From: Sphingomonadaceae bacterium
GTDB lineage: Bacteria > Pseudomonadota > Alphaproteobacteria > Sphingomonadales > Sphingomonadaceae
Reading direction: 5' to 3'
Assembly: GCA_030147805.1 (NCBI GenBank)
Contig: JASBUR010000058.1
Location: forward strand, 23,992 to 87,991
Length of the DNA: 64,000 nt
In this document: in pieces, positions 1-64,000 of the stretch
Numbering within the stretch: the stretch's first letter is position 1
Layout: each line of letters opens with the position of its first letter
The notes under the pieces: model-generated
Told to the model about the DNA's origin: nothing
The model's database searches: none
What the model saw: only the letters and a program-made list of their open reading frames with translations
Position numbers and translations under genes: made by a program

Positions 1-579
1 GCCGGTGGCGACCTGCCGAGCCTCGTCGGCCTGTCCGAGGCGGACGCGCTGGCGCGGATGCGCAGCGGTCATCGCAACGTGGCGCTGCTGTGGGAATTTC
101 CCAAGCCGGTGGTCGCCGCGGTCGAGCGTTTCGCGATCGGCGCCGGCGCGGGGCTGGCCCTGCTCGCCGACGAGATCGTCATCGGCGACGACGCGATCCT
201 CGGCCTGCCGTTCGCGCGGCTCGGGCTCGTCGCCGACTGGGGCGTGGCCGGCAGCCTCGCCTGGCGTATCGGGCCGGCGAAGGCGCTCGGCCTTTACGCC
301 GGCGCCGCGAGCCTCAAGGGCGCCGATGCCGTCGCGGCGGGGCTCGCCGAGCGGGCGGTGCCGGCCGGCGAGGTGATGGATGCGGCGCTCGCGCGCGCCG
401 TCGAACTCGCGCGGGTCGCGCCGAACGCGTTTGCGCGGGTGAAGGCGCTCCTGCGCGGCAAGGCGGAGCCGGCATTGCAGCTGGCGCGCGAGGCGCATGA
501 TCAGGCGGCATGCGTCGTGTCGGCCGAGTTCGCCGAAGGCTATGCGGCATTTTGCGAGAAGCGGCCGCCGCGCTTCTGA
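1..579 (+). CDS. Enoyl-CoA hydratase/isomerase family protein (5' end outside window)
   Basis: The frame is open from base 1, so the N-terminus lies upstream of the window; about 192 residues are visible. They show the crotonase pattern: a KPVVAAVERFAIGAGAGLALLADEIV-type core (oxyanion-hole glycines), then the PFARLGLVADWGVAGSLAWRIG segment, and a C-terminal helix ending AFCEKRPPRF, typical of crotonases. The family hydrates or isomerises enoyl-CoA thioesters in beta-oxidation-like pathways. The usual acidic residue of the second active-site loop is not obvious (RLGLVAD), so hydratase versus isomerase cannot be decided. It converges on the aldehyde dehydrogenase with a gap of only 8 bases. 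Confidence 0.85.
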   Translation, partial: AGGDLPSLVGLSEADALARMRSGHRNVALLWEFPKPVVAAVERFAIGAGAGLALLADEIVIGDDAILGLPFARLGLVADWGVAGSLAWRIGPAKALGLYAGAASLKGADAVAAGLAERAVPAGEVMDAALARAVELARVAPNAFARVKALLRGKAEPALQLAREAHDQAACVVSAEFAEGYAAFCEKRPPRF

Positions 580-587
580 CGCGACGG

Positions 588-2015
588 TCAGGACGCCAGC
601 TGCGTGACGCCCTTGACGAAGGTGTAGCCGTCGAGCCCCTCGGCGCCGCCCTCGCGACCATAGCCCGAGTCCTTGATCCCGCCGAACGGCACTTCGGGGA
701 AGGATGAGGTGAAGTGGTTGATCGACAGGCTGCCGCAGTCGAGGCCGTCGATCAGCCGCTGGCTGACGCGCGCCGAATCGGTGAAGGCGTAGGCGGCCAG
801 GCCGAACGGCAGCGCATTGGCGCGCGCGATCGCCTCGTCGACCGTCGAGATCCTGTGAAGCAGCGCCAGGGGCCCGAACGGCTCCTCGCTCATCGCGCGC
901 GCGTCGGCGGGCACGTCGGCGATCACCGTCAGCGGATAGACATAGCCGTCGTTGCCCTGCCGCTGCCCGCCGCTGGCGACGCGCGCGCCGCGCCGCGAGG
1001 CGTCGCCGACATAGGCTTCGATCGCGTCGAGCCGGCGCTGGTTGATGAGCGGGCCCATCTCGCTGTCGGGGGCGAGCGCCGGCCCGGCGCGCAAGGCGCG
1101 CGCGGCAGCGGCGAAGCTGTCGGCGAAGCGATCGTAGACGCGCGCATGGACGAAGAAGCGCGTCGGCGACACGCAGACCTGGCCGGCGTTGCGCGCCTTG
1201 GCCTTCGCCGCCAGCGCGCCGACCGCCTCGGCGTCGGCATCCTCCCACACCACCACCGGCGAATTGCCGCCGAGCTCCATGATCGCGGGTTTCATGTGCG
1301 CGCCGCACAGCGCTGCGAGATGCTTGCCCACCGGGACCGACCCGGTGAAGGTCACCAGCCGGACCGAGGGATGCGGGATGAGATATTCGGAGATGTCGGC
1401 GGGCTTGCCGAAGACGAGATTGACCGCGCCGTCGGGCACGCCGGCGTCGTGGAAGGCGGCGATCAGTGCCATCGGGCCGGACGGCGTCTCCTCGGCGCCC
1501 TTCAGGATGATCGAGCAGCCGGCCGCCAGCGCCCCGGCGACCTTGCGCGTCGGCGAGGCGAGCGGATAATTCCACGGCGTGAAGGCGGCGACCACGCCGA
1601 TCGGGTAGCGCAGCGACATCTTGCGCAGCCCGGCTGCCGACGGAATGATCCGCCCGTAGAGGCGGCGGCCCTCGGCGGCATCCCAGACGATGCGCGCCTG
1701 CGCGGTCTCGACCTCGCCGCGCGCTTCGGCGAGCGTCTTGCCCTGATCGAGCGCGATGGCGTGCGCGATCGCCTCCTTGCGCTCGCCGAGCAGCGCTGCG
1801 GCGCGCAGCAGGATCGCCTCGCGCTCGGCAGGCGCGACGTCGCGCCATGCCGCAAGCCCGCGTTCGGCGGCGGCGATCGCGTCGTCGAGGTCGGCCTTGC
1901 CGGCGTGCGGCAGCGGCGCCAGCACCGATCCGTCGGAAGGGTTGATCACCTGCTCGCCCGGCGCCGCAGTGCGCCAGCGGCCGCCGATCAAGAACTTCAG
2001 CTCGGGATAGCCCAT
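588..2015 (-). CDS. NAD(P)+-dependent aldehyde dehydrogenase, succinate-semialdehyde dehydrogenase-like
   Basis: A full-length 475-residue aldehyde dehydrogenase. Visible motifs are PWNYP with Asn149 (oxyanion), FTGSVPVG 223-230 (nucleotide loop), MELGGNSP with general base Glu247, and nucleophile Cys281 in NAGQVCVSP. The length and the short N-terminus (MGYPELKFLIGGRW) match the gabD/aldehyde dehydrogenase subfamily that oxidises small aldehydes and semialdehydes to acids. It is divergent from the acyl-CoA dehydrogenase operon, so it probably oxidises an aldehyde in the same catabolic route; the actual substrate cannot be read from sequence. Confidence 0.9.
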   Translation of the reverse strand: MGYPELKFLIGGRWRTAAPGEQVINPSDGSVLAPLPHAGKADLDDAIAAAERGLAAWRDVAPAEREAILLRAAALLGERKEAIAHAIALDQGKTLAEARGEVETAQARIVWDAAEGRRLYGRIIPSAAGLRKMSLRYPIGVVAAFTPWNYPLASPTRKVAGALAAGCSIILKGAEETPSGPMALIAAFHDAGVPDGAVNLVFGKPADISEYLIPHPSVRLVTFTGSVPVGKHLAALCGAHMKPAIMELGGNSPVVVWEDADAEAVGALAAKAKARNAGQVCVSPTRFFVHARVYDRFADSFAAAARALRAGPALAPDSEMGPLINQRRLDAIEAYVGDASRRGARVASGGQRQGNDGYVYPLTVIADVPADARAMSEEPFGPLALLHRISTVDEAIARANALPFGLAAYAFTDSARVSQRLIDGLDCGSLSINHFTSSFPEVPFGGIKDSGYGREGGAEGLDGYTFVKGVTQLAS

Positions 2016-2068
2016 CGCGCGTCTCCAATGTCGGCTCTGGCCTATTGTTATCCGGAATACTTGCCAAA

Positions 2069-2081
2069 TGACAGATTGTCA
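2069..2081. promoter_or_regulatory. Small palindrome in the ALDH/ACAD divergent intergenic region
   Basis: TGACAGATTGTCA is a perfect 5+5 inverted repeat in the 141-base AT-richer gap between two divergent genes, a normal place for an operator. No regulator gene is adjacent, so its partner is unknown; it could also be chance. Confidence 0.3.
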
Positions 2082-2156
2082 GGGCTCAATCAGTATATAT
2101 CGGGTTGCTGGCCCACGGCCTTTGCCGGAGATCGGGAGCCGCAAGCGAGAGGGGCG

Positions 2157-3218
2157 ATGAACTTCGATTTCTCCGAGGACGTGAAGACGATGCGCGAGGA
2201 GGTGAGACGCGTCCTGCGCGACCGCTACCCGCGCGGCGAGGTCCGGCGCGCCGTCGATGCCGGGGCGCGCTTCGACCGCGATTTCTGGCGGCTGCTCGGC
2301 GACATGGGCTGGCTCGGCGTCGCGGTGCCCGAGCGCTTCGGCGGTGCCGAGCTCGGCCACGAGGCGTTGTGCATGATCGTCGAGGAGGTTGGCGCGGCGC
2401 TGCCGCCGGTGCCGTTCATGGCGTCGGTCGGCGCCGCCGAAGCACTGCTTGCCTTCGGCAGCGAGGCGCAGTGCGCGCGCTGGCTGCCCGGCCTCGCGTG
2501 CGGCGAGACCATCGGCTGCGTGGCGCCGGGCGAGCCGCTGGCCTCATCGATCGCGGCGACGGGCGGCCGGCTCACCGGCGAGAAGCTCCCGGTCATCGAC
2601 GGCGATATCGCCGACATCGCCGTCGTGATGGCGACCGATGGCCTCTATCTCGTCGAGCTGACCGCCCCTGGCGTCGAGCGCCGCGCGATCGAGACGCTCG
2701 ACCTGGTGCGCAGCGGCATCCGCCTCACCCTCGAGGACGCCCCGGCCGAAAAGCTCGCGGGCGGCGACGCCGCGCAGCTGCTCGACCGGCTCGCCGTGCT
2801 CGCGGCGTTCGAGGCGGTGGGCGGCGCGCAGGCGGCGCTCGACATGGCGGTTGGCTATGCGCAGGAGCGCTACGCCTTCGGCCGGCCGATCGGCTCGTTC
2901 CAGGCGATCAAGCACAAGCTCGCCGACGTCTATGTCGCGACCGAGCTGGCGCGGTCGAACGCATATTATGGCGCGTGGGCGCTGGCCCATGAAGCGGCGT
3001 TGCCGGTGGCTGCCGCTGCCGCGCGGCTCGGCGCGTCGGAGGCATTCACGCTGGCGGCGAAGGAGAATATCCAGGTGCACGGCGGCATGGGATTCACCTG
3101 GGAGTCGGACTGCCATCTCTATTACCGCCGCGCGCGCGCGCTGGCGGTCGATCTCGGCGCCGGCTGGTACTGGCGCGACCGGCTCGTCGAGCAGCTCGAC
3201 CGGGCGGAGGCCGCCTGA
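2157..3218 (+). CDS. Acyl-CoA dehydrogenase, small subunit-type (353 aa)
   Basis: The start is the ATG at 2157 after AGAGGGG; the frame is open further upstream, but that part is antisense to the ALDH. N-terminal ACAD helical domain (MNFDFSEDVKTMREEVRRVL), LGVAVPERFGG loop, then the C-terminal helical domain with YAFGRPIGSFQAIKHKLAD and HGGMGFTWESDCHLYYRRA. At about 353 residues it is shorter than a homotetrameric ACAD, and its middle beta-domain lacks the usual WCQ.xTEP.AGSD signature. It overlaps the next ACAD by one base (TGATG). This small/large pairing is known from alpha2beta2 ACADs of steroid and related side-chain degradation, so a heteromeric enzyme introducing a 2,3-double bond is likely. 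Confidence 0.9.
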   Translation: MNFDFSEDVKTMREEVRRVLRDRYPRGEVRRAVDAGARFDRDFWRLLGDMGWLGVAVPERFGGAELGHEALCMIVEEVGAALPPVPFMASVGAAEALLAFGSEAQCARWLPGLACGETIGCVAPGEPLASSIAATGGRLTGEKLPVIDGDIADIAVVMATDGLYLVELTAPGVERRAIETLDLVRSGIRLTLEDAPAEKLAGGDAAQLLDRLAVLAAFEAVGGAQAALDMAVGYAQERYAFGRPIGSFQAIKHKLADVYVATELARSNAYYGAWALAHEAALPVAAAAARLGASEAFTLAAKENIQVHGGMGFTWESDCHLYYRRARALAVDLGAGWYWRDRLVEQLDRAEAA

Positions 3219-4447
3219 TGGACTTCGGCGATACCCCGGCGGAAGCGGCCTTCCGGGCCGAGGCGCGCGCCTTCCTCGACGCGCACATGCCGCTCAAGGA
3301 GGCGCACCGCGCGCACGTCAGCCGGGCCATGACGCCCGAGGACGTCGCGGCGTCGAAGGCATGGCAGCGCAAGAAGGCGGAGCATGGCTTCGCCGGCATC
3401 CTGTGGCCCACGGCCTATGGCGGGCGCGACGGCACGCAGATGCAGCACATCATCTTCGCGCAGGAGGAGGAACGCTACGCCGTCCCGACGACGGTGTTCA
3501 ACCAGGGCGTCGGCATGGCGATGCCGACGGTGATGGCGTTCGGGACGCCCGAGCAGCTCGCGCGCTACCCGCGTCCGGCGTTGTTCGGCGACGAGGTCTG
3601 GTGCCAGCTGTTCTCCGAGCCGGCGGCGGGCTCGGACCTGGCCGGACTGCGGACTCGCGCGGTGCGCGACGGCGACGACTGGGTGGTCAACGGCCAGAAG
3701 ATCTGGACGAGCTACGCGCATTTCGCCGATTTCGGTATGCTGGTGGTGCGCACCGACCCGAGCGTGGCCAAACACGCCGGGTTGACCTTCTTCATCGTCG
3801 ACATGAAGACGCCGGGGATCGAGATCAGGCCGATCCGGCAGATCTCGGGCGCCTCGAACTTCAGCGAGGTGTTCTTCACCGACGTGCGCCTGCCCGACCG
3901 CCAGCGGCTCGGCGCGGTCGGCGAGGGGTGGAAGGTCGCGCTGACCATGCTCGCCAACGAACGCTTCACCGTCGGCCGTGCCGAAGGACCCGACTTCGAC
4001 GAGATCTTCGCGCTGGCGAAAGCCGTTCGCATCGATGGCAGGCGTGCGGTCGACGACAGCGCGGTCCGCGAGAGGCTGGCCGCCTGGTATGTGCGGACCG
4101 CCGGGCTCAAATATGCCCGGCTGCGGTCGCAGACCGCGCTGTCGCGCGGCAAGGCGCCGGGACCCGAGAATTCGATCGGCAAGCTGGTCAGCGCGAGCAA
4201 GCTGCAGGACATCGCCACCTTCGGGATCGATCTCGCCGGAACCGCCGGCGCGATCACCGATCCGGAAATCGCGGCGATGCACGGGCTGTTCCAGCAGGCG
4301 CTGCTCTATGCGCCGTCGAAGCGCATCGCCGGCGGCACCGACGAGGTGCTGCGCAACATCATCGCCGAACGGGTGCTCGGGCTGCCCGCCGACGCGCGGG
4401 CCGACAAGGGGCTCGCGTTCAACCAGATCCCGACCGGCGCGCGCTGA
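3218..4447 (+). CDS. Acyl-CoA dehydrogenase, large subunit-type (409 aa)
   Basis: A classical ACAD fold: N-terminal helices, the FAD/substrate loop WCQLFSEPAAGSDLAGL, the beta-domain WVVNGQKIWTSYAHFADF, and the C-terminal ending GGTDEVLRNIIAERVLGLP. It oxidises acyl-CoA to enoyl-CoA using FAD, passing electrons to ETF. Its ATG overlaps the stop of the preceding ACAD and its own stop overlaps the start of the CoA ligase, so the three are translationally coupled. Pairing with the small ACAD suggests a heterotetramer rather than two independent enzymes; this is inferred from family precedent. Confidence 0.92.
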   Translation: MDFGDTPAEAAFRAEARAFLDAHMPLKEAHRAHVSRAMTPEDVAASKAWQRKKAEHGFAGILWPTAYGGRDGTQMQHIIFAQEEERYAVPTTVFNQGVGMAMPTVMAFGTPEQLARYPRPALFGDEVWCQLFSEPAAGSDLAGLRTRAVRDGDDWVVNGQKIWTSYAHFADFGMLVVRTDPSVAKHAGLTFFIVDMKTPGIEIRPIRQISGASNFSEVFFTDVRLPDRQRLGAVGEGWKVALTMLANERFTVGRAEGPDFDEIFALAKAVRIDGRRAVDDSAVRERLAAWYVRTAGLKYARLRSQTALSRGKAPGPENSIGKLVSASKLQDIATFGIDLAGTAGAITDPEIAAMHGLFQQALLYAPSKRIAGGTDEVLRNIIAERVLGLPADARADKGLAFNQIPTGAR

Positions 4448-6567
4448 TGGCGCGGCGGGCCGTCTACAGCCATGCGCAGATGCGCCGGCTGGTCGCGCCG
4501 CGATCGGTGGCGATCGTCGGCCTGTCGCGCAATCCGGCGTCGTACGGCGCGCGCACCGCCGCCAATCTGGCGCGCTTCGACGGCCGCACCTACGGCGTCA
4601 ATCCGGCGGGCGGCACGCTGCATGGCGTCGAATGTTTCGCCTCGATCGACGAACTCCCCGAGGTCGTCGACTGCGCGGTGCTGGCGCTGCCCGCCGACGC
4701 GGTGGCGGGCGTCGTCGAACGATGCGCGGCGGCCGGCGTCGGCGGCTGCATCATCTATGCCTCGGGCTTCGCCGAGACCGGCGATGCCGACAAGATCGCG
4801 CTGCAGCACCGGCTCGCCGCCATCGGTCGCGCTGCCGACATGCGCATCGTCGGGCCCAACGCCTTCGGCCTCATCAACAATCTGTCGAAGGCGGGGATGA
4901 GCTTCTCCGGCCGCTACGGCGCCGCGCCGCAGCGGACGGGGCCGGTCGGGATCGTGTCGCAATCGGGCGGGCTCGCCCAGGCGCTGGCGCAGGTGACCGA
5001 GCGCGGCGGCTCGTACAGCCATTTCCTCGCTGCCGGCAACAGCGCCGATGTCGATGTCTGCGACTATGTCAGCTACCTCGCGGGCGACGCCGACTGCCGC
5101 GTCATCACCTGCATCGCCGAAGGGCTCGCCGACGGCGAGCGGTTGCTCGAAGCCGGCGAGGCGGCGCGCGCCGCCGGCAAGCCGGTGATCATGTACAAGA
5201 TCGCCACCGGCAGCGCCGGCGCGCGGGCGGCGATGTCGCATACCGGCACGCTGGCCGGATCGAACGCCGCGTTCGATGCCGCCTACCGGCGCGTCGGGAT
5301 CGTCCGTGCCGACAATATCGAGGACGTCTACCCGATGGCGGCCTTCTTCGCGAAGGCGGGCCGCCCGAAGGCTGCCGGCGTCGCCGCGGTGGCCGCGTCG
5401 GGCGGCGCCTGCGTCATCACGCTCGACAAGGCCGAGGCGGCGGGCGTCGACATGCCCAAGCCCGCACCCGCGACGCGCGCGGTGCTCGAATCGATCGTCC
5501 CCGCCTATGGCGCGCCGACCAATCCGTGCGACATCACCGCGCCCGTGGCGGCCGATGGCGCCGCCTATGCCGCCTGTGTCGAGGCGCTGCTCGCCGATCC
5601 GGCCTATGGCGCGCTGGTGGTGATGGCGCCGAGCATCAGCGAGGCGATGACGCCGCGCAACGTCGCGATGTTCGCGCCGCTGGCCAAGGCGGCGGGCAAG
5701 CCCGTCTGCCTGTCGTGGATGTCCGAATGGCGCGACGGGCCGGGGGCGACGGCCTGCGAGGCCGATCCGCATGTCGCGCTGTTCCCGTCGACCGCGCAAT
5801 GTTTCCGCACGCTGCGCGCCTGGCATGATTGGGCGGCAGCAGGCCCGGCGCTGCGATCGCGCGACGGCGCGTCGAGCGCGGCGGCGCTGGCGCTGCTCGA
5901 TGCGGCCGGCGAGAGGCTGACCGAACGCGAGGCGAAGGCGGTACTCGCCGCGGCCGGCGTGCCCGTGGCGAGCGACGTCGTCGTGCGGGAGGTCGGTGCC
6001 GCCGTCGCCGCGGCCGACGCCCTGGGTTATCCGGTGGTGCTCAAGGTCGAATCGCCCGACATTCCGCACAAGACCGACGCTGGCGTCGTCCGCCTCGGCC
6101 TGGGCGACGCGGCGGCGGTGCGCGCCGCCTTTGCCGAGATCATGGCGGCGGCGGCGCGCGTCGAGCCGGCGCCGCATATCGCCGGGGTGCTCGTCCAGCC
6201 GATGGTCGCCGCCGGGCTCGAACTCGTCGTCGGCGCCCAGAATGATCCGACCTTCGGGCCGATGGTCGTGGTCGGGCTCGGCGGCATCATGGTCGAGCTG
6301 CTGCGCGACTCCGCGGCCGAGCTGGCACCGGTGACGCCCGCGCAGGCGGCGGCGATGCTGCGGCGGCTCAGCGGCTATCCGCTGCTCGCCGGCTTCCGCG
6401 GTTCCGCGCCGGCCGATCTCGCCGCGGTCGAGCGGATCATCGTCGCGGTGTCCGAACTGGCGGCGGCCGGCGCCGACCGGATCGCCGAGATCGACGTCAA
6501 TCCCATCATCTGCGGCCCCGGCCGCGCCATTGCGGTCGATGCGCTCATCGTTCGCCGCTCCAGCTGA
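4447..6567 (+). CDS. NDP-forming acyl-CoA synthetase (acetate-CoA ligase-type, fused alpha-beta), 706 aa
   Basis: The ATG at 4447 overlaps the previous TGA. Order of parts: CoA-binding Rossmann domain (RSVAIVGLSRNP, residues about 18-29), succinyl-CoA-synthetase-like domains with the phospho-histidine motif MSHTGTLAGS (His265), and a C-terminal ATP-grasp domain from about residue 490 (YPVVLKVESPDIPHKTDAGVV, later GLGGIMVELL and EIDVNPII). Enzymes of this type activate carboxylic acids to CoA thioesters with ATP and release ADP. Coupled to the ACAD pair, it plausibly activates the acid that the ACADs then desaturate. The substrate is unknown. Confidence 0.9.
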   Translation: MARRAVYSHAQMRRLVAPRSVAIVGLSRNPASYGARTAANLARFDGRTYGVNPAGGTLHGVECFASIDELPEVVDCAVLALPADAVAGVVERCAAAGVGGCIIYASGFAETGDADKIALQHRLAAIGRAADMRIVGPNAFGLINNLSKAGMSFSGRYGAAPQRTGPVGIVSQSGGLAQALAQVTERGGSYSHFLAAGNSADVDVCDYVSYLAGDADCRVITCIAEGLADGERLLEAGEAARAAGKPVIMYKIATGSAGARAAMSHTGTLAGSNAAFDAAYRRVGIVRADNIEDVYPMAAFFAKAGRPKAAGVAAVAASGGACVITLDKAEAAGVDMPKPAPATRAVLESIVPAYGAPTNPCDITAPVAADGAAYAACVEALLADPAYGALVVMAPSISEAMTPRNVAMFAPLAKAAGKPVCLSWMSEWRDGPGATACEADPHVALFPSTAQCFRTLRAWHDWAAAGPALRSRDGASSAAALALLDAAGERLTEREAKAVLAAAGVPVASDVVVREVGAAVAAADALGYPVVLKVESPDIPHKTDAGVVRLGLGDAAAVRAAFAEIMAAAARVEPAPHIAGVLVQPMVAAGLELVVGAQNDPTFGPMVVVGLGGIMVELLRDSAAELAPVTPAQAAAMLRRLSGYPLLAGFRGSAPADLAAVERIIVAVSELAAAGADRIAEIDVNPIICGPGRAIAVDALIVRRSS

Positions 6568-6576
6568 GGAACCGAC

Positions 6577-7467
6577 ATGGCCAAGTGGCTCAAGAGCACC
6601 GACGTCATCACCTTCGAGGTGCGCGACCGCGTCGCCTACGTCACGATGAACCGGCCCGAGAAGCGCAACGCGCTGTCGCCCGAACTCATCACCGAAGTCC
6701 ATGACGCGATGCTCGAGGCCGACGATCTGACCTCGGTCCACGTCATCGTGCTGCAGGGCGCGGGTCGGGATTTCTGCGCGGGTTACGATCTGGGCTTCGG
6801 ATCGAACCCGGCCAACCAGGCCGACCCCGAGGGGAAATACCGCACGCGCATCGGTACCTTCGACGACGATGTGTGGACGATGCAGCGCAAGATGGGGAAG
6901 ATGCTGATCATCCCCGAGATCCACAAGCCGGTGATCGCCAAGATCCAGGGCCGCGCGCTGGCCGGCGGCGCCGAGCTGGCGCTGTGCTGCGACATCCTCA
7001 TCGCCGCCGACGACGCGCGGATCGGCCATCCCGGCGCGCGCGGCATCGGGTCGCCGCCGGTCAACTACTGGTTCTATCATGTCGGGCCGCAATGGGCGAA
7101 GCGGCTGCTGCTGACCGGCGACAGCCTCACCGGCCGCGACGCGGCGCGGATCGGCATGGTGCTCGACGCGGTGCCCGCCGCCGAACTCGACGCCGAGGTC
7201 GAGGCGCTGGCGAAGCGCATCGCCATCCTCGATCCCGAAATCAGCGCCGCGCAGAAGCGGATCGTCAACGTGTCGATGGATCTCGCCGGTGCCAAGCTCG
7301 CGCAGGGTTTCGCGCTCGAGGCCGACGCGCGCGCGCATCTTTCGCAGGGACCCGGTCGGCAGAAATGGCGCGCCGACGTGCGCGAACATGGCGTGCGCCA
7401 GGCGATCAAGATCCGCGATGCGCAATATGGCGAGGCGCCGGTGCGGCTGCGCTATCTCGAAGAGTAG
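6577..7467 (+). CDS. Enoyl-CoA hydratase/isomerase family protein, 296 aa
   Basis: A crotonase-fold protein: YVTMNRPEKRNALS (substrate loop), AGRDFCAGYDL (first oxyanion strand), GRALAGGAELALCCDILIA (second oxyanion loop), then a long C-terminal tail. It lies nine bases after the CoA ligase, so it is the fourth gene of the operon. In the second loop the residues are ARGIGSPPVNYWF, without an obvious catalytic Glu at the hydratase position, so isomerase, hydrolase or ring-cleaving chemistry is as likely as hydration. Its 3' end overlaps the convergent esterase by 16 bases. Confidence 0.88.
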   Translation: MAKWLKSTDVITFEVRDRVAYVTMNRPEKRNALSPELITEVHDAMLEADDLTSVHVIVLQGAGRDFCAGYDLGFGSNPANQADPEGKYRTRIGTFDDDVWTMQRKMGKMLIIPEIHKPVIAKIQGRALAGGAELALCCDILIAADDARIGHPGARGIGSPPVNYWFYHVGPQWAKRLLLTGDSLTGRDAARIGMVLDAVPAAELDAEVEALAKRIAILDPEISAAQKRIVNVSMDLAGAKLAQGFALEADARAHLSQGPGRQKWRADVREHGVRQAIKIRDAQYGEAPVRLRYLEE

Positions 7468-8381
7468 GCCAGAAGCCGCCTGACCGCGGCCGCAACGTCG
7501 CCGATCGCCGCGCGGGCGATGGCAGTGTCGCGGCTCATCTGGAGGAAGCCGTGGACGGCGCCGGGCCAGACTTTGAGTTCGGCGGCCACGCCGGCGGCCG
7601 ATAGCCGGGCAGCCAGGAGGCGGCTGTCGTCGGCGACGGTATCGGCTTCGGCGATCCCGAGGAACTGCGGCGGCAGGCCGGCGAGGTCGGCGTGCAGCGG
7701 CGTCGCTTCCACCGCGCTCGTGCCGGCGAGGTAATTGCCCCAATACCATTGCATCCGCGCATGCGTCAGGCCGTAGCCCCCGGCGCCGAAGGCCCGGCGG
7801 CTGCCGGTGTCGAGACCGGGCGCGAAGCAGCCGTAGAGCAGCGCGCCGCCGCGCGGCATCGGCCGCCCCGCGTCGCGCAGCCGCAGCGTCAGCGCGAGCG
7901 CCATGTTGGCACCGGCACTGTCGCCGGCGAACACGAAGCGGTCGCCAAGCCCCAGCCGCCGCGCGTGCTGCTCGGCCCAATCCCAGGCGCGGGCGGCATC
8001 GTCGAGCGGGGTCGGATAGGGGTGTTCGGGCGCGTGGCGATAATCGGCGCTGAACGCGGCGATGCCGCTTTGCTGCGCGAGCAGCCGCAGCATGCGGTCG
8101 TGCGTATCGACGTCGCAGGCGAACCAGCCGCCACCGTGGAGATAGAAGAGAAAGCCGTGCGGCGCGGCTTCGCGCGGCAGGTAGAGCCGCACGCGCTGAC
8201 CGCCCACGTCATGGTCCTCGATACGCGCCATCGCCGGTTCGCCGTCGTTGAGCGACGCCGCCGCCGCATCGATCAGGCGGCGCCCCTCGGCGGGGGGCAG
8301 CCGGGTGACGTCGAACGGGCCGGTGACGGCGGCCATCGCCGCACGCACGGCGAGGATCTCGGGGTCGATGGTCACGCCCAT
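7452..8381 (-). CDS. Alpha/beta-hydrolase fold-3 esterase (HSL / family IV), 309 aa
   Basis: The hormone-sensitive-lipase-type motifs are present: HGGGWF (oxyanion hole), GDSAGANMA (nucleophile Ser), a DTVAD acidic region and GAVHGFLQ near the C-terminus (catalytic His). No signal peptide, so cytoplasmic. Such enzymes hydrolyse esters of short to medium acyl chains or lactones. It is on the opposite strand to the operon but sits inside the catabolic block, and may release the acid or alcohol that feeds it. Confidence 0.9.
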   Translation of the reverse strand: MGVTIDPEILAVRAAMAAVTGPFDVTRLPPAEGRRLIDAAAASLNDGEPAMARIEDHDVGGQRVRLYLPREAAPHGFLFYLHGGGWFACDVDTHDRMLRLLAQQSGIAAFSADYRHAPEHPYPTPLDDAARAWDWAEQHARRLGLGDRFVFAGDSAGANMALALTLRLRDAGRPMPRGGALLYGCFAPGLDTGSRRAFGAGGYGLTHARMQWYWGNYLAGTSAVEATPLHADLAGLPPQFLGIAEADTVADDSRLLAARLSAAGVAAELKVWPGAVHGFLQMSRDTAIARAAIGDVAAAVRRLLAYSSR

Positions 8382-8504
8382 GCGACGCTCCTACCATGCG
8401 CGCCGGCGCGACGGACAATGACGAATTGCGCGGGCGTCATGACAAAGATTCTGTCACGCGCGCCGCCGCAGCTGGTATCGATCGGCCATCACGGAGGAGC
8501 CCCG

Positions 8505-9719
8505 ATGCCCGCCATCCTCGACGGCCTGCAGCTGGCCGAATGCGCCGCCTTCATCGCCTGCCCCTATGCGACGATGACGCTTGCCGAGCTGGGCGCCGAG
8601 GTCATCCGCATCGATCCGATCGGCGGCGGGCTCGACTATCGCCGCTGGCCGCTGACCGCCGACGGGCGCAGCATCTACTGGTCGGGGCTGAACAAGGGGA
8701 AGAAGTCGGTCGCGATCGACATCCGGTCGCCCGAAGGCCGCGAGCTGGCGCAGGCGGTGATCGCCGCGGCGGGCATCTTCGCCACCAACCTGCCGGCGAC
8801 CGGCTGGCTGGATCCCGACGCGCTGACCGCGAAGCGCAGCGACCTGATCGTGGCGACGATCGTCGGCAATCACGACGGCTCGACCGCCCTCGACTATACC
8901 GTCAATTGTGCGGCCGGCTTTCCGGCGATCACCGGCCCGGTCGGTTCGGAGGCGCCGGTCAACCATGTGCTGCCGGCCTGGGACCTGCTGGCGGGGATGA
9001 ATGTCGCGCTGGCGATCCTCGCCGCCGAACGGCACCGCAGCCGCACCGGCGAGGGGCAGCGCATCCGCATCGCGCTGTCCGACGTCGCCTTCGCGGTGGT
9101 GAGCGACCTCGGCTATCTCGCCGACCACCAGTTGAACGGCGCGACGCGCCAGCGCTACGGCAACCATATCTACGGCGCCTTCGGACATGACTTCCCGACG
9201 CGCGACGGGCGCCGGCTGATGGTGGCGGCGGTCAGTCTCGGCCAGTGGAAGTCGCTCGTCGCCGCGACGGGAATCGGCGATGCGGTCGCCGCGCACGAGG
9301 CGCGGCACGGCGTCGACCTGGCACGGGAGGGCGACCGCTTCGCCGCTCGCGCGGAGATCGTCGCGATGCTGGCGCCCTTTTTCGCGGCGCGAACGCTGGC
9401 CGAGGCGGGGGCGGCGCTCGACGCGGCGCGCGCCTGCTGGGGTCCGTATCAGGACGTAGCCCAGATGCTCGCCGAGGATGCGCGCGTGTCGACGGCCAAC
9501 CCGATGTTCGACGAGGCCGAGCATCGCTCGGTCGGCCGTACGCTGACCGCGCGCACGCCGATCGGCTTTTCGCGCGCCGCGCCGGTGCCGCCGCTGGCCG
9601 GCGGCGTGCTCGGGCAGCACAGCGAGGCGGTGATGGCCGAGCTGCTCGGCCTGCCGTCCGCCACGATCGGCTCGCTCTTCGATCGCGGTATCATTGCCGG
9701 ACCGGACGATCTCAAATGA
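8505..9719 (+). CDS. CaiB/BaiF family CoA transferase (type III), 404 aa
   Basis: The ATG at 8505 follows ACGGAGGAG with good spacing. The class III CoA-transferase pattern is visible: LAECAAFIACPYATMTLAELGAEVIRID at the N-terminus, NKGKKSVAIDIRSPEGR, and later DLLAGMNVALAILAAERHRSRTGEGQRI. The central segment GNHIYGAFGHDFPTRDGRRLMVAA is reminiscent of the 2-methylfumaryl-CoA isomerase (Mct) branch that moves CoA within a dicarboxylate. The expected catalytic Asp could be in LDYTVNCAAGF. It transfers CoA between carboxylic acids; the pair of acids is unknown. Confidence 0.88.
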   Translation: MPAILDGLQLAECAAFIACPYATMTLAELGAEVIRIDPIGGGLDYRRWPLTADGRSIYWSGLNKGKKSVAIDIRSPEGRELAQAVIAAAGIFATNLPATGWLDPDALTAKRSDLIVATIVGNHDGSTALDYTVNCAAGFPAITGPVGSEAPVNHVLPAWDLLAGMNVALAILAAERHRSRTGEGQRIRIALSDVAFAVVSDLGYLADHQLNGATRQRYGNHIYGAFGHDFPTRDGRRLMVAAVSLGQWKSLVAATGIGDAVAAHEARHGVDLAREGDRFAARAEIVAMLAPFFAARTLAEAGAALDAARACWGPYQDVAQMLAEDARVSTANPMFDEAEHRSVGRTLTARTPIGFSRAAPVPPLAGGVLGQHSEAVMAELLGLPSATIGSLFDRGIIAGPDDLK

Positions 9720-9813
9720 GCCGTCAAGGTTCACATTATGATATATATTCCATTTTACAGCACATCATTGGCTGATAGACCTAGGCGGGAATCGAAGAGG
9801 AGCGGTCCGGACA

Positions 9814-11025
9814 ATGTCGAGCAACGCCATGCGCCACGGGGTCTTCCTGGCCCCGCTCCATCCGGTCGACGAGGCGCCGAACCTGCTGATCCATCGCGAT
9901 CTCGAGCTCATGGAATGGCTCGACCGGCTGGGTTTCGACGAGGCGTGGATCGGCGAGCATCATTCGGGCGGCTTCGAGACGATCGCCAGCCCCGAACTGT
10001 TCATCGCCGCCGCGGCCGAGCGCACCCGCACGCTGCGCTTCGGCACCGGCGTCATCTCGCTGCCCTACCACCAGCCGCTGATGGTTGCGAACCGCATCAT
10101 CCAGCTCGACCACCAGACGCGCGGCCGGGTGATGTTCGGCTTCGGCCCCGGGCTGCTGGTCTCCGACGCCGGAATGCTCGGCATCGATCCCAACACGCAG
10201 CGCGATCGCATGGCGCAGGCGCTCGACGTCATCCTGCGGCTGCTCGACGGCCAGACGGTCACCGAGAAGACCGACTGGTACGATCTCGTCAACGCGCGCG
10301 TCCATCTGATGCCCTATACGCGGCCCCGTCCCGAGATCGCGGTGGCGAGCGCCGCGACGCCGTCGGGCGGCAGGATGGCGGGCAAATATAATCTGATGAT
10401 GCTGTGCGTCGCCGCCACCGATCCGCGCGGCGGCTTCAACGTCCTCGACGTCAACTGGAAGTTCGCCGAGGAGACCGCCGCCGAGCACGGCCATGTCATG
10501 GATCGGCGGAAGCTGCGGCTGATGGGGCCGATGCACATCGCCGAAACGCGCGAGAAAGCACGCGAGAACGTCCGCTTCGGGCTCGAGAAATATATCGAAT
10601 ATGCCCGCGTGATCACGCCGGGCCGCTATGGCGACTTCGGCGGCCGTGATCCGGTCGACGTGCTGCTCGACAGCGGCCACATCGTCATCGGCACGCCCGA
10701 CGACGCGATCGCCGTGCTCACCAAGCTGCGCGAGAAGCAAGGGCATTTCGGCGGTTTCCTGCACCAGGCGCACGACTGGGCCGACTGGGAGCAGACCAAG
10801 AAGTCGTATGAACTCTACATCCGCTTCGTCGCCCCCAGGTTCGACGGGTCCAACGATCGTCGCGACGAGAGCTATGACGAATGGAAGGCGCGGTCGCAGG
10901 AGTTCAGCGACCGGAGCCACGCCGCGGCGCAGGCGACCTTCGCCAAATATGGCAAGTCGCAGAATGCCGAAGCGGCGGCCAAGCAGACCGGCATGATCGG
11001 CGCCAAGGCCGACGCGGTCTCCTGA
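9814..11025 (+). CDS. Luciferase-like (LLM class) flavin-dependent monooxygenase, 403 aa
   Basis: A TIM-barrel bacterial-luciferase-family protein: MRHGVFLAPLHPVDE, LDRLGFDEAWIGEHHSGG (typical LLM 'GEHH'), TLRFGTGVISLPYHQPLMVANRI, and the RGRVMFGFGPGLLVSDAGMLG segment. The family uses reduced FMN supplied by a separate reductase and O2 to hydroxylate, epoxidise or do Baeyer-Villiger insertion. No flavin reductase is seen nearby. A second LLM gene lies at 12759 with RibB between, suggesting a FMN-demanding oxidation module. The AT-rich 94-base gap before it probably holds its promoter. Assignment to limonene- or alkane-type oxidation cannot be made. Confidence 0.9.
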   Translation: MSSNAMRHGVFLAPLHPVDEAPNLLIHRDLELMEWLDRLGFDEAWIGEHHSGGFETIASPELFIAAAAERTRTLRFGTGVISLPYHQPLMVANRIIQLDHQTRGRVMFGFGPGLLVSDAGMLGIDPNTQRDRMAQALDVILRLLDGQTVTEKTDWYDLVNARVHLMPYTRPRPEIAVASAATPSGGRMAGKYNLMMLCVAATDPRGGFNVLDVNWKFAEETAAEHGHVMDRRKLRLMGPMHIAETREKARENVRFGLEKYIEYARVITPGRYGDFGGRDPVDVLLDSGHIVIGTPDDAIAVLTKLREKQGHFGGFLHQAHDWADWEQTKKSYELYIRFVAPRFDGSNDRRDESYDEWKARSQEFSDRSHAAAQATFAKYGKSQNAEAAAKQTGMIGAKADAVS

Positions 11026-11141
11026 CACCCGCCGCCCGCTCACACCGCGCCTGAAGCCTGCACGACCCCGCGTCCGCGGGAGCGATGGCGCGCGGCTGAC
11101 GCAGCGGGCGACGTATCAATTGAGAAAAAGTCGTGGAACGC

Positions 11142-11189
11142 ATCCCATATTGCAGACCGTTTTATATTGCGGGAAGTATCCCATTATGC
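11142..11189 (+). promoter_or_regulatory. Direct repeat upstream of the ribB-type gene
   Basis: Two near-identical elements, ATCCCATATTGC at 11142-11153 and ATCCCATTATGC at 11178-11189, lie 36 bases apart (start to start) just upstream of the RibB start, in an otherwise AT-rich stretch. They could be a regulator binding pair or overlap the promoter. No FMN-riboswitch-like conserved fold was recognised. Confidence 0.3.
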
Positions 11190-11220
11190 GATGTGATCGA
11201 GGTGGATTGAGGGACATGCG

Positions 11221-11913
11221 ATGGACAATGTGATCGACATGGCAATGGACAGCATCGAGGACGCGCTCGCCGAACTCGCGGCCGGTCGCATGGTCGTCGT
11301 GCTCGACGACAAGAACCGCGAGAACGAGGGCGACCTGATCATGGCCGCCGAGCATGCGACCCCCGAAGCGCTGGCCTTCATCGTTCGCCACACCACGGGT
11401 ATCGTCTGCGTCGCGATCGAAGCCGACCGCGCCGACGCGCTTGGCCTCGACCCGATGGTCAAGTCGAACGACGACCGCCACGGCACCGCCTTCACCGTCA
11501 CCGTCGACGCGCGACGCGGCACCACGACGGGCGTCTCGGCGGCCGACCGCGCCACCACGGTCCATGCGCTCATCGATCCCGCGACGCGCCCCGACGACCT
11601 GATGCGACCGGGGCACATGTTTCCGCTGCGCGCGCGCGCCGGCGGCGTGCTCGAGCGTCCCGGCCACACCGAGGCGGCGGTCGACCTGGCGCGGCTGGCG
11701 GGCTGCGTGCCGGCCGGCGTGATCTGCGAGATCGTCAGCGAGGATGGCTCGATGGCGCGGACCCCCGAGCTGATCCGCTTCGCCCGGCAGCATGACCTCT
11801 GCATCGTCACGATCGCCGACCTGATCGTCTACCGCCGCGAGGGCCGCGATCGCCGCCCGAGCGTCCATGTCTTCGCGCAGGCGACCGGCACCGACGCCGG
11901 CGCGATGCGCTGA
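11221..11913 (+). CDS. ribB: 3,4-dihydroxy-2-butanone-4-phosphate synthase, stand-alone RibB type, 230 aa
   Basis: Converts ribulose 5-phosphate to the four-carbon precursor of riboflavin. Conserved elements: [12 protein letters not shown] (Arg33, Glu34, Glu36, Asp38), [24 protein letters not shown] and [17 protein letters not shown] (metal and substrate His), and [16 protein letters not shown]. It stops after this domain, with no GTP cyclohydrolase II fusion, unlike many housekeeping RibBA proteins. It sits between two LLM monooxygenases, so it probably boosts flavin supply for them and is likely a second copy rather than the housekeeping gene; this is inference. DDKN instead of the common DDED before REN is a small deviation. 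Confidence 0.9.
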
Positions 11914-11927
11914 TCGGGGGTCACCGC

Positions 11928-12728
11928 ATGTTCCTGTCAGCCTTGCCCGACCGCCGGCGCGTCGCCGGGATCGAAACCGAGCTGCTCGTGACCGGGGCGG
12001 GTCGGCCGCTGCTGTTCCTGCACGCCGGCCACGGCTTCGACACCGCCGATCCGCTGATCGCGCGGCTGGCGAAGCGCCACCGCGTCGTGGCGCCCTCGCT
12101 GCCGGGCTTCGGCGACACGCCGCGCCCCGACGGCGTCACCAGCGTCGACGATATCGCCTACCTGATGCTCGACCTCATCGAGGAGATGGACCTGCGCGAT
12201 CTCATCGTCGTCGGCATCTCGTTCGGCGGCTGGGTGGCTGCCGAACTGGCGACCAAGGGTTCCGACCGGATCGCCAGCCTCGTTCTGATCGATGCGGTCG
12301 GCGTCAAGTTCGGCGACCGCGAGACGCGCGACATCACCGACATCTTCTCGACCACCGCGCAGCAGATCCCCGAACTGTTCTTCGCCGACCCGGCGAAGGG
12401 CGCCGCGGTGCTCCACGACCTCGACTTCACCAAGCTGCCCGAGGCGACGGCGCTGCGCTTCGCGCGCAACCGTGAATCGCTGACGCGCTACGGCTGGGCT
12501 CCGACGCTCTACAACCCGAAGCTCAAGGGACGGCTGCATCGCATCAAGGTGCCGACGCTGCTGCTCTGGGGCGCCGAGGACCGCATCGTCTCGACCGACT
12601 ATGGCCGCAACTATGCCGCCGCCATTCCGGGCGCCCGCCTGGCGGTGATCGGCGACGCCGGCCACTATGGCTATCTCGAGCAGCCCGCCGCCTTCGCCGA
12701 CGAGATCGAGGCGTTCCTCGGCGCCTGA
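11928..12728 (+). CDS. Alpha/beta-hydrolase, MhpC-like, 266 aa
   Basis: Alpha/beta-hydrolase fold with FLHAGHGFDTADPLIARLA (oxyanion region), VVGISFGGWVAAEL (nucleophile Ser in GxSxG), LLLWGAEDRIV (acid) and GDAGHYGYLEQP (catalytic His). Related enzymes split C-C bonds of vinylogous diketones or hydrolyse esters and lactones; the substrate cannot be told. It is 14 bases after RibB and 30 bases before the second LLM gene, so it is co-transcribed with both and could hydrolyse a lactone made by a Baeyer-Villiger-type LLM oxygenase. Confidence 0.88.
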   Translation: MFLSALPDRRRVAGIETELLVTGAGRPLLFLHAGHGFDTADPLIARLAKRHRVVAPSLPGFGDTPRPDGVTSVDDIAYLMLDLIEEMDLRDLIVVGISFGGWVAAELATKGSDRIASLVLIDAVGVKFGDRETRDITDIFSTTAQQIPELFFADPAKGAAVLHDLDFTKLPEATALRFARNRESLTRYGWAPTLYNPKLKGRLHRIKVPTLLLWGAEDRIVSTDYGRNYAAAIPGARLAVIGDAGHYGYLEQPAAFADEIEAFLGA

Positions 12729-12758
12729 CCGCGACCGCCCCCCTTGCAGGAGATCGAC

Positions 12759-13937
12759 ATGGAATTCTGGCATTTCAGCGAACAGTCGATGCACCCGGCG
12801 TGGGAGCATATCGACGGACCGACCAAGGTGACCGTCGACAACCGGCATTGCGACCCCAAGGTCGCGCACGAGCTCTACAACCGCTATCTCGACGAGTGGA
12901 TCGTCGCCGATAAGCTCGGCTACAACATCTTCGTCAACGAGCATCACGCCTCGGCCAACTGCATGTCGGCCTCGTGCCTGCTGACGCTTGCGATCCTCGC
13001 GCGGCAGACCGAACGCGCGCGGCTGCTCTGCCTCGGGGTGCCCATCACCAACCGGACCGATCCGTACCGCGTCGCCGAGGAACTGGCGATGATCGACGTG
13101 ATCTCGGGCGGCCGCCTCGAGATCGGCCTGGTCAAGGCGTCGCCCTTCGAGCTGGCGATGTCGAACCAGAATCCGGCCGGCATCATGGACCGCTATTGGG
13201 AGGCGCACGACTTTGTGGTGAAGGCGCTGACCAACCAGGGCGCGCCGTTCAGCTGGGAAGGCGAGCACTACAACTACCGCAACGTCAACGTCTGGCCGCG
13301 GCCCTATCAGCAGCCGATGCCGCCGATGTGGATCACCGCGTCGGGCGCCAGCACCGGCCGGCGCGTCGCGCAGCTCGGCTATACGCTCGCCACCTTCTTC
13401 AACGGTGCGGGCACCAAGCCGCTGTTCGACGCCTACAAGGACGAGTTCCTGAAGACGCACGGCCGCCCCGCGCCGATCGACCGCTTCGCCTATCTCGCGA
13501 TCACCTGCTGCGGCCGCAACGAGAAGGAGGTCGACACGCGCTACGCCAAGATGAAGCCCTATCTCGACGTCCAGCCGCGCACGCCCAAGGCCTGGTCGAA
13601 TCCGCCCGGCTACGAGACCGCCGAGCTCAATGCGATGGCGCTCAAGAAGGGCAATACCGGCCGCATCAATTTCGGCCTGCCGACCAACCCGACGCGTCAG
13701 GACATGGCCGACGGCGGCATCATGTTCACCGGGACGCCCGACCAGCTGTACGACCAGATCACCTCGTTCAGCGATCGTGCCGGCGGCATCGGCCACCTGC
13801 TGATGCTCGGCCAGGCCGGCTACCTCGACCATGAGGAGACCGTCGACAGCATGACGCTGTTCGCCGAGGAGGTGATGCCGAGGCTGCGCGAATATGCCAA
13901 GCGCAAGAATATGGAGCTGACTGCCGCCGCGGCCTGA
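12759..13937 (+). CDS. Luciferase-like (LLM class) flavin-dependent monooxygenase, 392 aa
   Basis: The ATG at 12759 was chosen because GGAG lies a suitable distance upstream; a TTG 15 bases earlier is also in frame. LLM features: LGYNIFVNEHHASANCMSASCLL (EHH motif), RARLLCLGVPITNRTDPYRVAEELAMIDVISGGRLEIGLVKAS, and TASGASTGRRVAQLGYTLATFF. It is clearly different from the LLM protein at 9814, so the two are not a recent duplication. It could act alone or form a heteromer as LuxA/LuxB do. Reduced FMN must come from elsewhere. Confidence 0.9.
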   Translation: MEFWHFSEQSMHPAWEHIDGPTKVTVDNRHCDPKVAHELYNRYLDEWIVADKLGYNIFVNEHHASANCMSASCLLTLAILARQTERARLLCLGVPITNRTDPYRVAEELAMIDVISGGRLEIGLVKASPFELAMSNQNPAGIMDRYWEAHDFVVKALTNQGAPFSWEGEHYNYRNVNVWPRPYQQPMPPMWITASGASTGRRVAQLGYTLATFFNGAGTKPLFDAYKDEFLKTHGRPAPIDRFAYLAITCCGRNEKEVDTRYAKMKPYLDVQPRTPKAWSNPPGYETAELNAMALKKGNTGRINFGLPTNPTRQDMADGGIMFTGTPDQLYDQITSFSDRAGGIGHLLMLGQAGYLDHEETVDSMTLFAEEVMPRLREYAKRKNMELTAAAA

Positions 13938-13941
13938 CGCG

Positions 13942-14703
13942 GTGGCGGACGACGCCGCGAGCGTGCACGTCGAGCGGCGCGGCGCGCTGCTGCTGGTCAC
14001 GCTCGACCGGCCGGCGGTGCGCAACGCGGTCGACCGTGCCGCCGCCTGGGCGATCGCCGCGGCGATGGACCGGCTCGGCGACGATCCCGGCCTGCAGGTC
14101 GGGATCCTCCAGGGCGCCGGCGGTACCTTCTCCACCGGTGCCGACCTGAAATCGACCGACGATCGCCCGTTGCCCGATCGCGGCCCGTTCGGCCTGTGCC
14201 GGCATCCGCCCGCCAAGCCGCTGATCGCCGCGGTCGAGGGCTGGGCGCTCGGCGGCGGCTTCGAGATCGCGCTCGCCTGCGACCTGGTCGTCGCGGCGCG
14301 CGACGCCCGCTTCGGCTTGCCCGAGGTGCGGCGCGGCGTCGTCGCCGCCGGCGGCGGTGCCTTTCGACTGGCGTCGCGGCTGCCGCCGGCGCTGGCGCTT
14401 GAGATGGCGCTCACGGGTACGCCGCGCGACGCCGAATTCTGCCATCGCCATGGACTGGTCAATCGCCTCGCCGACCCGGGCGCGGCGCTCGCGCAGGCGA
14501 TCGCGCTCGCCGAGGAGCTGCTGGAAGCGGCGCCGCTGGCGCTCGCCGCGACCGTGGAGCTGATGCGTGCGGCGCGGCAGCCGCACGTCGATCTCTGGGG
14601 GGTTCAGGATCGGCTGCTGGCGCGCGTGCGCGGCAGCGCCGATCGCCTCGAGGGCGCGCGGGCGTTCGCCGAACGACGCCGGCCGGTCTGGTCGGGGCGC
14701 TAG
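13942..14703 (+). CDS. Enoyl-CoA hydratase/isomerase, 253 aa
   Basis: Starts at GTG four bases after the LLM stop. Crotonase signature: LVTLDRPAVRNAVD, GAGGTFSTGADL, VEGWALGGGFEIALACDLVVAARDARFGLPEVRRGVV with the second-site Glu (PEV) present, and a C-terminal FAERRRPVWSGR. This looks like a competent enoyl-CoA hydratase or isomerase. It is followed directly by an SDR, so hydration and dehydrogenation of a CoA intermediate may be encoded side by side. Confidence 0.88.
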   Translation: MADDAASVHVERRGALLLVTLDRPAVRNAVDRAAAWAIAAAMDRLGDDPGLQVGILQGAGGTFSTGADLKSTDDRPLPDRGPFGLCRHPPAKPLIAAVEGWALGGGFEIALACDLVVAARDARFGLPEVRRGVVAAGGGAFRLASRLPPALALEMALTGTPRDAEFCHRHGLVNRLADPGAALAQAIALAEELLEAAPLALAATVELMRAARQPHVDLWGVQDRLLARVRGSADRLEGARAFAERRRPVWSGR

Positions 14704-14705
14704 CG

Positions 14706-15452
14706 ATGGAGCTGCACGGCAAGCGGGTGATCGTTTCGGGCGGCAGCCGCGGCATCGGACGCGCCATCGCGGTGGCCTTTGCCGGTGCGGGGGCGGCCGT
14801 CGCCGTCTCGGGGCGCGATGCGGCCGCGCTCGCGGCCACGCGCGATGCCACGGCGGCGGTAGGGACCGCCGCGACGGTTGCGATCGCCGATCTTGCCGAT
14901 CCCGCCGCCGCCGCCCGCTTCGTCGAAGCGTCCGCGGACGCCCTCGGCGGACTCGATATCGTCGTGAACAACGGCTCGGCATTCGCCCGCGAGGACGACG
15001 AGTCGGGTTGGCTGAGGGCGTTCGAGACCGACCTGATGGGCATCGTCCGTACCACCGCCGCGGCGGTGCCGCTGCTCGCGCACAGCGCCGGCGCGGTCGT
15101 GAATATTGCCTCGATTTCCGCCTTTCATCCGACGCCCAACGCGGCGCCCTACGGCGCGATCAAGGCGGCGGTCGTCCACTACACGCGCAGCCAGGCCACG
15201 CGGCTCGCGCCGTCGGGGATCCGAGTCAACGCGGTGGCGCCGGGGGCGATCAGCTTCCCCGGCCATTTCTGGGAAGCGCGCCGCGCCAGCGGTTCGCGCG
15301 ACTATCAGGAGGTGCTGGCGCGCATGCCCTTCGGGCGCCTCGGCCGCCCCGAGGAGGTCGCCGACGTCGTGCTGTTCCTCGCCTCGCCCCGGGCGCGCTG
15401 GGTAACCGGCCAGACGATCGTGGTCGATGGCGGGCAGACGCTCGGGCGCTGA
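14706..15452 (+). CDS. Classical short-chain dehydrogenase/reductase, 248 aa
   Basis: The nucleotide-binding motif VSGGSRGIGRAIAVAF (residues about 10-25), NNGSAFAR in place of the usual NNAG, IASISAFHPT, and the catalytic pair in PYGAIKAAVVHY (Tyr...Lys) are all present. The C-terminus (RWVTGQTIVVDGGQTLGR) is typical of FabG-like NAD(P)-dependent 3-hydroxyacyl or alcohol dehydrogenases. It begins two bases after the crotonase stop. It converges on the next crotonase gene at a gap of three bases. Confidence 0.9.
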   Translation: MELHGKRVIVSGGSRGIGRAIAVAFAGAGAAVAVSGRDAAALAATRDATAAVGTAATVAIADLADPAAAARFVEASADALGGLDIVVNNGSAFAREDDESGWLRAFETDLMGIVRTTAAAVPLLAHSAGAVVNIASISAFHPTPNAAPYGAIKAAVVHYTRSQATRLAPSGIRVNAVAPGAISFPGHFWEARRASGSRDYQEVLARMPFGRLGRPEEVADVVLFLASPRARWVTGQTIVVDGGQTLGR

Positions 15453-15455
15453 CCG

Positions 15456-16346
15456 TCAATCGTCCCACCAGGGATAGAAAGGCGGCAGCGCGGAGGCCGC
15501 GCCTGCGAAATGGGCCGCGCGCTTCTCGCGGAAGGCGGCCACGCCCTCGATGCCGTCGCCGATGCTCGTATAGAACATCGCCAGCGAGTCGATGCGGTGT
15601 GCGGCGAGCGGGCTCTCCGCTGCCGCATTACGGTACAGCATCTGCCGCGCGAGCGCCGTGGCGACGGGCGAGCGATTGTCGGTGAAGCGGCGGGCAAGCG
15701 CGCGCGCCGCCGGCAGCAGCTCGTCGGCCGGCACGATGTCGCGCAACAGGCCGGCCTGGCGCGCCTCTTCCAGCGGGATGAGGTCGGCGGCGTACACCCA
15801 CTCCAGCGCCCGCGAGAGGCCGACGATACGTGGCAGGAACCAGCTCGAGCAGGCCTCCGGCACGATGCCGAGGCGGCCGAAGACGAAGCCGATCCGCGCC
15901 TTTTCGGACGCGATGCGAACGTCCATCGCCAGCGTCATCGTCGCCCCGACGCCGACCGCGGCGCCGTTGATCGCGCCGATCACCGGCTTGCGGCAGGCGA
16001 AGATGGCGAGCGAGACACGGCCACCGGTGTCGCGCACGCCGGCGGCGATCGCGGGATCATCGAGCCGCTGCTGCATGTCCGCCAGCGTCGGGCGCTGGCT
16101 GTCATCGAGTCCGAAGACATTGCCGTCGCGTGAAAGGTCCATGCCCGCGCAAAAGGCGCGTCCCGCGCCCGTGACGATGATCGCGCGCACCGCATCGTCC
16201 AGGCTGGCGCGGCCGAAGAGGTCGACGAGGTCGTTCGCCATCTCGACGGTGAAGGCGTTGAGCTGGTCGGGACGCGATAGCGTAACGAGCATCAGGCCGT
16301 CCTCGTCGACGGCGACCGCGAGCGTCGAATAGTCCGCATAGGTCAT
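15456..16346 (-). CDS. Enoyl-CoA hydratase/isomerase, 296 aa
   Basis: Crotonase fold: LVTLSRPDQLNAFT, GAGRAFCAGMDLS, GAINGAAVGVGATMTLAMDVRIASEKARIGFVFGRLGIVPEACSSWFLPRIVG, with Glu in the VPEA loop as in hydratases of the EchA/PaaF type. It lies downstream of a TonB receptor on the same strand but is separated by a hairpin terminator, so it is probably expressed from its own promoter or by read-through. Confidence 0.9.
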   Translation of the reverse strand: MTYADYSTLAVAVDEDGLMLVTLSRPDQLNAFTVEMANDLVDLFGRASLDDAVRAIIVTGAGRAFCAGMDLSRDGNVFGLDDSQRPTLADMQQRLDDPAIAAGVRDTGGRVSLAIFACRKPVIGAINGAAVGVGATMTLAMDVRIASEKARIGFVFGRLGIVPEACSSWFLPRIVGLSRALEWVYAADLIPLEEARQAGLLRDIVPADELLPAARALARRFTDNRSPVATALARQMLYRNAAAESPLAAHRIDSLAMFYTSIGDGIEGVAAFREKRAAHFAGAASALPPFYPWWDD

Positions 16347-16368
16347 GGAAGCGGGCTCCTAAGCGAAA

Positions 16369-16392
16369 GGCGGCGACCTCGCGGTCGCCGCC
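16369..16392 (-). terminator. Rho-independent-type terminator of the TonB receptor gene
   Basis: A perfect 10-base inverted repeat, GGCGGCGACC / GGTCGCCGCC with a TCGC loop, lies 23 bases past the receptor's stop. Read on the minus strand it is followed by TTTC, a weak T-run. Confidence 0.6.
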
Positions 16393-16415
16393 CGGGGAGC
16401 CGGCGCCAGCGCTTG

Positions 16416-18797
16416 CTAGAGCCGGAAACCGAAGGTGATGCCGTAGGTCGCCGGGCGGTTGTTGACGACCTGCACCGCCTGCGCCTGGTTGGAAATATAG
16501 ACCGGGTGGACGTCGTCGGTGAGATTGTCGCCCCACAGACGGACATAGTAGCGATCGCCCGGCGCGGTCCACGTGGCCGACAGCGCCAGCGTTTCGAACG
16601 AGTCGACGTGCGCGAGTACGCCGCCCGGCGAGACGTCGAAGCCGTCGTTGTAATAGAGCGAACCCGAGAAGGTCAGCCGCGCGTCGTTGCCGAGCGGAAC
16701 GTTATAGTCGCCGCCGATCTGTGCGGTGAGTTTCGGCGCGAAGATCAGGTCCGCCCCCGTCACGTCGAGCGAGTAGGAGCAGTTTCCGCCCGTCGGCGTC
16801 ATGGCGGCGAGCTCCCTGGCGCGATCGATGCTGATCCGCGCCGCCGGCGCTGCGCAGGCCACGCCCTGGACGTTGGGGATGAAGGCTTGCGCGTTGGGGA
16901 AGGTACCATATTCGCTGTTGAGCAGGTTGAGCGCGGCCCGCAGCGTCAGCCGGTCGGTCGGCGCCGCGGTGAGATCGATGTCGATCCCATAGGCCTTGGC
17001 GCTGGCCGCGTTCTGCACCGTGGTGATGCCCGGACCGGTGATGAGCCCGATCTGGATGCCGTCGTACTTGTAGTAGAAGCCCGACGCGTTGAAGCGGAGG
17101 CGACGGTCGAGGAACTCGCCCTTCAGCCCGACCTCATACGCGTCGATCTTTTCCGGATCGACGGGGACCTGCGTCTGGCTGGTGGTCGCCGCGTTGAAGC
17201 CGCCGCTCTTGAAGCCGCGGTTGTAGCTCGCATAGACCATCACGTCGTCGTTGAAGCGATGGTCGGCGGTGACGCGCCAGGTCAGCCGCGACCAGCTCTT
17301 GGACAGGTCCATCGTGGCCAGGATCGTCCGCCCGAATACCAGATTGTCGGCGCTCGAACCGGCCGCGGTGCCGAACAGCGGCAGGCCAAGCCCCACCCCG
17401 GGGACCGCCGTGTAACGATAGAGCGAGCCGACGACGTCCTTGGTCTCGTCGTTGTACCGCAGGCCAACGGTGATGCTGTTGCGGTCGGTGACGTCGTAGG
17501 TCGCTTCGGCGAAGGCCGCATAGGCGTCGGTGGTGACGATGCCGGTGATGCCGACCGCGCTCGCGCCGGTGCGGGTCAGATCGATCGGCCGCACCGGGAA
17601 CGGCACGTTCGAAGCCGAAATCAGGTTCTCCGGCGGCTCACCGAAGCCTTCGCGGAACCACATATAATAGAGGCCGCCGATCCAGTTGAGCGGGCCGTCG
17701 GCATCCGACTGCAGCTGGACTTCCTGCGAGAACTGCTCGGACGGCTGCTTCGTGCCCGATGCGGTCAGCGTCGCCGGCGAGACGTCGCCGTCCGATTGCG
17801 ACAGCGAATTGTCGTCCTTGTAGCCGGTGATCGACACCAGGTTCACCGCGCCGAGATCATATTCGAGGTTGAGCGTCGCCGCCGAGCCTTTCGAATAGGC
17901 GCCGGCCTGGAAGCTCAGGTTGGTTTCATGGTCGCCATAGGTGGTGGCGAAGCCGCGTGATGCGGCGACCGAGAGCGTGCCGGGGTGGAGATGGTGCGAC
18001 CCGAAGGTGTTGTCGCGCCGGTAGACGTAGCGGCCCGACAGTTCGGCGCGCAGATCGTCGGTCGGCGTCCATACCAGCTTGCCCGTGCCGACCGCATATT
18101 TCGACGGGTTGGAATCGACCTGGCGGCCGATGTCGTAGATGTAGCCGTCATCCCAGCGGCCGGTGAAGGAGATCGCGACACCGAGCGTGTCGGTGATCGC
18201 TCCCGCGGCATAGGCCTTGGCGCGCTTCTCGTTGAAGCGGCCGTAGCTCGCTTCGGCGGAGACTTCGACATCGTCGCCGGGATCGCGGGTGATGATGCTG
18301 ACCGCGCCGCCGGTCGCGTTGCGCCCGAACAGCGTGCCTTGCGGACCCTTCAGCACCTCGATGCGCTCGACGTCGCCGAGATCGGCGACGTTGCCGCCCT
18401 TGTAGCCCTGATAGACGCCGTCGATGTAGAGCGCGACGGGGCTCTCGAAGCCGGGCGACGACTGGTTGGTGCCGACGCCGCGGATGTACGGCTGGAACGA
18501 CGCGCCGATCTGGTAGGTGACGAGCCCGGGGGCCACCTTCGCGAGGTCGAGCGTGCCGTTGACGTTGGCGGCGGTAAGGCTTTCCTGCGTCACCGCAATG
18601 ACAGCGATCGGCACGTCCTGGAGATTCTGGGCGCGACGCTGGGCCGTGACCACGATTTCTTCCAGTCCGGCCTCGTCTTCGGCGGTGGTGGCGGCCGGCT
18701 GCGCATCCTGCGCGAGCGCAGCTGCGGCGGTCGACGTCAACAGCAGCGCGGTGCTCAACCGGACCCAGCCGGCACGGCGATAAATCTTGGCGGTCAT
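16416..18797 (-). CDS. TonB-dependent outer-membrane receptor, 793 aa
   Basis: Signal peptide (LSTALLLTSTAAAALAQ), TonB box EEIVVTAQRRAQNLQDVPIAV, plug domain with YIRGVGTNQSSPGFESPVALYIDGVYQG and the RIEVLKGPQGTLFGRNATGG motif, then a 22-strand barrel ending TYGITFGFRL with C-terminal aromatic/leucine. Receptors of this sphingomonad type import hydrophobic or bulky organic compounds across the outer membrane. It is transcribed in the same direction as the MarR and LuxE-like genes upstream. It is probably the uptake route for the substrate of this block; the ligand is unknown. Confidence 0.93.
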   Translation of the reverse strand: MTAKIYRRAGWVRLSTALLLTSTAAAALAQDAQPAATTAEDEAGLEEIVVTAQRRAQNLQDVPIAVIAVTQESLTAANVNGTLDLAKVAPGLVTYQIGASFQPYIRGVGTNQSSPGFESPVALYIDGVYQGYKGGNVADLGDVERIEVLKGPQGTLFGRNATGGAVSIITRDPGDDVEVSAEASYGRFNEKRAKAYAAGAITDTLGVAISFTGRWDDGYIYDIGRQVDSNPSKYAVGTGKLVWTPTDDLRAELSGRYVYRRDNTFGSHHLHPGTLSVAASRGFATTYGDHETNLSFQAGAYSKGSAATLNLEYDLGAVNLVSITGYKDDNSLSQSDGDVSPATLTASGTKQPSEQFSQEVQLQSDADGPLNWIGGLYYMWFREGFGEPPENLISASNVPFPVRPIDLTRTGASAVGITGIVTTDAYAAFAEATYDVTDRNSITVGLRYNDETKDVVGSLYRYTAVPGVGLGLPLFGTAAGSSADNLVFGRTILATMDLSKSWSRLTWRVTADHRFNDDVMVYASYNRGFKSGGFNAATTSQTQVPVDPEKIDAYEVGLKGEFLDRRLRFNASGFYYKYDGIQIGLITGPGITTVQNAASAKAYGIDIDLTAAPTDRLTLRAALNLLNSEYGTFPNAQAFIPNVQGVACAAPAARISIDRARELAAMTPTGGNCSYSLDVTGADLIFAPKLTAQIGGDYNVPLGNDARLTFSGSLYYNDGFDVSPGGVLAHVDSFETLALSATWTAPGDRYYVRLWGDNLTDDVHPVYISNQAQAVQVVNNRPATYGITFGFRL

Positions 18798-18927
18798 GCG
18801 CCTTCCTCCCCATTGTTATTCCCGCCGTTCGGCGGGTAGAGCCCACCCAGTTATTGCATTCGCACTGCACGGCCTTGCCGGAATTTTTGGAATGGCCGTC
18901 TTATATTTTCTGCATCCAAGAACAGGA

Positions 18928-19440
18928 TCAGTCCTTCTCTTCCCCGATCATCCGGCTGATGGTGGCATGTACTTTGTCGAGGAGCCGGCTGAGTTCCCTG
19001 AGTTCGGCCGGAGACAGATCGGCGAACATCTTTTCTTCGGTATCCATCCCGAGCTGGTTGATCTGTTCGAGGATCGGCAGACCCGCCTCGGTGAGATGAA
19101 CGAGGCGCTGGCGCCGGTCGGCCGGGTCGGGACGCCGGACCACCCATCCCATGGCCTCGAGATTGCCGATGAGCCGGCTGGCGGTGATATGCTCGACCTC
19201 CATGAGCTCGGCGAGCTTGCCGGCGGTGATGCCCCGCTGGAGCGAGAGTCGGTTCATGGCGAGCCATTGCGACCGCGTCAGGCGAACGCTCCGAGCACGC
19301 CGGTCGAAATAGGTGCGCAGCATCCGGGTGATGCTGGTCATCAGCACGCCGGTAGTGCGCTGGTAGCTCCGTCCGGCGACGTCTCCGTCGCTGTTCGCGG
19401 CCCGCGCGTCCGTCGGCGATGCGGTGGCGGGGAGCGTCAT
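18928..19440 (-). CDS. MarR-family transcriptional regulator, 170 aa
   Basis: A winged-helix MarR protein: LTRSQWLAMNRLSLQRGITAGKLAELMEVEHITASRLIGNLEAMGWVVRRPDPADRRQRLVHLTEAG covers the recognition helix and wing. The ATG (19438-19440) overlaps the stop of the LuxE-like gene, so the two are translationally coupled. Regulators of this family are often released by small aromatic or CoA ligands. It probably controls the LuxE/LuxC divergent promoter and perhaps the TonB receptor downstream. The 130-base gap between it and the receptor contains a TGCA-rich element (18855-18869) that may be an operator. Confidence 0.9.
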   Translation of the reverse strand: MTLPATASPTDARAANSDGDVAGRSYQRTTGVLMTSITRMLRTYFDRRARSVRLTRSQWLAMNRLSLQRGITAGKLAELMEVEHITASRLIGNLEAMGWVVRRPDPADRRQRLVHLTEAGLPILEQINQLGMDTEEKMFADLSPAELRELSRLLDKVHATISRMIGEEKD

Positions 19441-20852
19441 TCGACCGCCCCGAGAACGAAGTCGACCGCCTTGGCATAGGCATCGGCTGACTTCGCGCAG
19501 GTGATCTTGTCGTCGTCGCGCAGGTTGGCGTAGCGGACCACGCTGTCGTGGATGAACGGGCCGACGCGGCCACATGCGCAGCCGCCGTTCCAGTCGATCG
19601 TCACCCGGTCGCCGCTGATCGCGCCGCCCCAATAGGTGGTCGCGAGGATGTCGAAGAGCGCGAGGCGCCCCGTCTGCACCCCGGCGCGCGGAAACGGCTT
19701 GCCGGTATCGGGATCGAGCAGCGACAGGAAGATCCACGGCGGCATGTGATAATGGCCGCCCGCACAGAGCCGGGCGTGGCCGGTCGCCTCGGTCATCCCG
19801 TAAACGCCCTGATAGGGATAGGGGAAAATCTCCTTGCACTCGTCGAGCCAGCCGTCGGGGAAATGCTCGCCCTTCGACCCCGACTTGCCCGGCGAGAAGA
19901 TGTAGGAATCGGGCGCGAACTCGGCCTTCAGCCCGCGCCGCTTGCAGGCGCGGCTGAGTGCCAGCAGTTCCTTGGGCGGCGCGAACAGGAACACCTTCTT
20001 GCCGCGCTGTCCGATGATCAGGTCATCGATGAAGGAGTCGATGTTCGCGGCCGTTGCGCGTGCATCGGCAGCAATCTGCTGGCGCAGTGCCTCGAGCTGC
20101 GGCGTAAGCTCGAGCGACTCCATCTCGCCCTTGGCTTCCGCGGCGCGCAGCTTGGCAGAGAGCCAGAGCATATCGACGCTCCAATGCCCCTGGCCGAGCG
20201 TGTGAACATGCTCGCCGGCCCTGTCCTTGTAGAGGTGCGCGCGCAGCAGATTGTAGAGGACGGGCAGGTTGTGGCGGCCGCTCGCGACCGGCCACGGGCT
20301 GAAGAAGTCGATCTCGCCGCTCTCCAGCTCGCTGTCGAGTTCGCCGCGGAAACCGCCGTTGAACAGATAATAGTTGCGGATGAAGACATATTCCTCGGCG
20401 GTGCTGCGCGGGAAGAAGGAGATCTTTCCCCCGGTTCCCGAAGAGCACAGCGGCCGGAGCGGCGTCTCGCGCATGAGCACGTCGAGCCAGGAATCGAGCG
20501 AATCGCAGCCCGAAACGTCGACGCTCGCCAGATCGAGCACGGTCAGCGTGTCGAGCCAGGCGCTCAGCTTCGCATATTGGCCCTTCTCGATATAGGCGGC
20601 CGGATAGGATTTGTAGAAGGTGTGCGGCAGGAACAGGCTCGGCGCGTCGTCGAAGCTGTCGATCGCGTCGATGCCGAGGTCGGTGGCCAGCCGGTCGAGC
20701 ACCTTCACCCGCGCGCGCATCTCGTCGAAGCGGCGCTGCAGCCAGTGCAGCTGGAACCGGTCAACCTCGTCGGGCGGGATCGTGTAGACCTGCTCGTTGT
20801 TCATGGTTGCGAACCGCAGCGGGTCCGCCATGACATCGTCGATCACGCTCAT
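19437..20852 (-). CDS. LuxE/PaaK-like acyl-protein synthetase (carboxylate-activating), 471 aa
   Basis: The ATG at 20852 was chosen because GAGGAG lies eight bases upstream; an in-frame start 63 bases earlier is less likely. The sequence resembles LuxE, the AMP-forming acyl-protein synthetase of the fatty-acid reductase complex: LCSSGTGGKISFF (ATP loop, residues about 136-147), a long middle region, YGMTEATGHARLCAGGHYHMPPW, and a C-terminal WNGGCACGRVGPF segment as in PaaK relatives. The role would be to activate a carboxylic acid with ATP and hand the acyl group to the LuxC-like reductase encoded divergently. Whether it acylates itself or CoA is not visible. Together with LuxC it could reduce an acid to an aldehyde. 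Confidence 0.8.
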   Translation of the reverse strand: MSVIDDVMADPLRFATMNNEQVYTIPPDEVDRFQLHWLQRRFDEMRARVKVLDRLATDLGIDAIDSFDDAPSLFLPHTFYKSYPAAYIEKGQYAKLSAWLDTLTVLDLASVDVSGCDSLDSWLDVLMRETPLRPLCSSGTGGKISFFPRSTAEEYVFIRNYYLFNGGFRGELDSELESGEIDFFSPWPVASGRHNLPVLYNLLRAHLYKDRAGEHVHTLGQGHWSVDMLWLSAKLRAAEAKGEMESLELTPQLEALRQQIAADARATAANIDSFIDDLIIGQRGKKVFLFAPPKELLALSRACKRRGLKAEFAPDSYIFSPGKSGSKGEHFPDGWLDECKEIFPYPYQGVYGMTEATGHARLCAGGHYHMPPWIFLSLLDPDTGKPFPRAGVQTGRLALFDILATTYWGGAISGDRVTIDWNGGCACGRVGPFIHDSVVRYANLRDDDKITCAKSADAYAKAVDFVLGAVE

Positions 20853-21091
20853 CGCAGCGTCTCCTCGAACCTGCTCCCCCGGCGCGCCGGGCGGAAACTC
20901 GTTCGCCGAGTTCATCGCCGATCGAGGTATCCAGCAAGCTGCATTTCTGCATGCCGGAATGAGATATTGTCGAGCGCGGCCGCCACGTCTTTGGCCCTAT
21001 GTCGCAGACTGACATCCGCGCCGCGGCAGGCCTGGGCCAGGCCGTCGGCGCGTGCCCGGCCGCCACGGCCGTCGCGAAACGGGAGGGTCAC
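20853..21091. promoter_or_regulatory. Divergent promoter region between LuxE-like and LuxC-like genes
   Basis: A 239-base gap separates the two divergent starts. It contains the duplicated element TGCATTTCTGCAT (20940-20952) followed by GCCGGAATGAGATATTG, the only AT-leaning part of the gap. A similar TGCATTCGCACTGCA lies upstream of the TonB receptor at 18855. These may be operator sites for the coupled MarR protein; this is a guess from position and resemblance. Confidence 0.35.
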
Positions 21092-22528
21092 ATGGTCGAC
21101 TATCGCATTCCGCTGATCATTCGCGGTGAGCTGATCGAGGACAATCTCGTGCGCCATGCCGCGCGTCATGGCCAGCTGGCGTTCGAGACGCCCGACGCCG
21201 GGCAATATGTGTCGCGGATGGTGCTGCGCAATCCGAACGACCTCAGCGATCTCTACCGTCTGTCGCTCGACGAAATCATCGATTTCCTCGGCGAACTCGG
21301 CGCGCGGATGCACCTGCGCGACAACGCCTATATCCAGCAGGCCTTCGACATGAGCCTGAAGGCCAGCCATCACACCGAAGCGATGGCGCGCGACATGTTC
21401 GAGATCTTCCCCAACATTCTCAGCCGCGCCAACGTCGAGGAATATATCGAGCGCAACGTCGGCCGCGCCTATCTCGAGGGCTGGGTCGACGAGACCTACT
21501 CCGATCGCGAGGTCGCGGTGCGGGCGTTCGGCGCGCGAACCGTCCACGTCATTCCCGGCAATACCCCGGCGGCGGGGATCGTCACGCTGATCGCCAACGC
21601 GGTGACGCGCAGCGATGCGATCATCAAGATCCCCTCGAACGACCCCTTCTTCGCCACGGCGATGGCCCGCACGATGATCGACATGGCCCCCGATCATCCG
21701 CTGACGCGCCATCTCACCGTCGCCTATTGGAAGGGCGGCGATGCGCGCGTCGAGAAGTCACTCTACGATGCGCGCAACATCGAGAAGATCGTCGCCTGGG
21801 GCGGCTTCGATTCGATGCGGTCGATACGCCAATATCTCGCGCCCGGCATCGATCTCGTCGCGCTCGACCCCAAGATCAGCGGCTCGATCATCGGCGCCGA
21901 AGTCTTCGAATCGGAGGCCAGCCTGCGCGACGCGGCCGAGAAGGCGGCGTTCGACATCGGCCACCACAACCAGGGCGGCTGCGCGAGCGCGCGATCGATC
22001 TACCTCGTGTCGGGCACCGACGCGGCGGGCATCGAGCGCGCCAATCGGTTCGGCGAGATGGTCTTTGCCGCATTGCAGGCGCTTCCCGAAGCCGTCAGCT
22101 CGCCGCACCCGGCGTTCGATCCGGTGCTGCGCAGCGAGATCGACGGCATCCGCTACAGCGATGCGTACCGGCTGTTCGGCGGCAAGGGCGCCGAGGGAGC
22201 GATCATCGTGTCACAGGACGACGAGCCGGTCGACTTCGCCGAGCGTCTCGACTGCCGCGTGGCGAACATCGTCCCCGTCGACAGCGTCGACGCGGCGGTG
22301 CGTCACGTCACCGTCCACATGCAGACGATCGGGGTTTACCCCAACACCCTGAAGGCCCGGATCCGCGATGCCTGCGCGCTGCGCGGCTGCCAGCGCATCG
22401 TGCCGCTCGGCTGCGCGACGGCAGGAAGCCAGGTCGGACCCTGGGACGCGATCGAGCCGCTGCGCCGCATGGTCCGCTGGCTGCGCGACGATACGATGGA
22501 CAAGCCGGCCGGCTATCTGCACGCCTGA
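21092..22528 (+). CDS. LuxC-like acyl-CoA/acyl-protein reductase, 478 aa
   Basis: The ATG at 21092 has GGAGG five to six bases before it; a longer in-frame start at 20999 has no good site. LuxC family features: the N-terminal PLIIRGELIEDNL, VHVIPGNTPAAGIVTLIANAVTRSDAIIKIPSNDP (NADPH/aldehyde-dehydrogenase-like nucleotide region, 152-184), and the nucleophile Cys297 in HHNQGGCASARSIYL. LuxC takes an activated acyl group on this Cys and reduces it to the aldehyde with NADPH. The length is that of genuine LuxC proteins. It is divergent from the LuxE-like gene, so the two form a plausible acid-to-aldehyde system. Confidence 0.85.
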   Translation: MVDYRIPLIIRGELIEDNLVRHAARHGQLAFETPDAGQYVSRMVLRNPNDLSDLYRLSLDEIIDFLGELGARMHLRDNAYIQQAFDMSLKASHHTEAMARDMFEIFPNILSRANVEEYIERNVGRAYLEGWVDETYSDREVAVRAFGARTVHVIPGNTPAAGIVTLIANAVTRSDAIIKIPSNDPFFATAMARTMIDMAPDHPLTRHLTVAYWKGGDARVEKSLYDARNIEKIVAWGGFDSMRSIRQYLAPGIDLVALDPKISGSIIGAEVFESEASLRDAAEKAAFDIGHHNQGGCASARSIYLVSGTDAAGIERANRFGEMVFAALQALPEAVSSPHPAFDPVLRSEIDGIRYSDAYRLFGGKGAEGAIIVSQDDEPVDFAERLDCRVANIVPVDSVDAAVRHVTVHMQTIGVYPNTLKARIRDACALRGCQRIVPLGCATAGSQVGPWDAIEPLRRMVRWLRDDTMDKPAGYLHA

Positions 22529-22545
22529 AGCTGCGGAGGCGGCGG

Positions 22546-23391
22546 GTGCGATCCTGGTTCATCACCGGAACGAGCAGCGGGCTCGGGCGCGCGATTGCCG
22601 AGGCGGCGCTGGCGCGCGGCGACCGCGTGGCCGGCACGGTGCGCACCGCCGAGGCGGCGACGGCGTTCGCCGCGCTGGCGCCCGGCCGCGCCCAGCCGAT
22701 CCTGCTCGACGTCGCCGACCACGCCGCGGCGCGCCGGGCGATCGCCGAGGTCGAGATGGCGGCGGGCGGCATCGACGTGCTGATGAACAATGCCGGTTAC
22801 AGCCTCGAGGGATGCGTCGAGGCGAGCGACGCGCTCGAAGTCCGCGCGCAGATCGACACGCATTTTCTCGCCCCGATCACGCTGATCCAGGCCGCGCTGC
22901 CGGCGATGCGGCGCCGGCGGAGCGGGCATATCCTCAACGTTGGTTCGCTCGCGGCGCACACCACCAACGCGGGTACGGCCGTCTACGCCGGCGTCAAGGC
23001 GGCGATCGAGACGCTGTCGGTCGGATTGGCCCAGGAGCTGGCGCCCTTCGGCATCCGCGTCACCGCGGTGATTCCCGGCGCCTTCCGGACCCGGATCGGC
23101 GACGCGCGCCGGTCGGCGGCGGCGGCGCTCGACGACTATGCGCCCGCCGATGCGGCGCGCCGCCAGCGGCTTGCCGCGATGAGCGGTCGCCAGCGCGGCG
23201 ATCCGGTGCGCGGGGCGCAGGCAGTGCTGGCGCTCGTCGACGCCGCCGACCCGCCCGTGCGGTTCGCGCTGGGGCCCGACGCGATCGACGGGCTGCGGGC
23301 TCACGCGGCGGCGCTGCTCGACGCGGCCGACCGGTGGGAAGCGCTCGGGAGCGCGACCGATCTCGAGGGGAGCGCCCCGGGCGAGGGGTGA
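22546..23391 (+). CDS. Short-chain dehydrogenase/reductase, 281 aa
   Basis: The GTG at 22546, after GCGGAGG, starts directly at the nucleotide-binding strand: VRSWFITGTSSGLGRAIAEAALARGDRVAGTVRT. NNAGYSLEG, LNVGSLAAHTTNAG and the catalytic YAGVKAAIE follow; the C-terminus has the extra 30-40 residues of the long-form oxidoreductases often annotated 'SDR/retinol dehydrogenase-like'. It begins 17 bases after the LuxC-like gene and may interconvert the aldehyde made by LuxC and its alcohol. Confidence 0.88.
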   Translation: MRSWFITGTSSGLGRAIAEAALARGDRVAGTVRTAEAATAFAALAPGRAQPILLDVADHAAARRAIAEVEMAAGGIDVLMNNAGYSLEGCVEASDALEVRAQIDTHFLAPITLIQAALPAMRRRRSGHILNVGSLAAHTTNAGTAVYAGVKAAIETLSVGLAQELAPFGIRVTAVIPGAFRTRIGDARRSAAAALDDYAPADAARRQRLAAMSGRQRGDPVRGAQAVLALVDAADPPVRFALGPDAIDGLRAHAAALLDAADRWEALGSATDLEGSAPGEG

Positions 23392-23410
23392 CGCAAAAGG
23401 GGAGGAGCCA

Positions 23411-24724
23411 ATGCCTTCGGAGACCGATGCGGTCGCAACGCCGCCGTCTGCGCTGCGGGCCTGGTATGTGCTGGCCGTGCTCTTCACCGTCTATATCTGC
23501 AGCACCGCCGACCGCCACATCCTGTCGATCCTGGCGCCGGCGATCAAAGCCGACCTCCAGTTGTCGGACACGCAGATCGGGCTGTTGACCGGCCCGGCAA
23601 TCGCCGTGCTCTACGGCATCATCAGCGTTCCCGTCGCGCATCTTGCCGATCGGATCCATCGCGTTCGCCTGCTGGCGCTGTGCCTGTTCCTGTGGAGCCT
23701 GTGCACCGGGGCCGGGGCGCTCGCCGGCAACGCGCTGCAATTGTCGCTGAGCCGGATCGGCGTCTCGGCCGCCGAGGGCGGCGGCATGCCGACGTCGGCT
23801 TCGATCATCGCCGACTATTTTCCGCCGGAGCGGCGGCCGCTCGCGCTCACCCTGCTCAGCATGTCGGCGATGGTGGGCATATTCGTTTGCTTCAGCATCG
23901 GCGGGGCGATCGAGGTCGCCTACGGCTGGCGCACGACGCTGGTCGTGGCCGCGGTCCCCGGTCTGCTGCTGTGCGCCCTGCTGCTCGGCACCGTGCGCGA
24001 GCCGCGCCGCGGGGCTACCGACGCCGGGCGCGGCGTCACACCGCCGGCGACCGGATCGCTCGCCGCGAGCCTGAAGCTGATCCTCGGCGACCGGCTCTTC
24101 CGATCGGTCCTGATCGGCGCGAGCCTGTCGACGTTTGCGAGCGCCGGCTGCATCGCCTGGGGGCCGACGTTCGCGATGCGCAGATTCGGCGCCGACGCCG
24201 CCGAGGTCGGCGGCCAGCTCGGCCTGATGATCGCGCTGCTCGGCGGGGCCGCCATGCTGCTTGGCGGCATCGTGACCGATCGCATCCTCGTCGGTCGCGG
24301 CCGCGCCGCCACCTTCCGGGTCGTGGCCGTCACGCAGCTCGTCGGCCTGCCCATGCTGGCGGTCGCGCTGACCACGGGGCATCTCCTGCTGGCGCTGGCG
24401 CTGCTCGGCGGCTTCTACGGAATCATGCATTTCTTCGTCGCCGCCTATTGGGGCGCGGCGAGCCTCATGCCGGCGGCGGTACGTGCGACGACCTCGGCGG
24501 TGGGCGTGCTGACATTGATCGTCGTCGGCACCGGACTCGCGCCGCCGCTTATCGGCCTGGCCAGCGACCTGCTGGCCGTGCGTCTGGGCGAAGCGGCGCT
24601 GGCGTGGGCCATGACGGTGCTGCTGCTGAGCGTCCTGCTGTCGAGCGCCGCCTTCCTCCGCGCCGCGCAGGTGGCGGACGCGACACCGCGCGGCATCGAC
24701 CTCGGACAGGCCTCGGCGGCGTAG
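23411..24724 (+). CDS. Major facilitator superfamily transporter, 437 aa
   Basis: About twelve hydrophobic segments with MFS signatures: STADRHILSILAPAIKADLQLSDTQIGLLTGPAIAVLYG (TM1-2), the loop DRIHRVRLLALCLFLWS, and SRIGVSAAEGGGMPTSASIIADYFPPERRPLAL. Close in style to the spinster-like MFS proteins that are abundant in sphingomonads beside catabolic genes. It lies 19 bases after the SDR with a GGGAGGAG ribosome site. Probably imports or exports a hydrophobic organic acid; the direction is not readable. Confidence 0.9.
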   Translation: MPSETDAVATPPSALRAWYVLAVLFTVYICSTADRHILSILAPAIKADLQLSDTQIGLLTGPAIAVLYGIISVPVAHLADRIHRVRLLALCLFLWSLCTGAGALAGNALQLSLSRIGVSAAEGGGMPTSASIIADYFPPERRPLALTLLSMSAMVGIFVCFSIGGAIEVAYGWRTTLVVAAVPGLLLCALLLGTVREPRRGATDAGRGVTPPATGSLAASLKLILGDRLFRSVLIGASLSTFASAGCIAWGPTFAMRRFGADAAEVGGQLGLMIALLGGAAMLLGGIVTDRILVGRGRAATFRVVAVTQLVGLPMLAVALTTGHLLLALALLGGFYGIMHFFVAAYWGAASLMPAAVRATTSAVGVLTLIVVGTGLAPPLIGLASDLLAVRLGEAALAWAMTVLLLSVLLSSAAFLRAAQVADATPRGIDLGQASAA

Positions 24725-24747
24725 CGAAACACGGGCGGAGAGCGATC

Positions 24748-25737
24748 ATGGCATTCACGACGCGGATCACCGACCTGCTCGGCATCGAGCATCCGATCGT
24801 CCAGGGCGGCATGCAGCATGTCGGCGTCGCCGAACTCGCTTCGGCGGTTTCCAACGCGGGGGGGCTCGGCATCCTCACAGCGCTGACGCAGCCGACCCCG
24901 GCAGCGCTGCGCCGCGAGATCGCGCGCTGCCGTTCGATGACCGACAAGCCGTTCGGCGTGAACATCACGGTCCTTCCGACGATCGATCCTCCCGACTATG
25001 CCGCCTATGCGCAGGTGGTCATCGACAGCGGCGTCACGATCGTCGAAACGGCCGGCACCCCCGCGGTGCGCGCGATCTGGGAGCAGCTCAAGCCGCACGG
25101 CATCCTCATCCTCCACAAATGCACGGCGGTGCGGCACGCGCTGTCGGCCGAACGCGCGGGCTGCGACGTCATCTCGATCGACGGCTTCGAATGTGCGGGT
25201 CACCCGGGCGAGGACGACGTCGGCGGGCTGGTTCTCATCCCCGCGGCCGCCAACCGCGTGACGATTCCGCTGCTGGCGAGCGGCGGCTTTGGTGACGGGC
25301 GCGGCCTCGTTGCCGCGCTGGCGCTCGGCGCCGACGGGATCAACATGGGAACGCGCTTCTGCGCGACGCGCGAGGCGCCGATCCACGACCGGGTCAAGCA
25401 GGCCTATGTCGACAACGACGAGCGCGGCTCGAACCTGATCTTCCGCCAGTTCAGGAACACGGCGCGCGTCGGCAAGAGCCCGGTCTCCGACGAGGTGGTT
25501 CGCCGGCTCGCCCGGCCCGACGCCAGCTTCGACGAGGTGCGCGATCTGGTCGCCGGCACGGCGGGGCGCCGGCTGCTCGAAGACGGCGATCTGAGCGCGG
25601 GAATATTCTGGGCGGGACAGGTTCAGGGGCTGATCGACGACATTCCGACCGTCCGCCAGCTGATCGACCGCATCATCGCCGAGGCGCAGGCGATCGTGAG
25701 CGAACGCCTGGCGGCCGCGTGCGCGCCGCGCCGCTGA
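24748..25737 (+). CDS. Nitronate monooxygenase / 2-nitropropane dioxygenase family flavoprotein, 329 aa
   Basis: FMN TIM barrel: GIEHPIVQGGMQHVGVAELASAVSNAGGLGILTA at the N-terminus, DKPFGVNITVLP, the SIDGFECAGHPGEDDVGG loop with the expected active-site His, and IPLLASGGFGDGRGLVAALALGADGINMGTRF. Many family members in catabolic clusters act as flavin oxidases, enoyl reductases or quinone reductases rather than on nitronates, so the true role is open. It is the last gene of the rightward run and ends before a strong terminator. Confidence 0.88.
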   Translation: MAFTTRITDLLGIEHPIVQGGMQHVGVAELASAVSNAGGLGILTALTQPTPAALRREIARCRSMTDKPFGVNITVLPTIDPPDYAAYAQVVIDSGVTIVETAGTPAVRAIWEQLKPHGILILHKCTAVRHALSAERAGCDVISIDGFECAGHPGEDDVGGLVLIPAAANRVTIPLLASGGFGDGRGLVAALALGADGINMGTRFCATREAPIHDRVKQAYVDNDERGSNLIFRQFRNTARVGKSPVSDEVVRRLARPDASFDEVRDLVAGTAGRRLLEDGDLSAGIFWAGQVQGLIDDIPTVRQLIDRIIAEAQAIVSERLAAACAPRR

Positions 25738-25768
25738 GCGGCGGCCGTCATGCGCTCCACCTCCCCCT

Positions 25769-25803
25769 GGGGCGCGCCGGCGTCGTCGGCGCGCCCCGTC
25801 TTT
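25769..25803. terminator. Strong hairpin terminator between convergent genes
   Basis: A perfect 11-base stem, GGGGCGCGCCG / CGGCGCGCCCC with a seven-base loop, followed on the plus strand by GTCTTT. It lies between the nitronate monooxygenase stop (25737) and the stop of the convergent TonB receptor (25819), so it can serve both. Confidence 0.75.
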
Positions 25804-25818
25804 CGGCAATCATGGCGG

Positions 25819-28095
25819 CTAGAAGCGGACGCCGACGGCGATGCCGTAGGTCAGCGGCACGATCTCCTGGCGCGACTGCTTGAGTGCCGACAGGCTGGTG
25901 CCGATCACCTTGCGGTCGGTGAGGTTGGCACCGAACAGTCGCGCATAGACCGGCAATCCGCCGGGCTCGAAGGTCAGCGAGGCGCCGAGCGAGTCATATT
26001 CGTCGACGCGGTCGAGCGGGCCGATGCCGACCTTGAACGACGCAGTCCGGAAATAGCTGGCGCTGAACACCAGCCTGGAATCGTTGGCGAGGTCGGCGGT
26101 GTAGTCGGCGCCCAGCGTGAACGACCATTTCGGCGCGAACAGGCCGCGCGCCCCGTCGGCGTTGACGACGGTCTGTGCGCCGTTGCCGAGCGCATCGGGC
26201 ACGAAGGCGACGGCGTTGGGGAAGGAGGTATATTCGGCGTCGAGCAGCGTGAGCGCGCCGCGCAGCTGCAGCGCCGGCGTCGGCCGGGCGAGCAGGTCGA
26301 GGTCGAGGCCGTAGATGCGCTCGCTCGCCGCATTCTGCAGCGAGGTGGTGCCCCCGGCGCCGCCGCCGCCCGCGGCGACGATGATGTCGAGCTGGATGTT
26401 CGAATAGTCGTAGTAGAAGGCCGCGGCGTTCAGCTGGACCTTGCGGTCGGCGAACTGGCTCTTGAGGCCGACCTCATAGGCGTCGAGCTTCTCCGGATTG
26501 ACCGGCACCTGCCCGGGCGTGAAGTCGTTCATGTTGAACGTGCCGCTCTTGAAGCCGCGGTTCCAGCTGACATAGCCCATCACGTCCTCGGCGAGATCGT
26601 GGTTGACCGCCAGCCGCCAGGTGAGGCGGTTGAAGGTCTTCTCGAGCCCGCTGTCGGACACCAGCGGCGTCAGCGCCGGCAGCGTCACGCCGGGGGCGAT
26701 CGTGCCGATGCCGCGCACCTGGAAGGCATAGTCGCGCTGCTCGCTGGTGTAGCGCAGTCCGGCGGTGAGGTCGGTCCCCGGCGCGACTTCGAGCGTCGCC
26801 TGGCCGTAGCCGGCGATCGCCTCGGTGCCGCCCTGGGCGAGCACGCTCGTCACCGAGCCGCCGGGGATCGTCGGGATCGAGGCGGTTGGCGTGTCGAACG
26901 GCGCATTCTGGATGATGTCGAGCGGCCGGATCTTTGCCTTGCCGTCGAAATAATAGGCACCCACCACCCAGTCGAGCGGGCCGTCGCTGGTCGAGATGAG
27001 CTGCAGCTCCTGCGAGAAATCGTCGACGCCCTGGATCTCGTCGAAATAGAAGAACTCGGCGGAGGTGCCGTCGAAGTCGAGCTTCGAGATCACCTTGGTG
27101 TCGACGTAGCCGGTGATCGAGACGAGATCGACGCTGTCGAACGAATAGCGCAGCTTGCCGGTGGCGCGGAACGCCTCGACGCCGAACAGGTTGGGGCTGC
27201 CCTGATATTCGAAGGTGTCGGGATCGAAGGTGCCGCCGAAGAAGCTGCCGACCGGCGTGGTGCCGCGCACCGGGTTGAGGTTCGAATTGAGGTTGCTCGT
27301 CTCGCGGTCCATGTACATCGCGCTGAGCGTCGCCTCGAAGCGGTCGGACGGCCGGAACAGCAGTTTGCCGTCGACGCTGTCGCCGCGCGTCCCGCCGAAT
27401 TCGCCCGGATAGCGCGTGCCGGTGTTGGTGGCGAAGTCGCCGCCGTCGCGGTGCTGGTAGCTCGCGTTGAATGCCACGGTCTCGCTCAGCGGCCCGGTGA
27501 CATAGGCCTTGGCGATCCACTCGTCGAAACGCGCATAGGAGACCTCGGCCGAGCCGCCGAAGTCGAACTGCGGCTGGCGCGTCACGATGTTGATCGCGCC
27601 GCCGGTGGCGTTGCGGCCGAACAGCGTGCCTTGCGGGCCCTTCAACACTTCCATGCGCTCGATCGAGTTGAACTCGAGGATGTTGGCCGATTTGTCCGAC
27701 TGGTAGACGCCGTCGATGTAGACCGCGATCGAGCTGTCGTTGCCGGTGGCGGGCGAGTTGGAGCCGACGCCGCGGATATAGGGAATGAAGAAGGAGTTCG
27801 CGGTCGTCGGCGAGGTGGTCACGCCGGGCGCGATGCGCGGCAGGTCGAGCGAGTTGAGCAGGCCGGCGGTCGCGATCTGCGACGGTTGGATCGTCGCCAC
27901 CGCGATCGGCACGTCCTGCAGACGCTCCTCGCGCCGCTGCGCGGTGACCACGATATCCTCGATGCCTTCGTCGTCGACCGCAGTCTCGACCGGCGCCCCC
28001 GCCGTCTGCGCCATCGCGGCGGCGAGCGGCGACGCCGACATCATCAGCACGAGCGCGAACCTGAGCGGAACGCGCGACCCGATCCCCTTGAACAT
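25819..28095 (-). CDS. TonB-dependent outer-membrane receptor, 758 aa
   Basis: Signal peptide (RFALVLMMSASPLAAAMAQ), TonB box DIVVTAQRREERLQDVPIAV, plug with FIPYIRGVGSNSPATGNDSSIAVYIDGVYQS and MEVLKGPQGTLFGRNATGG, barrel ending TYGIAVGVRF. Its plug is close to that of the receptor at 16416, so both belong to the same sphingomonad class, but the barrels differ, indicating a different ligand. It lies next to the P450 on the same strand (93-base gap), which hints that the pair handles one hydrophobic substrate. Confidence 0.93.
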   Translation of the reverse strand: MFKGIGSRVPLRFALVLMMSASPLAAAMAQTAGAPVETAVDDEGIEDIVVTAQRREERLQDVPIAVATIQPSQIATAGLLNSLDLPRIAPGVTTSPTTANSFFIPYIRGVGSNSPATGNDSSIAVYIDGVYQSDKSANILEFNSIERMEVLKGPQGTLFGRNATGGAINIVTRQPQFDFGGSAEVSYARFDEWIAKAYVTGPLSETVAFNASYQHRDGGDFATNTGTRYPGEFGGTRGDSVDGKLLFRPSDRFEATLSAMYMDRETSNLNSNLNPVRGTTPVGSFFGGTFDPDTFEYQGSPNLFGVEAFRATGKLRYSFDSVDLVSITGYVDTKVISKLDFDGTSAEFFYFDEIQGVDDFSQELQLISTSDGPLDWVVGAYYFDGKAKIRPLDIIQNAPFDTPTASIPTIPGGSVTSVLAQGGTEAIAGYGQATLEVAPGTDLTAGLRYTSEQRDYAFQVRGIGTIAPGVTLPALTPLVSDSGLEKTFNRLTWRLAVNHDLAEDVMGYVSWNRGFKSGTFNMNDFTPGQVPVNPEKLDAYEVGLKSQFADRKVQLNAAAFYYDYSNIQLDIIVAAGGGGAGGTTSLQNAASERIYGLDLDLLARPTPALQLRGALTLLDAEYTSFPNAVAFVPDALGNGAQTVVNADGARGLFAPKWSFTLGADYTADLANDSRLVFSASYFRTASFKVGIGPLDRVDEYDSLGASLTFEPGGLPVYARLFGANLTDRKVIGTSLSALKQSRQEIVPLTYGIAVGVRF

Positions 28096-28188
28096 ATGAG
28101 CCTCCCCAGCCTTATCGTTACCGGCGAGGCTAATCGCGAGCGGGCGCGCGGCTCAAACCACTAATGTTTGCCGATGCATGCCATTCGG

Positions 28189-29472
28189 TCATGCGGCGCG
28201 GCTCGGTTCGGCGGCGCCGCCATCGCGCGCGCGGAACCGGATCGGCATATGCTTGATGCCCCAGAACAGGTTCGAGCTCGACCATTCGACCGGTCCGGCG
28301 AGTTCGATGTCATCCATCCGGTCGAGCATCGCCTCGATCATGACCGCCATGTCGAGCCTGGCGAGGTGGGCGCCGAGGCAGAAATGCTTGCCCATGGCGA
28401 AACCGAGATGCGGGTTGGGATGGCGCCGGATGTCGAACCGTTCGGGGTCGTCGAATACCGCTTCGTCGCGATTGGCGGCGTGGAACCAGATCACCGCCCA
28501 GTCGCCGGCGCGCAGCGGCTTGCCGCCGACCTCGACATCCTCGGTCACCGTTCGCAGCGTGTGCGTCAGCGGCGAACTGTAGCGCACGAACTCGTCGGCG
28601 GCGGTGCGCAGCACTGCGGGATCGTGGCGATTGGCGCGCAGCCAGGCCAGCTGCGCCGGGTCCTTGAGCAGCTCGAGCAGTCCGACGCTCATCGACGAGC
28701 GCGTCGTCTCGTGGCCGGCCGCGAAGAACATCAGTCCGTTGAAGCCGATCTGCGTTTCGGTCAACGGCACACCGTCGATCTCGGCCTGGACCAGCGCGGT
28801 CAGCAGGTCGTCCTGCGGTGCCGCGCGCCGCGCTTCGGCGAGCTCGATGCAGGTGCGCATGATGTTCGAGACGCCGAAGGTGCTCGTCTCGATCGCGGTG
28901 CCGATCGCGAACTCGGGATCCTCCGGTCCGGCGAACATGTTGTTCCACCGGTAGAGATCGTCCCACAGCCCGCGCGGGATGCCGAGGATGGCGGCGATCA
29001 CCGCCGTCGGCAGGCGCCCGGCATATTCGGTGGTGAAGTCGCAGGTGCCGCGCGGCAGAATTTCGTCGAGCAATTCGTCGCTGATCCGGCGCACCAGAGC
29101 TTCGAGGCCGTTGACGCTCGTCGAGGTGAACGTCGTCGAGAAATAGCGCCGCAGCGCATTGTGCGGCTGGCCGTCCATCGTCGCGAGCTGCTGCGCGCTC
29201 TGCGCCAGCTGCGTGAACAGCGAGTCGTCGGGGTTCTCGAACTCGGGCCCCATCGGCAGGTTCGCTCCCGAACGCTGCACGCTGAAGATCCGGGTGTCGT
29301 TCATCAGCACGAATTTGGCGTCGGCATGCCGCGTGATCGACCAGAATTTCCGGCTCAGCCGCCCCTCGGTGAGATGCACCGGATCTTCGTGGCGCAGGCG
29401 CCGCCAGATCGCATGCGGATCGCCGTCGGCGAAGAACAGGGGATTGGTCAGGTCGATGCCGTCCTGGCTCAT
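28189..29472 (-). CDS. Cytochrome P450, 427 aa
   Basis: A complete soluble class I bacterial P450: I-helix oxygen-activation motif AAGHETTRSS (Gly253, Glu255, Thr256-Thr257), K-helix ExxR as Glu294-Arg297 (DEFVRY), and the heme loop LGFAMGKHFCLGAHLARLD with thiolate Cys365. A GAGG site precedes the ATG. It needs a ferredoxin and reductase, and none is encoded in the window. The style (DLTNPLFFADGDPHAIWRRLRHEDPVH) resembles P450s that hydroxylate terpenoid or steroid-type substrates, but the family number cannot be assigned. It is divergent from the peptide/prenyl-synthase cluster with a shared 427-base AT-rich gap, so it may be part of that pathway or belong with the receptor. Confidence 0.92.
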   Translation of the reverse strand: MSQDGIDLTNPLFFADGDPHAIWRRLRHEDPVHLTEGRLSRKFWSITRHADAKFVLMNDTRIFSVQRSGANLPMGPEFENPDDSLFTQLAQSAQQLATMDGQPHNALRRYFSTTFTSTSVNGLEALVRRISDELLDEILPRGTCDFTTEYAGRLPTAVIAAILGIPRGLWDDLYRWNNMFAGPEDPEFAIGTAIETSTFGVSNIMRTCIELAEARRAAPQDDLLTALVQAEIDGVPLTETQIGFNGLMFFAAGHETTRSSMSVGLLELLKDPAQLAWLRANRHDPAVLRTAADEFVRYSSPLTHTLRTVTEDVEVGGKPLRAGDWAVIWFHAANRDEAVFDDPERFDIRRHPNPHLGFAMGKHFCLGAHLARLDMAVMIEAMLDRMDDIELAGPVEWSSSNLFWGIKHMPIRFRARDGGAAEPSRAA

Positions 29473-29578
29473 GAGCTTACCTCGGCTGCCGCGTCGTTGC
29501 TCCGAAGCTATCGAACCCGCTTCACGGCGACCAACGGAGAAATCTCATCGCGTCATCAGGAAAGACGAGGGTGCAACG

Positions 29579-29665
29579 ATGATGATCAAAGCATGGCATA
29601 AAGATCATAAGCATAGTCTCATCAAAGCACTTGATGACTGGTTAGCTCGTCGAGATGAGATTTAA
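29579..29665 (+). CDS. Possible 28-residue peptide, Lys/His-rich amphipathic
   Basis: ATG at 29579 with GAGG at 29567-29570 (eight-base spacing). The product begins MMIKAWHKDHKHSLIKAL and ends DDWLARRDEI; it is basic and His-rich in the first half, acidic/basic in the second, with two Trp, and could form an amphipathic helix. It is too short for homology judgement and its codons are AT-rich unlike the neighbours. It could be a second peptide of the cluster, a leader peptide, or just an accidental frame inside a repeat region. Confidence 0.3.
   Translation: MMIKAWHKDHKHSLIKALDDWLARRDEI
29585..29629 (+). repeat. Three short direct repeats, ATCA(T)AAGCA
   Basis: ATCAAAGCA at 29585 and 29621, and ATCATAAGCA at 29604, are spaced 19 and 17 bases apart, close to two helical turns. 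They may be iterated regulator sites upstream of the peptide gene, or may reflect internal repetition of the small frame that covers them. Confidence 0.4.
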
Positions 29666-29899
29666 TCGAGAAGAGATCATTTATGTCGATGATAGATTAG
29701 AGATGTTGAACAGCAGTATATATTCATTCGTGGAGTTCAATTTCATTACATCCATAACATTTTGGATATGAATTCCGGGAAACGCGAATAGCGACTGTTG
29801 ATCGACCGAGGCAGGTTCTGGATCTCGGCAGGCCGGATGAGGGTTCGACTGAAACGAGGCATGGACTGCAGCGTGGCAATCCTTTCGATGGAGATCACA

Positions 29900-30049
29900 A
29901 TGCTCGATTCGATTTCAAACCGCTTCGACGCGCTCATGGCCGAGGCCGAGGCCGAGGCCGAAGCGCTGCTCGCATCCTATGGCAGCGACGAACTGCTCGA
30001 GCAGCGCATTTCGCGCGAGGGCGGAGGCCAGGGCGGCACCGCCTGCTGA
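29900..30049 (+). CDS. Candidate RiPP precursor peptide with C-terminal Cys, 49 aa
   Basis: The ATG at 29900 was chosen because TGGAG lies six bases upstream; in-frame ATGs at 29888 and 29861 have poorer sites. The product starts MLDSISNRFDALM, continues with the acidic helical repeat AEAEAEAEALLASYGSDELLEQRI, and ends SREGGGQGGTAC. A helical, acidic leader followed by a short Gly-rich tail with a single Cys as last residue is the layout of a leader/core precursor. It is followed by a prenyl synthase, a protease with a PqqD-like precursor-binding domain and a methyltransferase. I infer that the terminal Cys is the site of prenylation or other modification. No homologue is recognised by name. 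The alternative is a small regulatory protein. Confidence 0.7.
   Translation: MLDSISNRFDALMAEAEAEAEALLASYGSDELLEQRISREGGGQGGTAC
29939..29962 (+). repeat. GCCGAG hexanucleotide tandem repeat inside the peptide gene
   Basis: Four tandem copies of GCC GAG/A, three exact and the last ending GAA, encode the Ala-Glu run of the leader. Such repeats can change copy number by slippage in whole codons, which would alter leader length without a frameshift. Confidence 0.6.
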
Positions 30050-30053
30050 CCAA

Positions 30054-30106
30054 GGCCGGGTCTTTGGCCCGGTCCCGATTCCGGAGCGCGCCGGTGGCGC
30101 CTCCGG
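30054..30106 (+). promoter_or_regulatory. Two consecutive hairpins between precursor gene and biosynthetic genes
   Basis: The first: GGCCGGG / CCCGGTC with a seven-base loop (30054-30074). The second, stronger: CCGGAG-C-GCGCC, GGT loop, GGCGC-CTCCGG (30081-30106), an 11-pair stem with one bulged base. Neither is followed by a T-run, so they look like attenuating or mRNA-stabilising structures. Such elements behind a precursor gene commonly let it be expressed more than the enzymes downstream. Confidence 0.6.
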
Positions 30107-30129
30107 CATCGCGGCAAACGGAGGCGCCC

Positions 30130-31116
30130 ATGAGCGATCCAGCGGGAGAGATCTCCGCCGTGGCCGCGCTCGCGCTCGGCGTGATCGAGCGGGCAGCGGT
30201 AACCCCGGCCTACGGCCGGTTGCTGCGTGCCATTGCCGAAAGTCACATTGCGACAATCGCGGCTCGACCTGAGCGCCGCGGATTCGGCATCGAGCTGCCA
30301 CTGCTGGCGGCACGTGCCGTTGGGGGCGCGGAAGACCGGGCATTCATGCTCGCCGCCGCGATCCTGCTGCTCGAGGCGGGCATCTACGCGCTCGATCATC
30401 TGATGGACGACGAACTCGACGGCCCACTTGCCGAGCTGCCGCGCGCCGCTGTGCTCACCGGCGCCGTCAGTTTCATCAGCTTCCTTCCCCATCTGGCGAT
30501 CGGCGACCTGCCTGCGCCGCCGGCGTTGCGGGCTTACCTGGCCAAGACGCTCGCCGAGGGCATGGCCGCGATCGCGGCCGGTCAGGCCGGGGAAGCCGGC
30601 ACCTCGCTCGACAGCCCGCCGTCGCCAAGCGAAGTCGAGCGATCGATCGCCGGCAAGACCGGTGCACGTCGCGCCCTCTATGCGCGCCTCGGAGCCGCTG
30701 GCGCGGGGGCTGCGCCGGCGGCGATCGATGCACTGGCGGCCTATGGTCATGCGCTCGGCATGGCGCGCCAGATCGGATCGGACATCGACGATCTCTTCGG
30801 CGGCGACGATAGTCGCGATATCGCCGCCGGCGCCTGTACGCTTCCGCTCGCCTGCTTCTTCGCCACCGCGTCGCCGGACGAGGCCGAGGCGCTGCGCGCC
30901 GACGTCGCCGCCGCGCGGCGCGGCGAGCCGACGCTCGCGGCCGTTCGCCGCCGGCTGCGCGATGGCGGCGCTCTGCGCGCCGCTCTGCAGCGCCAGGAAG
31001 CATTCTGCGCGCTGGCCCGCCGGCATCTTCGCGACATCGACGCGCCGGTCGCGATCACCACGCGCCTCGAAGCGCATGTCGCCCAGATATCCTTGGGGGG
31101 CGCGTCGCATGGCTGA
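30130..31116 (+). CDS. ComQ-like trans-isoprenyl diphosphate synthase / peptide prenyltransferase, 328 aa
   Basis: The ATG at 30130 has GGAGG ahead. All-helical class I isoprenoid synthase with a degenerate first Asp-rich motif, ALDHLMDDELDG (Asp89, Asp93, Asp94), a conserved GKTGARRAL segment (Lys176-Thr177), and a second motif QIGSDIDDLFGGDDSRDIAAGACTLPL-type region (Asp218, 220, 221, 226, 227), with the downstream TLP as in ComQ and polyprenyl synthases. ComQ of Bacillus both makes and attaches a prenyl group to the ComX peptide. Here the first motif is looser than in housekeeping synthases, and a peptide gene lies upstream, so peptide prenylation is plausible; synthesis of a free prenyl diphosphate or terpene is the alternative. 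It overlaps the M50 gene by eight bases. Confidence 0.8.
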   Translation: MSDPAGEISAVAALALGVIERAAVTPAYGRLLRAIAESHIATIAARPERRGFGIELPLLAARAVGGAEDRAFMLAAAILLLEAGIYALDHLMDDELDGPLAELPRAAVLTGAVSFISFLPHLAIGDLPAPPALRAYLAKTLAEGMAAIAAGQAGEAGTSLDSPPSPSEVERSIAGKTGARRALYARLGAAGAGAAPAAIDALAAYGHALGMARQIGSDIDDLFGGDDSRDIAAGACTLPLACFFATASPDEAEALRADVAAARRGEPTLAAVRRRLRDGGALRAALQRQEAFCALARRHLRDIDAPVAITTRLEAHVAQISLGGASHG

Positions 31117-32329
31117 CGCGGGCGGCGAGATCGTGATGCTTGCAGCACCGGGTGTCGAACTGCATCGCCTCGCTGCACCGCTCGGTGATCGGCTGGCCGT
31201 CTTGAAGCATCGCGCGACGGGTCGCTATTTCGCACTCTCGCCGCTCGGCCTCGACATCTGGCAGCGGATCGCGTCCGGTGAGCCGCTGCCGGGACTGGTC
31301 GAAACGGTCACCGCGGGTCAGCCCGCCGCAGCGCGCGTGCGCGCGCTCCGCCTGTGTGCGCAGTTGCGCGCACAGGGCTTCGCCCGGCTGGCCGGCGAGG
31401 CACCGCCGGCCCCGTCGCCGCGCCTTCACCTCGATTTCCATCACCCGCTGCTGTGGGAGATTCGCGTGCGCGGCTGCGTCCCGCTGTTCCAGATCCTCTA
31501 TCTCTTGGGCGGCAAATGGCTGGTTTCGCCCATGGCGACAGGGCTGGCGGCCATCGTCGGCGTCGCCGGGATTTTGCTGCTTGCCGGTGCACCGGCGCTC
31601 GTGCCGCAGGATGTGCGCGTTCTGCCCTGGCTGTTCGCCGCCACCATCGCGGCGACCTTCGTCCACGAATGCCTGCATGGTCTGGCGGTGGTCCGCTTCG
31701 GTCGCGCGGTGGACGCGGTCGGGATCGGCTGGTTCTGGTTCGGACCGGCACCGTTCGTGGATACCTCCGACATGTGGCTGGGGACACGGGCGCAGCGCAT
31801 CTGGGTCAGCGCAGCGGGCCCCGCCGGCAACGTCGCCTTGGGCGGTGCAGCGGCGCTTCTGGCGAACATTCCTCCGGCAGGCAGTGTGCTCGCGCAGATG
31901 CTCTGGGCCTATTCGGCCGTCTGCTATTTCGTTGCTGCCTATAATCTATGCCCGCTCCTCGAATTCGACGGCTACTTCATTCTCACCGACGTGACCGGAG
32001 TCCCCAACCTGCGGCGCAAGGCCTATGCTTGGCTTGGCCGGCGGCTGCGCGGCGTGCCGGAGCCTGCGGCCCGGCCGCGGGAAGGAAGGCTCTTTCTTCC
32101 CTATTGCGTGGGGTCGCTCGCTTATGTGGCGGTGTTCGGCACGCTGACCGTCGAAGCCGTCGCCAGCTTCGCCGAAGCCCATGTGCGCTTCTGGCTGCCG
32201 GCCGCCGCGCCGGTGGTGGCGTCCGCAACGGCGCTCGGCTTCGCCGGCCTGCTGCTCTTCGGCACGCTCAAGGACGTGTTCGTCGACGTTCGGCGCGGCA
32301 TGTCTCTGTCGATCGCGAGCGCGCGCTGA
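31109..32329 (+). CDS. PqqD-like domain fused to M50-type membrane metalloprotease, 406 aa
   Basis: N-terminal residues about 10-95 resemble the PqqD/RRE precursor-recognition fold (LAVLKHRATGRYFALSPLG, then a helical LCAQLRAQGFARL). The rest is a site-2-protease-like membrane domain: HECLH (His186, Glu187, His190) and the third-ligand segment NLCPLLEFDGY (Asp287), set among four to six hydrophobic segments (about 140-162, 172-192, 232-253, 265-285 and near 340-400). Proteins of this architecture occur in RiPP clusters, where the PqqD-like part binds the leader and the M50 part cleaves or helps to export. It would act in the inner membrane on the modified 49-residue peptide. Confidence 0.85.
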   Translation: MADAGGEIVMLAAPGVELHRLAAPLGDRLAVLKHRATGRYFALSPLGLDIWQRIASGEPLPGLVETVTAGQPAAARVRALRLCAQLRAQGFARLAGEAPPAPSPRLHLDFHHPLLWEIRVRGCVPLFQILYLLGGKWLVSPMATGLAAIVGVAGILLLAGAPALVPQDVRVLPWLFAATIAATFVHECLHGLAVVRFGRAVDAVGIGWFWFGPAPFVDTSDMWLGTRAQRIWVSAAGPAGNVALGGAAALLANIPPAGSVLAQMLWAYSAVCYFVAAYNLCPLLEFDGYFILTDVTGVPNLRRKAYAWLGRRLRGVPEPAARPREGRLFLPYCVGSLAYVAVFGTLTVEAVASFAEAHVRFWLPAAAPVVASATALGFAGLLLFGTLKDVFVDVRRGMSLSIASAR

Positions 32330-33132
32330 TGGGTCGCCACCATTTCCACCCGGTCGATGAACGCTATACGCCCGAGGATATTGCCTATCTCGACCGGGCC
32401 GCGGCGCTCAAGGAGATTCGCGCCATCAAGTTGCGCAGCTACGCGGCGCTCGGCCCGCTCCGCGGTGTGCGACTGCTCGAGGTGGGATGTGGGACCGGCG
32501 ACGATGCCGCGCGGTTGGCCAGGGCGGTCGGCCCCGAGGGCAATGTTGTCGCGCTCGACAGCAACGCGGCGATGCTGGCGGAGGCGCGCGCCCGTTTCGG
32601 TCAGGTCGCAAACCTCCGGTTCGAGCTGGGCGCCGCCGCTGCGCTGCCCTTCACGGCGGGGGCGTTCGACGCCGTGCGTGCCGATCGGGTCGTGCATCTC
32701 GTCGCTGATCCCGGCGCCGCGCTGGCGGAAATGGCTCGGGTGCTCCGCCCCGGCGGACGTCTCGCGATCAGCGAGCCCGACTGGCGGAGCCTTGTCGTTG
32801 AGGGCGGCGACGCCGACACGACGCGCGCGATCCTCGACGGACTGGCGAGCGGCCCGCGTCCATCGACCGCCGATTTCGTCGCGCTCGTTCAAGCGGCGGG
32901 CCTGACCATCGATGCGGTGCTGCCCGACACGCTGGTGATCACCGACCTCGAGAGTGCCTACGAGCTCTTTCGGCTGGGCTATCTCGCGCTCGCGCAGGTG
33001 CAGCGGCTCGGCATCGACGCCGCGGCGGCGAAGCGCTGGCTCGCGTCGCTGGAGACGGCCGCTGCCGAGGGGCGGTTCCGCAGCGCGCTGACCGGCGTCA
33101 CCATATCAGCCACCCGCGACGGAGGCCGTTGA
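32329..33132 (+). CDS. Class I SAM-dependent methyltransferase, 267 aa
   Basis: A Rossmann-type methyltransferase: SAM motif I LLEVGCGTGDDAARLA (residues about 49-64), VVALDSNAAMLAEAR (motif II), VRADRVVHLVADPGAALAEMARVLRPGGRLAISEPDW (post I to III). It is soluble, not an Icmt-like membrane protein. Its ATG overlaps the M50 stop. In this cluster it could methylate the C-terminal carboxylate or thiol of the peptide, or the isoprenoid; UbiE/MenG-like quinone methylation is the alternative. The acceptor is not predictable. Confidence 0.88.
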   Translation: MGRHHFHPVDERYTPEDIAYLDRAAALKEIRAIKLRSYAALGPLRGVRLLEVGCGTGDDAARLARAVGPEGNVVALDSNAAMLAEARARFGQVANLRFELGAAAALPFTAGAFDAVRADRVVHLVADPGAALAEMARVLRPGGRLAISEPDWRSLVVEGGDADTTRAILDGLASGPRPSTADFVALVQAAGLTIDAVLPDTLVITDLESAYELFRLGYLALAQVQRLGIDAAAAKRWLASLETAAAEGRFRSALTGVTISATRDGGR

Positions 33133-33680
33133 TGTCGCTCGCGGATTCGGCCGAAACCGTCATCCTGGTCGACGATGACGACAATCCGCTCGGCGTCGCC
33201 GGGAAGCTCGACGCGCATCGTCGCGGGCTACGGCATCGCGCCTTTTCGATCATCGCGGTCAACGCGGTCGGCGACCTGCTCCTGCAGCGCCGGGCCGCCG
33301 GGAAGTATCACTCCGCCGGCTTGTGGACCAACGCCTGCTGCGGACATCCCCGCCCCCGCGAGACCACGGCGGCTGCGGCCCGACGGCGGATCGGCGAGGA
33401 ACTCGGCGTGGTGGCTGAGCTGCAGCCGATCGGCCGCATCGCCTATCATGCCGACCTCGCCGGCGGGATGGTCGAGAATGAGGTGGCGCATCTCTTTGCC
33501 TGTCGGCTCGGCGGACGGCTCGATCCGGACCCGGCCGAGGTCTCCGACTGGCGCTGGATCAGTCCGATCGAGCTGACGATCGAATTGGCTCGTACGCCGG
33601 GCAGCTTCACCGCCTGGTTCCGGCACTATCTGCAGGTCGCCCGCCCGCTGATGCTCGACCCGTTACGCGCGGTAGCGTGA
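33132..33680 (+). CDS. idi: Isopentenyl-diphosphate delta-isomerase, type I, 182 aa
   Basis: The ATG at 33132 has GGAGG six bases upstream and overlaps the methyltransferase stop. Type I (Nudix) IPP isomerase: HRAFSIIAVNAVGDLLLQRRA, the catalytic Cys in LWTNACCGHPRP (Cys70), the Nudix-like RRRIGEELGV, and the acid in GMVENEVAHLF (Glu117). It converts IPP to DMAPP, the starter unit for prenylation. The housekeeping DXP pathway already makes both, so a dedicated idi indicates high local DMAPP demand. In sphingomonads idi is normally found with carotenoid genes, and none is present here. Confidence 0.93.
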   Translation: MSLADSAETVILVDDDDNPLGVAGKLDAHRRGLRHRAFSIIAVNAVGDLLLQRRAAGKYHSAGLWTNACCGHPRPRETTAAAARRRIGEELGVVAELQPIGRIAYHADLAGGMVENEVAHLFACRLGGRLDPDPAEVSDWRWISPIELTIELARTPGSFTAWFRHYLQVARPLMLDPLRAVA

Positions 33681-34885
33681 CCGCCGTGCGCCACTTCACG
33701 ATCGTCGGCGGGGGCCAGGCAGGGCTGTTGCTGGCGATCGGCCTAAGGCTCGGCGGGCATCAGGTACGGCTAGTCCAGGATCGTGGGGCCGAGGAGACGG
33801 CGCGCGGCCGTTTGCCGTCGCCGCAATGCCTCTTCCACGGTGCCGTCGCCTACGAGCGCTCGCTCGGACTCGACCTGTGGAGCGAGGCGGCGCCGGCGAT
33901 CGAGCTGTGTGAGATCGCCGAACTGGCAAGGCCGGGGGCAGCGACGCCACAGCTATCCTTCGGCGGGAGCTTTCGCTCACCGGGACAGGCGATCGATCCG
34001 CGCCTCAAATTCTCCGCATGGCTGGAGCGGCTCGTCGAACTCGGCGGCGAACTCGAAATTGCGACGGCAACGACGGCCGACATCGAGCGATACGCGCGCG
34101 AAAGCGATCTTGTCGTCATTGCCGCCGGCAGGGGCGGTTTCGATGGGCTCTTCCCGCGCGACGACCGCAACTCGCCGTTCGCAACGCCGCAGCGGGCGCT
34201 GTCGCTCATCTATCTCAAGGGCGCGGTCGGCGATGCGCGTCGTCCGGGAATCCGGTCGACCGGAATTGCCGGACAGGGCACTGTGATCGACATCCCTGTC
34301 CTCACGGCGCATGGAGCCGCGGATAGTCTCACGTTCGAGGCTTTTTCGGGAAGTGCGCTTGATGTGGGCAGCGGACGCCTCGACGCCGCGGCGCTCGCTG
34401 AGCGGATGCTGACCGCGCTCCGCGAGATGCTCCCGGACCGATGGGAGCGCTTTCGCGATGCGCAGCCGGTCGATGACGGGGCGTACCTCAGCGGTGCGGT
34501 GGTGCCGACGGTGCGCAATGCCGTCGGCGTGCTGCCTTCGGGCCGCGCGGTGCTCGGTATCGGCGATACCGTCGTCACCAACGATCCGATCACCGCACAA
34601 GGTGCCAACAATGCGACGCGGCTCGCGGCGCTGTATGTGTCCGCGATCGACCGCCGCGGTGATGGCGCGTTCGATGGCGAGTGGATGGCTAACCTCGCGG
34701 CGGCGGCGTGGGCGCGCATACGTGCCGCCACCTATTTCACGAACCTGACGCTCCTGGGGGCACCGACGTTGGTGGCGGCGTTGCACCGCGCCAGCGAAAG
34801 TCAGGCGATCGCGGATCGTTTCGTAGAAGGCTTCAACGAGCCGGGGACAATTCTCCCGTTTCTGATGGCAGCATCACCGCGTTGA
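33677..34885 (+). CDS. StyA-like FAD-dependent monooxygenase (styrene/indole epoxidase family), 402 aa
   Basis: Starts at GTG overlapping the idi stop. Rossmann FAD motif HFTIVGGGQAGLLLAIGL (Gly11-Gly16), then the substrate-domain sequence typical of styrene monooxygenase StyA (LPSPQCLFHGAVAYERSLGLDLW, LSLIYLKGAV, TAQGANNATRLAALY). StyA-type enzymes use reduced FAD from a partner reductase to epoxidise an alkene. No StyB-like reductase is seen in the window. In this operon its natural target would be the double bond of a prenyl group, an inference from position. Last gene of the cluster. Confidence 0.88.
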   Translation: MTAVRHFTIVGGGQAGLLLAIGLRLGGHQVRLVQDRGAEETARGRLPSPQCLFHGAVAYERSLGLDLWSEAAPAIELCEIAELARPGAATPQLSFGGSFRSPGQAIDPRLKFSAWLERLVELGGELEIATATTADIERYARESDLVVIAAGRGGFDGLFPRDDRNSPFATPQRALSLIYLKGAVGDARRPGIRSTGIAGQGTVIDIPVLTAHGAADSLTFEAFSGSALDVGSGRLDAAALAERMLTALREMLPDRWERFRDAQPVDDGAYLSGAVVPTVRNAVGVLPSGRAVLGIGDTVVTNDPITAQGANNATRLAALYVSAIDRRGDGAFDGEWMANLAAAAWARIRAATYFTNLTLLGAPTLVAALHRASESQAIADRFVEGFNEPGTILPFLMAASPR

Positions 34886-35121
34886 CGTCGTCGGTCGCGC
34901 CCAAACGCGTCGGCGTCGGCGGGGTGTGATGGTCCAGGTCCGTCCGAGCACGGTGCGGCGCGCGGACCGAGGCGGCGGAATTAGCGTTCGTTTGTGCGCG
35001 CTCGGCCGCCGAGGCTCCGGGGCAGCTCCAGCCCCGCGCGATCGCCGCTGCGGCGACCTGGATATCGCGGCGCCAGATCATGCAGCACGGTCTCCCGAGG
35101 ACGTTACCGATGGGGCGCAAT
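34886..35121. other. Intergenic gap after the prenyl cluster
   Basis: These 236 bases lie between two convergent genes. GC-rich with several small partial inverted repeats but no clean stem plus T-run. No gene or RNA is supported. Confidence 0.5.
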
Positions 35122-35808
35122 TCAGGCGACCCTGCGTAACTCGCCGAGGTTGCGGATGACCCACACGCCATTGCGCTTGTCGATAAGACCTGCAGATCTG
35201 AGCGAAGTGATTTCACGATGCACGCTCTGCCGGGTGACGTCGAACAGGTCGGCTATGTCGGACTGCGTCAGTGGAAAGGCGAGCGAGAGTTCCCCGCGGA
35301 CGTCCGGTTCGCCACATTCGGTGGCCAGATTCTCGAACATCGAGGCGATACGTTTGCCGAGGCGCTGCGTTGCGCGCATCTCGCGGCTGGCGATCTGGCG
35401 GGTGATGGCGGCTGCGAACTTGCGGCACAGCGCGTCGGGGATTTCGGGGATGCGGCTGTAGAGATCCCAGAAGTCGGCTTCGCCGAGACAGCGGATGCGC
35501 GCAGGCGTGAGCGCGGTCGAGGTATGGTGATAGGCGCGGCGTGCGACCATCGCCGTCTCGGCATAGCAGTTGCCGGGAAGGTAGATCGTGATCAACGCCT
35601 GTCGGCCGTCCTCGCGCAACCCGTCGAGACGGACATAGCCTTCGACGACCTGGAAGACCCGCGACGCCGGATCGCCCGCGCGGGCGATGATGCCGCCGGC
35701 GGGAACGTCCAGCACGGTCATGCGCCCGAGAATGGCCTCGCGTGCCGGGCCCGGAAGCTCCGCCACCCAGTTCTCGCGCGTCACGACCCGGTGCGATCCG
35801 CCCTTCAT
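35122..35808 (-). CDS. Crp/Fnr-family transcriptional regulator, 228 aa
   Basis: The ATG at 35808 is preferred; a TTG 36 bases upstream is also in frame. Cyclic-nucleotide-binding-like beta-roll (VFQVVEGYVRLDGLREDGRQALITIYLPGNCYAETAMV), dimerisation helix, and a C-terminal winged helix TQSDIADLFDVTRQSVHREITSLRSAGLI. No N-terminal Cys cluster, so it is not an Fe-S oxygen sensor like Fnr; the effector is unknown. It is divergent from a TonB receptor with a palindrome TGTCACATAGGCGACA between, which fits autoregulation and receptor control. Confidence 0.9.
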   Translation of the reverse strand: MKGGSHRVVTRENWVAELPGPAREAILGRMTVLDVPAGGIIARAGDPASRVFQVVEGYVRLDGLREDGRQALITIYLPGNCYAETAMVARRAYHHTSTALTPARIRCLGEADFWDLYSRIPEIPDALCRKFAAAITRQIASREMRATQRLGKRIASMFENLATECGEPDVRGELSLAFPLTQSDIADLFDVTRQSVHREITSLRSAGLIDKRNGVWVIRNLGELRRVA

Positions 35809-35860
35809 CGGTGCCCACTCTGCCTGCCGCTCACGCGGCCGCAAAGTTTTTTCTAAAGAA

Positions 35861-35876
35861 TGTCACATAGGCGACA
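35861..35876. promoter_or_regulatory. Probable Crp/Fnr-type operator
   Basis: TGTCACATAGGCGACA is a 16-base interrupted palindrome (TGTC-C....G-GACA), the size and symmetry of a Crp/Fnr-family site. It lies 53 bases upstream of the regulator's ATG and 121 bases upstream of the divergent TonB receptor start. Confidence 0.55.
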
Positions 35877-35960
35877 TGCCCGCCCGGGGGCGCGGATGTA
35901 TTAAAGCTCGTGCTTGGACTGGAGCCAGCTTGGTCCAGGGACGGCGGCAACAGTATTCGA

Positions 35961-35976
35961 CCGCACCAAAGTGCGG
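35961..35976 (+). promoter_or_regulatory. Perfect hairpin in the TonB receptor leader
   Basis: CCGCAC CAAA GTGCGG ends 21 bases before the receptor ATG and just upstream of its GGGGAGG ribosome site. It may be an operator half-pair or an mRNA element influencing translation. Confidence 0.45.
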
Positions 35977-35997
35977 CGTAACTGGGGAGGATGATAT

Positions 35998-38235
35998 ATG
36001 TCTATGGCTCTGCGCGCCGCGTTGCGCGCCACGACCGCGTTCGTCATTGGTGCATCTGCGCCAATCATGGCACAGAACAGTCAAGCTGCTTCTGAAGACT
36101 TGTCGACGACGGCCGAGGTAGGCCCCGACCAGTCCGGCGGCGGCGCGATGGACGAAATCATCGTCACTGCCCGACGCCGCGCCGAAACGCTGCAGGACGT
36201 TCCGGTGACCGTCACCGCCTACACGGCGGCGCAGCTCGCCGAGAAGGGCATCACCGATTTCACCAAGCTTACGACGCTGACTCCCGGCGTGAACTTTGAC
36301 GCCTTTCCGCGCTCCGCGCCCCGTCCCTTCTTCCGCGGCATCGGCAGCTCCAATCAAAGCGCCGGCGGCGACCCGTCCTCGGTCGCCTTTCTCGACGGCG
36401 TCTACCTCGGCCGCGGCGCGATGCTTGGCATCGACTTCTTCGACCTCGAGCGGGTCGAGGTTCTGAAAGGGCCGCAAGGTACGCTCTGGGGGAAGAATGT
36501 CGTCGGCGGCGCGGTCAACTTCATCACCGCCAAGCCGCGCCAGGAGTTCGGCGTCCGCGGCGAGGTCGTCATCGCGGAATATGGCCAGCTCAATGGCCAT
36601 GCGATGGTCAACGTTCCCGTCACCGATCGCATCGCCACCCGGGCGATATTCGGCATTACCCGCAACGACGGCTTCCGCAAGAACCGTCGCACCGGCGGCG
36701 CGCTCGACAACGACAATATGGTGGCGGCACGCGCCCACGCGCTGATCGAGATCGGCGAAAGCTCATCGCTGCTGCTGTCGGGCGACATCAACGACCAGGA
36801 ACTCGAAGGGACGGCGCGCTTCAACCTGCGGCCCAATGGCTTTCGCGACGTCGAGAAGCCGCGGCGCGCCAATCCCGACCGTCAGGGCTTCACCAACAGC
36901 GAGACGGGGGGCCTGCGCGGCGAGTTGACGAGCGACGTTCTCGGCTTCGCGACGCTCACGGCCACCGGCGCGTGGCGCACGCTCGACTATGCATGGTCGG
37001 AAGACCTCGACGGCACCGACGCCGCCGGCAATGCAGCCGCCGGTGTGCCGGCATCGGCCTTGCAGGTCCTGGCCGCGGAGCAGGCCGACTCCTATTCGGG
37101 CGAGCTGCGCCTGAATTCGGCCGGTTCGAGCCCGCTCAGCTGGGTCGCCGGTCTCTACTATCTTCACGACGACGTGACACGGGCGCGCGAGACCGAAACG
37201 GCGGTCGTCGATACCAGCGAAAACCGCTTCGTCGGCATGGCCGACACCGACAGCTACGCCGCCTTCGGCGAGCTGCAGTATGATCTCGGCTTCGGACTCG
37301 AGCTGTTCGGCGGCCTGCGCTACACCGACGAGCGCAAGACCTATGGCGTGACGCAGCTCACCGGCAATCCGGCGGCGCCGACGGTCGGCTTCACGACCGT
37401 CGCGAATCCGGGCGAGGCGCGCGCTAAGAAGCTCACCTATCGCGCCGGTGCCGACTACAAGGTCAGCGATGAGGTGATGATCTTCGCCAGCGTCTCGACG
37501 GGGTTCAAGTCCGGTGCGTTTCAGGAGCAGCCCAACGCCTTGACGGCGCGCTTCGCGACAGCGCCCGAAACGGTCATCAACTACGAGGCCGGTATCAAGA
37601 GCGAGTGGCTCGATCGCCGGTTGCGCACCAATCTGTCGGTGTTCCGTGCCGACTATGACGACCTGCAGACCATCCAGTCGATTCCCGACCTCACGCAGGG
37701 ACCGGCAGGGTCGCGCATCGTCGTCGACACCGGCAATGCGACGATCCAGGGAATCGAGAGCGAGGTGGTGCTGGCACCGGTCGACTGGATCGACCTGACC
37801 ATGCGGCACTCGTATCTCGACGCGACCTTCGACAGCCTGGTGCAAACTGCGCGCATACTCGCCGATGGCACGGCGGTTCGTGTCGACCTGGCGGGCAACC
37901 GGCTCAGCCGGACGCCGAAGCATGCGATCAGTGCCGACCTCGGGGTCGAGACGCCGCGCGCCGACTGGGGCTGGCTGCGCGCCGTCGTTTCGATGAATTA
38001 CCAGAGCCAGCTGTTCGACGACAATGCCAACGATCCGATCGAATTCCGCAGGGCGCGCACGCTCTGGGATCTCAGCCTGACTTACCATCTCGACGAGCAT
38101 TTCATGGCGCAGGCCTGGGTCAGAAACCTGACCGATGTCGAATACCGCACGCACCAGGTCGAAACAGCCGGCGGATTGTTCGCGCAATATGGGCCGCCGC
38201 GGCAGATCGGGCTGACGCTCGGCGCGACATTCTAG
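35998..38235 (+). CDS. TonB-dependent outer-membrane receptor, 745 aa
   Basis: GGGGAGG precedes the ATG. Signal-peptide-like N-terminus (TTAFVIGASAPIMAQ), TonB box DEIIVTARRRAETLQDVPVTVTAY, plug RPFFRGIGSSNQSAGGDPSSVAFLDGVYLG and RVEVLKGPQGTLWGKNVVGGAVNFIT, C-terminus QIGLTLGATF. The plug has LWGKN instead of LFGRN, separating it from the other two receptors. It faces the Crp/Fnr gene and follows the prenyl cluster, so it may take up the cluster's product, or the substrate of the AtuA-like operon immediately downstream (gap of 14 bases). Confidence 0.93.
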   Translation: MSMALRAALRATTAFVIGASAPIMAQNSQAASEDLSTTAEVGPDQSGGGAMDEIIVTARRRAETLQDVPVTVTAYTAAQLAEKGITDFTKLTTLTPGVNFDAFPRSAPRPFFRGIGSSNQSAGGDPSSVAFLDGVYLGRGAMLGIDFFDLERVEVLKGPQGTLWGKNVVGGAVNFITAKPRQEFGVRGEVVIAEYGQLNGHAMVNVPVTDRIATRAIFGITRNDGFRKNRRTGGALDNDNMVAARAHALIEIGESSSLLLSGDINDQELEGTARFNLRPNGFRDVEKPRRANPDRQGFTNSETGGLRGELTSDVLGFATLTATGAWRTLDYAWSEDLDGTDAAGNAAAGVPASALQVLAAEQADSYSGELRLNSAGSSPLSWVAGLYYLHDDVTRARETETAVVDTSENRFVGMADTDSYAAFGELQYDLGFGLELFGGLRYTDERKTYGVTQLTGNPAAPTVGFTTVANPGEARAKKLTYRAGADYKVSDEVMIFASVSTGFKSGAFQEQPNALTARFATAPETVINYEAGIKSEWLDRRLRTNLSVFRADYDDLQTIQSIPDLTQGPAGSRIVVDTGNATIQGIESEVVLAPVDWIDLTMRHSYLDATFDSLVQTARILADGTAVRVDLAGNRLSRTPKHAISADLGVETPRADWGWLRAVVSMNYQSQLFDDNANDPIEFRRARTLWDLSLTYHLDEHFMAQAWVRNLTDVEYRTHQVETAGGLFAQYGPPRQIGLTLGATF

Positions 38236-38249
38236 CGGAAGGGTTCGAA

Positions 38250-39656
38250 ATGGTAGCGTCGCAGGTATCGCGGGGACGGGTCTGCCGGGTGCTGGTGCCC
38301 TCGGGGGTGCTCGGCTCCGGCTGTCCGGAGGAGGCGATGGCGCGCGGTGAACGCCTGTCGCCCGATTGTATCGCCGTCGACGGAGGGTCGACCGATTCCG
38401 GGCCCTATTATCTCGGAGCCGGCCGCTCCAAGATGACTCGACCCGCGACCAAGCGCGATCTCCGCCAGCTGATGCTGGCGCGAGATCGGCTGGGCGTTCC
38501 GTTGCTTGTCGGTTCCTGCGGCACCAGCGGCACCGATGCCGGTGTCGACTGGATGGCCGAGATTGCGGCCGAGATTGCGGCCGAGGAGGGGCTGACCGCG
38601 CGCGTGGCGCTCGTCTATTCCGAGCTGAGCGCCGAGGCTTTGCGGGCGCCGCTCGCGGCAGGGACCATCACCCCGCTCGCACCAGCCGGACCGCTCGATG
38701 CGGCGACGCTCGGCTCCTGCGATCACATCGTCGGCCTGCTCGGATATGAGCCACTGGCCAAGGCAATTGGCGAGGGCGCCGACATCGTGCTTTCCGGGCG
38801 TACGACGGATACGGCGGTGCTGGCCGCGGTACCCCTGATGCGCGGACTGCCCGCCGGGCCGAGTTGGCACGCGGCCAAGACCGCCGAGTGCGGCGGGCTG
38901 TGCACCACGCATAGCCGCCGCGGAGGCGTGATGCTGTCGATCGATGACCATGGCTTCGATATCGAGCCCCTGCACATCGACAATCAGTGCACGCCGTTCA
39001 GCGTGTCAGCTCACCTTCTTTACGAAAACGCCGACCCCTTTCGCCTGAAGGAGCCCGGCGTCACGCTCGATGCGACGTCGGCCACCTATCGCGCGCTCGA
39101 CGAGCGCTGTGTGCGGGTCGAGGGTTCCGTTGCCGAGCCGAACGGTTACACGATGAAGCTCGAGGGCGCCGGCCCCGCCGGTTTCCGCACCATGGTGTTC
39201 AGCGCCATCGCCGATCCGCGCGTGCTGGCGCGAATAGGCATCTGGCTCGCCAACGTCGAACTGCATCTGCGCGGCGGCATTCGTGAGGTGCTCGGCGTCG
39301 CGGACGATGCCTACCGGCTCGAGCTTCGCCCCTACGGCTGGAACGCGCTCGATCCGCGCCCCGCGCCTGCGCCGCCGCCCCCCCTCGAGGTCGGGCTCAT
39401 GACGCTGGTGACCGCGGATACGCAGGAACTCGCCACCGAAATCGCCAAATATTGCAATCCGGTCCTGCTGCACTTCCCGCTCGATCCGAACGACCCACTG
39501 CCGAGCTTTGCCTTTCCCTTTTCGCCCGCTGAGGTCGAGTTGGGCGCACAGTATGAGTTCCGGCTCAATCATGTCATCGCCCTCGATGATCCCCTGACGC
39601 TGGCCCGCTTCCGCTGGCTCAACCTGGGCGCGGAGGCCCCCGATGCCGCGGCTTGA
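38250..39656 (+). CDS. AtuA-like (DUF1446) family protein, 468 aa
   Basis: The ATG at 38250 follows GGAAGGG, 14 bases after the receptor. Family features: VLVPSGVLGSGCPEEAMARG, CIAVDGGSTDSGPYYLGAGRSK near the N-terminus, GRTTDTAVLAAVPL, and CNPVLLHFPL near the C-terminus. 'Acyclic terpene utilisation' comes from AtuA of Pseudomonas, but the biochemical role is not established and most members are unrelated to terpenes. Adjacent to a DUF4387 protein and a CitMHS transporter, a set I recognise as recurring in proteobacteria and probably for an organic-acid or CoA-ester catabolic step. Confidence 0.82.
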   Translation: MVASQVSRGRVCRVLVPSGVLGSGCPEEAMARGERLSPDCIAVDGGSTDSGPYYLGAGRSKMTRPATKRDLRQLMLARDRLGVPLLVGSCGTSGTDAGVDWMAEIAAEIAAEEGLTARVALVYSELSAEALRAPLAAGTITPLAPAGPLDAATLGSCDHIVGLLGYEPLAKAIGEGADIVLSGRTTDTAVLAAVPLMRGLPAGPSWHAAKTAECGGLCTTHSRRGGVMLSIDDHGFDIEPLHIDNQCTPFSVSAHLLYENADPFRLKEPGVTLDATSATYRALDERCVRVEGSVAEPNGYTMKLEGAGPAGFRTMVFSAIADPRVLARIGIWLANVELHLRGGIREVLGVADDAYRLELRPYGWNALDPRPAPAPPPPLEVGLMTLVTADTQELATEIAKYCNPVLLHFPLDPNDPLPSFAFPFSPAEVELGAQYEFRLNHVIALDDPLTLARFRWLNLGAEAPDAAA

Positions 39657-39951
39657 CGAGATCGCCGACTATGTCCGCTCGAAGAATGCCGGTCCCTTCT
39701 GGGTCACGATCGACATCTTCTGCGGGGACGCCGATCGATTTGACCGGCTGCGCGAGACGGCAGCGCTATCGCCCGAGGCGATCGGTGCGATCTACGGCGT
39801 CGATCCCGGCAAGGTGCTGCGCTTCGACGCGCCGCTCATCAATGTGATCAAGATCTCGTTTCCGCGACCGATAGCGCAGGGCGGCGCGGGCGACGTCGAT
39901 TCGCATGCGGGGCAGATGTTCGTGGCGCTGCTGTCGGCCGAGATCGGATGA
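39643..39951 (+). CDS. DUF4387 family protein, 102 aa
   Basis: Overlaps the AtuA-like gene by 14 bases and the transporter by 4, so coupled to both. The sequence (IADYVRSKNAGPFWVTIDIFCGD, KVLRFDAPLINVIKISFPRPIAQGG) is a compact single-domain protein of the type that regularly accompanies DUF1446 proteins; it probably forms a complex with the AtuA-like partner. Molecular function is unknown. Confidence 0.85.
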   Translation: MPRLDEIADYVRSKNAGPFWVTIDIFCGDADRFDRLRETAALSPEAIGAIYGVDPGKVLRFDAPLINVIKISFPRPIAQGGAGDVDSHAGQMFVALLSAEIG

Positions 39952-41291
39952 CCATCGTGACGATGTCGCCCGCATTGCTGGGCTTCGCCATGGTCGGCGT
40001 CTTCACCGCGCTGGTGATGACCCGGCGCCTCGCTGCGGTTCCGGCGCTGATCATCGTGCCGATCGTCTTTTCGGTCTTGGCGGGCACCGGCGCGCGCACC
40101 GGTGCGATGATGCTGGCGGGCGTTGTCGAGGTCGCACCGACCGCCGTCATGCTGATCTTCGCCATCCTCTATTTCGGCCTGATGATCGACGCCGGGCTGT
40201 TCCAGCCCGTCGTCTCGCGCATCGTTCGATGGGTCGGCGATGATCCGGCGCGCGCAACGGTCGGCCATGCGGCGCTGGCGAGCGTCGTCGGCCTCGACGG
40301 TGACGGCACGACCACCGCGCTGGTCGGTGCCTCGTCGATGCTTCCGGTGTATCGCCGGCTCAGGATGAACGTCTTGATCTTCGCCGTCGTCGGGAGCCTG
40401 ACCTTCATCATCATGAACATGAGCCCGTGGGGCGGTCCCGCCGCGCGCGTTGCCGCCGCGCTGCGCGTGAATCCGGTCGACCTGTTCGTTCCGATGTTGC
40501 CGGTCGCGGCGACAGGGCTTGGCTTCGTGTTCTTCCTCGCCTGGCGGTTCGGGCGCGCCGAGCGGCGGCGCCTGGCAACGTTGTCCTCGACCGCCGACCC
40601 GGCGTCGCCAGTCGTGACGTCCGATGCGGCCGTGCTGGCCGCGGCTTTCCACGCCGACCCGGGAGCCGCCCGGCCTCGCCTGCTCCCTATCAATCTTGCA
40701 CTGACGCTGATGCTGATGACGGCGGTGATCGCGCGTGCGGCACCGCTGCCGATCTTGTTCATGGGCGGTGTCGCGCTGGCGCTGATGATCAACTATCCGC
40801 GCTTGGCAGATCAACGCGCGCGCATGGTGGCCCATTCCGGCAATTCGCTCAGCGTTGGCTTGATGGTCCTTGCCGCAGGCGCGTTCACCGGCGTGATGGC
40901 GGGCACCGGCATGGTCGACGGTATGGCGGCGGCGCTACTCGGCGTCCTGCCGCCGGCCGTCGGGCCGTATCTCGGCACCATCACCGCGCTGGTGAGCATT
41001 CCCGCCAATTTCCTTCTGTCGAGCGATGCCTTCTACTTCGGCGTGTTGCCCGTCATCGCGGAGGCGGCGTCGCACTATGGCATCAGCGCCGAGGAGATCG
41101 GGCGTGCCTCGCTGCTCGGGCAGCCAGTCCATTCGCTGAGTCCGTTGGTGGCGGCGGTGTATCTGAAGTGCGCCCTCATCGGCATCGAGCTCGCCGAGCT
41201 GCAGCGCTACGCGTGGAAATACTCGCTCGGGCTCTGCTTCGTCCTGATAGGTGCAGCCTTGCTATTCGGGGTCATCCCGCTGGCAGCATGA
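39948..41291 (+). CDS. CitMHS-type citrate/divalent-metal-citrate transporter, 447 aa
   Basis: About eleven hydrophobic segments: LLGFAMVGVFTALVMTRRLAAVPALIIVPIVF, then the LFAILYFGLMIDAGLF-like stretch, DGDGTTTALVGASSMLPVYRRL, and NFLLSSDAFYFGVLPVIAEAA, typical of the ion-transporter superfamily citrate carriers. The start overlaps the DUF4387 stop. It probably imports a di- or tricarboxylate that the AtuA/DUF4387 pair processes; citrate itself is only the family label. Confidence 0.88.
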   Translation: MTIVTMSPALLGFAMVGVFTALVMTRRLAAVPALIIVPIVFSVLAGTGARTGAMMLAGVVEVAPTAVMLIFAILYFGLMIDAGLFQPVVSRIVRWVGDDPARATVGHAALASVVGLDGDGTTTALVGASSMLPVYRRLRMNVLIFAVVGSLTFIIMNMSPWGGPAARVAAALRVNPVDLFVPMLPVAATGLGFVFFLAWRFGRAERRRLATLSSTADPASPVVTSDAAVLAAAFHADPGAARPRLLPINLALTLMLMTAVIARAAPLPILFMGGVALALMINYPRLADQRARMVAHSGNSLSVGLMVLAAGAFTGVMAGTGMVDGMAAALLGVLPPAVGPYLGTITALVSIPANFLLSSDAFYFGVLPVIAEAASHYGISAEEIGRASLLGQPVHSLSPLVAAVYLKCALIGIELAELQRYAWKYSLGLCFVLIGAALLFGVIPLAA

Positions 41292-41336
41292 GAGGCGGCC
41301 CGCAATGCCGGGCCAGCATCCCCACTGCTGCCGCCG

Positions 41337-41894
41337 TCAGCCGGCGTTCGCGTCCGCCGCCATCTCGTGCAGCCAGGCGGCATGCCGCGGCGCACGCTTG
41401 GTCTGGTTCCATTCGTCGAGCATCAGCGGCGCGACGCGGCGCAGCTCGGCCATCTGCTCGTCGGTGCCGATGTCGCAGGCGAGCTCGATGCGGTGGCCGT
41501 TGGGGTCGAAGAAATAGATCGACTTGAAGATGCCGTGGTGCGTCGGGCCGAGCACCTCGACGTCGTTCGCCTCGAGATGCGCCTTGGCGGCGAGCAGCGC
41601 GTCCATGTCGGGGACGGCGAGCGCGATATGCTGCACCCACTGCGGGGTGTTGGGGTCGCGGCCCATCTCGGGCTGGTTGGGCAGCTCGAAGAAGGCGAGG
41701 ATGTTGCCGCCGCCAGCGTCGAGGAAGATGTGCATATAGGGGTCGTAGGCCCCCGTCGACGGCACATGATCCTCGGCGAACGCGGTGGTGAACTCCATGC
41801 CCAGCATCTTCGCATACCAGTCCGCGGTCGCCTTGGCGTCGCGGCAACGGTAGGCGACGTGGTGGACGCCGTTGAGCGCGAAGGGGACGCTCAT
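41337..41894 (-). CDS. VOC (glyoxalase/dioxygenase) family protein, 185 aa
   Basis: The ATG overlaps the HPPD stop (ATGA), so co-translated with it. Two betaalphabetabetabeta modules: [28 protein letters not shown] and [21 protein letters not shown]...[14 protein letters not shown], with candidate metal ligands His (HHVAY), His (VQHIAL) and Glu (RIELA). Such small proteins near HPPD may be extradiol dioxygenases, isomerases or hydrolases; a role in tyrosine or homogentisate metabolism is suggested only by the operon. Confidence 0.85.
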
Positions 41895-42982
41895 TCCGCC
41901 GCCTCCGCGCCGGTGTTGAGCGCGCCGCGGCGCAGCTGGTCGGCCTCGAGCGACTTGAACAGCGCGGTGAAATTGCCCTCGCCGAAGCCCTCGTCCTTCT
42001 TGCGCTGGATGAATTCGAAGAACACCGGACCGATGCGCGGCTCGGAGAAGATCTGGAGCAGCAGCCGCGGGTCGCCCTGCTCGGTCGAGCCGTCGAGCAG
42101 GATACCGCGCTTCTGCAGCTCGGCGACGGGCTCGCCATGGCCGGGGAGGCGGTCCTCGAGCATCTCGTAATAGGTCGCCGGCGGCGCGGCCATCAGCGGC
42201 GTTCCCGCCGCCTTGAGCTTGTCCCAGCTCTCGATGAGATTGTCGCTGGCGAAGGCGATGTGCTGGATACCCTCGCCGTTGTAGGCGCGCAGATATTCCT
42301 CGATCTGCCCGCCGCCCGACTTGCCTTCCTCGTTCAGCGGGATGCGGATCTTGCCGTCGGGCGCCGTCATCGCGCGCGAGGTCAGGCCGGTATATTCGCC
42401 CTTGATGTCAAAGTAGCGGATCTCGCGGAAGTTGAAGATGCGCTCGTAGAAGGCGCCCCAATGCGCCATGCGGCCGCCGTAGACGTTGTGCGTCAGGTGA
42501 TCGATGATCTTGAAGCCGGCGCCGACGGGGTGGCGGTCGACGCCCGGCAGATAGTCGAAATCGATGTCCCAGATCGACAGATTCTCGCCGTAGCGGTCGA
42601 CGAGATAGATGATCGCACCGCCGATGCCGCGGATCGCCGGCAGCCGCAGCTCCATCGGGCCGGTGCGCGTCTCGACCGGCTCGGCGCCGCGCTTGAGCGC
42701 CTCGTCATAGGCGATGCGCGCGTTGCGGACGCGAAAGCCCATGCCGCAGGCCGACGGGCCATGTTCGGCGGCGAAATAGGCGGCCGGGCTGCTGGGCTCG
42801 TAATTGGCGACGAGATTGATTTCGCCCTGGCGCCAGAGGTCGACATCCTTCGACCGATGGTGCGCGATGCGCGTGAACCCCATGCGTTCGAACACCGGCT
42901 CGAGCAGCCCCTTTTCGGGCGCGCAGAATTCGACGAACTCGAAACCGTCGAGGCCAAGCGGGTTTTCGAACAGATCGAACAC
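41891..42982 (-). CDS. hppD: 4-hydroxyphenylpyruvate dioxygenase, 363 aa
   Basis: The GTG at 42982 was chosen because GGGAG lies seven bases upstream, giving the family-typical start [18 protein letters not shown]; an ATG 24 bases earlier lies inside the operator. Two VOC modules; the C-terminal one supplies the Fe(II) ligands in [12 protein letters not shown] (His), [10 protein letters not shown] (His) and [20 protein letters not shown] (Glu), the last motif being diagnostic. It converts 4-hydroxyphenylpyruvate to homogentisate in tyrosine catabolism. No homogentisate dioxygenase is in the window. Confidence 0.95.
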
Positions 42983-42998
42983 GGCGAATCTCCCAAAT

Positions 42999-43053
42999 AG
43001 TATCATCTGAAACTAAATGGCGTGGAAACTGGTGTCAAATGATACTAGTTTGA
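42999..43053. promoter_or_regulatory. Operator pair between hppD and its MarR regulator
   Basis: AGTATCAT (42999-43006) and its inverse ATGATACT (43039-43046) share the same core in inverted orientation. The right copy sits in a longer palindrome, TCAAATGATACTAGTTTGA (43035-43053). The pair covers the likely divergent promoters and ends 35 bases before the MarR start, which fits repression of both genes. Confidence 0.65.
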
Positions 43054-43088
43054 CCGATGCAGCGACGCGCCCAAGCGAAGGACATCCG

Positions 43089-43547
43089 GTGAAGCCATCC
43101 GTCAGCCTCAGCCTCGACAATTTCGTCCCCTACCGGCTGTCGGTCGCGTCGAACCTGATGAGCGACGCCATCGCCAGCGCCTATCGCGCGCTGTTCGGGC
43201 TCAACATCGCCGAATGGCGGCTGATCGCGGTGCTCGCCGAACGCACCTCGAGCACGCAGAACGAGCTGTGCGCGGCGACGAAGATGGACAAGGTCACGAT
43301 CAGCCGCGCCGCGATCGCGCTGGCCGATCGCGGGCTGGTGCAACGCGCGCCCAACCCCGACGACAAGCGCTCGCACCTGCTGACGCTGAGCCGCAGCGGA
43401 CAGGATCTCTATGCGCAGGTCGTCCCCAAGGCGCTCGCGCTCGAGAAGGAGCTGCTCGCCGGCTTTTCGGCGACCGAGGTTGCCGATCTCGTCGCGATGC
43501 TGCGCCGGCTCGAGGCGATGGCCGAGCGGATGAGCGAGCCCGCCTGA
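43089..43547 (+). CDS. MarR-family regulator (HpdR-like), 152 aa
   Basis: The GTG at 43089 has AAGGA six bases upstream; an earlier ATG would place the operator inside the coding region. Winged helix: LFGLNIAEWRLIAVLAERTSSTQNELCAATKMDKVTISRAAIALADRGLVQRAPNPDDKRSHLLTLSRSG. Divergent from hppD with paired inverted operators between them, so probably the tyrosine-pathway repressor released by an aromatic acid. It converges on copB at 20 bases. Confidence 0.9.
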   Translation: MKPSVSLSLDNFVPYRLSVASNLMSDAIASAYRALFGLNIAEWRLIAVLAERTSSTQNELCAATKMDKVTISRAAIALADRGLVQRAPNPDDKRSHLLTLSRSGQDLYAQVVPKALALEKELLAGFSATEVADLVAMLRRLEAMAERMSEPA

Positions 43548-43566
43548 CGCGGCGGTCGCGATCCGC

Positions 43567-44571
43567 CTAGAACCAGGCGCGGATGCCCGCCACCAACGCC
43601 CAGCCGCCGACACGCTCGCCCGCCGCGCGCGCGAGGTCGGCGGTGTCGCCGACGCTTCGTTCATAGTCGACGCCGAGATAGGGCGCGAACTCGGGCACGA
43701 GCTCGTAGCGCAGCCGGACGCCCGCCTCGATCGACGACAGTCCGGCGCCGAGCCCGATCGACGGCACGTCCTGTGCCGCCAGCTCGATCTCGGCGCGCGG
43801 CTGGACGATGAGCCGGTTGGTGATCCGCTGGTCATACTCGGCCTCGAGCCGCGCGGTGAGATCGCCGCGGTCGGACAGGAAGGCGGCGACGTCGACCTCG
43901 AACCAGTAGGGCGCGAGCCCCTGAAGGCCGACCGCCAGATGCGCGCGGTCGGGGCGCGGCCGCAGGTCGTAGCGGATGCCGGTCTGCAGGTTGAACCAGG
44001 GATCGAGCGCATGGCTCCACAGCGCCTGCACTTCGGCCGATTCGAGCGCCGCGCCGAAGCCGCCTTCGCCTTCGGACTTGAGCCACAGGCGGTTGTAGTC
44101 GCCGCCGTACCAGCCCTCGCCCTCCCAGGCGTAGCCGTCGTGGCCGTCCTGCGCGCGATATTCGAAGCGGTCGATGAGCAGCTTGCCGCCGCGGAAGGTG
44201 CCGTGCTCGGCATAGACGGCACGGCGAACGGGGGCCATCGCCGCCGCGCCCCAGACCGCATCGGCGGCGTGCTCGGGGCCGCTGAGCGCGCCGGCCGATG
44301 GACCCGCCCGCGGCGGGGCCGCGGCGGACGTCGCCGCGCCGCCGGGCGCGGCCGGGGTGCAATGCCCCATGGCCGCATGCTCGGGCGGGCAGGCGGGATC
44401 GACGGGGGCCGGCGGCGGCGCCGGCGTCGAGGGGGTGCAATGCCCCATCGCGGCATGTTCGGGCGGACATTGCGGATCGACCGCCGCCGGCGGAGTCGCA
44501 GGGGCAACCGGCTGCGCTGCGGCAGGCGCGGCGCAGCCGAGCGCGATGGCGAGGGTGAGCGCGAGCCTCAT
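43567..44571 (-). CDS. copB: Copper resistance outer-membrane protein CopB, 334 aa
   Basis: Signal peptide (LALTLAIALGCAAPAAAQ). A Pro/Ala-rich N-terminal region carries two copies of CPPEHAAMGHCTP (residues about 32-47 and 58-73), Met/His/Cys copper-binding elements. The remainder is the CopB/PcoB beta-barrel (LLIDRFEYRAQDGHDGYAWEGEGWYGGDYNRLWLKSEGE, GLSSIEAGVRLRYELVPEFAPYLGVDYERSVGDTADLAR) ending IRAWF. It traps or exports copper at the outer membrane. Overlaps copA by four bases. Confidence 0.92.
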   Translation of the reverse strand: MRLALTLAIALGCAAPAAAQPVAPATPPAAVDPQCPPEHAAMGHCTPSTPAPPPAPVDPACPPEHAAMGHCTPAAPGGAATSAAAPPRAGPSAGALSGPEHAADAVWGAAAMAPVRRAVYAEHGTFRGGKLLIDRFEYRAQDGHDGYAWEGEGWYGGDYNRLWLKSEGEGGFGAALESAEVQALWSHALDPWFNLQTGIRYDLRPRPDRAHLAVGLQGLAPYWFEVDVAAFLSDRGDLTARLEAEYDQRITNRLIVQPRAEIELAAQDVPSIGLGAGLSSIEAGVRLRYELVPEFAPYLGVDYERSVGDTADLARAAGERVGGWALVAGIRAWF

Positions 44572-46325
44572 GCCGCGTCTCCCGCATCGCCCATCGGGCG
44601 CACCTTGACGACGTTCATCATGCCCGCGTGCATGTGGAACAGCAGGTGGCAGTGGAAGGCCCAGTCACCGGGCGCGTCGGCGGTGAGGTCGAAGCTCGCC
44701 TTGCCGCCGGGCATCACGTTGACGGTGTGCTTGATCGGATGGCCGTGCGCCTGCCCGGTGACCAGCTCGAAGAAGTGCCCATGGATGTGGATCGGGTGGT
44801 TCATCATCGAATTGTTGATCAGGTTGACGCGTACGCGTTCGCCCCGCTCGAAGCGGATCGGCTCGGCGCCCTCGTTCATCTTGCGGCCGTCGAGCGACCA
44901 CATGAAGCGCTCCATGTTGCCGGTCAGGTGGATGTCGACGCTGCGCGCCGGCGGCCGCTTGTCGGGGAAGGGCACCAGCGGCGCGAGGTCGTGGTAGGTG
45001 AGAACGCGGTGCGGCTCCTTCTCGAGCCCGAGCGGCCGGTCGCCGGTGCGGTCGACGGGCATCGGCGCGATCATGCCGACGCCGACGCCGACCTTGACGG
45101 TCGCCGGCACCAGCGATTTGTCGCGCATGCTGTGGTCCATCGCCGTCATCGGCGCGCCGGGCGTGCAATGCCCCATCGCCGCATGTTCGGGGGCGCAGGC
45201 GTCGCCGGCCCCCATGCCGCCCATCCCCATGTCGCGCATCGACAGCGTCGGCCGCTCACGCAGCGCCGGGACGGCGGCGACCATCCCCAGCCGCGGCGCC
45301 AGCGTCGCGCGCGCCATCCCCGACCGGTCGATCGCTTCGGCAACGAGCGTATAGGCCTGGTCGGCAGGCGGCGTGACGATGACGTCGTAGGTTTCGGCGA
45401 CCGAGATCTGGAACTCGTCGGTCTCGACCGGGCGAACGGGCTGCCCGTCGGCCTCGACGACCGTCATCGGCAGCCCGGGGATGCGCAGGTTGAAGATCGT
45501 CATCGCCGAGGCGTTGATGATGCGCAGCCGCACGCGCTCGCCGGGCCGGAACAGCCCGGTCCAGTTCTCCGCCGGGCCATGGCCGTTGACGAGGAAGACG
45601 TAAGTCGATCCGTTGATGTCGGCGATGTCGGTCGGGTCCATCCGCATGGCGCCCCACATCGCGCGTTCCGCTGCGCTCATATCCCCGTCGGTGAGCGTCT
45701 GCTTCTGCCGGTTGAAATAGCCGCCCTTGGCCTTGACCTTGGCCATCAGCTGGTGCGGGTGGCTGAAGCTCCAGTCGGACAGCACGACGACATGTTCGCG
45801 GTCGTAGGGCGCCGGCTCGGCGCCCGCCGGGTCGATGACCAGCGGGCCGTAGTGGCCGAGCTGCTCCTGCAGCCCCGAATGCGAATGATACCAGTAGGTG
45901 CCCGCCTGCCTGATCGGGAACTCATAGGTGAAGGTCGTGCGCGGCTTGATGCCCGGAAAGCTGATCCCGGGGACGCCGTCCATGTGGAAGGGCAAGATCA
46001 GCCCGTGCCAGTGAATCGAGCTGTCCTCGTCGAGGCTGTTCTCGACATGCAGCCGGACGTTCTGTCCCTCGCGCAGCCGGATCAGCGGCGCCGGCAGCAC
46101 GCCGTTGAGCGTGATGGCATGGCCGGTGCGACCGCCGACCGTGAACATGTCATGCGCGATGCGCAGCCTTATGTCCTCGCCCGACAAGGTCGCCATCTCG
46201 GGTCTCAAGCCGGCCGATCCGGTCCGCGCCCAGGCGGGCAGCGCGGCGTGCAGTCCGGCGCCGGCCAGGCCGAGCGCCCCGGCGCGCAGCAGGCTGCGGC
46301 GCCCCAACAAATGCGTCATCGTCAA
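44568..46325 (-). CDS. copA: Multicopper oxidase CopA (copper resistance), 585 aa
   Basis: Twin-arginine signal GRRSLLRAGALGLAGAGLHAALPAWA, so exported folded to the periplasm. Copper-site motifs: IHWHGLILPFHMDGVPG, YWYHSHSGLQEQLGHYGPLVIDP, HPIHIHGHFFELV and FHCHLLFHMHAGMMNVV, covering type 1, 2 and 3 copper. A Met/His insert contains one more APEHAAMGHCTPG element identical in core to CopB. CopA oxidises Cu(I) and protects against copper; the first gene of the copAB operon. Confidence 0.95.
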   Translation of the reverse strand: MTMTHLLGRRSLLRAGALGLAGAGLHAALPAWARTGSAGLRPEMATLSGEDIRLRIAHDMFTVGGRTGHAITLNGVLPAPLIRLREGQNVRLHVENSLDEDSSIHWHGLILPFHMDGVPGISFPGIKPRTTFTYEFPIRQAGTYWYHSHSGLQEQLGHYGPLVIDPAGAEPAPYDREHVVVLSDWSFSHPHQLMAKVKAKGGYFNRQKQTLTDGDMSAAERAMWGAMRMDPTDIADINGSTYVFLVNGHGPAENWTGLFRPGERVRLRIINASAMTIFNLRIPGLPMTVVEADGQPVRPVETDEFQISVAETYDVIVTPPADQAYTLVAEAIDRSGMARATLAPRLGMVAAVPALRERPTLSMRDMGMGGMGAGDACAPEHAAMGHCTPGAPMTAMDHSMRDKSLVPATVKVGVGVGMIAPMPVDRTGDRPLGLEKEPHRVLTYHDLAPLVPFPDKRPPARSVDIHLTGNMERFMWSLDGRKMNEGAEPIRFERGERVRVNLINNSMMNHPIHIHGHFFELVTGQAHGHPIKHTVNVMPGGKASFDLTADAPGDWAFHCHLLFHMHAGMMNVVKVRPMGDAGDAA

Positions 46326-46427
46326 TTCCTGTCGCTGGTGGCGTCCGACGCGATCGCGACCGGCCGCGCGGCCGGTGTAAGAGCGCCGGACTTCGGCGGC
46401 GACCCGCGGTGGCGGTCGCCGTTCAGC

Positions 46428-46742
46428 TCAGGAAAGCCGCGGAGGCGGGGTGTCGCGCTCGAGCAGGATGCCATGCGGCGACAGGCTCGCCGGCAGCGGC
46501 GCCATCGGCGCGACCGCCCGCACCCGCGCGGCGAGCGGCGGGAGGCCGATCTCGACGGCGGCACAGGCGCTGAGGCAGCGAAGCGGCTTCGCCGGCGCAT
46601 GCTGTTCGGCGTCGGCGGACGGCGCGCAGTGGCTCGATGTCTGGTCGAGGATCGGCGCCGGCGCGCGCGCGGCCGCCATCGTGACCGGCGCGAGAAGCAT
46701 CCCGCAGATCAGCGCGCAGGTCAGGAGCCAGCGTCGGAGCAT
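46428..46742 (-). CDS. Small exported protein upstream of copAB, 104 aa
   Basis: The start is taken at the ATG giving MLRRWLLTCALICGMLLAPVT, a clear signal peptide; the frame is open further but antisense to the TetR gene. The mature part has His and Cys (SSHCAPSADAEQHAPAKPLRCLSACAAVE) and many Ala/Pro. Not recognised by name. Position 102 bases upstream of copA on the same strand, with metal-ligand residues, suggests a periplasmic copper-binding or sensing accessory. Confidence 0.6.
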   Translation of the reverse strand: MLRRWLLTCALICGMLLAPVTMAAARAPAPILDQTSSHCAPSADAEQHAPAKPLRCLSACAAVEIGLPPLAARVRAVAPMAPLPASLSPHGILLERDTPPPRLS

Positions 46743-46818
46743 GGCGGCAAAATAGGCGCGTGCCGGAACCGACGCAAGGCGCGGTGGCGTCGCGGCGGCG
46801 GGCGGCGCGGTTGATTTG

Positions 46819-46834
46819 CTTGCCGTTCGGCAAG
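46819..46834. promoter_or_regulatory. TetR-type operator upstream of its own gene
   Basis: CTTGCCGTTCGGCAAG, a perfect 6+6 palindrome 11 bases before the TetR ATG. The end bases CTTGC/GCAAG recur in the palindrome at 47563, pointing to the same protein. Confidence 0.65.
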
Positions 46835-46845
46835 TAGGTTCGGCC

Positions 46846-47523
46846 ATGGCAAGCGAAGGCAGCGGCACGAAGCGTTCGGCGACCGACCGGGCCCCGGCGA
46901 AGCGGTCGCGAACGCCGCAGGTCGAGCGGCGGGCGCTGTCGGAGGGGCGGATCATCGCCTCGGCGCTGCGCATCATCGCCGAGAAGGGCGTGCAGGGCAT
47001 GACGCTTGCCGACGCGGGCGAACGCGCCGGCTACAGCCGCGGTCTGCCGGCGCACCTGTTCGGATCGCGCGCCGAACTGTTGCGGCAATGCGCGCTCTCG
47101 CTGTCCGAGCAGGTCTGGCAGGACAATATGCCGCTGGTCGCGGGCGACGGCGCCATCGATGGACTCGAACGCGCGATCAGGGCGTGGATCGAGCTGCTGC
47201 ACGCCCGTCCGGCCTTCGCGCGCGCCTATTATCTGATGGCGGCGGAATCGTTCCGCGATACCGACGCGCCCGAGCCGTTCGCGCGGATCGTTCGCGACTT
47301 CTCGACGCGCGGCCAGGCGCGTTTCGCGGCGCTCATCGCCGACGGCATCCGCACCGGCGAGATCGCCGCCGACGTCGATGCGGATGCGCAGAGCCGGCTG
47401 ATCCACGCGACGCTGCGCGGCCTCGGCATGCAATGGCTGCTGCGCGCCGACCTCGTCGATCTTCCGGCGCTGACCGAGGCGCTGATCGGCAACCTGCGGC
47501 GACAGCTGGCCGTCGTCCGCTGA
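46846..47523 (+). CDS. TetR-family transcriptional regulator, 225 aa
   Basis: The ATG at 46846 directly follows the operator palindrome. After a basic N-tail comes the TetR helix-turn-helix: SEGRIIASALRIIAEKGVQGMTLADAGERAGYSRGLPAHLFGSRAELLR (residues about 32-80). The ligand domain shows the AYYLMAAESF and AALIADGIRTGEIAADVD segments common in regulators of acyl-CoA pathways. It precedes the acyl-CoA synthetase operon, whose promoter bears a related palindrome, so it is probably its repressor, induced by an acyl-CoA. Confidence 0.92.
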   Translation: MASEGSGTKRSATDRAPAKRSRTPQVERRALSEGRIIASALRIIAEKGVQGMTLADAGERAGYSRGLPAHLFGSRAELLRQCALSLSEQVWQDNMPLVAGDGAIDGLERAIRAWIELLHARPAFARAYYLMAAESFRDTDAPEPFARIVRDFSTRGQARFAALIADGIRTGEIAADVDADAQSRLIHATLRGLGMQWLLRADLVDLPALTEALIGNLRRQLAVVR

Positions 47524-47562
47524 CCGCGGGCGGCCGGGCGCCGCGACCCTGCGGCTCAATTG

Positions 47563-47582
47563 CTTGCTAATTGACTAGCAAG
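47563..47582. promoter_or_regulatory. Second TetR-type palindrome before the acyl-CoA synthetase
   Basis: CTTGCTAATTGACTAGCAAG is a 7+7 inverted repeat with a six-base centre, 17 bases upstream of the synthetase ATG. It shares CTTGC...GCAAG with 46819-46834, but with a wider spacing. Confidence 0.6.
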
Positions 47583-47599
47583 TTGTAGGCTTCGCGGCG

Positions 47600-49288
47600 A
47601 TGGGTCCGGCCACCACCAGCCACGACGGCTTCGCCGCCGCGCTGATGCGCGAGGGCGCGCCGTTCGCGCCGGCCAGCGATGGTCGCCGGTTCGCGACGGG
47701 GCCGCGCACGCTCGCTGACCTCCTCGCGAAAGCCGCGACACATGGCAACGCGGTCATGACGATCGACGGCGACCGGCGGCACAGTTTCGCCGCGGTGCTG
47801 GGACAGGCGGCGGCGCTCGCGCAGACGCTGTCCCGGGAGTTCGGGGTGTCGCGCGGCGAGCGGGCGGCGCTGGCGGTCGGCAACAGCGTCGAATGGATGG
47901 TCGGCTTCATCGCGATCGCCGCGCTCGGCGCAGTCCCGATCCTCGTCAACACCCGCTCGGCGCCCGATGAGCTCCGCCACGCGCTCGGCTCGACCGGCGT
48001 CGCCACGGCGATCATCGATGCCGAACGCCTCGCGCTGCTGCGGTCGGCGGGGTCCGACCTGCCGTGCCGGCTGGTGGTGGTGACCGGCAATCGCGGCGAC
48101 CTGCGCCCGGCACTCGATGTCGCGTTCGGCGAGGCGGTGGCGACGCCGGCGCTGCTGCAGCCCGTCGCGATGGCGCCCGGGGACGGCGGCGCGGTGCTGT
48201 TCACCTCGGGCACGACCGGCCGTCCGAAGGGGGCGCTGCTCTCGCAACGCGCGCTCGCGCACGGCGTCATGCTCGGCAACCTCCTCGGCGCGATGAACGA
48301 TGCGGCGTTCGAATCGGACAATGGACTCGCGCCGGGCGCGGCGGGCAGTTCGATCCGGTCGCCGACGATCATCGGCGGTCCGCTGTTCCACCTCGGCGGG
48401 GTCAACCCGTTCCTGCGCTGCCTCTACAATGGCACGCCCACGATCCTCCTGCGCAAATGGGACGCCGGGTCGGTGCTGGCGCTGATCGCGCGCGAGGGCG
48501 TGCGGCGCATCGCCATGGTGCCGACGATGTACTGGGATCTGCTGCGCGCGCCCGATCCCGCCGGGGCGCTCGGCACCATCCGCTTCATCTCGAGCGGCGC
48601 CGCGCCGATCCTGCCCGGGCTGGTCGCCGAACTGCGCCAGCGCATCCCGCAGCTGCTGCTCGGCAACACCTACGGCAGCACCGAGACGTCGGGCTATGTC
48701 GCCTCGAGCTACGGTCGCGACTTTCTCGATCACCCGACCTCGTGCGGCCATGTCCTGCCGACCGTCGAGGTCCGGCTGATCGGCGACGACGGCGCCGACG
48801 TCGCCGAGGGCGCGCCGGGCGAGATCTGCGTGCGAAGCGCCGCGGTGATGGACGGCTATCTCGACGATCCCGCGGCCACCGCCGATGCCTTCATCGACGG
48901 CGGCTGGTTCCGCACCGGCGACGTCGGGGTGATGAACGCCGCCGGCCTGCTGCATATCGTCGACCGCAAGAAGAACATGATCATCTCGGGCGGCGAGAAC
49001 ATCTATTGCGCCGAGGTCGAGCGCGTCCTGTCCGAACATGACGCGGTGCACGAGGTCGTGGCCTTCGGCCTGCCCGATCCGCGGCTCGGCGAGCGGCTGG
49101 CGGTCACGCTGTTCCTGGCGCCGGGAGCCGACCTCGACGCGGCGGCGGTCAAGGCCTACGTCGCCGGCCGCCTCGCCATCTACAAGGTGCCGCGCGACGT
49201 CATCTTCGCTGCCCAGCCGCTGCCGCGCACCGCCAGCGGCAAGCTCGATCGCACCGCCGTCGCCCGCGACGCCCAGACCCGCCGCTGA
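47600..49288 (+). CDS. AMP-forming acyl-CoA synthetase, 562 aa
   Basis: ANL-superfamily ligase with all core motifs: LFTSGTTGRPKGALLSQRAL (P-loop, about 200-220), YGSTETSGYV, GWFRTGDVGVMNAAGLLHIVDRKKNMIISGGENIYCAEVERVL and PRTASGKLDR (catalytic Lys). It activates a carboxylic acid to its CoA thioester via an acyl-AMP. It is the first gene of a seven-gene rightward run with short gaps, under a palindromic operator, so it probably starts degradation of the cluster's acid substrate. Confidence 0.93.
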   Translation: MGPATTSHDGFAAALMREGAPFAPASDGRRFATGPRTLADLLAKAATHGNAVMTIDGDRRHSFAAVLGQAAALAQTLSREFGVSRGERAALAVGNSVEWMVGFIAIAALGAVPILVNTRSAPDELRHALGSTGVATAIIDAERLALLRSAGSDLPCRLVVVTGNRGDLRPALDVAFGEAVATPALLQPVAMAPGDGGAVLFTSGTTGRPKGALLSQRALAHGVMLGNLLGAMNDAAFESDNGLAPGAAGSSIRSPTIIGGPLFHLGGVNPFLRCLYNGTPTILLRKWDAGSVLALIAREGVRRIAMVPTMYWDLLRAPDPAGALGTIRFISSGAAPILPGLVAELRQRIPQLLLGNTYGSTETSGYVASSYGRDFLDHPTSCGHVLPTVEVRLIGDDGADVAEGAPGEICVRSAAVMDGYLDDPAATADAFIDGGWFRTGDVGVMNAAGLLHIVDRKKNMIISGGENIYCAEVERVLSEHDAVHEVVAFGLPDPRLGERLAVTLFLAPGADLDAAAVKAYVAGRLAIYKVPRDVIFAAQPLPRTASGKLDRTAVARDAQTRR

Positions 49289-49302
49289 CCGGAGAGAAGC
49301 GC

Positions 49303-50181
49303 ATGCCGATGCCCAGAGACGTCCGCGCCATCGACCTCCAGATGAACGTGCCGACCAGCGAGCACAACAAGGAGGGCTACGACCTGTTCCGGCCGGTGCT
49401 GCGCGATCGCGAGAGCCTCGACGACTATGTCATGCCGGCGCAGCATCTGTTCAAAGCGCCGCCGACGCTCGGCACCGACGAGAGCCGCTACATCGAGGCG
49501 ATGGTCGCCGAGATGGACAAGCATAGTATCGAATTTGGCTTCATCGGCGTGTCCGACAGCTTCCGGCATTTCGACAAGGTGAAGGGGGCCTATGCCGACC
49601 GCTTCATCCTCTCGACGCAGATCGATCCCAACAAGGGCGTCGACGAGCTGCGGCGCGTCCGCCGCTTCCATGCCGACCATGGCATCCGCGGCGTCACCTG
49701 CTTTCCTGCCGGCACCTTTCCCCAGGTCGCGATCAACGCGAAGGAGATGTATCCCTTCTACGCGCAATGCTGCGAGCTCGCCCTGCCGATCTTCATCAAC
49801 GTCGGCGTGCCGGGGCCGCGGCTGCCGCTCGCCACGCAGAAGGTCGAGCTGATCGACGAGGTGTGCTGGTACTTCCCCGAGTTGAAGTTCGTCATGCGCC
49901 ACGGCGCCGAGCCGTGGGTCGACCTCGCGGTCAAGCTGATGCTGAAATATCCCAACCTCTATTACAGCACGAGCGCCTTCGCGCCGAAGCATTACCCGAA
50001 GGCGATCATCGACTATGCGAACACGCGCGGCGCCGACAAGATCATGTACGCCGGCTATTTCCCGGCCGGGCTGACGCTCGACCGCATCTTCCGCGAGCTC
50101 GCCGACGTGCCGTTCAAGGACGAGGTCTGGCCGAAATTCCTGCGCGGCAACGCCGCCCGGCTGTTCGGGCTGCCGTCGTGA
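49303..50181 (+). CDS. Amidohydrolase-2-like protein with lost metal ligands, 292 aa
   Basis: Overall pattern of the ACMSD/amidohydrolase-2 family: QIDPNKGVDELRRVRRFHADHGIRGVTCFPAG, YPFYAQCCELALPIFINVGVPG, ELKFVMRHGAEPWVDLAVKLMLKYPNLYYSTSAFAP, ending FLRGNAARLFGL. But the N-terminal HxH is DLQMN (Gln13, Asn15) and the late Asp of 'GSDxP' is YAGYFP. The metal-binding core is therefore incomplete, so chemistry may be non-hydrolytic or the protein non-catalytic. Coupled to the Rieske gene (GTGA overlap). Confidence 0.85.
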   Translation: MPMPRDVRAIDLQMNVPTSEHNKEGYDLFRPVLRDRESLDDYVMPAQHLFKAPPTLGTDESRYIEAMVAEMDKHSIEFGFIGVSDSFRHFDKVKGAYADRFILSTQIDPNKGVDELRRVRRFHADHGIRGVTCFPAGTFPQVAINAKEMYPFYAQCCELALPIFINVGVPGPRLPLATQKVELIDEVCWYFPELKFVMRHGAEPWVDLAVKLMLKYPNLYYSTSAFAPKHYPKAIIDYANTRGADKIMYAGYFPAGLTLDRIFRELADVPFKDEVWPKFLRGNAARLFGLPS

Positions 50182-51137
50182 GCGCGGGCCCCGATGATCG
50201 GCGCGCCGGCGCCCATCTGCCGGTGCCGCTCGGCTGGTTCGCCGTGGCGCACAGCGACGAGATCGCCGCCGGCGAGGTCCGCACGCTGCGCTATTTCGCG
50301 ACCGAGTTCGTGCTGTGGCGCGGGAAGAGCGGCGAGCTTGCGGCGACCGACGCCTATTGCCGCCATCTCGGCGCGCACATGGGCGCGGGCAAGGTCGTCG
50401 GCGAGCTGCTCGAATGCCCCTTCCACCACTGGCGCTACACCGGGCAGGGCGCGGTCGCCGAAATCCCCTACAGCCGCTCGATCCCGCCGCAGGTGCGACG
50501 ACCGTGCATCAAGGTCTGGCCCGTCGCCGAGGCGAACGGGCTCGTCTACGTCTGGCACCACCCGCGGGGTGTCGATCCGCTGTGGCAGATCGAGACGCTG
50601 TTTCCCGACGGGGAAGAGTGGAAGCTGCACGCGCGCCACAGCTGGACCGTCAAGGTGCACATCCAGGAGATCAACGAGAACGGCGTCGACTATCCGCACT
50701 TCGTCTCGGTGCACGGCACCAAGTCGATGCCCGAGCCGCAATGGAAGATCGACGGCATCTACCGGCGCAGCGTCTCGACGGCGAAGATGCAGACGCCGCG
50801 CGGCATCGTCGACGGCACGATCGACAGCCGCGCGATCGGCCCCGGCCAGGCCTCGGTGCGCTTCACCGGAATCTCCGACGTCCTGCTGCTCAACTCGATG
50901 ACGCCGATCGACCGCTTCACGACGCAGGCGCGCTTCGATTTCTATTATCCGGCGCGGCTCGAGGGCAGCGCGGAGCGCGTCGCCGCCGCGGTGGCGCGCG
51001 ACGTCGTCGGCCAGTTCGATCAGGACATTCCGATCTGGGAGAGCAAGCGCTACGAGCCCGACCCCATCCTCTGCGCCGGCGACGGGCCGATCCTCCACTA
51101 CCGCCGGCAATATGCCCAATATTATGTGGCCGACTGA
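50178..51137 (+). CDS. Rieske non-heme iron oxygenase, KshA-like, 319 aa
   Basis: GTG start overlapping the previous stop. The Rieske [2Fe-2S] ligands are Cys61-x-His63 and Cys80-x2-His83 (YCRHLGAHMGAGKVVGELLECPFHH); the mononuclear iron motif is Asp171-x2-His174-x4-His179 in NENGVDYPHFVSVHG. The length and GAHMG..GELLECPFH pattern resemble the terminal oxygenase of 3-ketosteroid 9alpha-hydroxylase (KshA), which hydroxylates ring compounds. No reductase (KshB) is in the window. Substrate inferred only as a cyclic or steroid-like molecule. Confidence 0.88.
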   Translation: MSAGPDDRRAGAHLPVPLGWFAVAHSDEIAAGEVRTLRYFATEFVLWRGKSGELAATDAYCRHLGAHMGAGKVVGELLECPFHHWRYTGQGAVAEIPYSRSIPPQVRRPCIKVWPVAEANGLVYVWHHPRGVDPLWQIETLFPDGEEWKLHARHSWTVKVHIQEINENGVDYPHFVSVHGTKSMPEPQWKIDGIYRRSVSTAKMQTPRGIVDGTIDSRAIGPGQASVRFTGISDVLLLNSMTPIDRFTTQARFDFYYPARLEGSAERVAAAVARDVVGQFDQDIPIWESKRYEPDPILCAGDGPILHYRRQYAQYYVAD

Positions 51138-51143
51138 GCCGCG

Positions 51144-52274
51144 ATGGACTTCGCCTTCACCGACGAACAGCAGATGCTCCAGGACGCCGCGCGCGGCTTC
51201 TTCGCGCGGCACGCGCCGCCGGGCGCGGCGCGAGCGCGGCTGACCGACGCCGCCGGCTACGATCCGGCGACGTGGCGGGCGCTGGTCGAGATGGGCTGGC
51301 TCGGTCTCGATCTGCCCGAGGCGGCCGGCGGGCTCGGCCTCGGGCTCGTCGAGATGGCGATCATCCTCGAGCAGGCGGGCGAAAGCCTCTGCCCGCTGCC
51401 CTTCCTCGCGAGCGCCGGTTTGGCGGCGCGCGCCGTCCTCGCGACGGCGGAGGCGGATCGGGCGCGGCAGCTGCTCGCGCCGATCCTCTCGGGCGAGATC
51501 ATCGCGACGCTCGCCGGCTGCGGGCGGGAAGGCGTGGCGCTGCAGCTCGACGCGACGCTGCGCCGTGACGGCGGCGGCTTCCGCCTCGACGGCGCGGCGG
51601 GCTTCGTGCCCTTCGGGCATGTCGCCGACATGCTGTTCATTGCGGCGCGCGATGCCGACGATCCGTCGGCGCTGTGCCTCCTGCACCTCGCCCCCGATGC
51701 GCCAGGGCTGACCATCGATCGGCCGGTGCAAATGGATCTGCTGCGGCCCGAAGCGCAGTTGCGATTCGATGCCGTCGCCGTCCCGCCCGCCGCCGTCCTC
51801 GGCGCCGGACCCGGCGTCGCGGCGGCGCTTCGTCGCGTCATCGATCGCGCGACGATCCTCACCACGGCCGAACAGGTCGGCGGCGCGCAGCGCTGCCTTG
51901 ACCTGTCGCTCGACCATGCCCGCCAGCGCATCGCCTTCGGCCGGCCGATCGGCTCGTTCCAGGCGATCAAGCACCGGCTGGCCGACATGGCGATGCAGGT
52001 CGAAACCGCGCGCTCGGCGGCCTATTATGCCGCCTGTCTCGCGCAGGAGGGGGACGACCGCGCGCTGGCCTACGCAGCGACGATGGCGAAGGTCCATGGC
52101 TCCGACGCCTTCTCGCAATGCGCGGGCGATACGATCCAGATCCATGGCGGGATCGGCTTCACCTGGGAGCATGACGCGCATCTGCTGTTCAAGCAGGCGC
52201 ATAGCGCGTCGCGGCTGTTCGGTTCGTCCGACGCCGCGTGCCAGCGCATGGCCGACCTGATGGAGCTGGCATGA
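51144..52274 (+). CDS. Acyl-CoA dehydrogenase, small subunit-type (376 aa)
   Basis: ACAD with N-terminal MDFAFTDEQQMLQDAARGFFARH, LGLDLPEAAGGLGLGLVEMAIILEQAG, and the C-terminal FGRPIGSFQAIKHRLADMAMQVETARSAAYYAA and IHGGIGFTWEHDAHLLFKQA. The middle region lacks the usual TEP.AGSD motif, like the partner at 2157. Overlaps the following ACAD by four bases. Probably one half of a heteromeric FAD-dependent dehydrogenase acting on the CoA ester made by the synthetase upstream. Confidence 0.9.
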   Translation: MDFAFTDEQQMLQDAARGFFARHAPPGAARARLTDAAGYDPATWRALVEMGWLGLDLPEAAGGLGLGLVEMAIILEQAGESLCPLPFLASAGLAARAVLATAEADRARQLLAPILSGEIIATLAGCGREGVALQLDATLRRDGGGFRLDGAAGFVPFGHVADMLFIAARDADDPSALCLLHLAPDAPGLTIDRPVQMDLLRPEAQLRFDAVAVPPAAVLGAGPGVAAALRRVIDRATILTTAEQVGGAQRCLDLSLDHARQRIAFGRPIGSFQAIKHRLADMAMQVETARSAAYYAACLAQEGDDRALAYAATMAKVHGSDAFSQCAGDTIQIHGGIGFTWEHDAHLLFKQAHSASRLFGSSDAACQRMADLMELA

Positions 52275-53443
52275 GGCTCGGCGCTTCTCCCGCCGATGAC
52301 GCCTTCCGCGCCGAGCTCGCCAGCTGGCTGGCCGCGCAGCTCGACGGCCGGTTCGCGCGGCTCCGCCAGCCTGATTTCAACCGCAACGAGTTCGCGCTGC
52401 TGCGCGCCTGGGAACGCGCGCTCGGCGAAGCCGGCTATGGCTGTATCGCCTGGCCGGCCGCCCTGGGCGGCCGCGACGCGAGCCTGACGCAGCGGGTGAT
52501 CTTCGCCGAGGAATGGGCGCGCGCGGGGCTGACGCCGCGTCCCAACCACATCGGCATCGAGCTGCTCGGCGCGACGCTGCTGGCGCACGGCAGCGACGAC
52601 CAGAAGGCGCGCTTCCTGCCGCCGCTGGCGGCGGGAACCGAATTCTGGGCGCAGGGCTTCTCCGAGCCCAACGCCGGCTCCGACCTATCGAACATCCAGA
52701 CGCGCGCGCGGCTCGACGGAGACGCCTGGGTGCTCGACGGTCAGAAGGTCTGGACGAGCTGGGCGCACAATGCCGACTGGATGTTCGTCCTCGCCCGCAC
52801 CACCCCCGGCAGCCGCGGCGCGAAAGGGCTGTCGTTCCTGCTGGTGCCGATGCGCCAGCCGGGCGTGATCATCCGGCCGATCCGGCAGATGACCGGCGAC
52901 GAGGAGTTTAACGAGATCTTCCTCGACGGCGCGCGCACCGACGCGGCGAACATCGTCGGCGCGCCCGGCGACGGTTGGGCGGTGGCGATGGCAACGCTCA
53001 CCTTCGAGCGCGGCGTGTCGACGCTCGGCCTGCAGACGCGCTACCGCCGCGAGCTCGACCAGCTGATCGCGGCGGCGAAGGCGAACGGGCGCGCGCGCGA
53101 CCCGCTGCTCCGCCACCGGCTGGCGCGCGCCGAAATCGGTCTCTCGGTGATGCGCGCCAACTGCCTGCGCATGCTGGCCAATATCGACCGCGGCACGCCG
53201 GGTCGCGAAGGTGCGGTCAACAAGCTCTATTATGGCAGCTGGCACCAGCGCTTCGGCGAACTGGTGATGGACGTGCTCGGTCGCGCGGCGGAGATCGCGC
53301 CGGGGCCCGACTATGCCTACCAGGGACTGCCGAAGATCTTCCTGCAGTCGCGCGCCGACACGATCTACGCCGGGACCAACGAGATCCAGCGCAACATCAT
53401 CGCCGAGCGCTGGCTCGGCCTGCCGCGCGAGCCGCGCGGATGA
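52271..53443 (+). CDS. Acyl-CoA dehydrogenase, large subunit-type (390 aa)
   Basis: The ATG at 52271 overlaps the previous stop. Contains FWAQGFSEPNAGSDLSNIQTRARLDGDAWVLDGQKVWTSWAHNADWMFVLART and GLPKIFLQSRADTIYAGTNEIQRNIIAERWLGLP, the normal FAD-binding and C-terminal ACAD signatures. With the preceding gene it repeats the small-plus-large arrangement seen at 2157-4447. Cytoplasmic; electrons pass to ETF. Confidence 0.92.
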   Translation: MRLGASPADDAFRAELASWLAAQLDGRFARLRQPDFNRNEFALLRAWERALGEAGYGCIAWPAALGGRDASLTQRVIFAEEWARAGLTPRPNHIGIELLGATLLAHGSDDQKARFLPPLAAGTEFWAQGFSEPNAGSDLSNIQTRARLDGDAWVLDGQKVWTSWAHNADWMFVLARTTPGSRGAKGLSFLLVPMRQPGVIIRPIRQMTGDEEFNEIFLDGARTDAANIVGAPGDGWAVAMATLTFERGVSTLGLQTRYRRELDQLIAAAKANGRARDPLLRHRLARAEIGLSVMRANCLRMLANIDRGTPGREGAVNKLYYGSWHQRFGELVMDVLGRAAEIAPGPDYAYQGLPKIFLQSRADTIYAGTNEIQRNIIAERWLGLPREPRG

Positions 53444-53474
53444 GCATCGGGGCCTAGGCGACACAGGGGGAAGC

Positions 53475-54272
53475 ATGCCGATCGCGAAGCTGAACGACGT
53501 CGATCTCTATTATGAAATCGAAGGGGAGCAGGGGCCGTGGCTGGTGTTCGCGCACGGCGGCGGCGACAATCACCTTCACTGGTGGCGCCAGGTCGGTGCG
53601 CTTCGCGATCGCTACCGCTGCGTCACCTACGACGCGCGCTGGCACGGGCGGAGCGGCCAGGGATCGCTCCCGACACCGCCCGATGCGCAGTGGAAGGACC
53701 TGCTCGGCCTCATGGATGCCCTCGAGATCGACCGGGCGTTCCTCAATGGCCATTCGATGGGCGGCGCCGCCGTCTCGGGCGTCGCGATCAACCGGCCCGA
53801 GCGGGTGAAAGGCATCGTGATGACCTGCACCGCGCTCGGCTTCCGCACCGAGGCGCAGAAGCGCTGGGCCGCCAAGATGGTCGAGGAGGTGCCGAGGGGC
53901 CTCAACATCGAGAAGCTGCTGTTCGCGCCCGACTTCGCGACGCGCGAGCCGGCGCTCTTCTACCTCTGCGCCGCACTCCGCCGCCTGAACCCGGTGCGCC
54001 CGGTGCCGCGCGAATCGAAATCCTATGTCAGCGTCTACGAAGCGATGCGCGACCTGCCGGTCGACGACTACAGCGGCTTCGCCGTCCCGTCGCTGTTCGT
54101 GCTCGCCAACCAGGACGAGCTGCAATGGCCGTGGGTCGTCGAGGGAACGGCCAAGGCCGTCGCCGGCTCGACGCTGGTGCGCATCGAGGGATCGGGACAC
54201 AATGCGCACGTCGAGCGCACGCCCGAATATAATGCCGCGCTCCTCGCGTTTCTGGCCGCGCATCATGACTAG
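53475..54272 (+). CDS. Alpha/beta-hydrolase, 265 aa
   Basis: The ATG at 53475 follows GGGGGAAG. Alpha/beta-hydrolase motifs: VFAHGGGDNHLHW (oxyanion region), LNGHSMGGAAVSG (nucleophile Ser), LFVLANQDELQWP (acid), and GSGHNAHVERTPEYNAALLAFL (catalytic His). Similar in style to ring- or ester-opening hydrolases such as 3-oxoadipate enol-lactonase, but the substrate is unknown. Terminal major gene of the TetR-linked operon. Confidence 0.88.
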   Translation: MPIAKLNDVDLYYEIEGEQGPWLVFAHGGGDNHLHWWRQVGALRDRYRCVTYDARWHGRSGQGSLPTPPDAQWKDLLGLMDALEIDRAFLNGHSMGGAAVSGVAINRPERVKGIVMTCTALGFRTEAQKRWAAKMVEEVPRGLNIEKLLFAPDFATREPALFYLCAALRRLNPVRPVPRESKSYVSVYEAMRDLPVDDYSGFAVPSLFVLANQDELQWPWVVEGTAKAVAGSTLVRIEGSGHNAHVERTPEYNAALLAFLAAHHD

Positions 54273-54405
54273 GCTCCGGCTCACGCGGCGGCGGGCGCTC
54301 GCGGCGTTGCTCGGCGTACCCTTTCTCGCGCGTGTCGCGCCAGCAGCGGGTGTCGACGTCGCCGCGATGCGTGCCGCGGCGGCGTTCGCGATGCATTTTC
54401 CCTGA
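54265..54405 (+). CDS. Possible 46-residue peptide with twin-arginine-like signal
   Basis: The ATG overlaps the hydrolase stop by eight bases. Product begins MTRLRLTRRRALAALLGVPF and is nearly all signal-peptide-like, ending AAAAFAMHFP. It could be a genuine small exported protein, the remnant of a decayed Tat-exported enzyme, or a chance frame. No ribosome site beyond coupling. Confidence 0.25.
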   Translation: MTRLRLTRRRALAALLGVPFLARVAPAAGVDVAAMRAAAAFAMHFP

Positions 54406-54422
54406 CGGGGACGACGCCGCCG

Positions 54423-55508
54423 TCAGTCGACGCGGAGCCGCGCGAAGCCGATCTGGTCGGAGCCGGCGGGCAGGCTGAACATCATGCCGTCCTCGCCGAC
54501 GGTTATCGCGCCGTCGAAGCGGCGGCGCGCGTCGCCGAGGAAGGCCGGATAGGCGCTTCGGAAGGGCAGCGGCGGCAGCACATGCGTGAACAGCAGATGG
54601 CGGACGCCCGCCGCCTGCGCCTGATCGGCGGCGGTCTCGGGCGAGGCATGATAGTCGAGGATGTCGCGGGTGATCTGTGCGATGCCCTGCAGGCCGCGCG
54701 CGGCCAGCGCGCGCGTCATCGGCTCGACGAGCCGCGGCTGCAGCGCCTCGTGCACCAGAAGGTCGGCGCCGCGCGCATTCGCGACGAGCGACGCGCTCGC
54801 CGCGGTGTCGCCGCTGATGACCACCGAGCGCCCCTTGTAGTCGAAGCGGTAGCCCACCGCCGGATCGACCGGTCCGTGATCGACGCGGAACGCCGTGACG
54901 CGCACGCCGTCCTTCTCGAGCACGGTCACCTGGCCGCTCGAGCCTCGCGGGGGCGGCGTGAAGACCTTGGCCGCGCCGCCGAACCCCGACGCCGGCGCGA
55001 TCGCTTCGCCATGGTGCGCGGTGCGGTATCCGGCATCGAGCGTGTAGGCGGTGCGGAAGCCGGCGACGACGCGCTCGACGCCGGGCGGACCGTGGATCGG
55101 CAGCGGCTGCGTTGCCGCGGCACCGGTCCAGCGCATCAGCATGACCGGCCCGAGCCCGTCGATATGGTCCGAATGGAGATGCGTCAGGAACAGCGCCTCG
55201 ACGCGTCCGGTGGGCAATCCCATCAGCGCGATGTTGCGCGCCGCGCCGTCGCCCGCGTCCACCACGAAGAGATGCCTGCCGGCGATGATCGCCGTGCAGG
55301 GGCCGGCGCGGCTCGGGTCGGGCAGCGGTGCCCCCGTGCCGCAGAGCGCGACATGCAGCCCGTCGGGCAGCTGCTGCGTGGTGTCGGTTCCCGCACGCGC
55401 GCCGAAGGCCCCCGCCATGATCGCCTTGCCGAGCCGCGGCTGCAGCGCGGCCACGCCGATGATCAGCGCCGCGCCCGCGGCGATCGCGATGACGGCTCCA
55501 CGTCGCAT
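54423..55508 (-). CDS. MBL-fold metallo-hydrolase, exported or membrane-anchored, 361 aa
   Basis: The ATG at 55508 has GGAGG eight bases upstream; an earlier in-frame start is less likely. N-terminal hydrophobic anchor (GAVIAIAAGAALIIGVAALQ). Metallo-beta-lactamase motifs: GTGAPLPDPSRAGPC, VVDAGDGAARN, THLHSDHIDG (HxHxDH), FRVDHGP, VISGDTAAS, and a late FTHVLPP. The layout is that of RNase Z/arylsulfatase-like or lactonase-like MBL hydrolases. Substrate unknown. Confidence 0.88.
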   Translation of the reverse strand: MRRGAVIAIAAGAALIIGVAALQPRLGKAIMAGAFGARAGTDTTQQLPDGLHVALCGTGAPLPDPSRAGPCTAIIAGRHLFVVDAGDGAARNIALMGLPTGRVEALFLTHLHSDHIDGLGPVMLMRWTGAAATQPLPIHGPPGVERVVAGFRTAYTLDAGYRTAHHGEAIAPASGFGGAAKVFTPPPRGSSGQVTVLEKDGVRVTAFRVDHGPVDPAVGYRFDYKGRSVVISGDTAASASLVANARGADLLVHEALQPRLVEPMTRALAARGLQGIAQITRDILDYHASPETAADQAQAAGVRHLLFTHVLPPLPFRSAYPAFLGDARRRFDGAITVGEDGMMFSLPAGSDQIGFARLRVD

Positions 55509-55617
55509 GCGTCGTTCCTCCCGTCGCGATGATGTCGCCACATTATGGCATTGGCAATGTCAAATGTTGCGCGTCCCCGCGGAGATGCTAGGCTGCGCCA
55601 AACGGGGGAGGATGAAG

Positions 55618-56004
55618 ATGCGAAATTCGATGCGCGCCATCGTCGGGCTGGTGGCGCTGTTCAACCTGGCGCTGGGGGTCGGCTTTCTGTTCGATCCGGC
55701 ACAGATGGGGCTGAAATTCTTCCTCAGCTCGCTCGGCACGCAGGGGCTCGCGACGATGCGTGCCGACTTCACCGCCTTCTTCGTCACCGGCGGCGCCTTC
55801 GCGCTGCTCGGCGCCTGGCGCTGCCGGCGCGAGCCGCTGCTCGTGCCGCTGTCGCTGCTGACGATCGCGATCGTCGGGCGGGCGGTCAGCCTCGTCGCCG
55901 ACGGGGCGCCCGAGACGGCGTTCCCGCCGATGGTCGCCGAGGCCGTGATGATCGCGATCCTGCTGCTCGGCTACCGCAGCTTCGGAACGTCGGCCGGCCG
56001 CTAG
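55618..56004 (+). CDS. Small four-helix membrane protein (DUF4345-like), 128 aa
   Basis: The ATG at 55618 has GGAGG six bases upstream; the ATG at 55612 abuts that site and is unlikely. Four hydrophobic segments: AIVGLVALFNLALGVGFLF, MRADFTAFFVTGGAFALLGAW, LLVPLSLLTIAIVGRAVSLV, PPMVAEAVMIAILLLGY. This pattern matches small DUF4345-type membrane proteins of unknown function. Overlaps the convergent DUF885 gene by four bases. Confidence 0.75.
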   Translation: MRNSMRAIVGLVALFNLALGVGFLFDPAQMGLKFFLSSLGTQGLATMRADFTAFFVTGGAFALLGAWRCRREPLLVPLSLLTIAIVGRAVSLVADGAPETAFPPMVAEAVMIAILLLGYRSFGTSAGR

Positions 56005-57788
56005 GCGCGACTGGTCTTCAGCCAGTCGTCGATCTTCGCTTCGAGCACCGCCAGCGGCAGCGCGCCGGTGTCGAGCACCTGCGCATGGAAATCGCGGACG
56101 TCGAAGCGCGCGCCAAGCGCGGCGGCGGCGCGCTCGCGCAGCGCCCGGATCTTCAGCTCGCCGATCTTGTAGGCGCAGGCCTGCCCCGGCCAGGAGATGT
56201 AGCGGTCGATCTCGACCGCCACGTCGCGCGGCGCCATCGAGGTATTGTCGAGCATATAGTCGATCGCCCGCTGGCGGCTCCAGCGCTGCGCGTGCAGCCC
56301 GGTGTCGACGACCAGCCGCACCGCGCGCAGCATCTCCATGTCGAGATGGCCGAACCATTGCATCGGATCGTCGAACATCCCCAGTTCGCGGCCGAGCGAT
56401 TCCGCATAGAGGCCCCAGCCTTCGCCATAGGCGGTAGACGATCCGTAGCGCAGCAGCGGCGGCAGCGCCTCGTTCTCGCGCACCAGCGTGATCTGGAAAT
56501 GATGCCCCGGGATGCCTTCGTGCAGCGTCAGCGTCTCGAGCGTCGGGATCGGCCGCGTGTTCAGCATCGACATGTTGAAGAACAGGATGCCGGGCGACAC
56601 GCCGTCGGGCGGTCCGGCGCGGTAATAGCCGGTGCCGCGCTGGTCGCCGAGCGCGGGCAGCGGGCGAACCTCGAACGGTGCCCTGGGGCGGCGATGGAAG
56701 AGGCGCGGGATCGCCGGCCAGATCTTCGCTTCGATCGCCTCGAAGCGCGCGATCAGCGCGCCGGGGGTCGTGTAATAATAGTTCGGGTCGGTGCGGACGT
56801 GCTCGAAAAAGGCCTTGAGGTCGCCGGCGAAGCCGACCTCGGCGCGCACCTGCTCCATCTCGCCGCGAATGCGCGCCACCTCCGCCACCCCGGTACGATG
56901 GATCTCGTCGGCGGACATCGTCGTCGTCGTGTGCCGCGCCAGGTCGGCAGCGTAGAGCCGCGCGCCGTCCTTCATCGCCCAGCGCCCGGGCGCCTCGGTC
57001 GCGGCGGGCAGGTAGGTATCGCGCAGATAGGTCTGCCAGAGGCGATAGCCGGGGTAGATGCGCGTTTCGATCGCCTTGGCATAGGCGGCGGCCAGTCGCT
57101 GGCGATCCGCCGCGCCGATCGCCGCCGGCATCCTGGCGATCGCGGCATAGAAGGCGCTGTCTGCCGGCGCGATCTTCAGCGCGGCATCGACCTGCGCGAG
57201 GACGTTGGCGATGGTTACCCGCGGCTGGACATAGCCCTCGGCGCGCCCGCGCTTCAGCCAGTCGATGCTGTTGGTCAGATAGCCCGCGAAGCCGTCGAGC
57301 CGGGCCAGCCCCTGCTCATAGTCGGCGACGCTGTCGAAGCGCGCGCCGGCGCCCGACACGAAATCGGGAAACTCGACCTGCAGGCCGAACGAGGCGTTGA
57401 GCGGCGCCTTGCGCATCACGTCGAACAGCCCGCCGTCGATGAAATCGAGCGTCTGGCGCGTGCGATAGGCGAAGACGTCGTAGGCGATGCGATCGGCGGC
57501 CGGCAGCGCGGCGCGATCGATCGTCGCCAGCGTCGCCAGCTCGCGCCGCTTGTCGGCGAGCAGCGTCGACCGGTAGACGTCGCTCAGCGGGTCGACGAAC
57601 GCCGGGCCGGCCGCCGCAGAACCCTTGCGCACTGCCGACAGGGGATCGAGCCGCGCCTCGGCGGCGTCGCTCGCCTCGAGCAGCGCACGCAGCCGCGCCG
57701 CGTCGTCGCCCTGCGCCATGGCCGGGAGCGCCGGGGCCAGCGCGGTCGCGGCCAGCAGGCCCACCGCATGCCGCCTCGAAATAGCCAT
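56001..57788 (-). CDS. DUF885 family metallopeptidase-like protein, exported, 595 aa
   Basis: The ATG at 57788 (AGGGGA upstream) gives MAISRRHAVGLLAATALAPALPAMAQ, a Tat-type signal; the longer open frame upstream is antisense to the next gene. HEGIPGHHFQ is the zinc-binding core of DUF885 proteins, which resemble M32-like carboxypeptidases. About 595 residues is the family norm. Probably periplasmic peptide degradation; true substrate unknown. Confidence 0.9.
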   Translation of the reverse strand: MAISRRHAVGLLAATALAPALPAMAQGDDAARLRALLEASDAAEARLDPLSAVRKGSAAAGPAFVDPLSDVYRSTLLADKRRELATLATIDRAALPAADRIAYDVFAYRTRQTLDFIDGGLFDVMRKAPLNASFGLQVEFPDFVSGAGARFDSVADYEQGLARLDGFAGYLTNSIDWLKRGRAEGYVQPRVTIANVLAQVDAALKIAPADSAFYAAIARMPAAIGAADRQRLAAAYAKAIETRIYPGYRLWQTYLRDTYLPAATEAPGRWAMKDGARLYAADLARHTTTTMSADEIHRTGVAEVARIRGEMEQVRAEVGFAGDLKAFFEHVRTDPNYYYTTPGALIARFEAIEAKIWPAIPRLFHRRPRAPFEVRPLPALGDQRGTGYYRAGPPDGVSPGILFFNMSMLNTRPIPTLETLTLHEGIPGHHFQITLVRENEALPPLLRYGSSTAYGEGWGLYAESLGRELGMFDDPMQWFGHLDMEMLRAVRLVVDTGLHAQRWSRQRAIDYMLDNTSMAPRDVAVEIDRYISWPGQACAYKIGELKIRALRERAAAALGARFDVRDFHAQVLDTGALPLAVLEAKIDDWLKTSRA

Positions 57789-57890
57789 CGCGCGTCCCCT
57801 CGCCGTCATCGCGGATCGAGTTGCGCGGCGCGCGGCCATCCCGCAAGAGCTTTCTGGCCGATTCCAGGGCCATGGCGCGGGGAATGCCAC

Positions 57891-59690
57891 GTGATCGACC
57901 GTCGCTCCTTCATCCAGGGTGCCGCCGCCGCCGCGGTCGCGCCGGTCGGCGCGCTTCGTGCGCAGGCGGCCGGCGGCGATGCGCAGCTCGCCGCGATGCT
58001 TCAGCGCCACAGCGAAGCCTATCTCCGCCGCTCGCCCGAGGAGGCGAGTGGCGCCGGCTTCGATACCGGCGCCAATGTCGCGTTGCGGTCGCGCCTCGAC
58101 GACCGTTCGCTCGCGGCGCGCGCCGGCGACCGGGCCGCGGTCAAGGCGGCGCTGCGCGAGCTCTCGACCATCGATCGCGCCGCGCTCGGCGCACGGGCCA
58201 CACTCGACCGTGACGTCGCGCAGTTCGTCTACACGACGCTCGACGACCTGCTCGGCCGCTACGGCTATGTCGACGGCAACCTCCGTCCCAGCCCCTACGT
58301 CGTCAGCCAGATGAACGGCGCCTATTACTGGCTGCCCGGGGCGATCGGCGGGCGCCCGATCGCCGATGGCGCCGACGTCGAGGCCTGGCTGGCGCGGCTG
58401 GCGGCGCTTGGGACGGTGATCGACCAGGAGACCGCGCGGATCCGCCACGACGCCGCGCAGGGCGTCGTGCCCCCCGGCTTCGTCATTGCCCGGACGATCG
58501 CGCAGATCGAGGCGTTGCGCGACGAGCCGCCGCTCGGCAGCCGCCTCATCGCGCCGGCGCTGGCGCGCATCGCCGAGCGGCGGCTGGGCGATCACGCCGC
58601 GCGTGCCGAGGCGCTCTTCCGCACCCGGCTCGCGCCGGCGCTCGACCGCCAGATTGCCGTGCTTCGCGCCGTTGGCGTCGCCGCCCCCGACATCGCCGGC
58701 GTCTGGCGGCTGCCCGATGGCGAGGCCTATTATGCGGCGGCGCTGCGCGCCAACACCACCGCCGACGCCGGCGGTGGCGAGCTGCACGAACTCGGGCTCG
58801 CGCAATGCCGCGAGCTGGCGGACGAGCTCGACCGGTTGCTGAGGGCGCAGGGCCTGACCCGCGGGAGCGTCGGCGAACGGCTGGCGGCGCTCGACGACGA
58901 CGCGCGTTTCCGCGTCTCCGACGACGATGCCGGACGCGGCCGGCTGCTCGCGCTTGCCGAGGATCGGCTGAACGCCGTCGCCGCACGGCTGCCGCAGGCG
59001 TTCGGGACGATCCCGACCGATCCGCTCGTCGTGCGCCGCATGGCGGTGTCGATGGAGGCGGGCTCGCCCGGCGCCTTCTACGGCGGGGGCGGCGCCGGCG
59101 GTCCGGGCACCATCCAGCTCAACCTGCGCCACCCGGCGGAGAACGCCACCTGGCGGCTGCCGACGCTCATCCATCACGAGGGGCTTCCGGGGCATCATTT
59201 CCAGGCGAGCGTGCGCGACCACAGCGCGGCGCTGCCGCTGTTCCGCCGGCTCGTGCGCTTCTCGGCCTATACCGAGGGCTGGGCGCTCTATGCCGAACAG
59301 GTTGCCGACGAGCTCGGCGTCTACGCCGACGATCCGTTCGGCCGCATCGGCTACCTGCAATCGCAGCTGTTCCGCGCCGCGCGCATCGTCGTCGATACCG
59401 GCCTCCATCACGCACGCTGGAGCCGGGCGCAGGCGATCGCCTGGATGGTCGAGAATGCCGGCGAGCCGCCGCTGGCGACCGAGCGCGAGGTCGACCGCTA
59501 CAGCGTCTATCCGGGGCAGGCGTGCAGCTTCAAGGTCGGCGCCAACCGCATCGTCGCCGCGCGCGAAGCCGCGCGGGCTGCGATGGGGGCTCGCTTCGAC
59601 GTGCGCGGCTTCCACGATCTCGTGCTGAAATCGGGGCCGGTGCCGATGGCCGTACTCGAGCAGAGCGTCGCGCAATGGGCCGCCGGCTAG
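57891..59690 (+). CDS. DUF885 family metallopeptidase-like protein, exported, 599 aa
   Basis: GTG start at 57891; begins VIDRRSFIQGAAAAAVAPVGALRAQ, a Tat-type signal. Contains HHEGLPGHHFQASVRDHS and a TEGWALYAEQ segment as in its divergent neighbour. The two are 102 bases apart, divergent, and clearly paralogous but not near-identical. Role as for the neighbour: likely a periplasmic zinc peptidase. Confidence 0.88.
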   Translation: MIDRRSFIQGAAAAAVAPVGALRAQAAGGDAQLAAMLQRHSEAYLRRSPEEASGAGFDTGANVALRSRLDDRSLAARAGDRAAVKAALRELSTIDRAALGARATLDRDVAQFVYTTLDDLLGRYGYVDGNLRPSPYVVSQMNGAYYWLPGAIGGRPIADGADVEAWLARLAALGTVIDQETARIRHDAAQGVVPPGFVIARTIAQIEALRDEPPLGSRLIAPALARIAERRLGDHAARAEALFRTRLAPALDRQIAVLRAVGVAAPDIAGVWRLPDGEAYYAAALRANTTADAGGGELHELGLAQCRELADELDRLLRAQGLTRGSVGERLAALDDDARFRVSDDDAGRGRLLALAEDRLNAVAARLPQAFGTIPTDPLVVRRMAVSMEAGSPGAFYGGGGAGGPGTIQLNLRHPAENATWRLPTLIHHEGLPGHHFQASVRDHSAALPLFRRLVRFSAYTEGWALYAEQVADELGVYADDPFGRIGYLQSQLFRAARIVVDTGLHHARWSRAQAIAWMVENAGEPPLATEREVDRYSVYPGQACSFKVGANRIVAAREAARAAMGARFDVRGFHDLVLKSGPVPMAVLEQSVAQWAAG

Positions 59691-59722
59691 GCGCTGCCTC
59701 GCCGCCGCGCTAAGCATCGACG

Positions 59723-61051
59723 ATGCAGCCCCCCAAAGCGCCCTTCTGGAAGACGCTCTATTTTCAGGTTCTCGTCGGCATCGCGCTCGGCGTGCTCGTC
59801 GGCTGGCTGTGGCCGTCGTTCGGCGCGTCGCTGAAGCCGCTCGGCGACGGCTTCATAAAGCTGGTCAAGATGATCATCACGCCGGTGATCTTCCTCACCG
59901 TCGTCACCGGCATCGCCGGCATGGCCGATCTGAAGGCGTTCGGCCGCGTCGGCGGCAAGGCGATGGCCTATTTCCTGACCTTCTCGACGCTGGCGCTCGT
60001 CGTCGGGCTGGTGGTCGCCAACGTCGTGCGGCCGGGCGACGGCCTGAACGTCGACCCGGCGACGCTCGATACCAGCGCGGTCGCGAGCTACGTCAGCGCC
60101 GCCAAGGAGCAGACGGTCACCGAATTCGTGCTGCACATCATCCCCGACACCGCGTTCAGTGCCTTCACCTCGGGGCAGATCCTGCAGGTGCTGTTCGTCG
60201 CGATCCTGTTCGGCATCGCGCTGGCGCTGCTCGGGACGCGCGGCGAGAAGCTGCTCGGCACGCTGCGGACGCTCACCGCGGTGGTGTTCCGCATGGTGCA
60301 TATCCTGATGTACGCCGCGCCGATCGGCGCGTTCGGCGCGATGGCCTTCACCATCGGCGAATATGGCATCGGCACGCTCGCCAATCTCGCGGCGCTGGTC
60401 GCGACCTTCTACGTCACCTCGCTGCTGTTCATCATCGTCGTACTCGGGCTGGTGGCGCGCGCCGCCGGCTTCTCGCTGCTCGGGCTGATCCGCTACATCA
60501 AGGACGAGCTGCTGCTGGTGCTCGGCACCTCGTCGTCGGAAAGCGCGATGCCGCTGCTGATGGAAAAGCTCGAACGCGCCGGCTGCCCCAAGCCGATCGT
60601 CGGCCTCGTCGTGCCGACCGGCTATTCGTTCAACCTCGACGGCACCAACATCTACATGGCGCTTGCCGCGCTGTTCATCGCGCAGGCGACCAACACCGAG
60701 CTGTCGATGGGCGACCAGATGGTGCTGATGGCGGTGGCGATCCTCAGCTCGAAGGGCGCCGCCGGCGTCACCGGTTCGGGCTTCATCGTGCTCGCCGCGA
60801 CGCTGTCGGTGGTGCCGGCGGTGCCGGTCGCCGGCATGGCGCTGATCCTCGGCGTCGACCGCTTCATGAGCGAATGTCGCGCCATCACCAACTTCATCGG
60901 CAATGCGGTGGCGACGATCGTGGTGGCGCGCTGGGAGAAGGCGGTCGATCTCGACCAGCTGCGCGCCGCCTTCGCCGGCAAGGGCGGCGAGCTGACCGAG
61001 GCGGAGAGCGATGCGCTGCAGATCGAGGGCCGCAGCGACGTCGCTCCTTAG
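59723..61051 (+). CDS. Dicarboxylate/amino-acid:cation symporter (DctA/GltP family), 442 aa
   Basis: SLC1-type carrier: [42 protein letters not shown], the re-entrant loop [42 protein letters not shown] and [19 protein letters not shown]. These cover both hairpins and the substrate-binding NLDGT motif. Imports C4-dicarboxylates or acidic amino acids with Na+ or H+. Overlaps the convergent FKBP gene by four bases. Confidence 0.93.
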
Positions 61052-61497
61052 GGTTTGGCTATCGACACCAGTTCGACGTCGAAGATCAGATCGCTGTCCG
61101 GCGGCACGTCGCGCTTGAGCGTCGGTTCGGGCGGCTGGTGCCGCCGGCCGGGCGCGCCATAGGCGAGATAGGACGGCAGGAAGAAGCGCCACCGGTCGCC
61201 GGGGCGCATCAGCTGCACCAGCGCGCTGAAGCCCGGGACGACGCCTTTGACGGGAAAGTCGCTCGTGCCGCGGCCCTCGTCGGCCGAGGTGCTGAAGACG
61301 TCGCCGGTGGCAAGCCGCCCGACGTAGCGGATGCGGACCGTGTCGGCGCGCGTCGGATGCGCGCCGCTGGCGGGGCCCGCCTGCAGGATTTCATAGGCGG
61401 GGCCCGGCATGGCGACCCGTTGCGCCGGCTCCGCCGCCGCGGCGCCCGCCACCAGCAGGGCGGCCGCGGCACCCATCATCTTCAGCTTCGATCGCAT
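61048..61497 (-). CDS. FKBP-type peptidyl-prolyl cis-trans isomerase, exported, 149 aa
   Basis: Signal peptide ([17 protein letters not shown]), then a single FKBP domain: [61 protein letters not shown], ending [13 protein letters not shown]. The usual hydrophobic pocket residues are mostly kept. Periplasmic folding helper. Confidence 0.9.
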
Positions 61498-61533
61498 TGC
61501 CGCATCTCCCTCTGGGGCGACGCTAGCCGCGCG

Positions 61534-62421
61534 CTAGCCGACGAGCAACGAATGGCGGGCGGCGACCAGCGCATCAAGCCAGTCGACGAAGGCGCGCACC
61601 CGCGCCAGCTTCGCCACGTCGCGGTGGACGACGCGCCAGAAGCTGCGCGTGATCGCCACCTCGCGGTCGAGCACGCGCTGCAGCGACGAATCCTGGTCGC
61701 CGATGAAGCAGGGCAGCACGCCGATGCCTGCCGAGGCGCGCACGAGGCCGTACTGGACGTTGATGCTCGAGCTGGCGAGCGCCGGCTCAAGCCCGTCGGC
61801 GATCTCGTCGAGGTAGCGAAGTTCCTCGGCGTAGATGAAGTCGGGGATGTAGCCGACGAGCACATGGCCGCCGAGATCGCGGCTGCGCGCCGGCAGGCCG
61901 TGTGCGGCCGCATAGTCGCGCGAGGCATAGAGCTTGAGCCGATAGTCGGTGAGCTTCCTCGCCAGCAGCGGGCCCTTGGCGGGGCGCGCCAGCATGATCG
62001 CCAGGTCGACCTCGCGCTTCGACGGGCTGAGAAAGCCGTTGGTCGCGACCAGCTCGACGCGGATCGCCGGGTTCGCGGCATGGAATTCGCTCAGGTGCCG
62101 CGCCACCAGCCAGGTGCCGAGTCCTTCGGCGATGCTGACGCGCACCGTGCCGGCGAGCAGCCCCCGCTCGCCGGCGATATCGGCCTTGGCGCCGGTCGCC
62201 GCCTGCTCGGCGCTCTCGGCATAGGCCAGCAGCCGCCGCCCGGGATCGGTGAGCACCTGCCCGCGCGGCCCGGGCTCGAACAAGGTGACGTCGAGATCGG
62301 TTTCGAGCCGCCGCAGCCGCCGCCCGACGGTGGTGGCGTCGACGCCGAGCCGCGCTGCGGCGGCCGCGAGCGACGGCGCCCGCGCCAGCGCGAGGAAGAC
62401 GCGCAGGTCGTCCCAGTTCAC
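61534..62421 (-). CDS. LysR-type transcriptional regulator, 295 aa
   Basis: N-terminal winged helix MNWDDLRVFLALARAPSLAAAAARLGVDATTVGRRLRRLETDLDVTLFEPGPRGQVLTDPG and a periplasmic-binding-like ligand domain (GTVRVSIAEGLGTWLVARHLSEFHAANPAIRVELV). Divergent from mmsA with 101 bases between, the classical arrangement for a LysR activator of its neighbour. Confidence 0.92.
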   Translation of the reverse strand: MNWDDLRVFLALARAPSLAAAAARLGVDATTVGRRLRRLETDLDVTLFEPGPRGQVLTDPGRRLLAYAESAEQAATGAKADIAGERGLLAGTVRVSIAEGLGTWLVARHLSEFHAANPAIRVELVATNGFLSPSKREVDLAIMLARPAKGPLLARKLTDYRLKLYASRDYAAAHGLPARSRDLGGHVLVGYIPDFIYAEELRYLDEIADGLEPALASSSINVQYGLVRASAGIGVLPCFIGDQDSSLQRVLDREVAITRSFWRVVHRDVAKLARVRAFVDWLDALVAARHSLLVG

Positions 62422-62522
62422 GGAGCTGCGTTTTTGCAGGGCATGGCTGCACCGCTACGCCATTGCCTGCATGGACGCCAGCCGTCACACTGCGCCCAAC
62501 CACCAGCCTTGGGGACTTGCTC

Positions 62523-64000
62523 ATGACCGCCGTTCGCGCGATCCATCATCTCATTTCGGGTTCTGCCGTCGAGTCCGCCTCGGGCCGCTTCGGCGACGTC
62601 TTCGATCCCAACACCGGCCGCGTCCAGGCGCGGGTCGGCCTCGGCACCGCCGACGAGCTCGATCGGGCGGTCGCCGCCGCGGTCGCGGCGCAGGTCGGCT
62701 GGGCGCAGACCAACCCGCAGCGCCGCGCGCGCGTGATGTTCGAGTTCAAGCGGCTGCTCGAAGCCAATATGGACGAGCTGGCGCATCTGCTGTCGTCGGA
62801 GCACGGCAAGGTGATCGCCGACTCGAAGGGCGACATCCAGCGCGGGCTCGAGGTCATCGAGTTCGCCTGCGGCATCCCGCACCTGCTGAAGGGCGAGTAT
62901 ACGCAGGGCGCCGGCCCCGGCATCGACGTCTATTCGATGCGCCAGCCGCTCGGCGTCGTCGCCGGCATCACCCCGTTCAACTTCCCGGCGATGATCCCGA
63001 TGTGGATGTTCGGCGTCGCCATCGCCTGCGGCAATGCCTTCATCCTCAAGCCGTCGGAGCGCGACCCGTCGGTGCCGGTGCGCCTCGCCGAGCTGATGCT
63101 CGAAGCCGGGCTGCCCGAGGGCGTCCTGAACGTCGTCCAGGGCGACAAGACCGTCGTCGACGCGATCCTCGATCACAAGGACATCAAAGCGGTGAGCTTC
63201 GTCGGCTCGTCCGACATCGCGCATTATGTCTACCAGCGCGGCGTCGCCGCCGGGAAGCGCGTCCAGGCGATGGGCGGCGCCAAGAACCACGGCATCGTGC
63301 TGCCCGATGCCGATCTCGACCAGACGGTTGCCGACCTGGTGGGAGCGGCCTTCGGCTCGGCGGGCGAACGCTGCATGGCACTGCCGGTGGTGGTGCCGGT
63401 CGGCGAGAAGACCGCGGTCGCCCTTCGTGAACGCCTGCTGCCCGAGATCGAGAAGCTGCGCCTCGGCGTCTCGACCGACGCCGACGCCCATTACGGCCCG
63501 GTGATCAACGCCGCGCACAAGGCGAAGATCGAAAGCTATATCGAGATGGGCGTCAAGGAAGGCGCCGAGCTCGTCGTCGACGGCCGCGGCTTCACGTTGC
63601 AGGGCCATGAGGACGGCTTCTTCGTCGGCCCGACGCTGTTCGACCACGTCAAGCCGAGCATGCAGTCGTACCAGGAGGAGATCTTCGGTCCCGTCCTGCA
63701 GATGGTGCGCGCCAACAGCCTCGAGGAGGCCGCCGCGCTGCCCAACAACCACCAGTACGGCAACGGCGTCGCGATCTTCACCCGCAATGGCGCCGCGGCG
63801 CGCGACTTCGCGGCGAATGTCGAGGTCGGCATGGTCGGCATCAACGTGCCGATCCCGGTGCCCGTCGCCTATCACAGCTTCGGCGGCTGGAAGCGCTCGG
63901 CGTTCGGCGACACCAACCAGCATGGCACCGAGGGCGTGAAGTTCTTCACCAAGGTCAAGACGGTGACGCAGCGCTGGCCCGCCGGCGGCCCGGTCACCGA
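62523..64000 (+). CDS. mmsA: CoA-acylating methylmalonate-semialdehyde dehydrogenase (3' end outside window)
   Basis: 492 codons are visible and the frame runs off the right edge, only a few residues short of the usual length. MmsA features: GVVAGITPFNFPAMIPMWMFGVAIACGNAFILKPSERDPSVP, VSFVGSSDIAHYVYQRG, QAMGGAKNH, and the catalytic Cys in FGSAGERCMALPVVV. It converts malonate/methylmalonate semialdehyde to acetyl- or propionyl-CoA in valine, inositol or propionate-type catabolism, and here may finish off short products of the degradative genes. Confidence 0.93.
   Translation, partial: MTAVRAIHHLISGSAVESASGRFGDVFDPNTGRVQARVGLGTADELDRAVAAAVAAQVGWAQTNPQRRARVMFEFKRLLEANMDELAHLLSSEHGKVIADSKGDIQRGLEVIEFACGIPHLLKGEYTQGAGPGIDVYSMRQPLGVVAGITPFNFPAMIPMWMFGVAIACGNAFILKPSERDPSVPVRLAELMLEAGLPEGVLNVVQGDKTVVDAILDHKDIKAVSFVGSSDIAHYVYQRGVAAGKRVQAMGGAKNHGIVLPDADLDQTVADLVGAAFGSAGERCMALPVVVPVGEKTAVALRERLLPEIEKLRLGVSTDADAHYGPVINAAHKAKIESYIEMGVKEGAELVVDGRGFTLQGHEDGFFVGPTLFDHVKPSMQSYQEEIFGPVLQMVRANSLEEAAALPNNHQYGNGVAIFTRNGAAARDFAANVEVGMVGINVPIPVPVAYHSFGGWKRSAFGDTNQHGTEGVKFFTKVKTVTQRWPAGGPVT

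Follow-up and report, generated by a model that had tools for sequence, protein, structure and literature searches.

A candidate RiPP operon pairing a cysteine-terminated precursor with an isoprenoid-synthase-fold enzyme in a Sphingomonadaceae bacterium

Results

A small precursor gene heads a RiPP-type operon

In a 64,000-nucleotide stretch of Sphingomonadaceae DNA (the window), a 49-codon precursor gene is followed by five genes that overlap by 8, 1, 1 and 4 bases and encode a synthase-like enzyme, an RRE-site-2-protease, a methyltransferase, an IPP isomerase and a StyA-like monooxygenase. The case that this locus is a RiPP biosynthetic operon is strong. The best reading, to which we assign a probability of roughly 0.6, is a pathway in which the C-terminal Cys of the precursor is S-prenylated, probably carboxyl-methylated and oxidised, and the product is released by the protease; the chemistry, step order and role are read from genes, motifs, conservation and predicted folds. 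Coordinates, strand and gene order were verified in the window sequence:

29900..30049, + strand: precursor peptide gene (RBS, coding score, relatives' profile, shared motif, terminal Cys)
30052..30116, + strand: pair of G+C-rich hairpins separating the precursor gene from the enzyme genes (RNA fold)
30130..31116, + strand: isoprenoid-synthase-fold enzyme, proposed peptide Cys prenyltransferase (PF00348, alignment, AF2 model, tree)
31109..32329, + strand: RRE plus M50 intramembrane (site-2) protease (NCBIfam daptide_HExxH, invariant residues, AF2 model)
32329..33132, + strand: class I SAM methyltransferase, proposed to act on the C-terminal carboxylate (Methyltransf_31/11, relatives, PDB matches)
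33132..33680, + strand: isopentenyl-diphosphate isomerase (type I, Nudix), DMAPP supply (PRK03759, TIGR02150)
33677..34885, + strand: flavoprotein of the StyA/indole-monooxygenase type, proposed to act on a prenyl thioether as epoxidase or S-oxidase (PF17885)
28189..29472, − strand: divergent cytochrome P450 gene that might belong to the cluster (family match)

The first-pass annotation had called a RiPP-type operon, which is borne out by the leader-bearing precursor, the RRE protease and conservation across genomes. Its gene-family calls also hold (PF00348; PqqD-like plus M50; Methyltransf_11/31; IPP isomerase; StyA substrate domain PF17885). Neither an exporter nor StyB is among the operon genes.

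The precursor ends in a conserved cysteine

The precursor (MLDSISNRFDALMAEAEAEAEALLASYGSDELLEQRISREGGGQGGTAC, 49 aa) has an ATG start with a GGAG ribosome site 6 nt upstream, an acidic leader with the motif SDELLEQRIS, and a core of about REGGGQGGTAC whose final residue is the only Cys; Trp and His are absent and the sole Tyr lies in the leader. Because this is a small ORF in G+C-rich DNA and the window peptide by itself gets weak E-values (0.002-1.1), it could be spurious, and the operon an ordinary terpenoid tailoring cluster. That seems extremely unlikely: besides the ribosome site, its coding score is +23.7 bits in its own frame against -22.8 and -11.8 in the other two, and it ranked first of 1112 window ORFs against profiles built from relatives' peptides with the window peptide left out (E 0.002-0.007 with the Azotobacter peptides; E 1.1, still rank 1, without them). 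Its position and motif also match in three other lineages.

An alignment-based genome scan found these related loci in Azotobacter vinelandii, the cyanobacterium Rhizonema and a Myxococcota MAG, where synthase, protease and methyltransferase genes adjoin small precursors. A small peptide gene had been predicted to precede the gene set, and one does so in the Cys-type loci of all four distant lineages, which hold five precursors (window, two in Azotobacter, Myxococcota MAG, Rhizonema). All five have a ribosome site, the leader motif [SAN]D.[ED]L..R[IL] and a lone C-terminal Cys, so that the terminal Cys is kept as anticipated (5/5). It is the only core residue common to all of them, and the two A. 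vinelandii precursors share the Cys end despite different cores (KDQASSAGYYC and KETGGSAGGSQC). By comparison, 1.5-3% of background ORFs of 40-90 aa end in Cys, and in <1% is that Cys the sole one. A Cys-ended Rhizonema ORF (2115-2222) was left out of the count; it lacks the leader motif and resembles part of an inserted repeat. The window and Azotobacter peptides do not match the NHLP-clan model NF038399 (threshold 40 bits), which relatives' precursors in other loci do match.

The two hairpins reported after the peptide gene are present, but statistically modest (MFE -50.6 kcal/mol, z -2.05; 7/200 shuffles as good). They lack a terminator-like T-run, and searches of positions 29400-30200 for Rfam families, promoters and terminators returned no match. 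From the predicted fold, the hairpins might act as an attenuator setting the precursor/enzyme ratio.

The synthase-like enzyme belongs to a distinct clade with altered Asp motifs

The synthase-like enzyme is a PF00348 member (42 bits) whose AF2 model (pLDDT 93.4) has the isoprenoid synthase fold of trans-IDS-like peptide prenyltransferases, matching trans-prenyl synthases at Z 33 and the Trp prenyltransferase Ord1 (9v4h) at Z 30.8 (293 aligned, rmsd 2.9). As the first-pass annotation had supposed, it stands apart from housekeeping synthases: the tree splits its clade from 32 housekeeping sequences with support of 100/100, ruling out a housekeeping origin. Within the clade, Cys-associated synthases cluster together (86/95), window and Azotobacter enzymes most closely (95/99); branches are long.

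Housekeeping enzymes carry DDxxD in both Asp motifs, where the window synthase has DHLMD (D89-H90-x-x-D93) and QIGSDIDD (Q214-x-x-S217-D218-x-x-D221). The first Asp motif is thus LDHLMD (D89-H-x-x-D93) and not the DDELD string overlapping its end. In the alignment, the first Asp of the second motif is replaced by Ser, Thr or Gly in all clade members, and the first motif reads D[HN]xxD in every Cys-type synthase and DDxxD in every non-Cys one. In known enzymes, recognition of Trp has been linked to the upstream Gln and the second motif's first Asp (PMC13290415). We do not file the window synthase as a Trp prenyltransferase, because its precursor has no Trp and, although Gln214 is kept, the Asp is Ser217. 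Since all characterised trans-IDS-like peptide prenyltransferases target Trp (2026 review, PMC13290415), a Cys acceptor would be new.

Alternatively, the enzyme might make a free prenyl diphosphate or terpenoid, with the peptide modified otherwise and its Cys serving a disulfide, metal binding or other thiol chemistry. Its PF00348 membership and a fold nearest ordinary trans-prenyl synthases (Z 33) are compatible with this, as are an isomerase and a StyA-like enzyme suited to terpenoid chemistry, the adjacent P450 gene, and the fact that the 91%-complete genome has just one further PF00348 gene. We consider it fairly unlikely, however, given a clade that is apart from housekeeping enzymes and whose members neighbour small RiPP-like precursors and proteases of the RRE-S2P kind, the loss of the second motif's first Asp in all members, and a first motif altered exactly in the Cys-type subclade. 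S-prenylation of the Cys by the synthase-like enzyme is what we infer instead.

Sister loci place the cysteine in one subclade

The earlier pairing of a Cys-terminal peptide with the gene set stands within Cys-type loci but not beyond them. In sister loci the synthase retains DDxxD, the methyltransferase is missing, and the precursors are Cys-free, their ends being FFS, KM, KIP, KLP, SLT, HAA or ...DPIGTPWD. The Cys is thus a trait of one subclade, since the wider synthase clade also adjoins precursors without it, and the clade as a whole need not modify Cys. Because Cys-type loci form one clade, their shared traits go back to a single origin maintained through long divergence and do not count as independent gains. 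Five relatives (L122, L124, L126, L131, L150) combine an NHLP-clan peptide (NF038399), a cNMP-RRE-M50 protease and a prenyl-synthase-like enzyme.

Sister precursors have hardly any residues beyond the leader motif (..RISKFFS, ..RISKLP), which would fit a small product and hence a pearlin-like scaffold, in which the encoded C-terminal Cys is modified and then freed as a small molecule such as an S-prenylcysteine ester, with the peptide serving as carrier. A precedent is 3-thiaglutamate biosynthesis, where a 50-residue scaffold has its C-terminal Cys modified and cleaved away (PMC9016710). We rate this reading unlikely, as the cores upstream of the Cys are variable and multi-residue, the carrier could not be recharged because its Cys is genetically encoded, and an untargeted inspection of the genes around Cys-type loci noticed no peptide aminoacyl-tRNA ligase. 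A prenylated peptide remains the preferred product.

Outside the known loci, the protease query found no orthologues in the order (398 genomes) or the class (385 genomes), nor did the synthase query among 99 relatives and 398 genomes of the phylum; 248 genomes of Azotobacter's family and 268 of Rhizonema's order likewise added none. Two borderline Pseudomonadaceae matches turned out to be housekeeping-like, and a first genome-contig scan with the protease as lone query returned nothing. Plasmids yielded only PqqD-M50-HlyD fusions, daptide proteases, indole-pathway-like StyA genes and one distant synthase (Priestia) with no recognisable NHLP-type precursor beside it, and viral contigs yielded no related locus.

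The protease is predicted to bind the leader

The M50 protein is predicted to carry a leader-binding RRE domain (residues 12-96) ahead of the catalytic HECLH (186-190) and D287, residues that are invariant in the alignment. In its AF2 model (pLDDT 86.7) the S2P part matches site-2 proteases at Z 10 and the RRE part scores Z 8.5 against the leader-bound RRE of TbiB1 (5v1v; 80 aligned, rmsd 3.0). Sequence-family matches are NCBIfam daptide_HExxH (NF041824), at 131 bits under the cut-off of 300, and Pfam PqqD, at 19.8 bits under its cut-off, which two relatives (L120 and L131) exceed. Most relatives have a cNMP domain; the window protease has none.

Tailoring enzymes and neighbouring genes

The window-type methyltransferase (relatives 34-39% identical) is confined to Cys-type loci. 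Class I family resemblance leads us to propose that it acts on the C-terminal carboxyl: its PDB relatives include, among many others, the RiPP C-terminal methyltransferase LahSB (6uak, 80 bits), and class I enzymes doing this reaction are known in RiPPs (PMC11285071). The IPP isomerase exceeds both relevant cut-offs (PRK03759, 167.5 bits against 127; TIGR02150, 114 against 105.8), and among Cys-type loci lies inside the operon in the window only.

The StyA-like protein has the Smoa substrate domain PF17885 (82 bits) and the FAD motif GGGQAG; its full-length match to NF045732 (193 bits) is under the cut-off of 550, and its closest solved structure is 7z97. Among Cys-type loci, a cluster StyA occurs in the window and Azotobacter only, the two being 48% identical, against ≤41% for other StyA-like proteins found. 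The operon has no partner flavin reductase, and one PF01613 gene lies elsewhere in the genome. StyA-type enzymes also oxidise thioethers. This would suit prenylation at a non-Cys site, with methyltransferase and StyA acting elsewhere (e.g. S-methylation, sulfoxidation), and in RiPPs the N-terminus as well as several side chains can accept prenyl groups (PMC13290415). Such a scheme appears very unlikely, because Cys is the sole core residue common to the five precursors, the window precursor lacks Trp and His and has its only Tyr in the leader, and the PalQ precedent concerns a C-terminal residue.

In Rhizonema, a P450 gene follows the methyltransferase gene; treating it and the window P450 as specific relatives was dropped (24%). 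The earlier suggestion of a siderophore role with a TonB receptor as importer is not upheld, as no such receptor is among the genes annotated around Cys-type relatives; in the window, the P450 gene separates the receptor gene from the operon.

Discussion

In the pathway that we favor, the M50 protease would hold the 49-residue precursor through its RRE, perhaps with the prenyltransferase holding it as well. The C-terminal Cys of the precursor would enter the active site of a synthase-like enzyme no longer producing prenyl diphosphates. This enzyme would put a prenyl group (C5-C15) onto the thiol, with DMAPP supplied by the IPP isomerase; the methyltransferase would then convert the C-terminal carboxylate to an ester, and the StyA-like enzyme, served by a flavin reductase from elsewhere in the genome, could oxidise either the thioether or the double bond of the prenyl group. 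The membrane-embedded site-2 protease would remove the leader, with the cut probably close to ...QRIS|REGGGQGGTAC, and free the short, lipophilic methyl ester of the prenylated peptide at the membrane. This product would most likely serve as a signal or act on membranes.

We give even odds to a bolder proposal, that this is a bacterial counterpart of the isoprenylcysteine methyl-ester pheromones, found in Azotobacter, an alphaproteobacterium, Cyanobacteria and Myxococcota. In this view, a D[HN]xxD enzyme derived from a prenyl synthase would S-prenylate the encoded C-terminal Cys, the peptide would also undergo carboxyl methylation and oxidation, and an intramembrane protease guided by its RRE would release it. 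If true, bacteria independently evolved Cys prenylation and carboxyl methylation on released or membrane peptides, and a single-gene, C-terminus-specific Cys prenyltransferase would be useful to lipidate peptides. A. vinelandii, a harmless species with a long laboratory history, would offer a testable case, and an orphan precursor family (the Os1348/NHLP clan) and cyclic-nucleotide-binding proteases would be tied to prenyl chemistry.

That no described system has this gene set agrees with the openly accessible literature that we searched. ComQ/ComX, offered earlier as the precedent, is one, but PalQ/PalX and the daptide protease MpaP are closer. PalQ prenylates the C-terminal residue of an NHLP precursor (PMC10853753). 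As in the window, the isoprenoid-synthase-fold enzyme of Paenibacillus alvei adjoins a small leader-type precursor and targets its last residue; first-motif Asp occupies positions 1 and 5 (D89 and D93 in both), and the window precursor has its relatives in the NHLP clan, as PalX is NHLP-type. The acceptor is Trp, however, rather than the proposed Cys, and the three-gene Pal cluster, likened here by description and not by sequence, lacks methyltransferase, RRE-protease, isomerase and oxygenase. ComQ of Bacillus, also likened by description, is related to trans-prenyl synthases, has a degenerate second motif and prenylates a small precursor, but at an internal Trp. Its partners are ComP/ComA, without RRE-S2P or methyltransferase.

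In daptides, the leader is removed by the RRE-S2P MpaP (PMC10036551), and an RRE followed by S2P, a C-terminally modified peptide and a clustered methyltransferase all recall the window. Daptide precursors end in Thr rather than Cys, though, the window M50 protein is below the daptide model's cut-off, and MpaB, MpaC and MpaD are lacking, the operon genes all being assigned to other families. Compared with the Os1348 NHLP clan, the window peptide is shorter and under the model threshold, and its protease is without cNMP domains.

The linear cyanobactin prenyltransferase is of the cyanobactin type. Linear cyanobactins (aeruginosamides) are RiPPs that do combine a prenyl group with methyl esterification of the C-terminus (PMC7551963, PMC11285071), but with the prenyl at the N-terminus. 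The eukaryotic CaaX pathway and yeast a-factor, whose enzymes are unrelated to the window's, resemble the proposed pathway in how they work, with C-terminal Cys prenylation, carboxyl methylation and membrane proteolysis. In eukaryotes, Cys prenylation is followed by carboxyl methylation; the window pathway would proceed without -aaX trimming, because its Cys is already the final residue.

The operon and its precursor gene

In a window of 69% G+C, a short precursor gene is followed by two hairpins (z −2.05) and, 3' of these, five enzyme genes with successive overlaps of 8, 1, 1 and 4 bases.

Features of the operon
29900-30049: precursor gene, 49 codons, GGAG six bases 5' of the ATG; product MLDSISNRFDALMAEAEAEAEALLASYGSDELLEQRISREGGGQGGTAC
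30130-31116: polyprenyl-synthetase-family protein
31109-32329: PqqD-like/M50 protein
32329-33132: SAM methyltransferase
33132-33680: type I IPP isomerase
33677-34885: StyA-like flavoprotein

The first-pass annotation, which described a small gene with a ribosome site, two hairpins and five overlapping genes, was accurate: coordinates, families and overlaps were all re-found. The precursor gene has a coding score of +23.7 bits in its own frame and negative scores in both other frames. Between it and a P450 gene lies an A+T-rich stretch (29580-29780, 36% G+C) with two mini-ORFs of 28 aa (MMIKAWHKDHKHSLIKALDDWLARRDEI) and 38 aa, the shorter preceded by a possible ribosome site; this stretch may be promoter DNA or a fragment that was acquired.

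Relatives and their precursors

No orthologues turned up in about 1200 genomes sampled from the window organism's order, class and phylum. Scanning 85,000 genomes with an alignment of the window protease, the Actinomyces oris daptide protease and one further PqqD-M50 protein gave 80 loci; within these, queries with the cluster proteins and a profile of the synthase revealed twelve synthases of the window's clade adjoining the protease, in eleven loci. The twelve scored 144-517 bits, versus ≤61 for housekeeping synthases, with a profile built partly from scored members (L122, L150, L165 and L169 were left out of building). A Priestia megaterium plasmid (pFDU301A, L200 4842-5849) encodes a synthase scoring 169 bits against the clade profile, with motifs DDIAD and QLINDFQD; no NHLP-like peptide was found close to it.

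Small ORFs adjoining the clade synthase loci share the leader motif [SAN]D.[ED]L..R[IL]. Four loci have precursors whose only Cys is the C-terminal residue: the window, Azotobacter vinelandii CA (two precursors, MDANKYENSIEQFEVELDTEEIRWEDIADEDLEARISKDQASSAGYYC and MDASKHENSIEQFEVELDVEEIRWEDISDEELESRISKETGGSAGGSQC), a Myxococcota MAG (...SDMELSQRINPLGKNC) and Rhizonema sp. PD37 (...NDTELQARLNMDHGNNPTWGC). All five of these Cys-type genes have a ribosome site; among 40-90 aa ORFs in the same DNA, 1.5-3% have a C-terminal Cys and <1% a sole C-terminal Cys. With profiles built without it, the window peptide ranked first of 1112 window ORFs, its E-value being good only if the profile included the Azotobacter peptides. 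NCBIfam places the Myxococcota, Rhizonema and sister-locus peptides in its Os1348 NHLP clan; the window and Azotobacter peptides had no match to it, being too divergent.

The expectation that a small Cys-ended frame always precedes these genes held in part. The Cys-type relatives have such a frame beside the enzyme genes, with leader motif and C-terminal Cys kept in all five precursors, but precursors at sister loci lack Cys. They end in ...SNFFS (Myxococcota MAG L126), ...SKFFS, ...SKM and ...SKIP (Elusimicrobia L131), ...SKLP (L143), ...SLT and ...SHAA (Rhodoferax L128), or ...SDPIGTPWD and similar (Tistlia, Thalassobaculum, L169). The terminal Cys is therefore not a trait of the whole clade.

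Precursors at L131 (5004-5650), L128 (6389-7189) and L126 (5917-6141) occur in up to three tandem copies and stop one to four residues past the leader motif (FFS, KM, KIP, SLT, HAA). Tistlia, Thalassobaculum and a related MAG (L150 6631-6924 and 10634-10918; L165 6755-7084; L169 6166-7015) have one or two clade synthases each, with precursors ending WSDPIGTPWD or similar, which are possible Trp substrates.

The synthase

A 46-protein tree separated the clade from 32 housekeeping synthases with 100/100 support, so the window synthase does not fall in the housekeeping octaprenyl/geranylgeranyl group, a placement that the first-pass annotation had named as counting against its reading. The five Cys-type synthases grouped at 86/95 and the window and Azotobacter enzymes paired at 95/99; inner details are tentative because several branches are long. 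In the alignment, all Cys-type synthases have D[HN]xxD as their first Asp motif (LDHLMD, LDHIMD, LDHIAD, LDNLAD), and every other clade synthase has DDxxD. In the second motif all of them lack the first Asp (window: QIGSDIDD). This Asp and a Gln make up the indole-recognition network of known Trp-specific enzymes (PMC13290415); the window synthase retains the Gln and lacks the Asp. Its AlphaFold model (pLDDT 93.4) superposed on trans-prenyl synthases with Z 33 and on Ord1, a Trp prenyltransferase, with Z 30.8.

Only two PF00348 genes were found in the window's own genome (assembly 91% complete), the cluster's and one strong match (G000:C38); with separate short- and long-chain synthases, more would be expected.

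The protease and tailoring enzymes

Residues 12-96 of the protease model resemble leader-bound RRE crystal structures (5v1v, Z 8.5, 80/88 residues). Residues 167-297 gave Z scores of about 10 with RseP, SpoIVFB and the M. jannaschii site-2 protease. Sixteen relatives all keep both HExxH and the third-ligand Asp.

Cyclic-nucleotide-binding domains are N-terminal in seven of eight relatives' proteases examined; none was detected in the window protease, whose operon adjoins a Crp/Fnr-type regulator gene (35122-35844) facing its end. Fusions of one or two such domains with RRE and M50 adjoin NHLP-clan (Os1348) peptides at L120, L122, L124, L126, L128, L131 and L150; if cyclic nucleotides control RiPP leader cleavage, that would be unusual. 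Family 2 encapsulins likewise pair such domains with polyprenyl-transferase cargo, the nearest NCBIfam model to the window synthase.

Proteins related to the window methyltransferase (34-39% identity) are encoded at every Cys-type locus, among them one in a second Rhizonema strain, on a contig ending short of the precursor; the seven non-Cys loci gave nothing beyond a trace match. Because the Cys-type loci form one clade, this co-occurrence represents one co-inherited trait, not independent gains. Solved relatives include, among many others, the RiPP C-terminal methyltransferase LahSB. StyA is found in the window and Azotobacter loci (48% identity; ≤41% to other StyA-like proteins found), and the window genome's one flavin reductase could be its partner. 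The A. vinelandii IPP isomerase is encoded away from its cluster.

Proposed pathway and comparison with known systems

The operon is very probably a RiPP pathway. The best explanation, to which we assign a probability of about 0.6, is that the precursor's C-terminal Cys would receive an S-prenyl group, the peptide would be carboxyl-methylated and oxidised, and the membrane protease would free a short lipopeptide. Conservation of the Cys, the altered active-site motif and the precedent of PalQ, which acts on a C-terminal residue (PMC10853753), argue for Cys as prenyl acceptor. There are two main rivals: the peptide may instead be a pearlin-like carrier from which a small S-prenylcysteine product is released (compare PMC9016710), or the product may be a free terpenoid, with the Cys put to unrelated use.

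The first-pass annotation knew of no described system with this gene set, and we found no description of a comparable cluster in the open-access literature searched, subscription journals lying mostly outside its scope. Leader removal by an RRE-site-2 protease is described for daptides (PMC10036551), among which the window system is not classed. According to a 2026 review, every characterised enzyme of the trans-prenyl-synthase-derived type acts on Trp (PMC13290415). We file the window system as a putative peptide prenyltransferase of that derivation with a leader-type precursor, its synthase standing apart from the Trp prenyltransferases.
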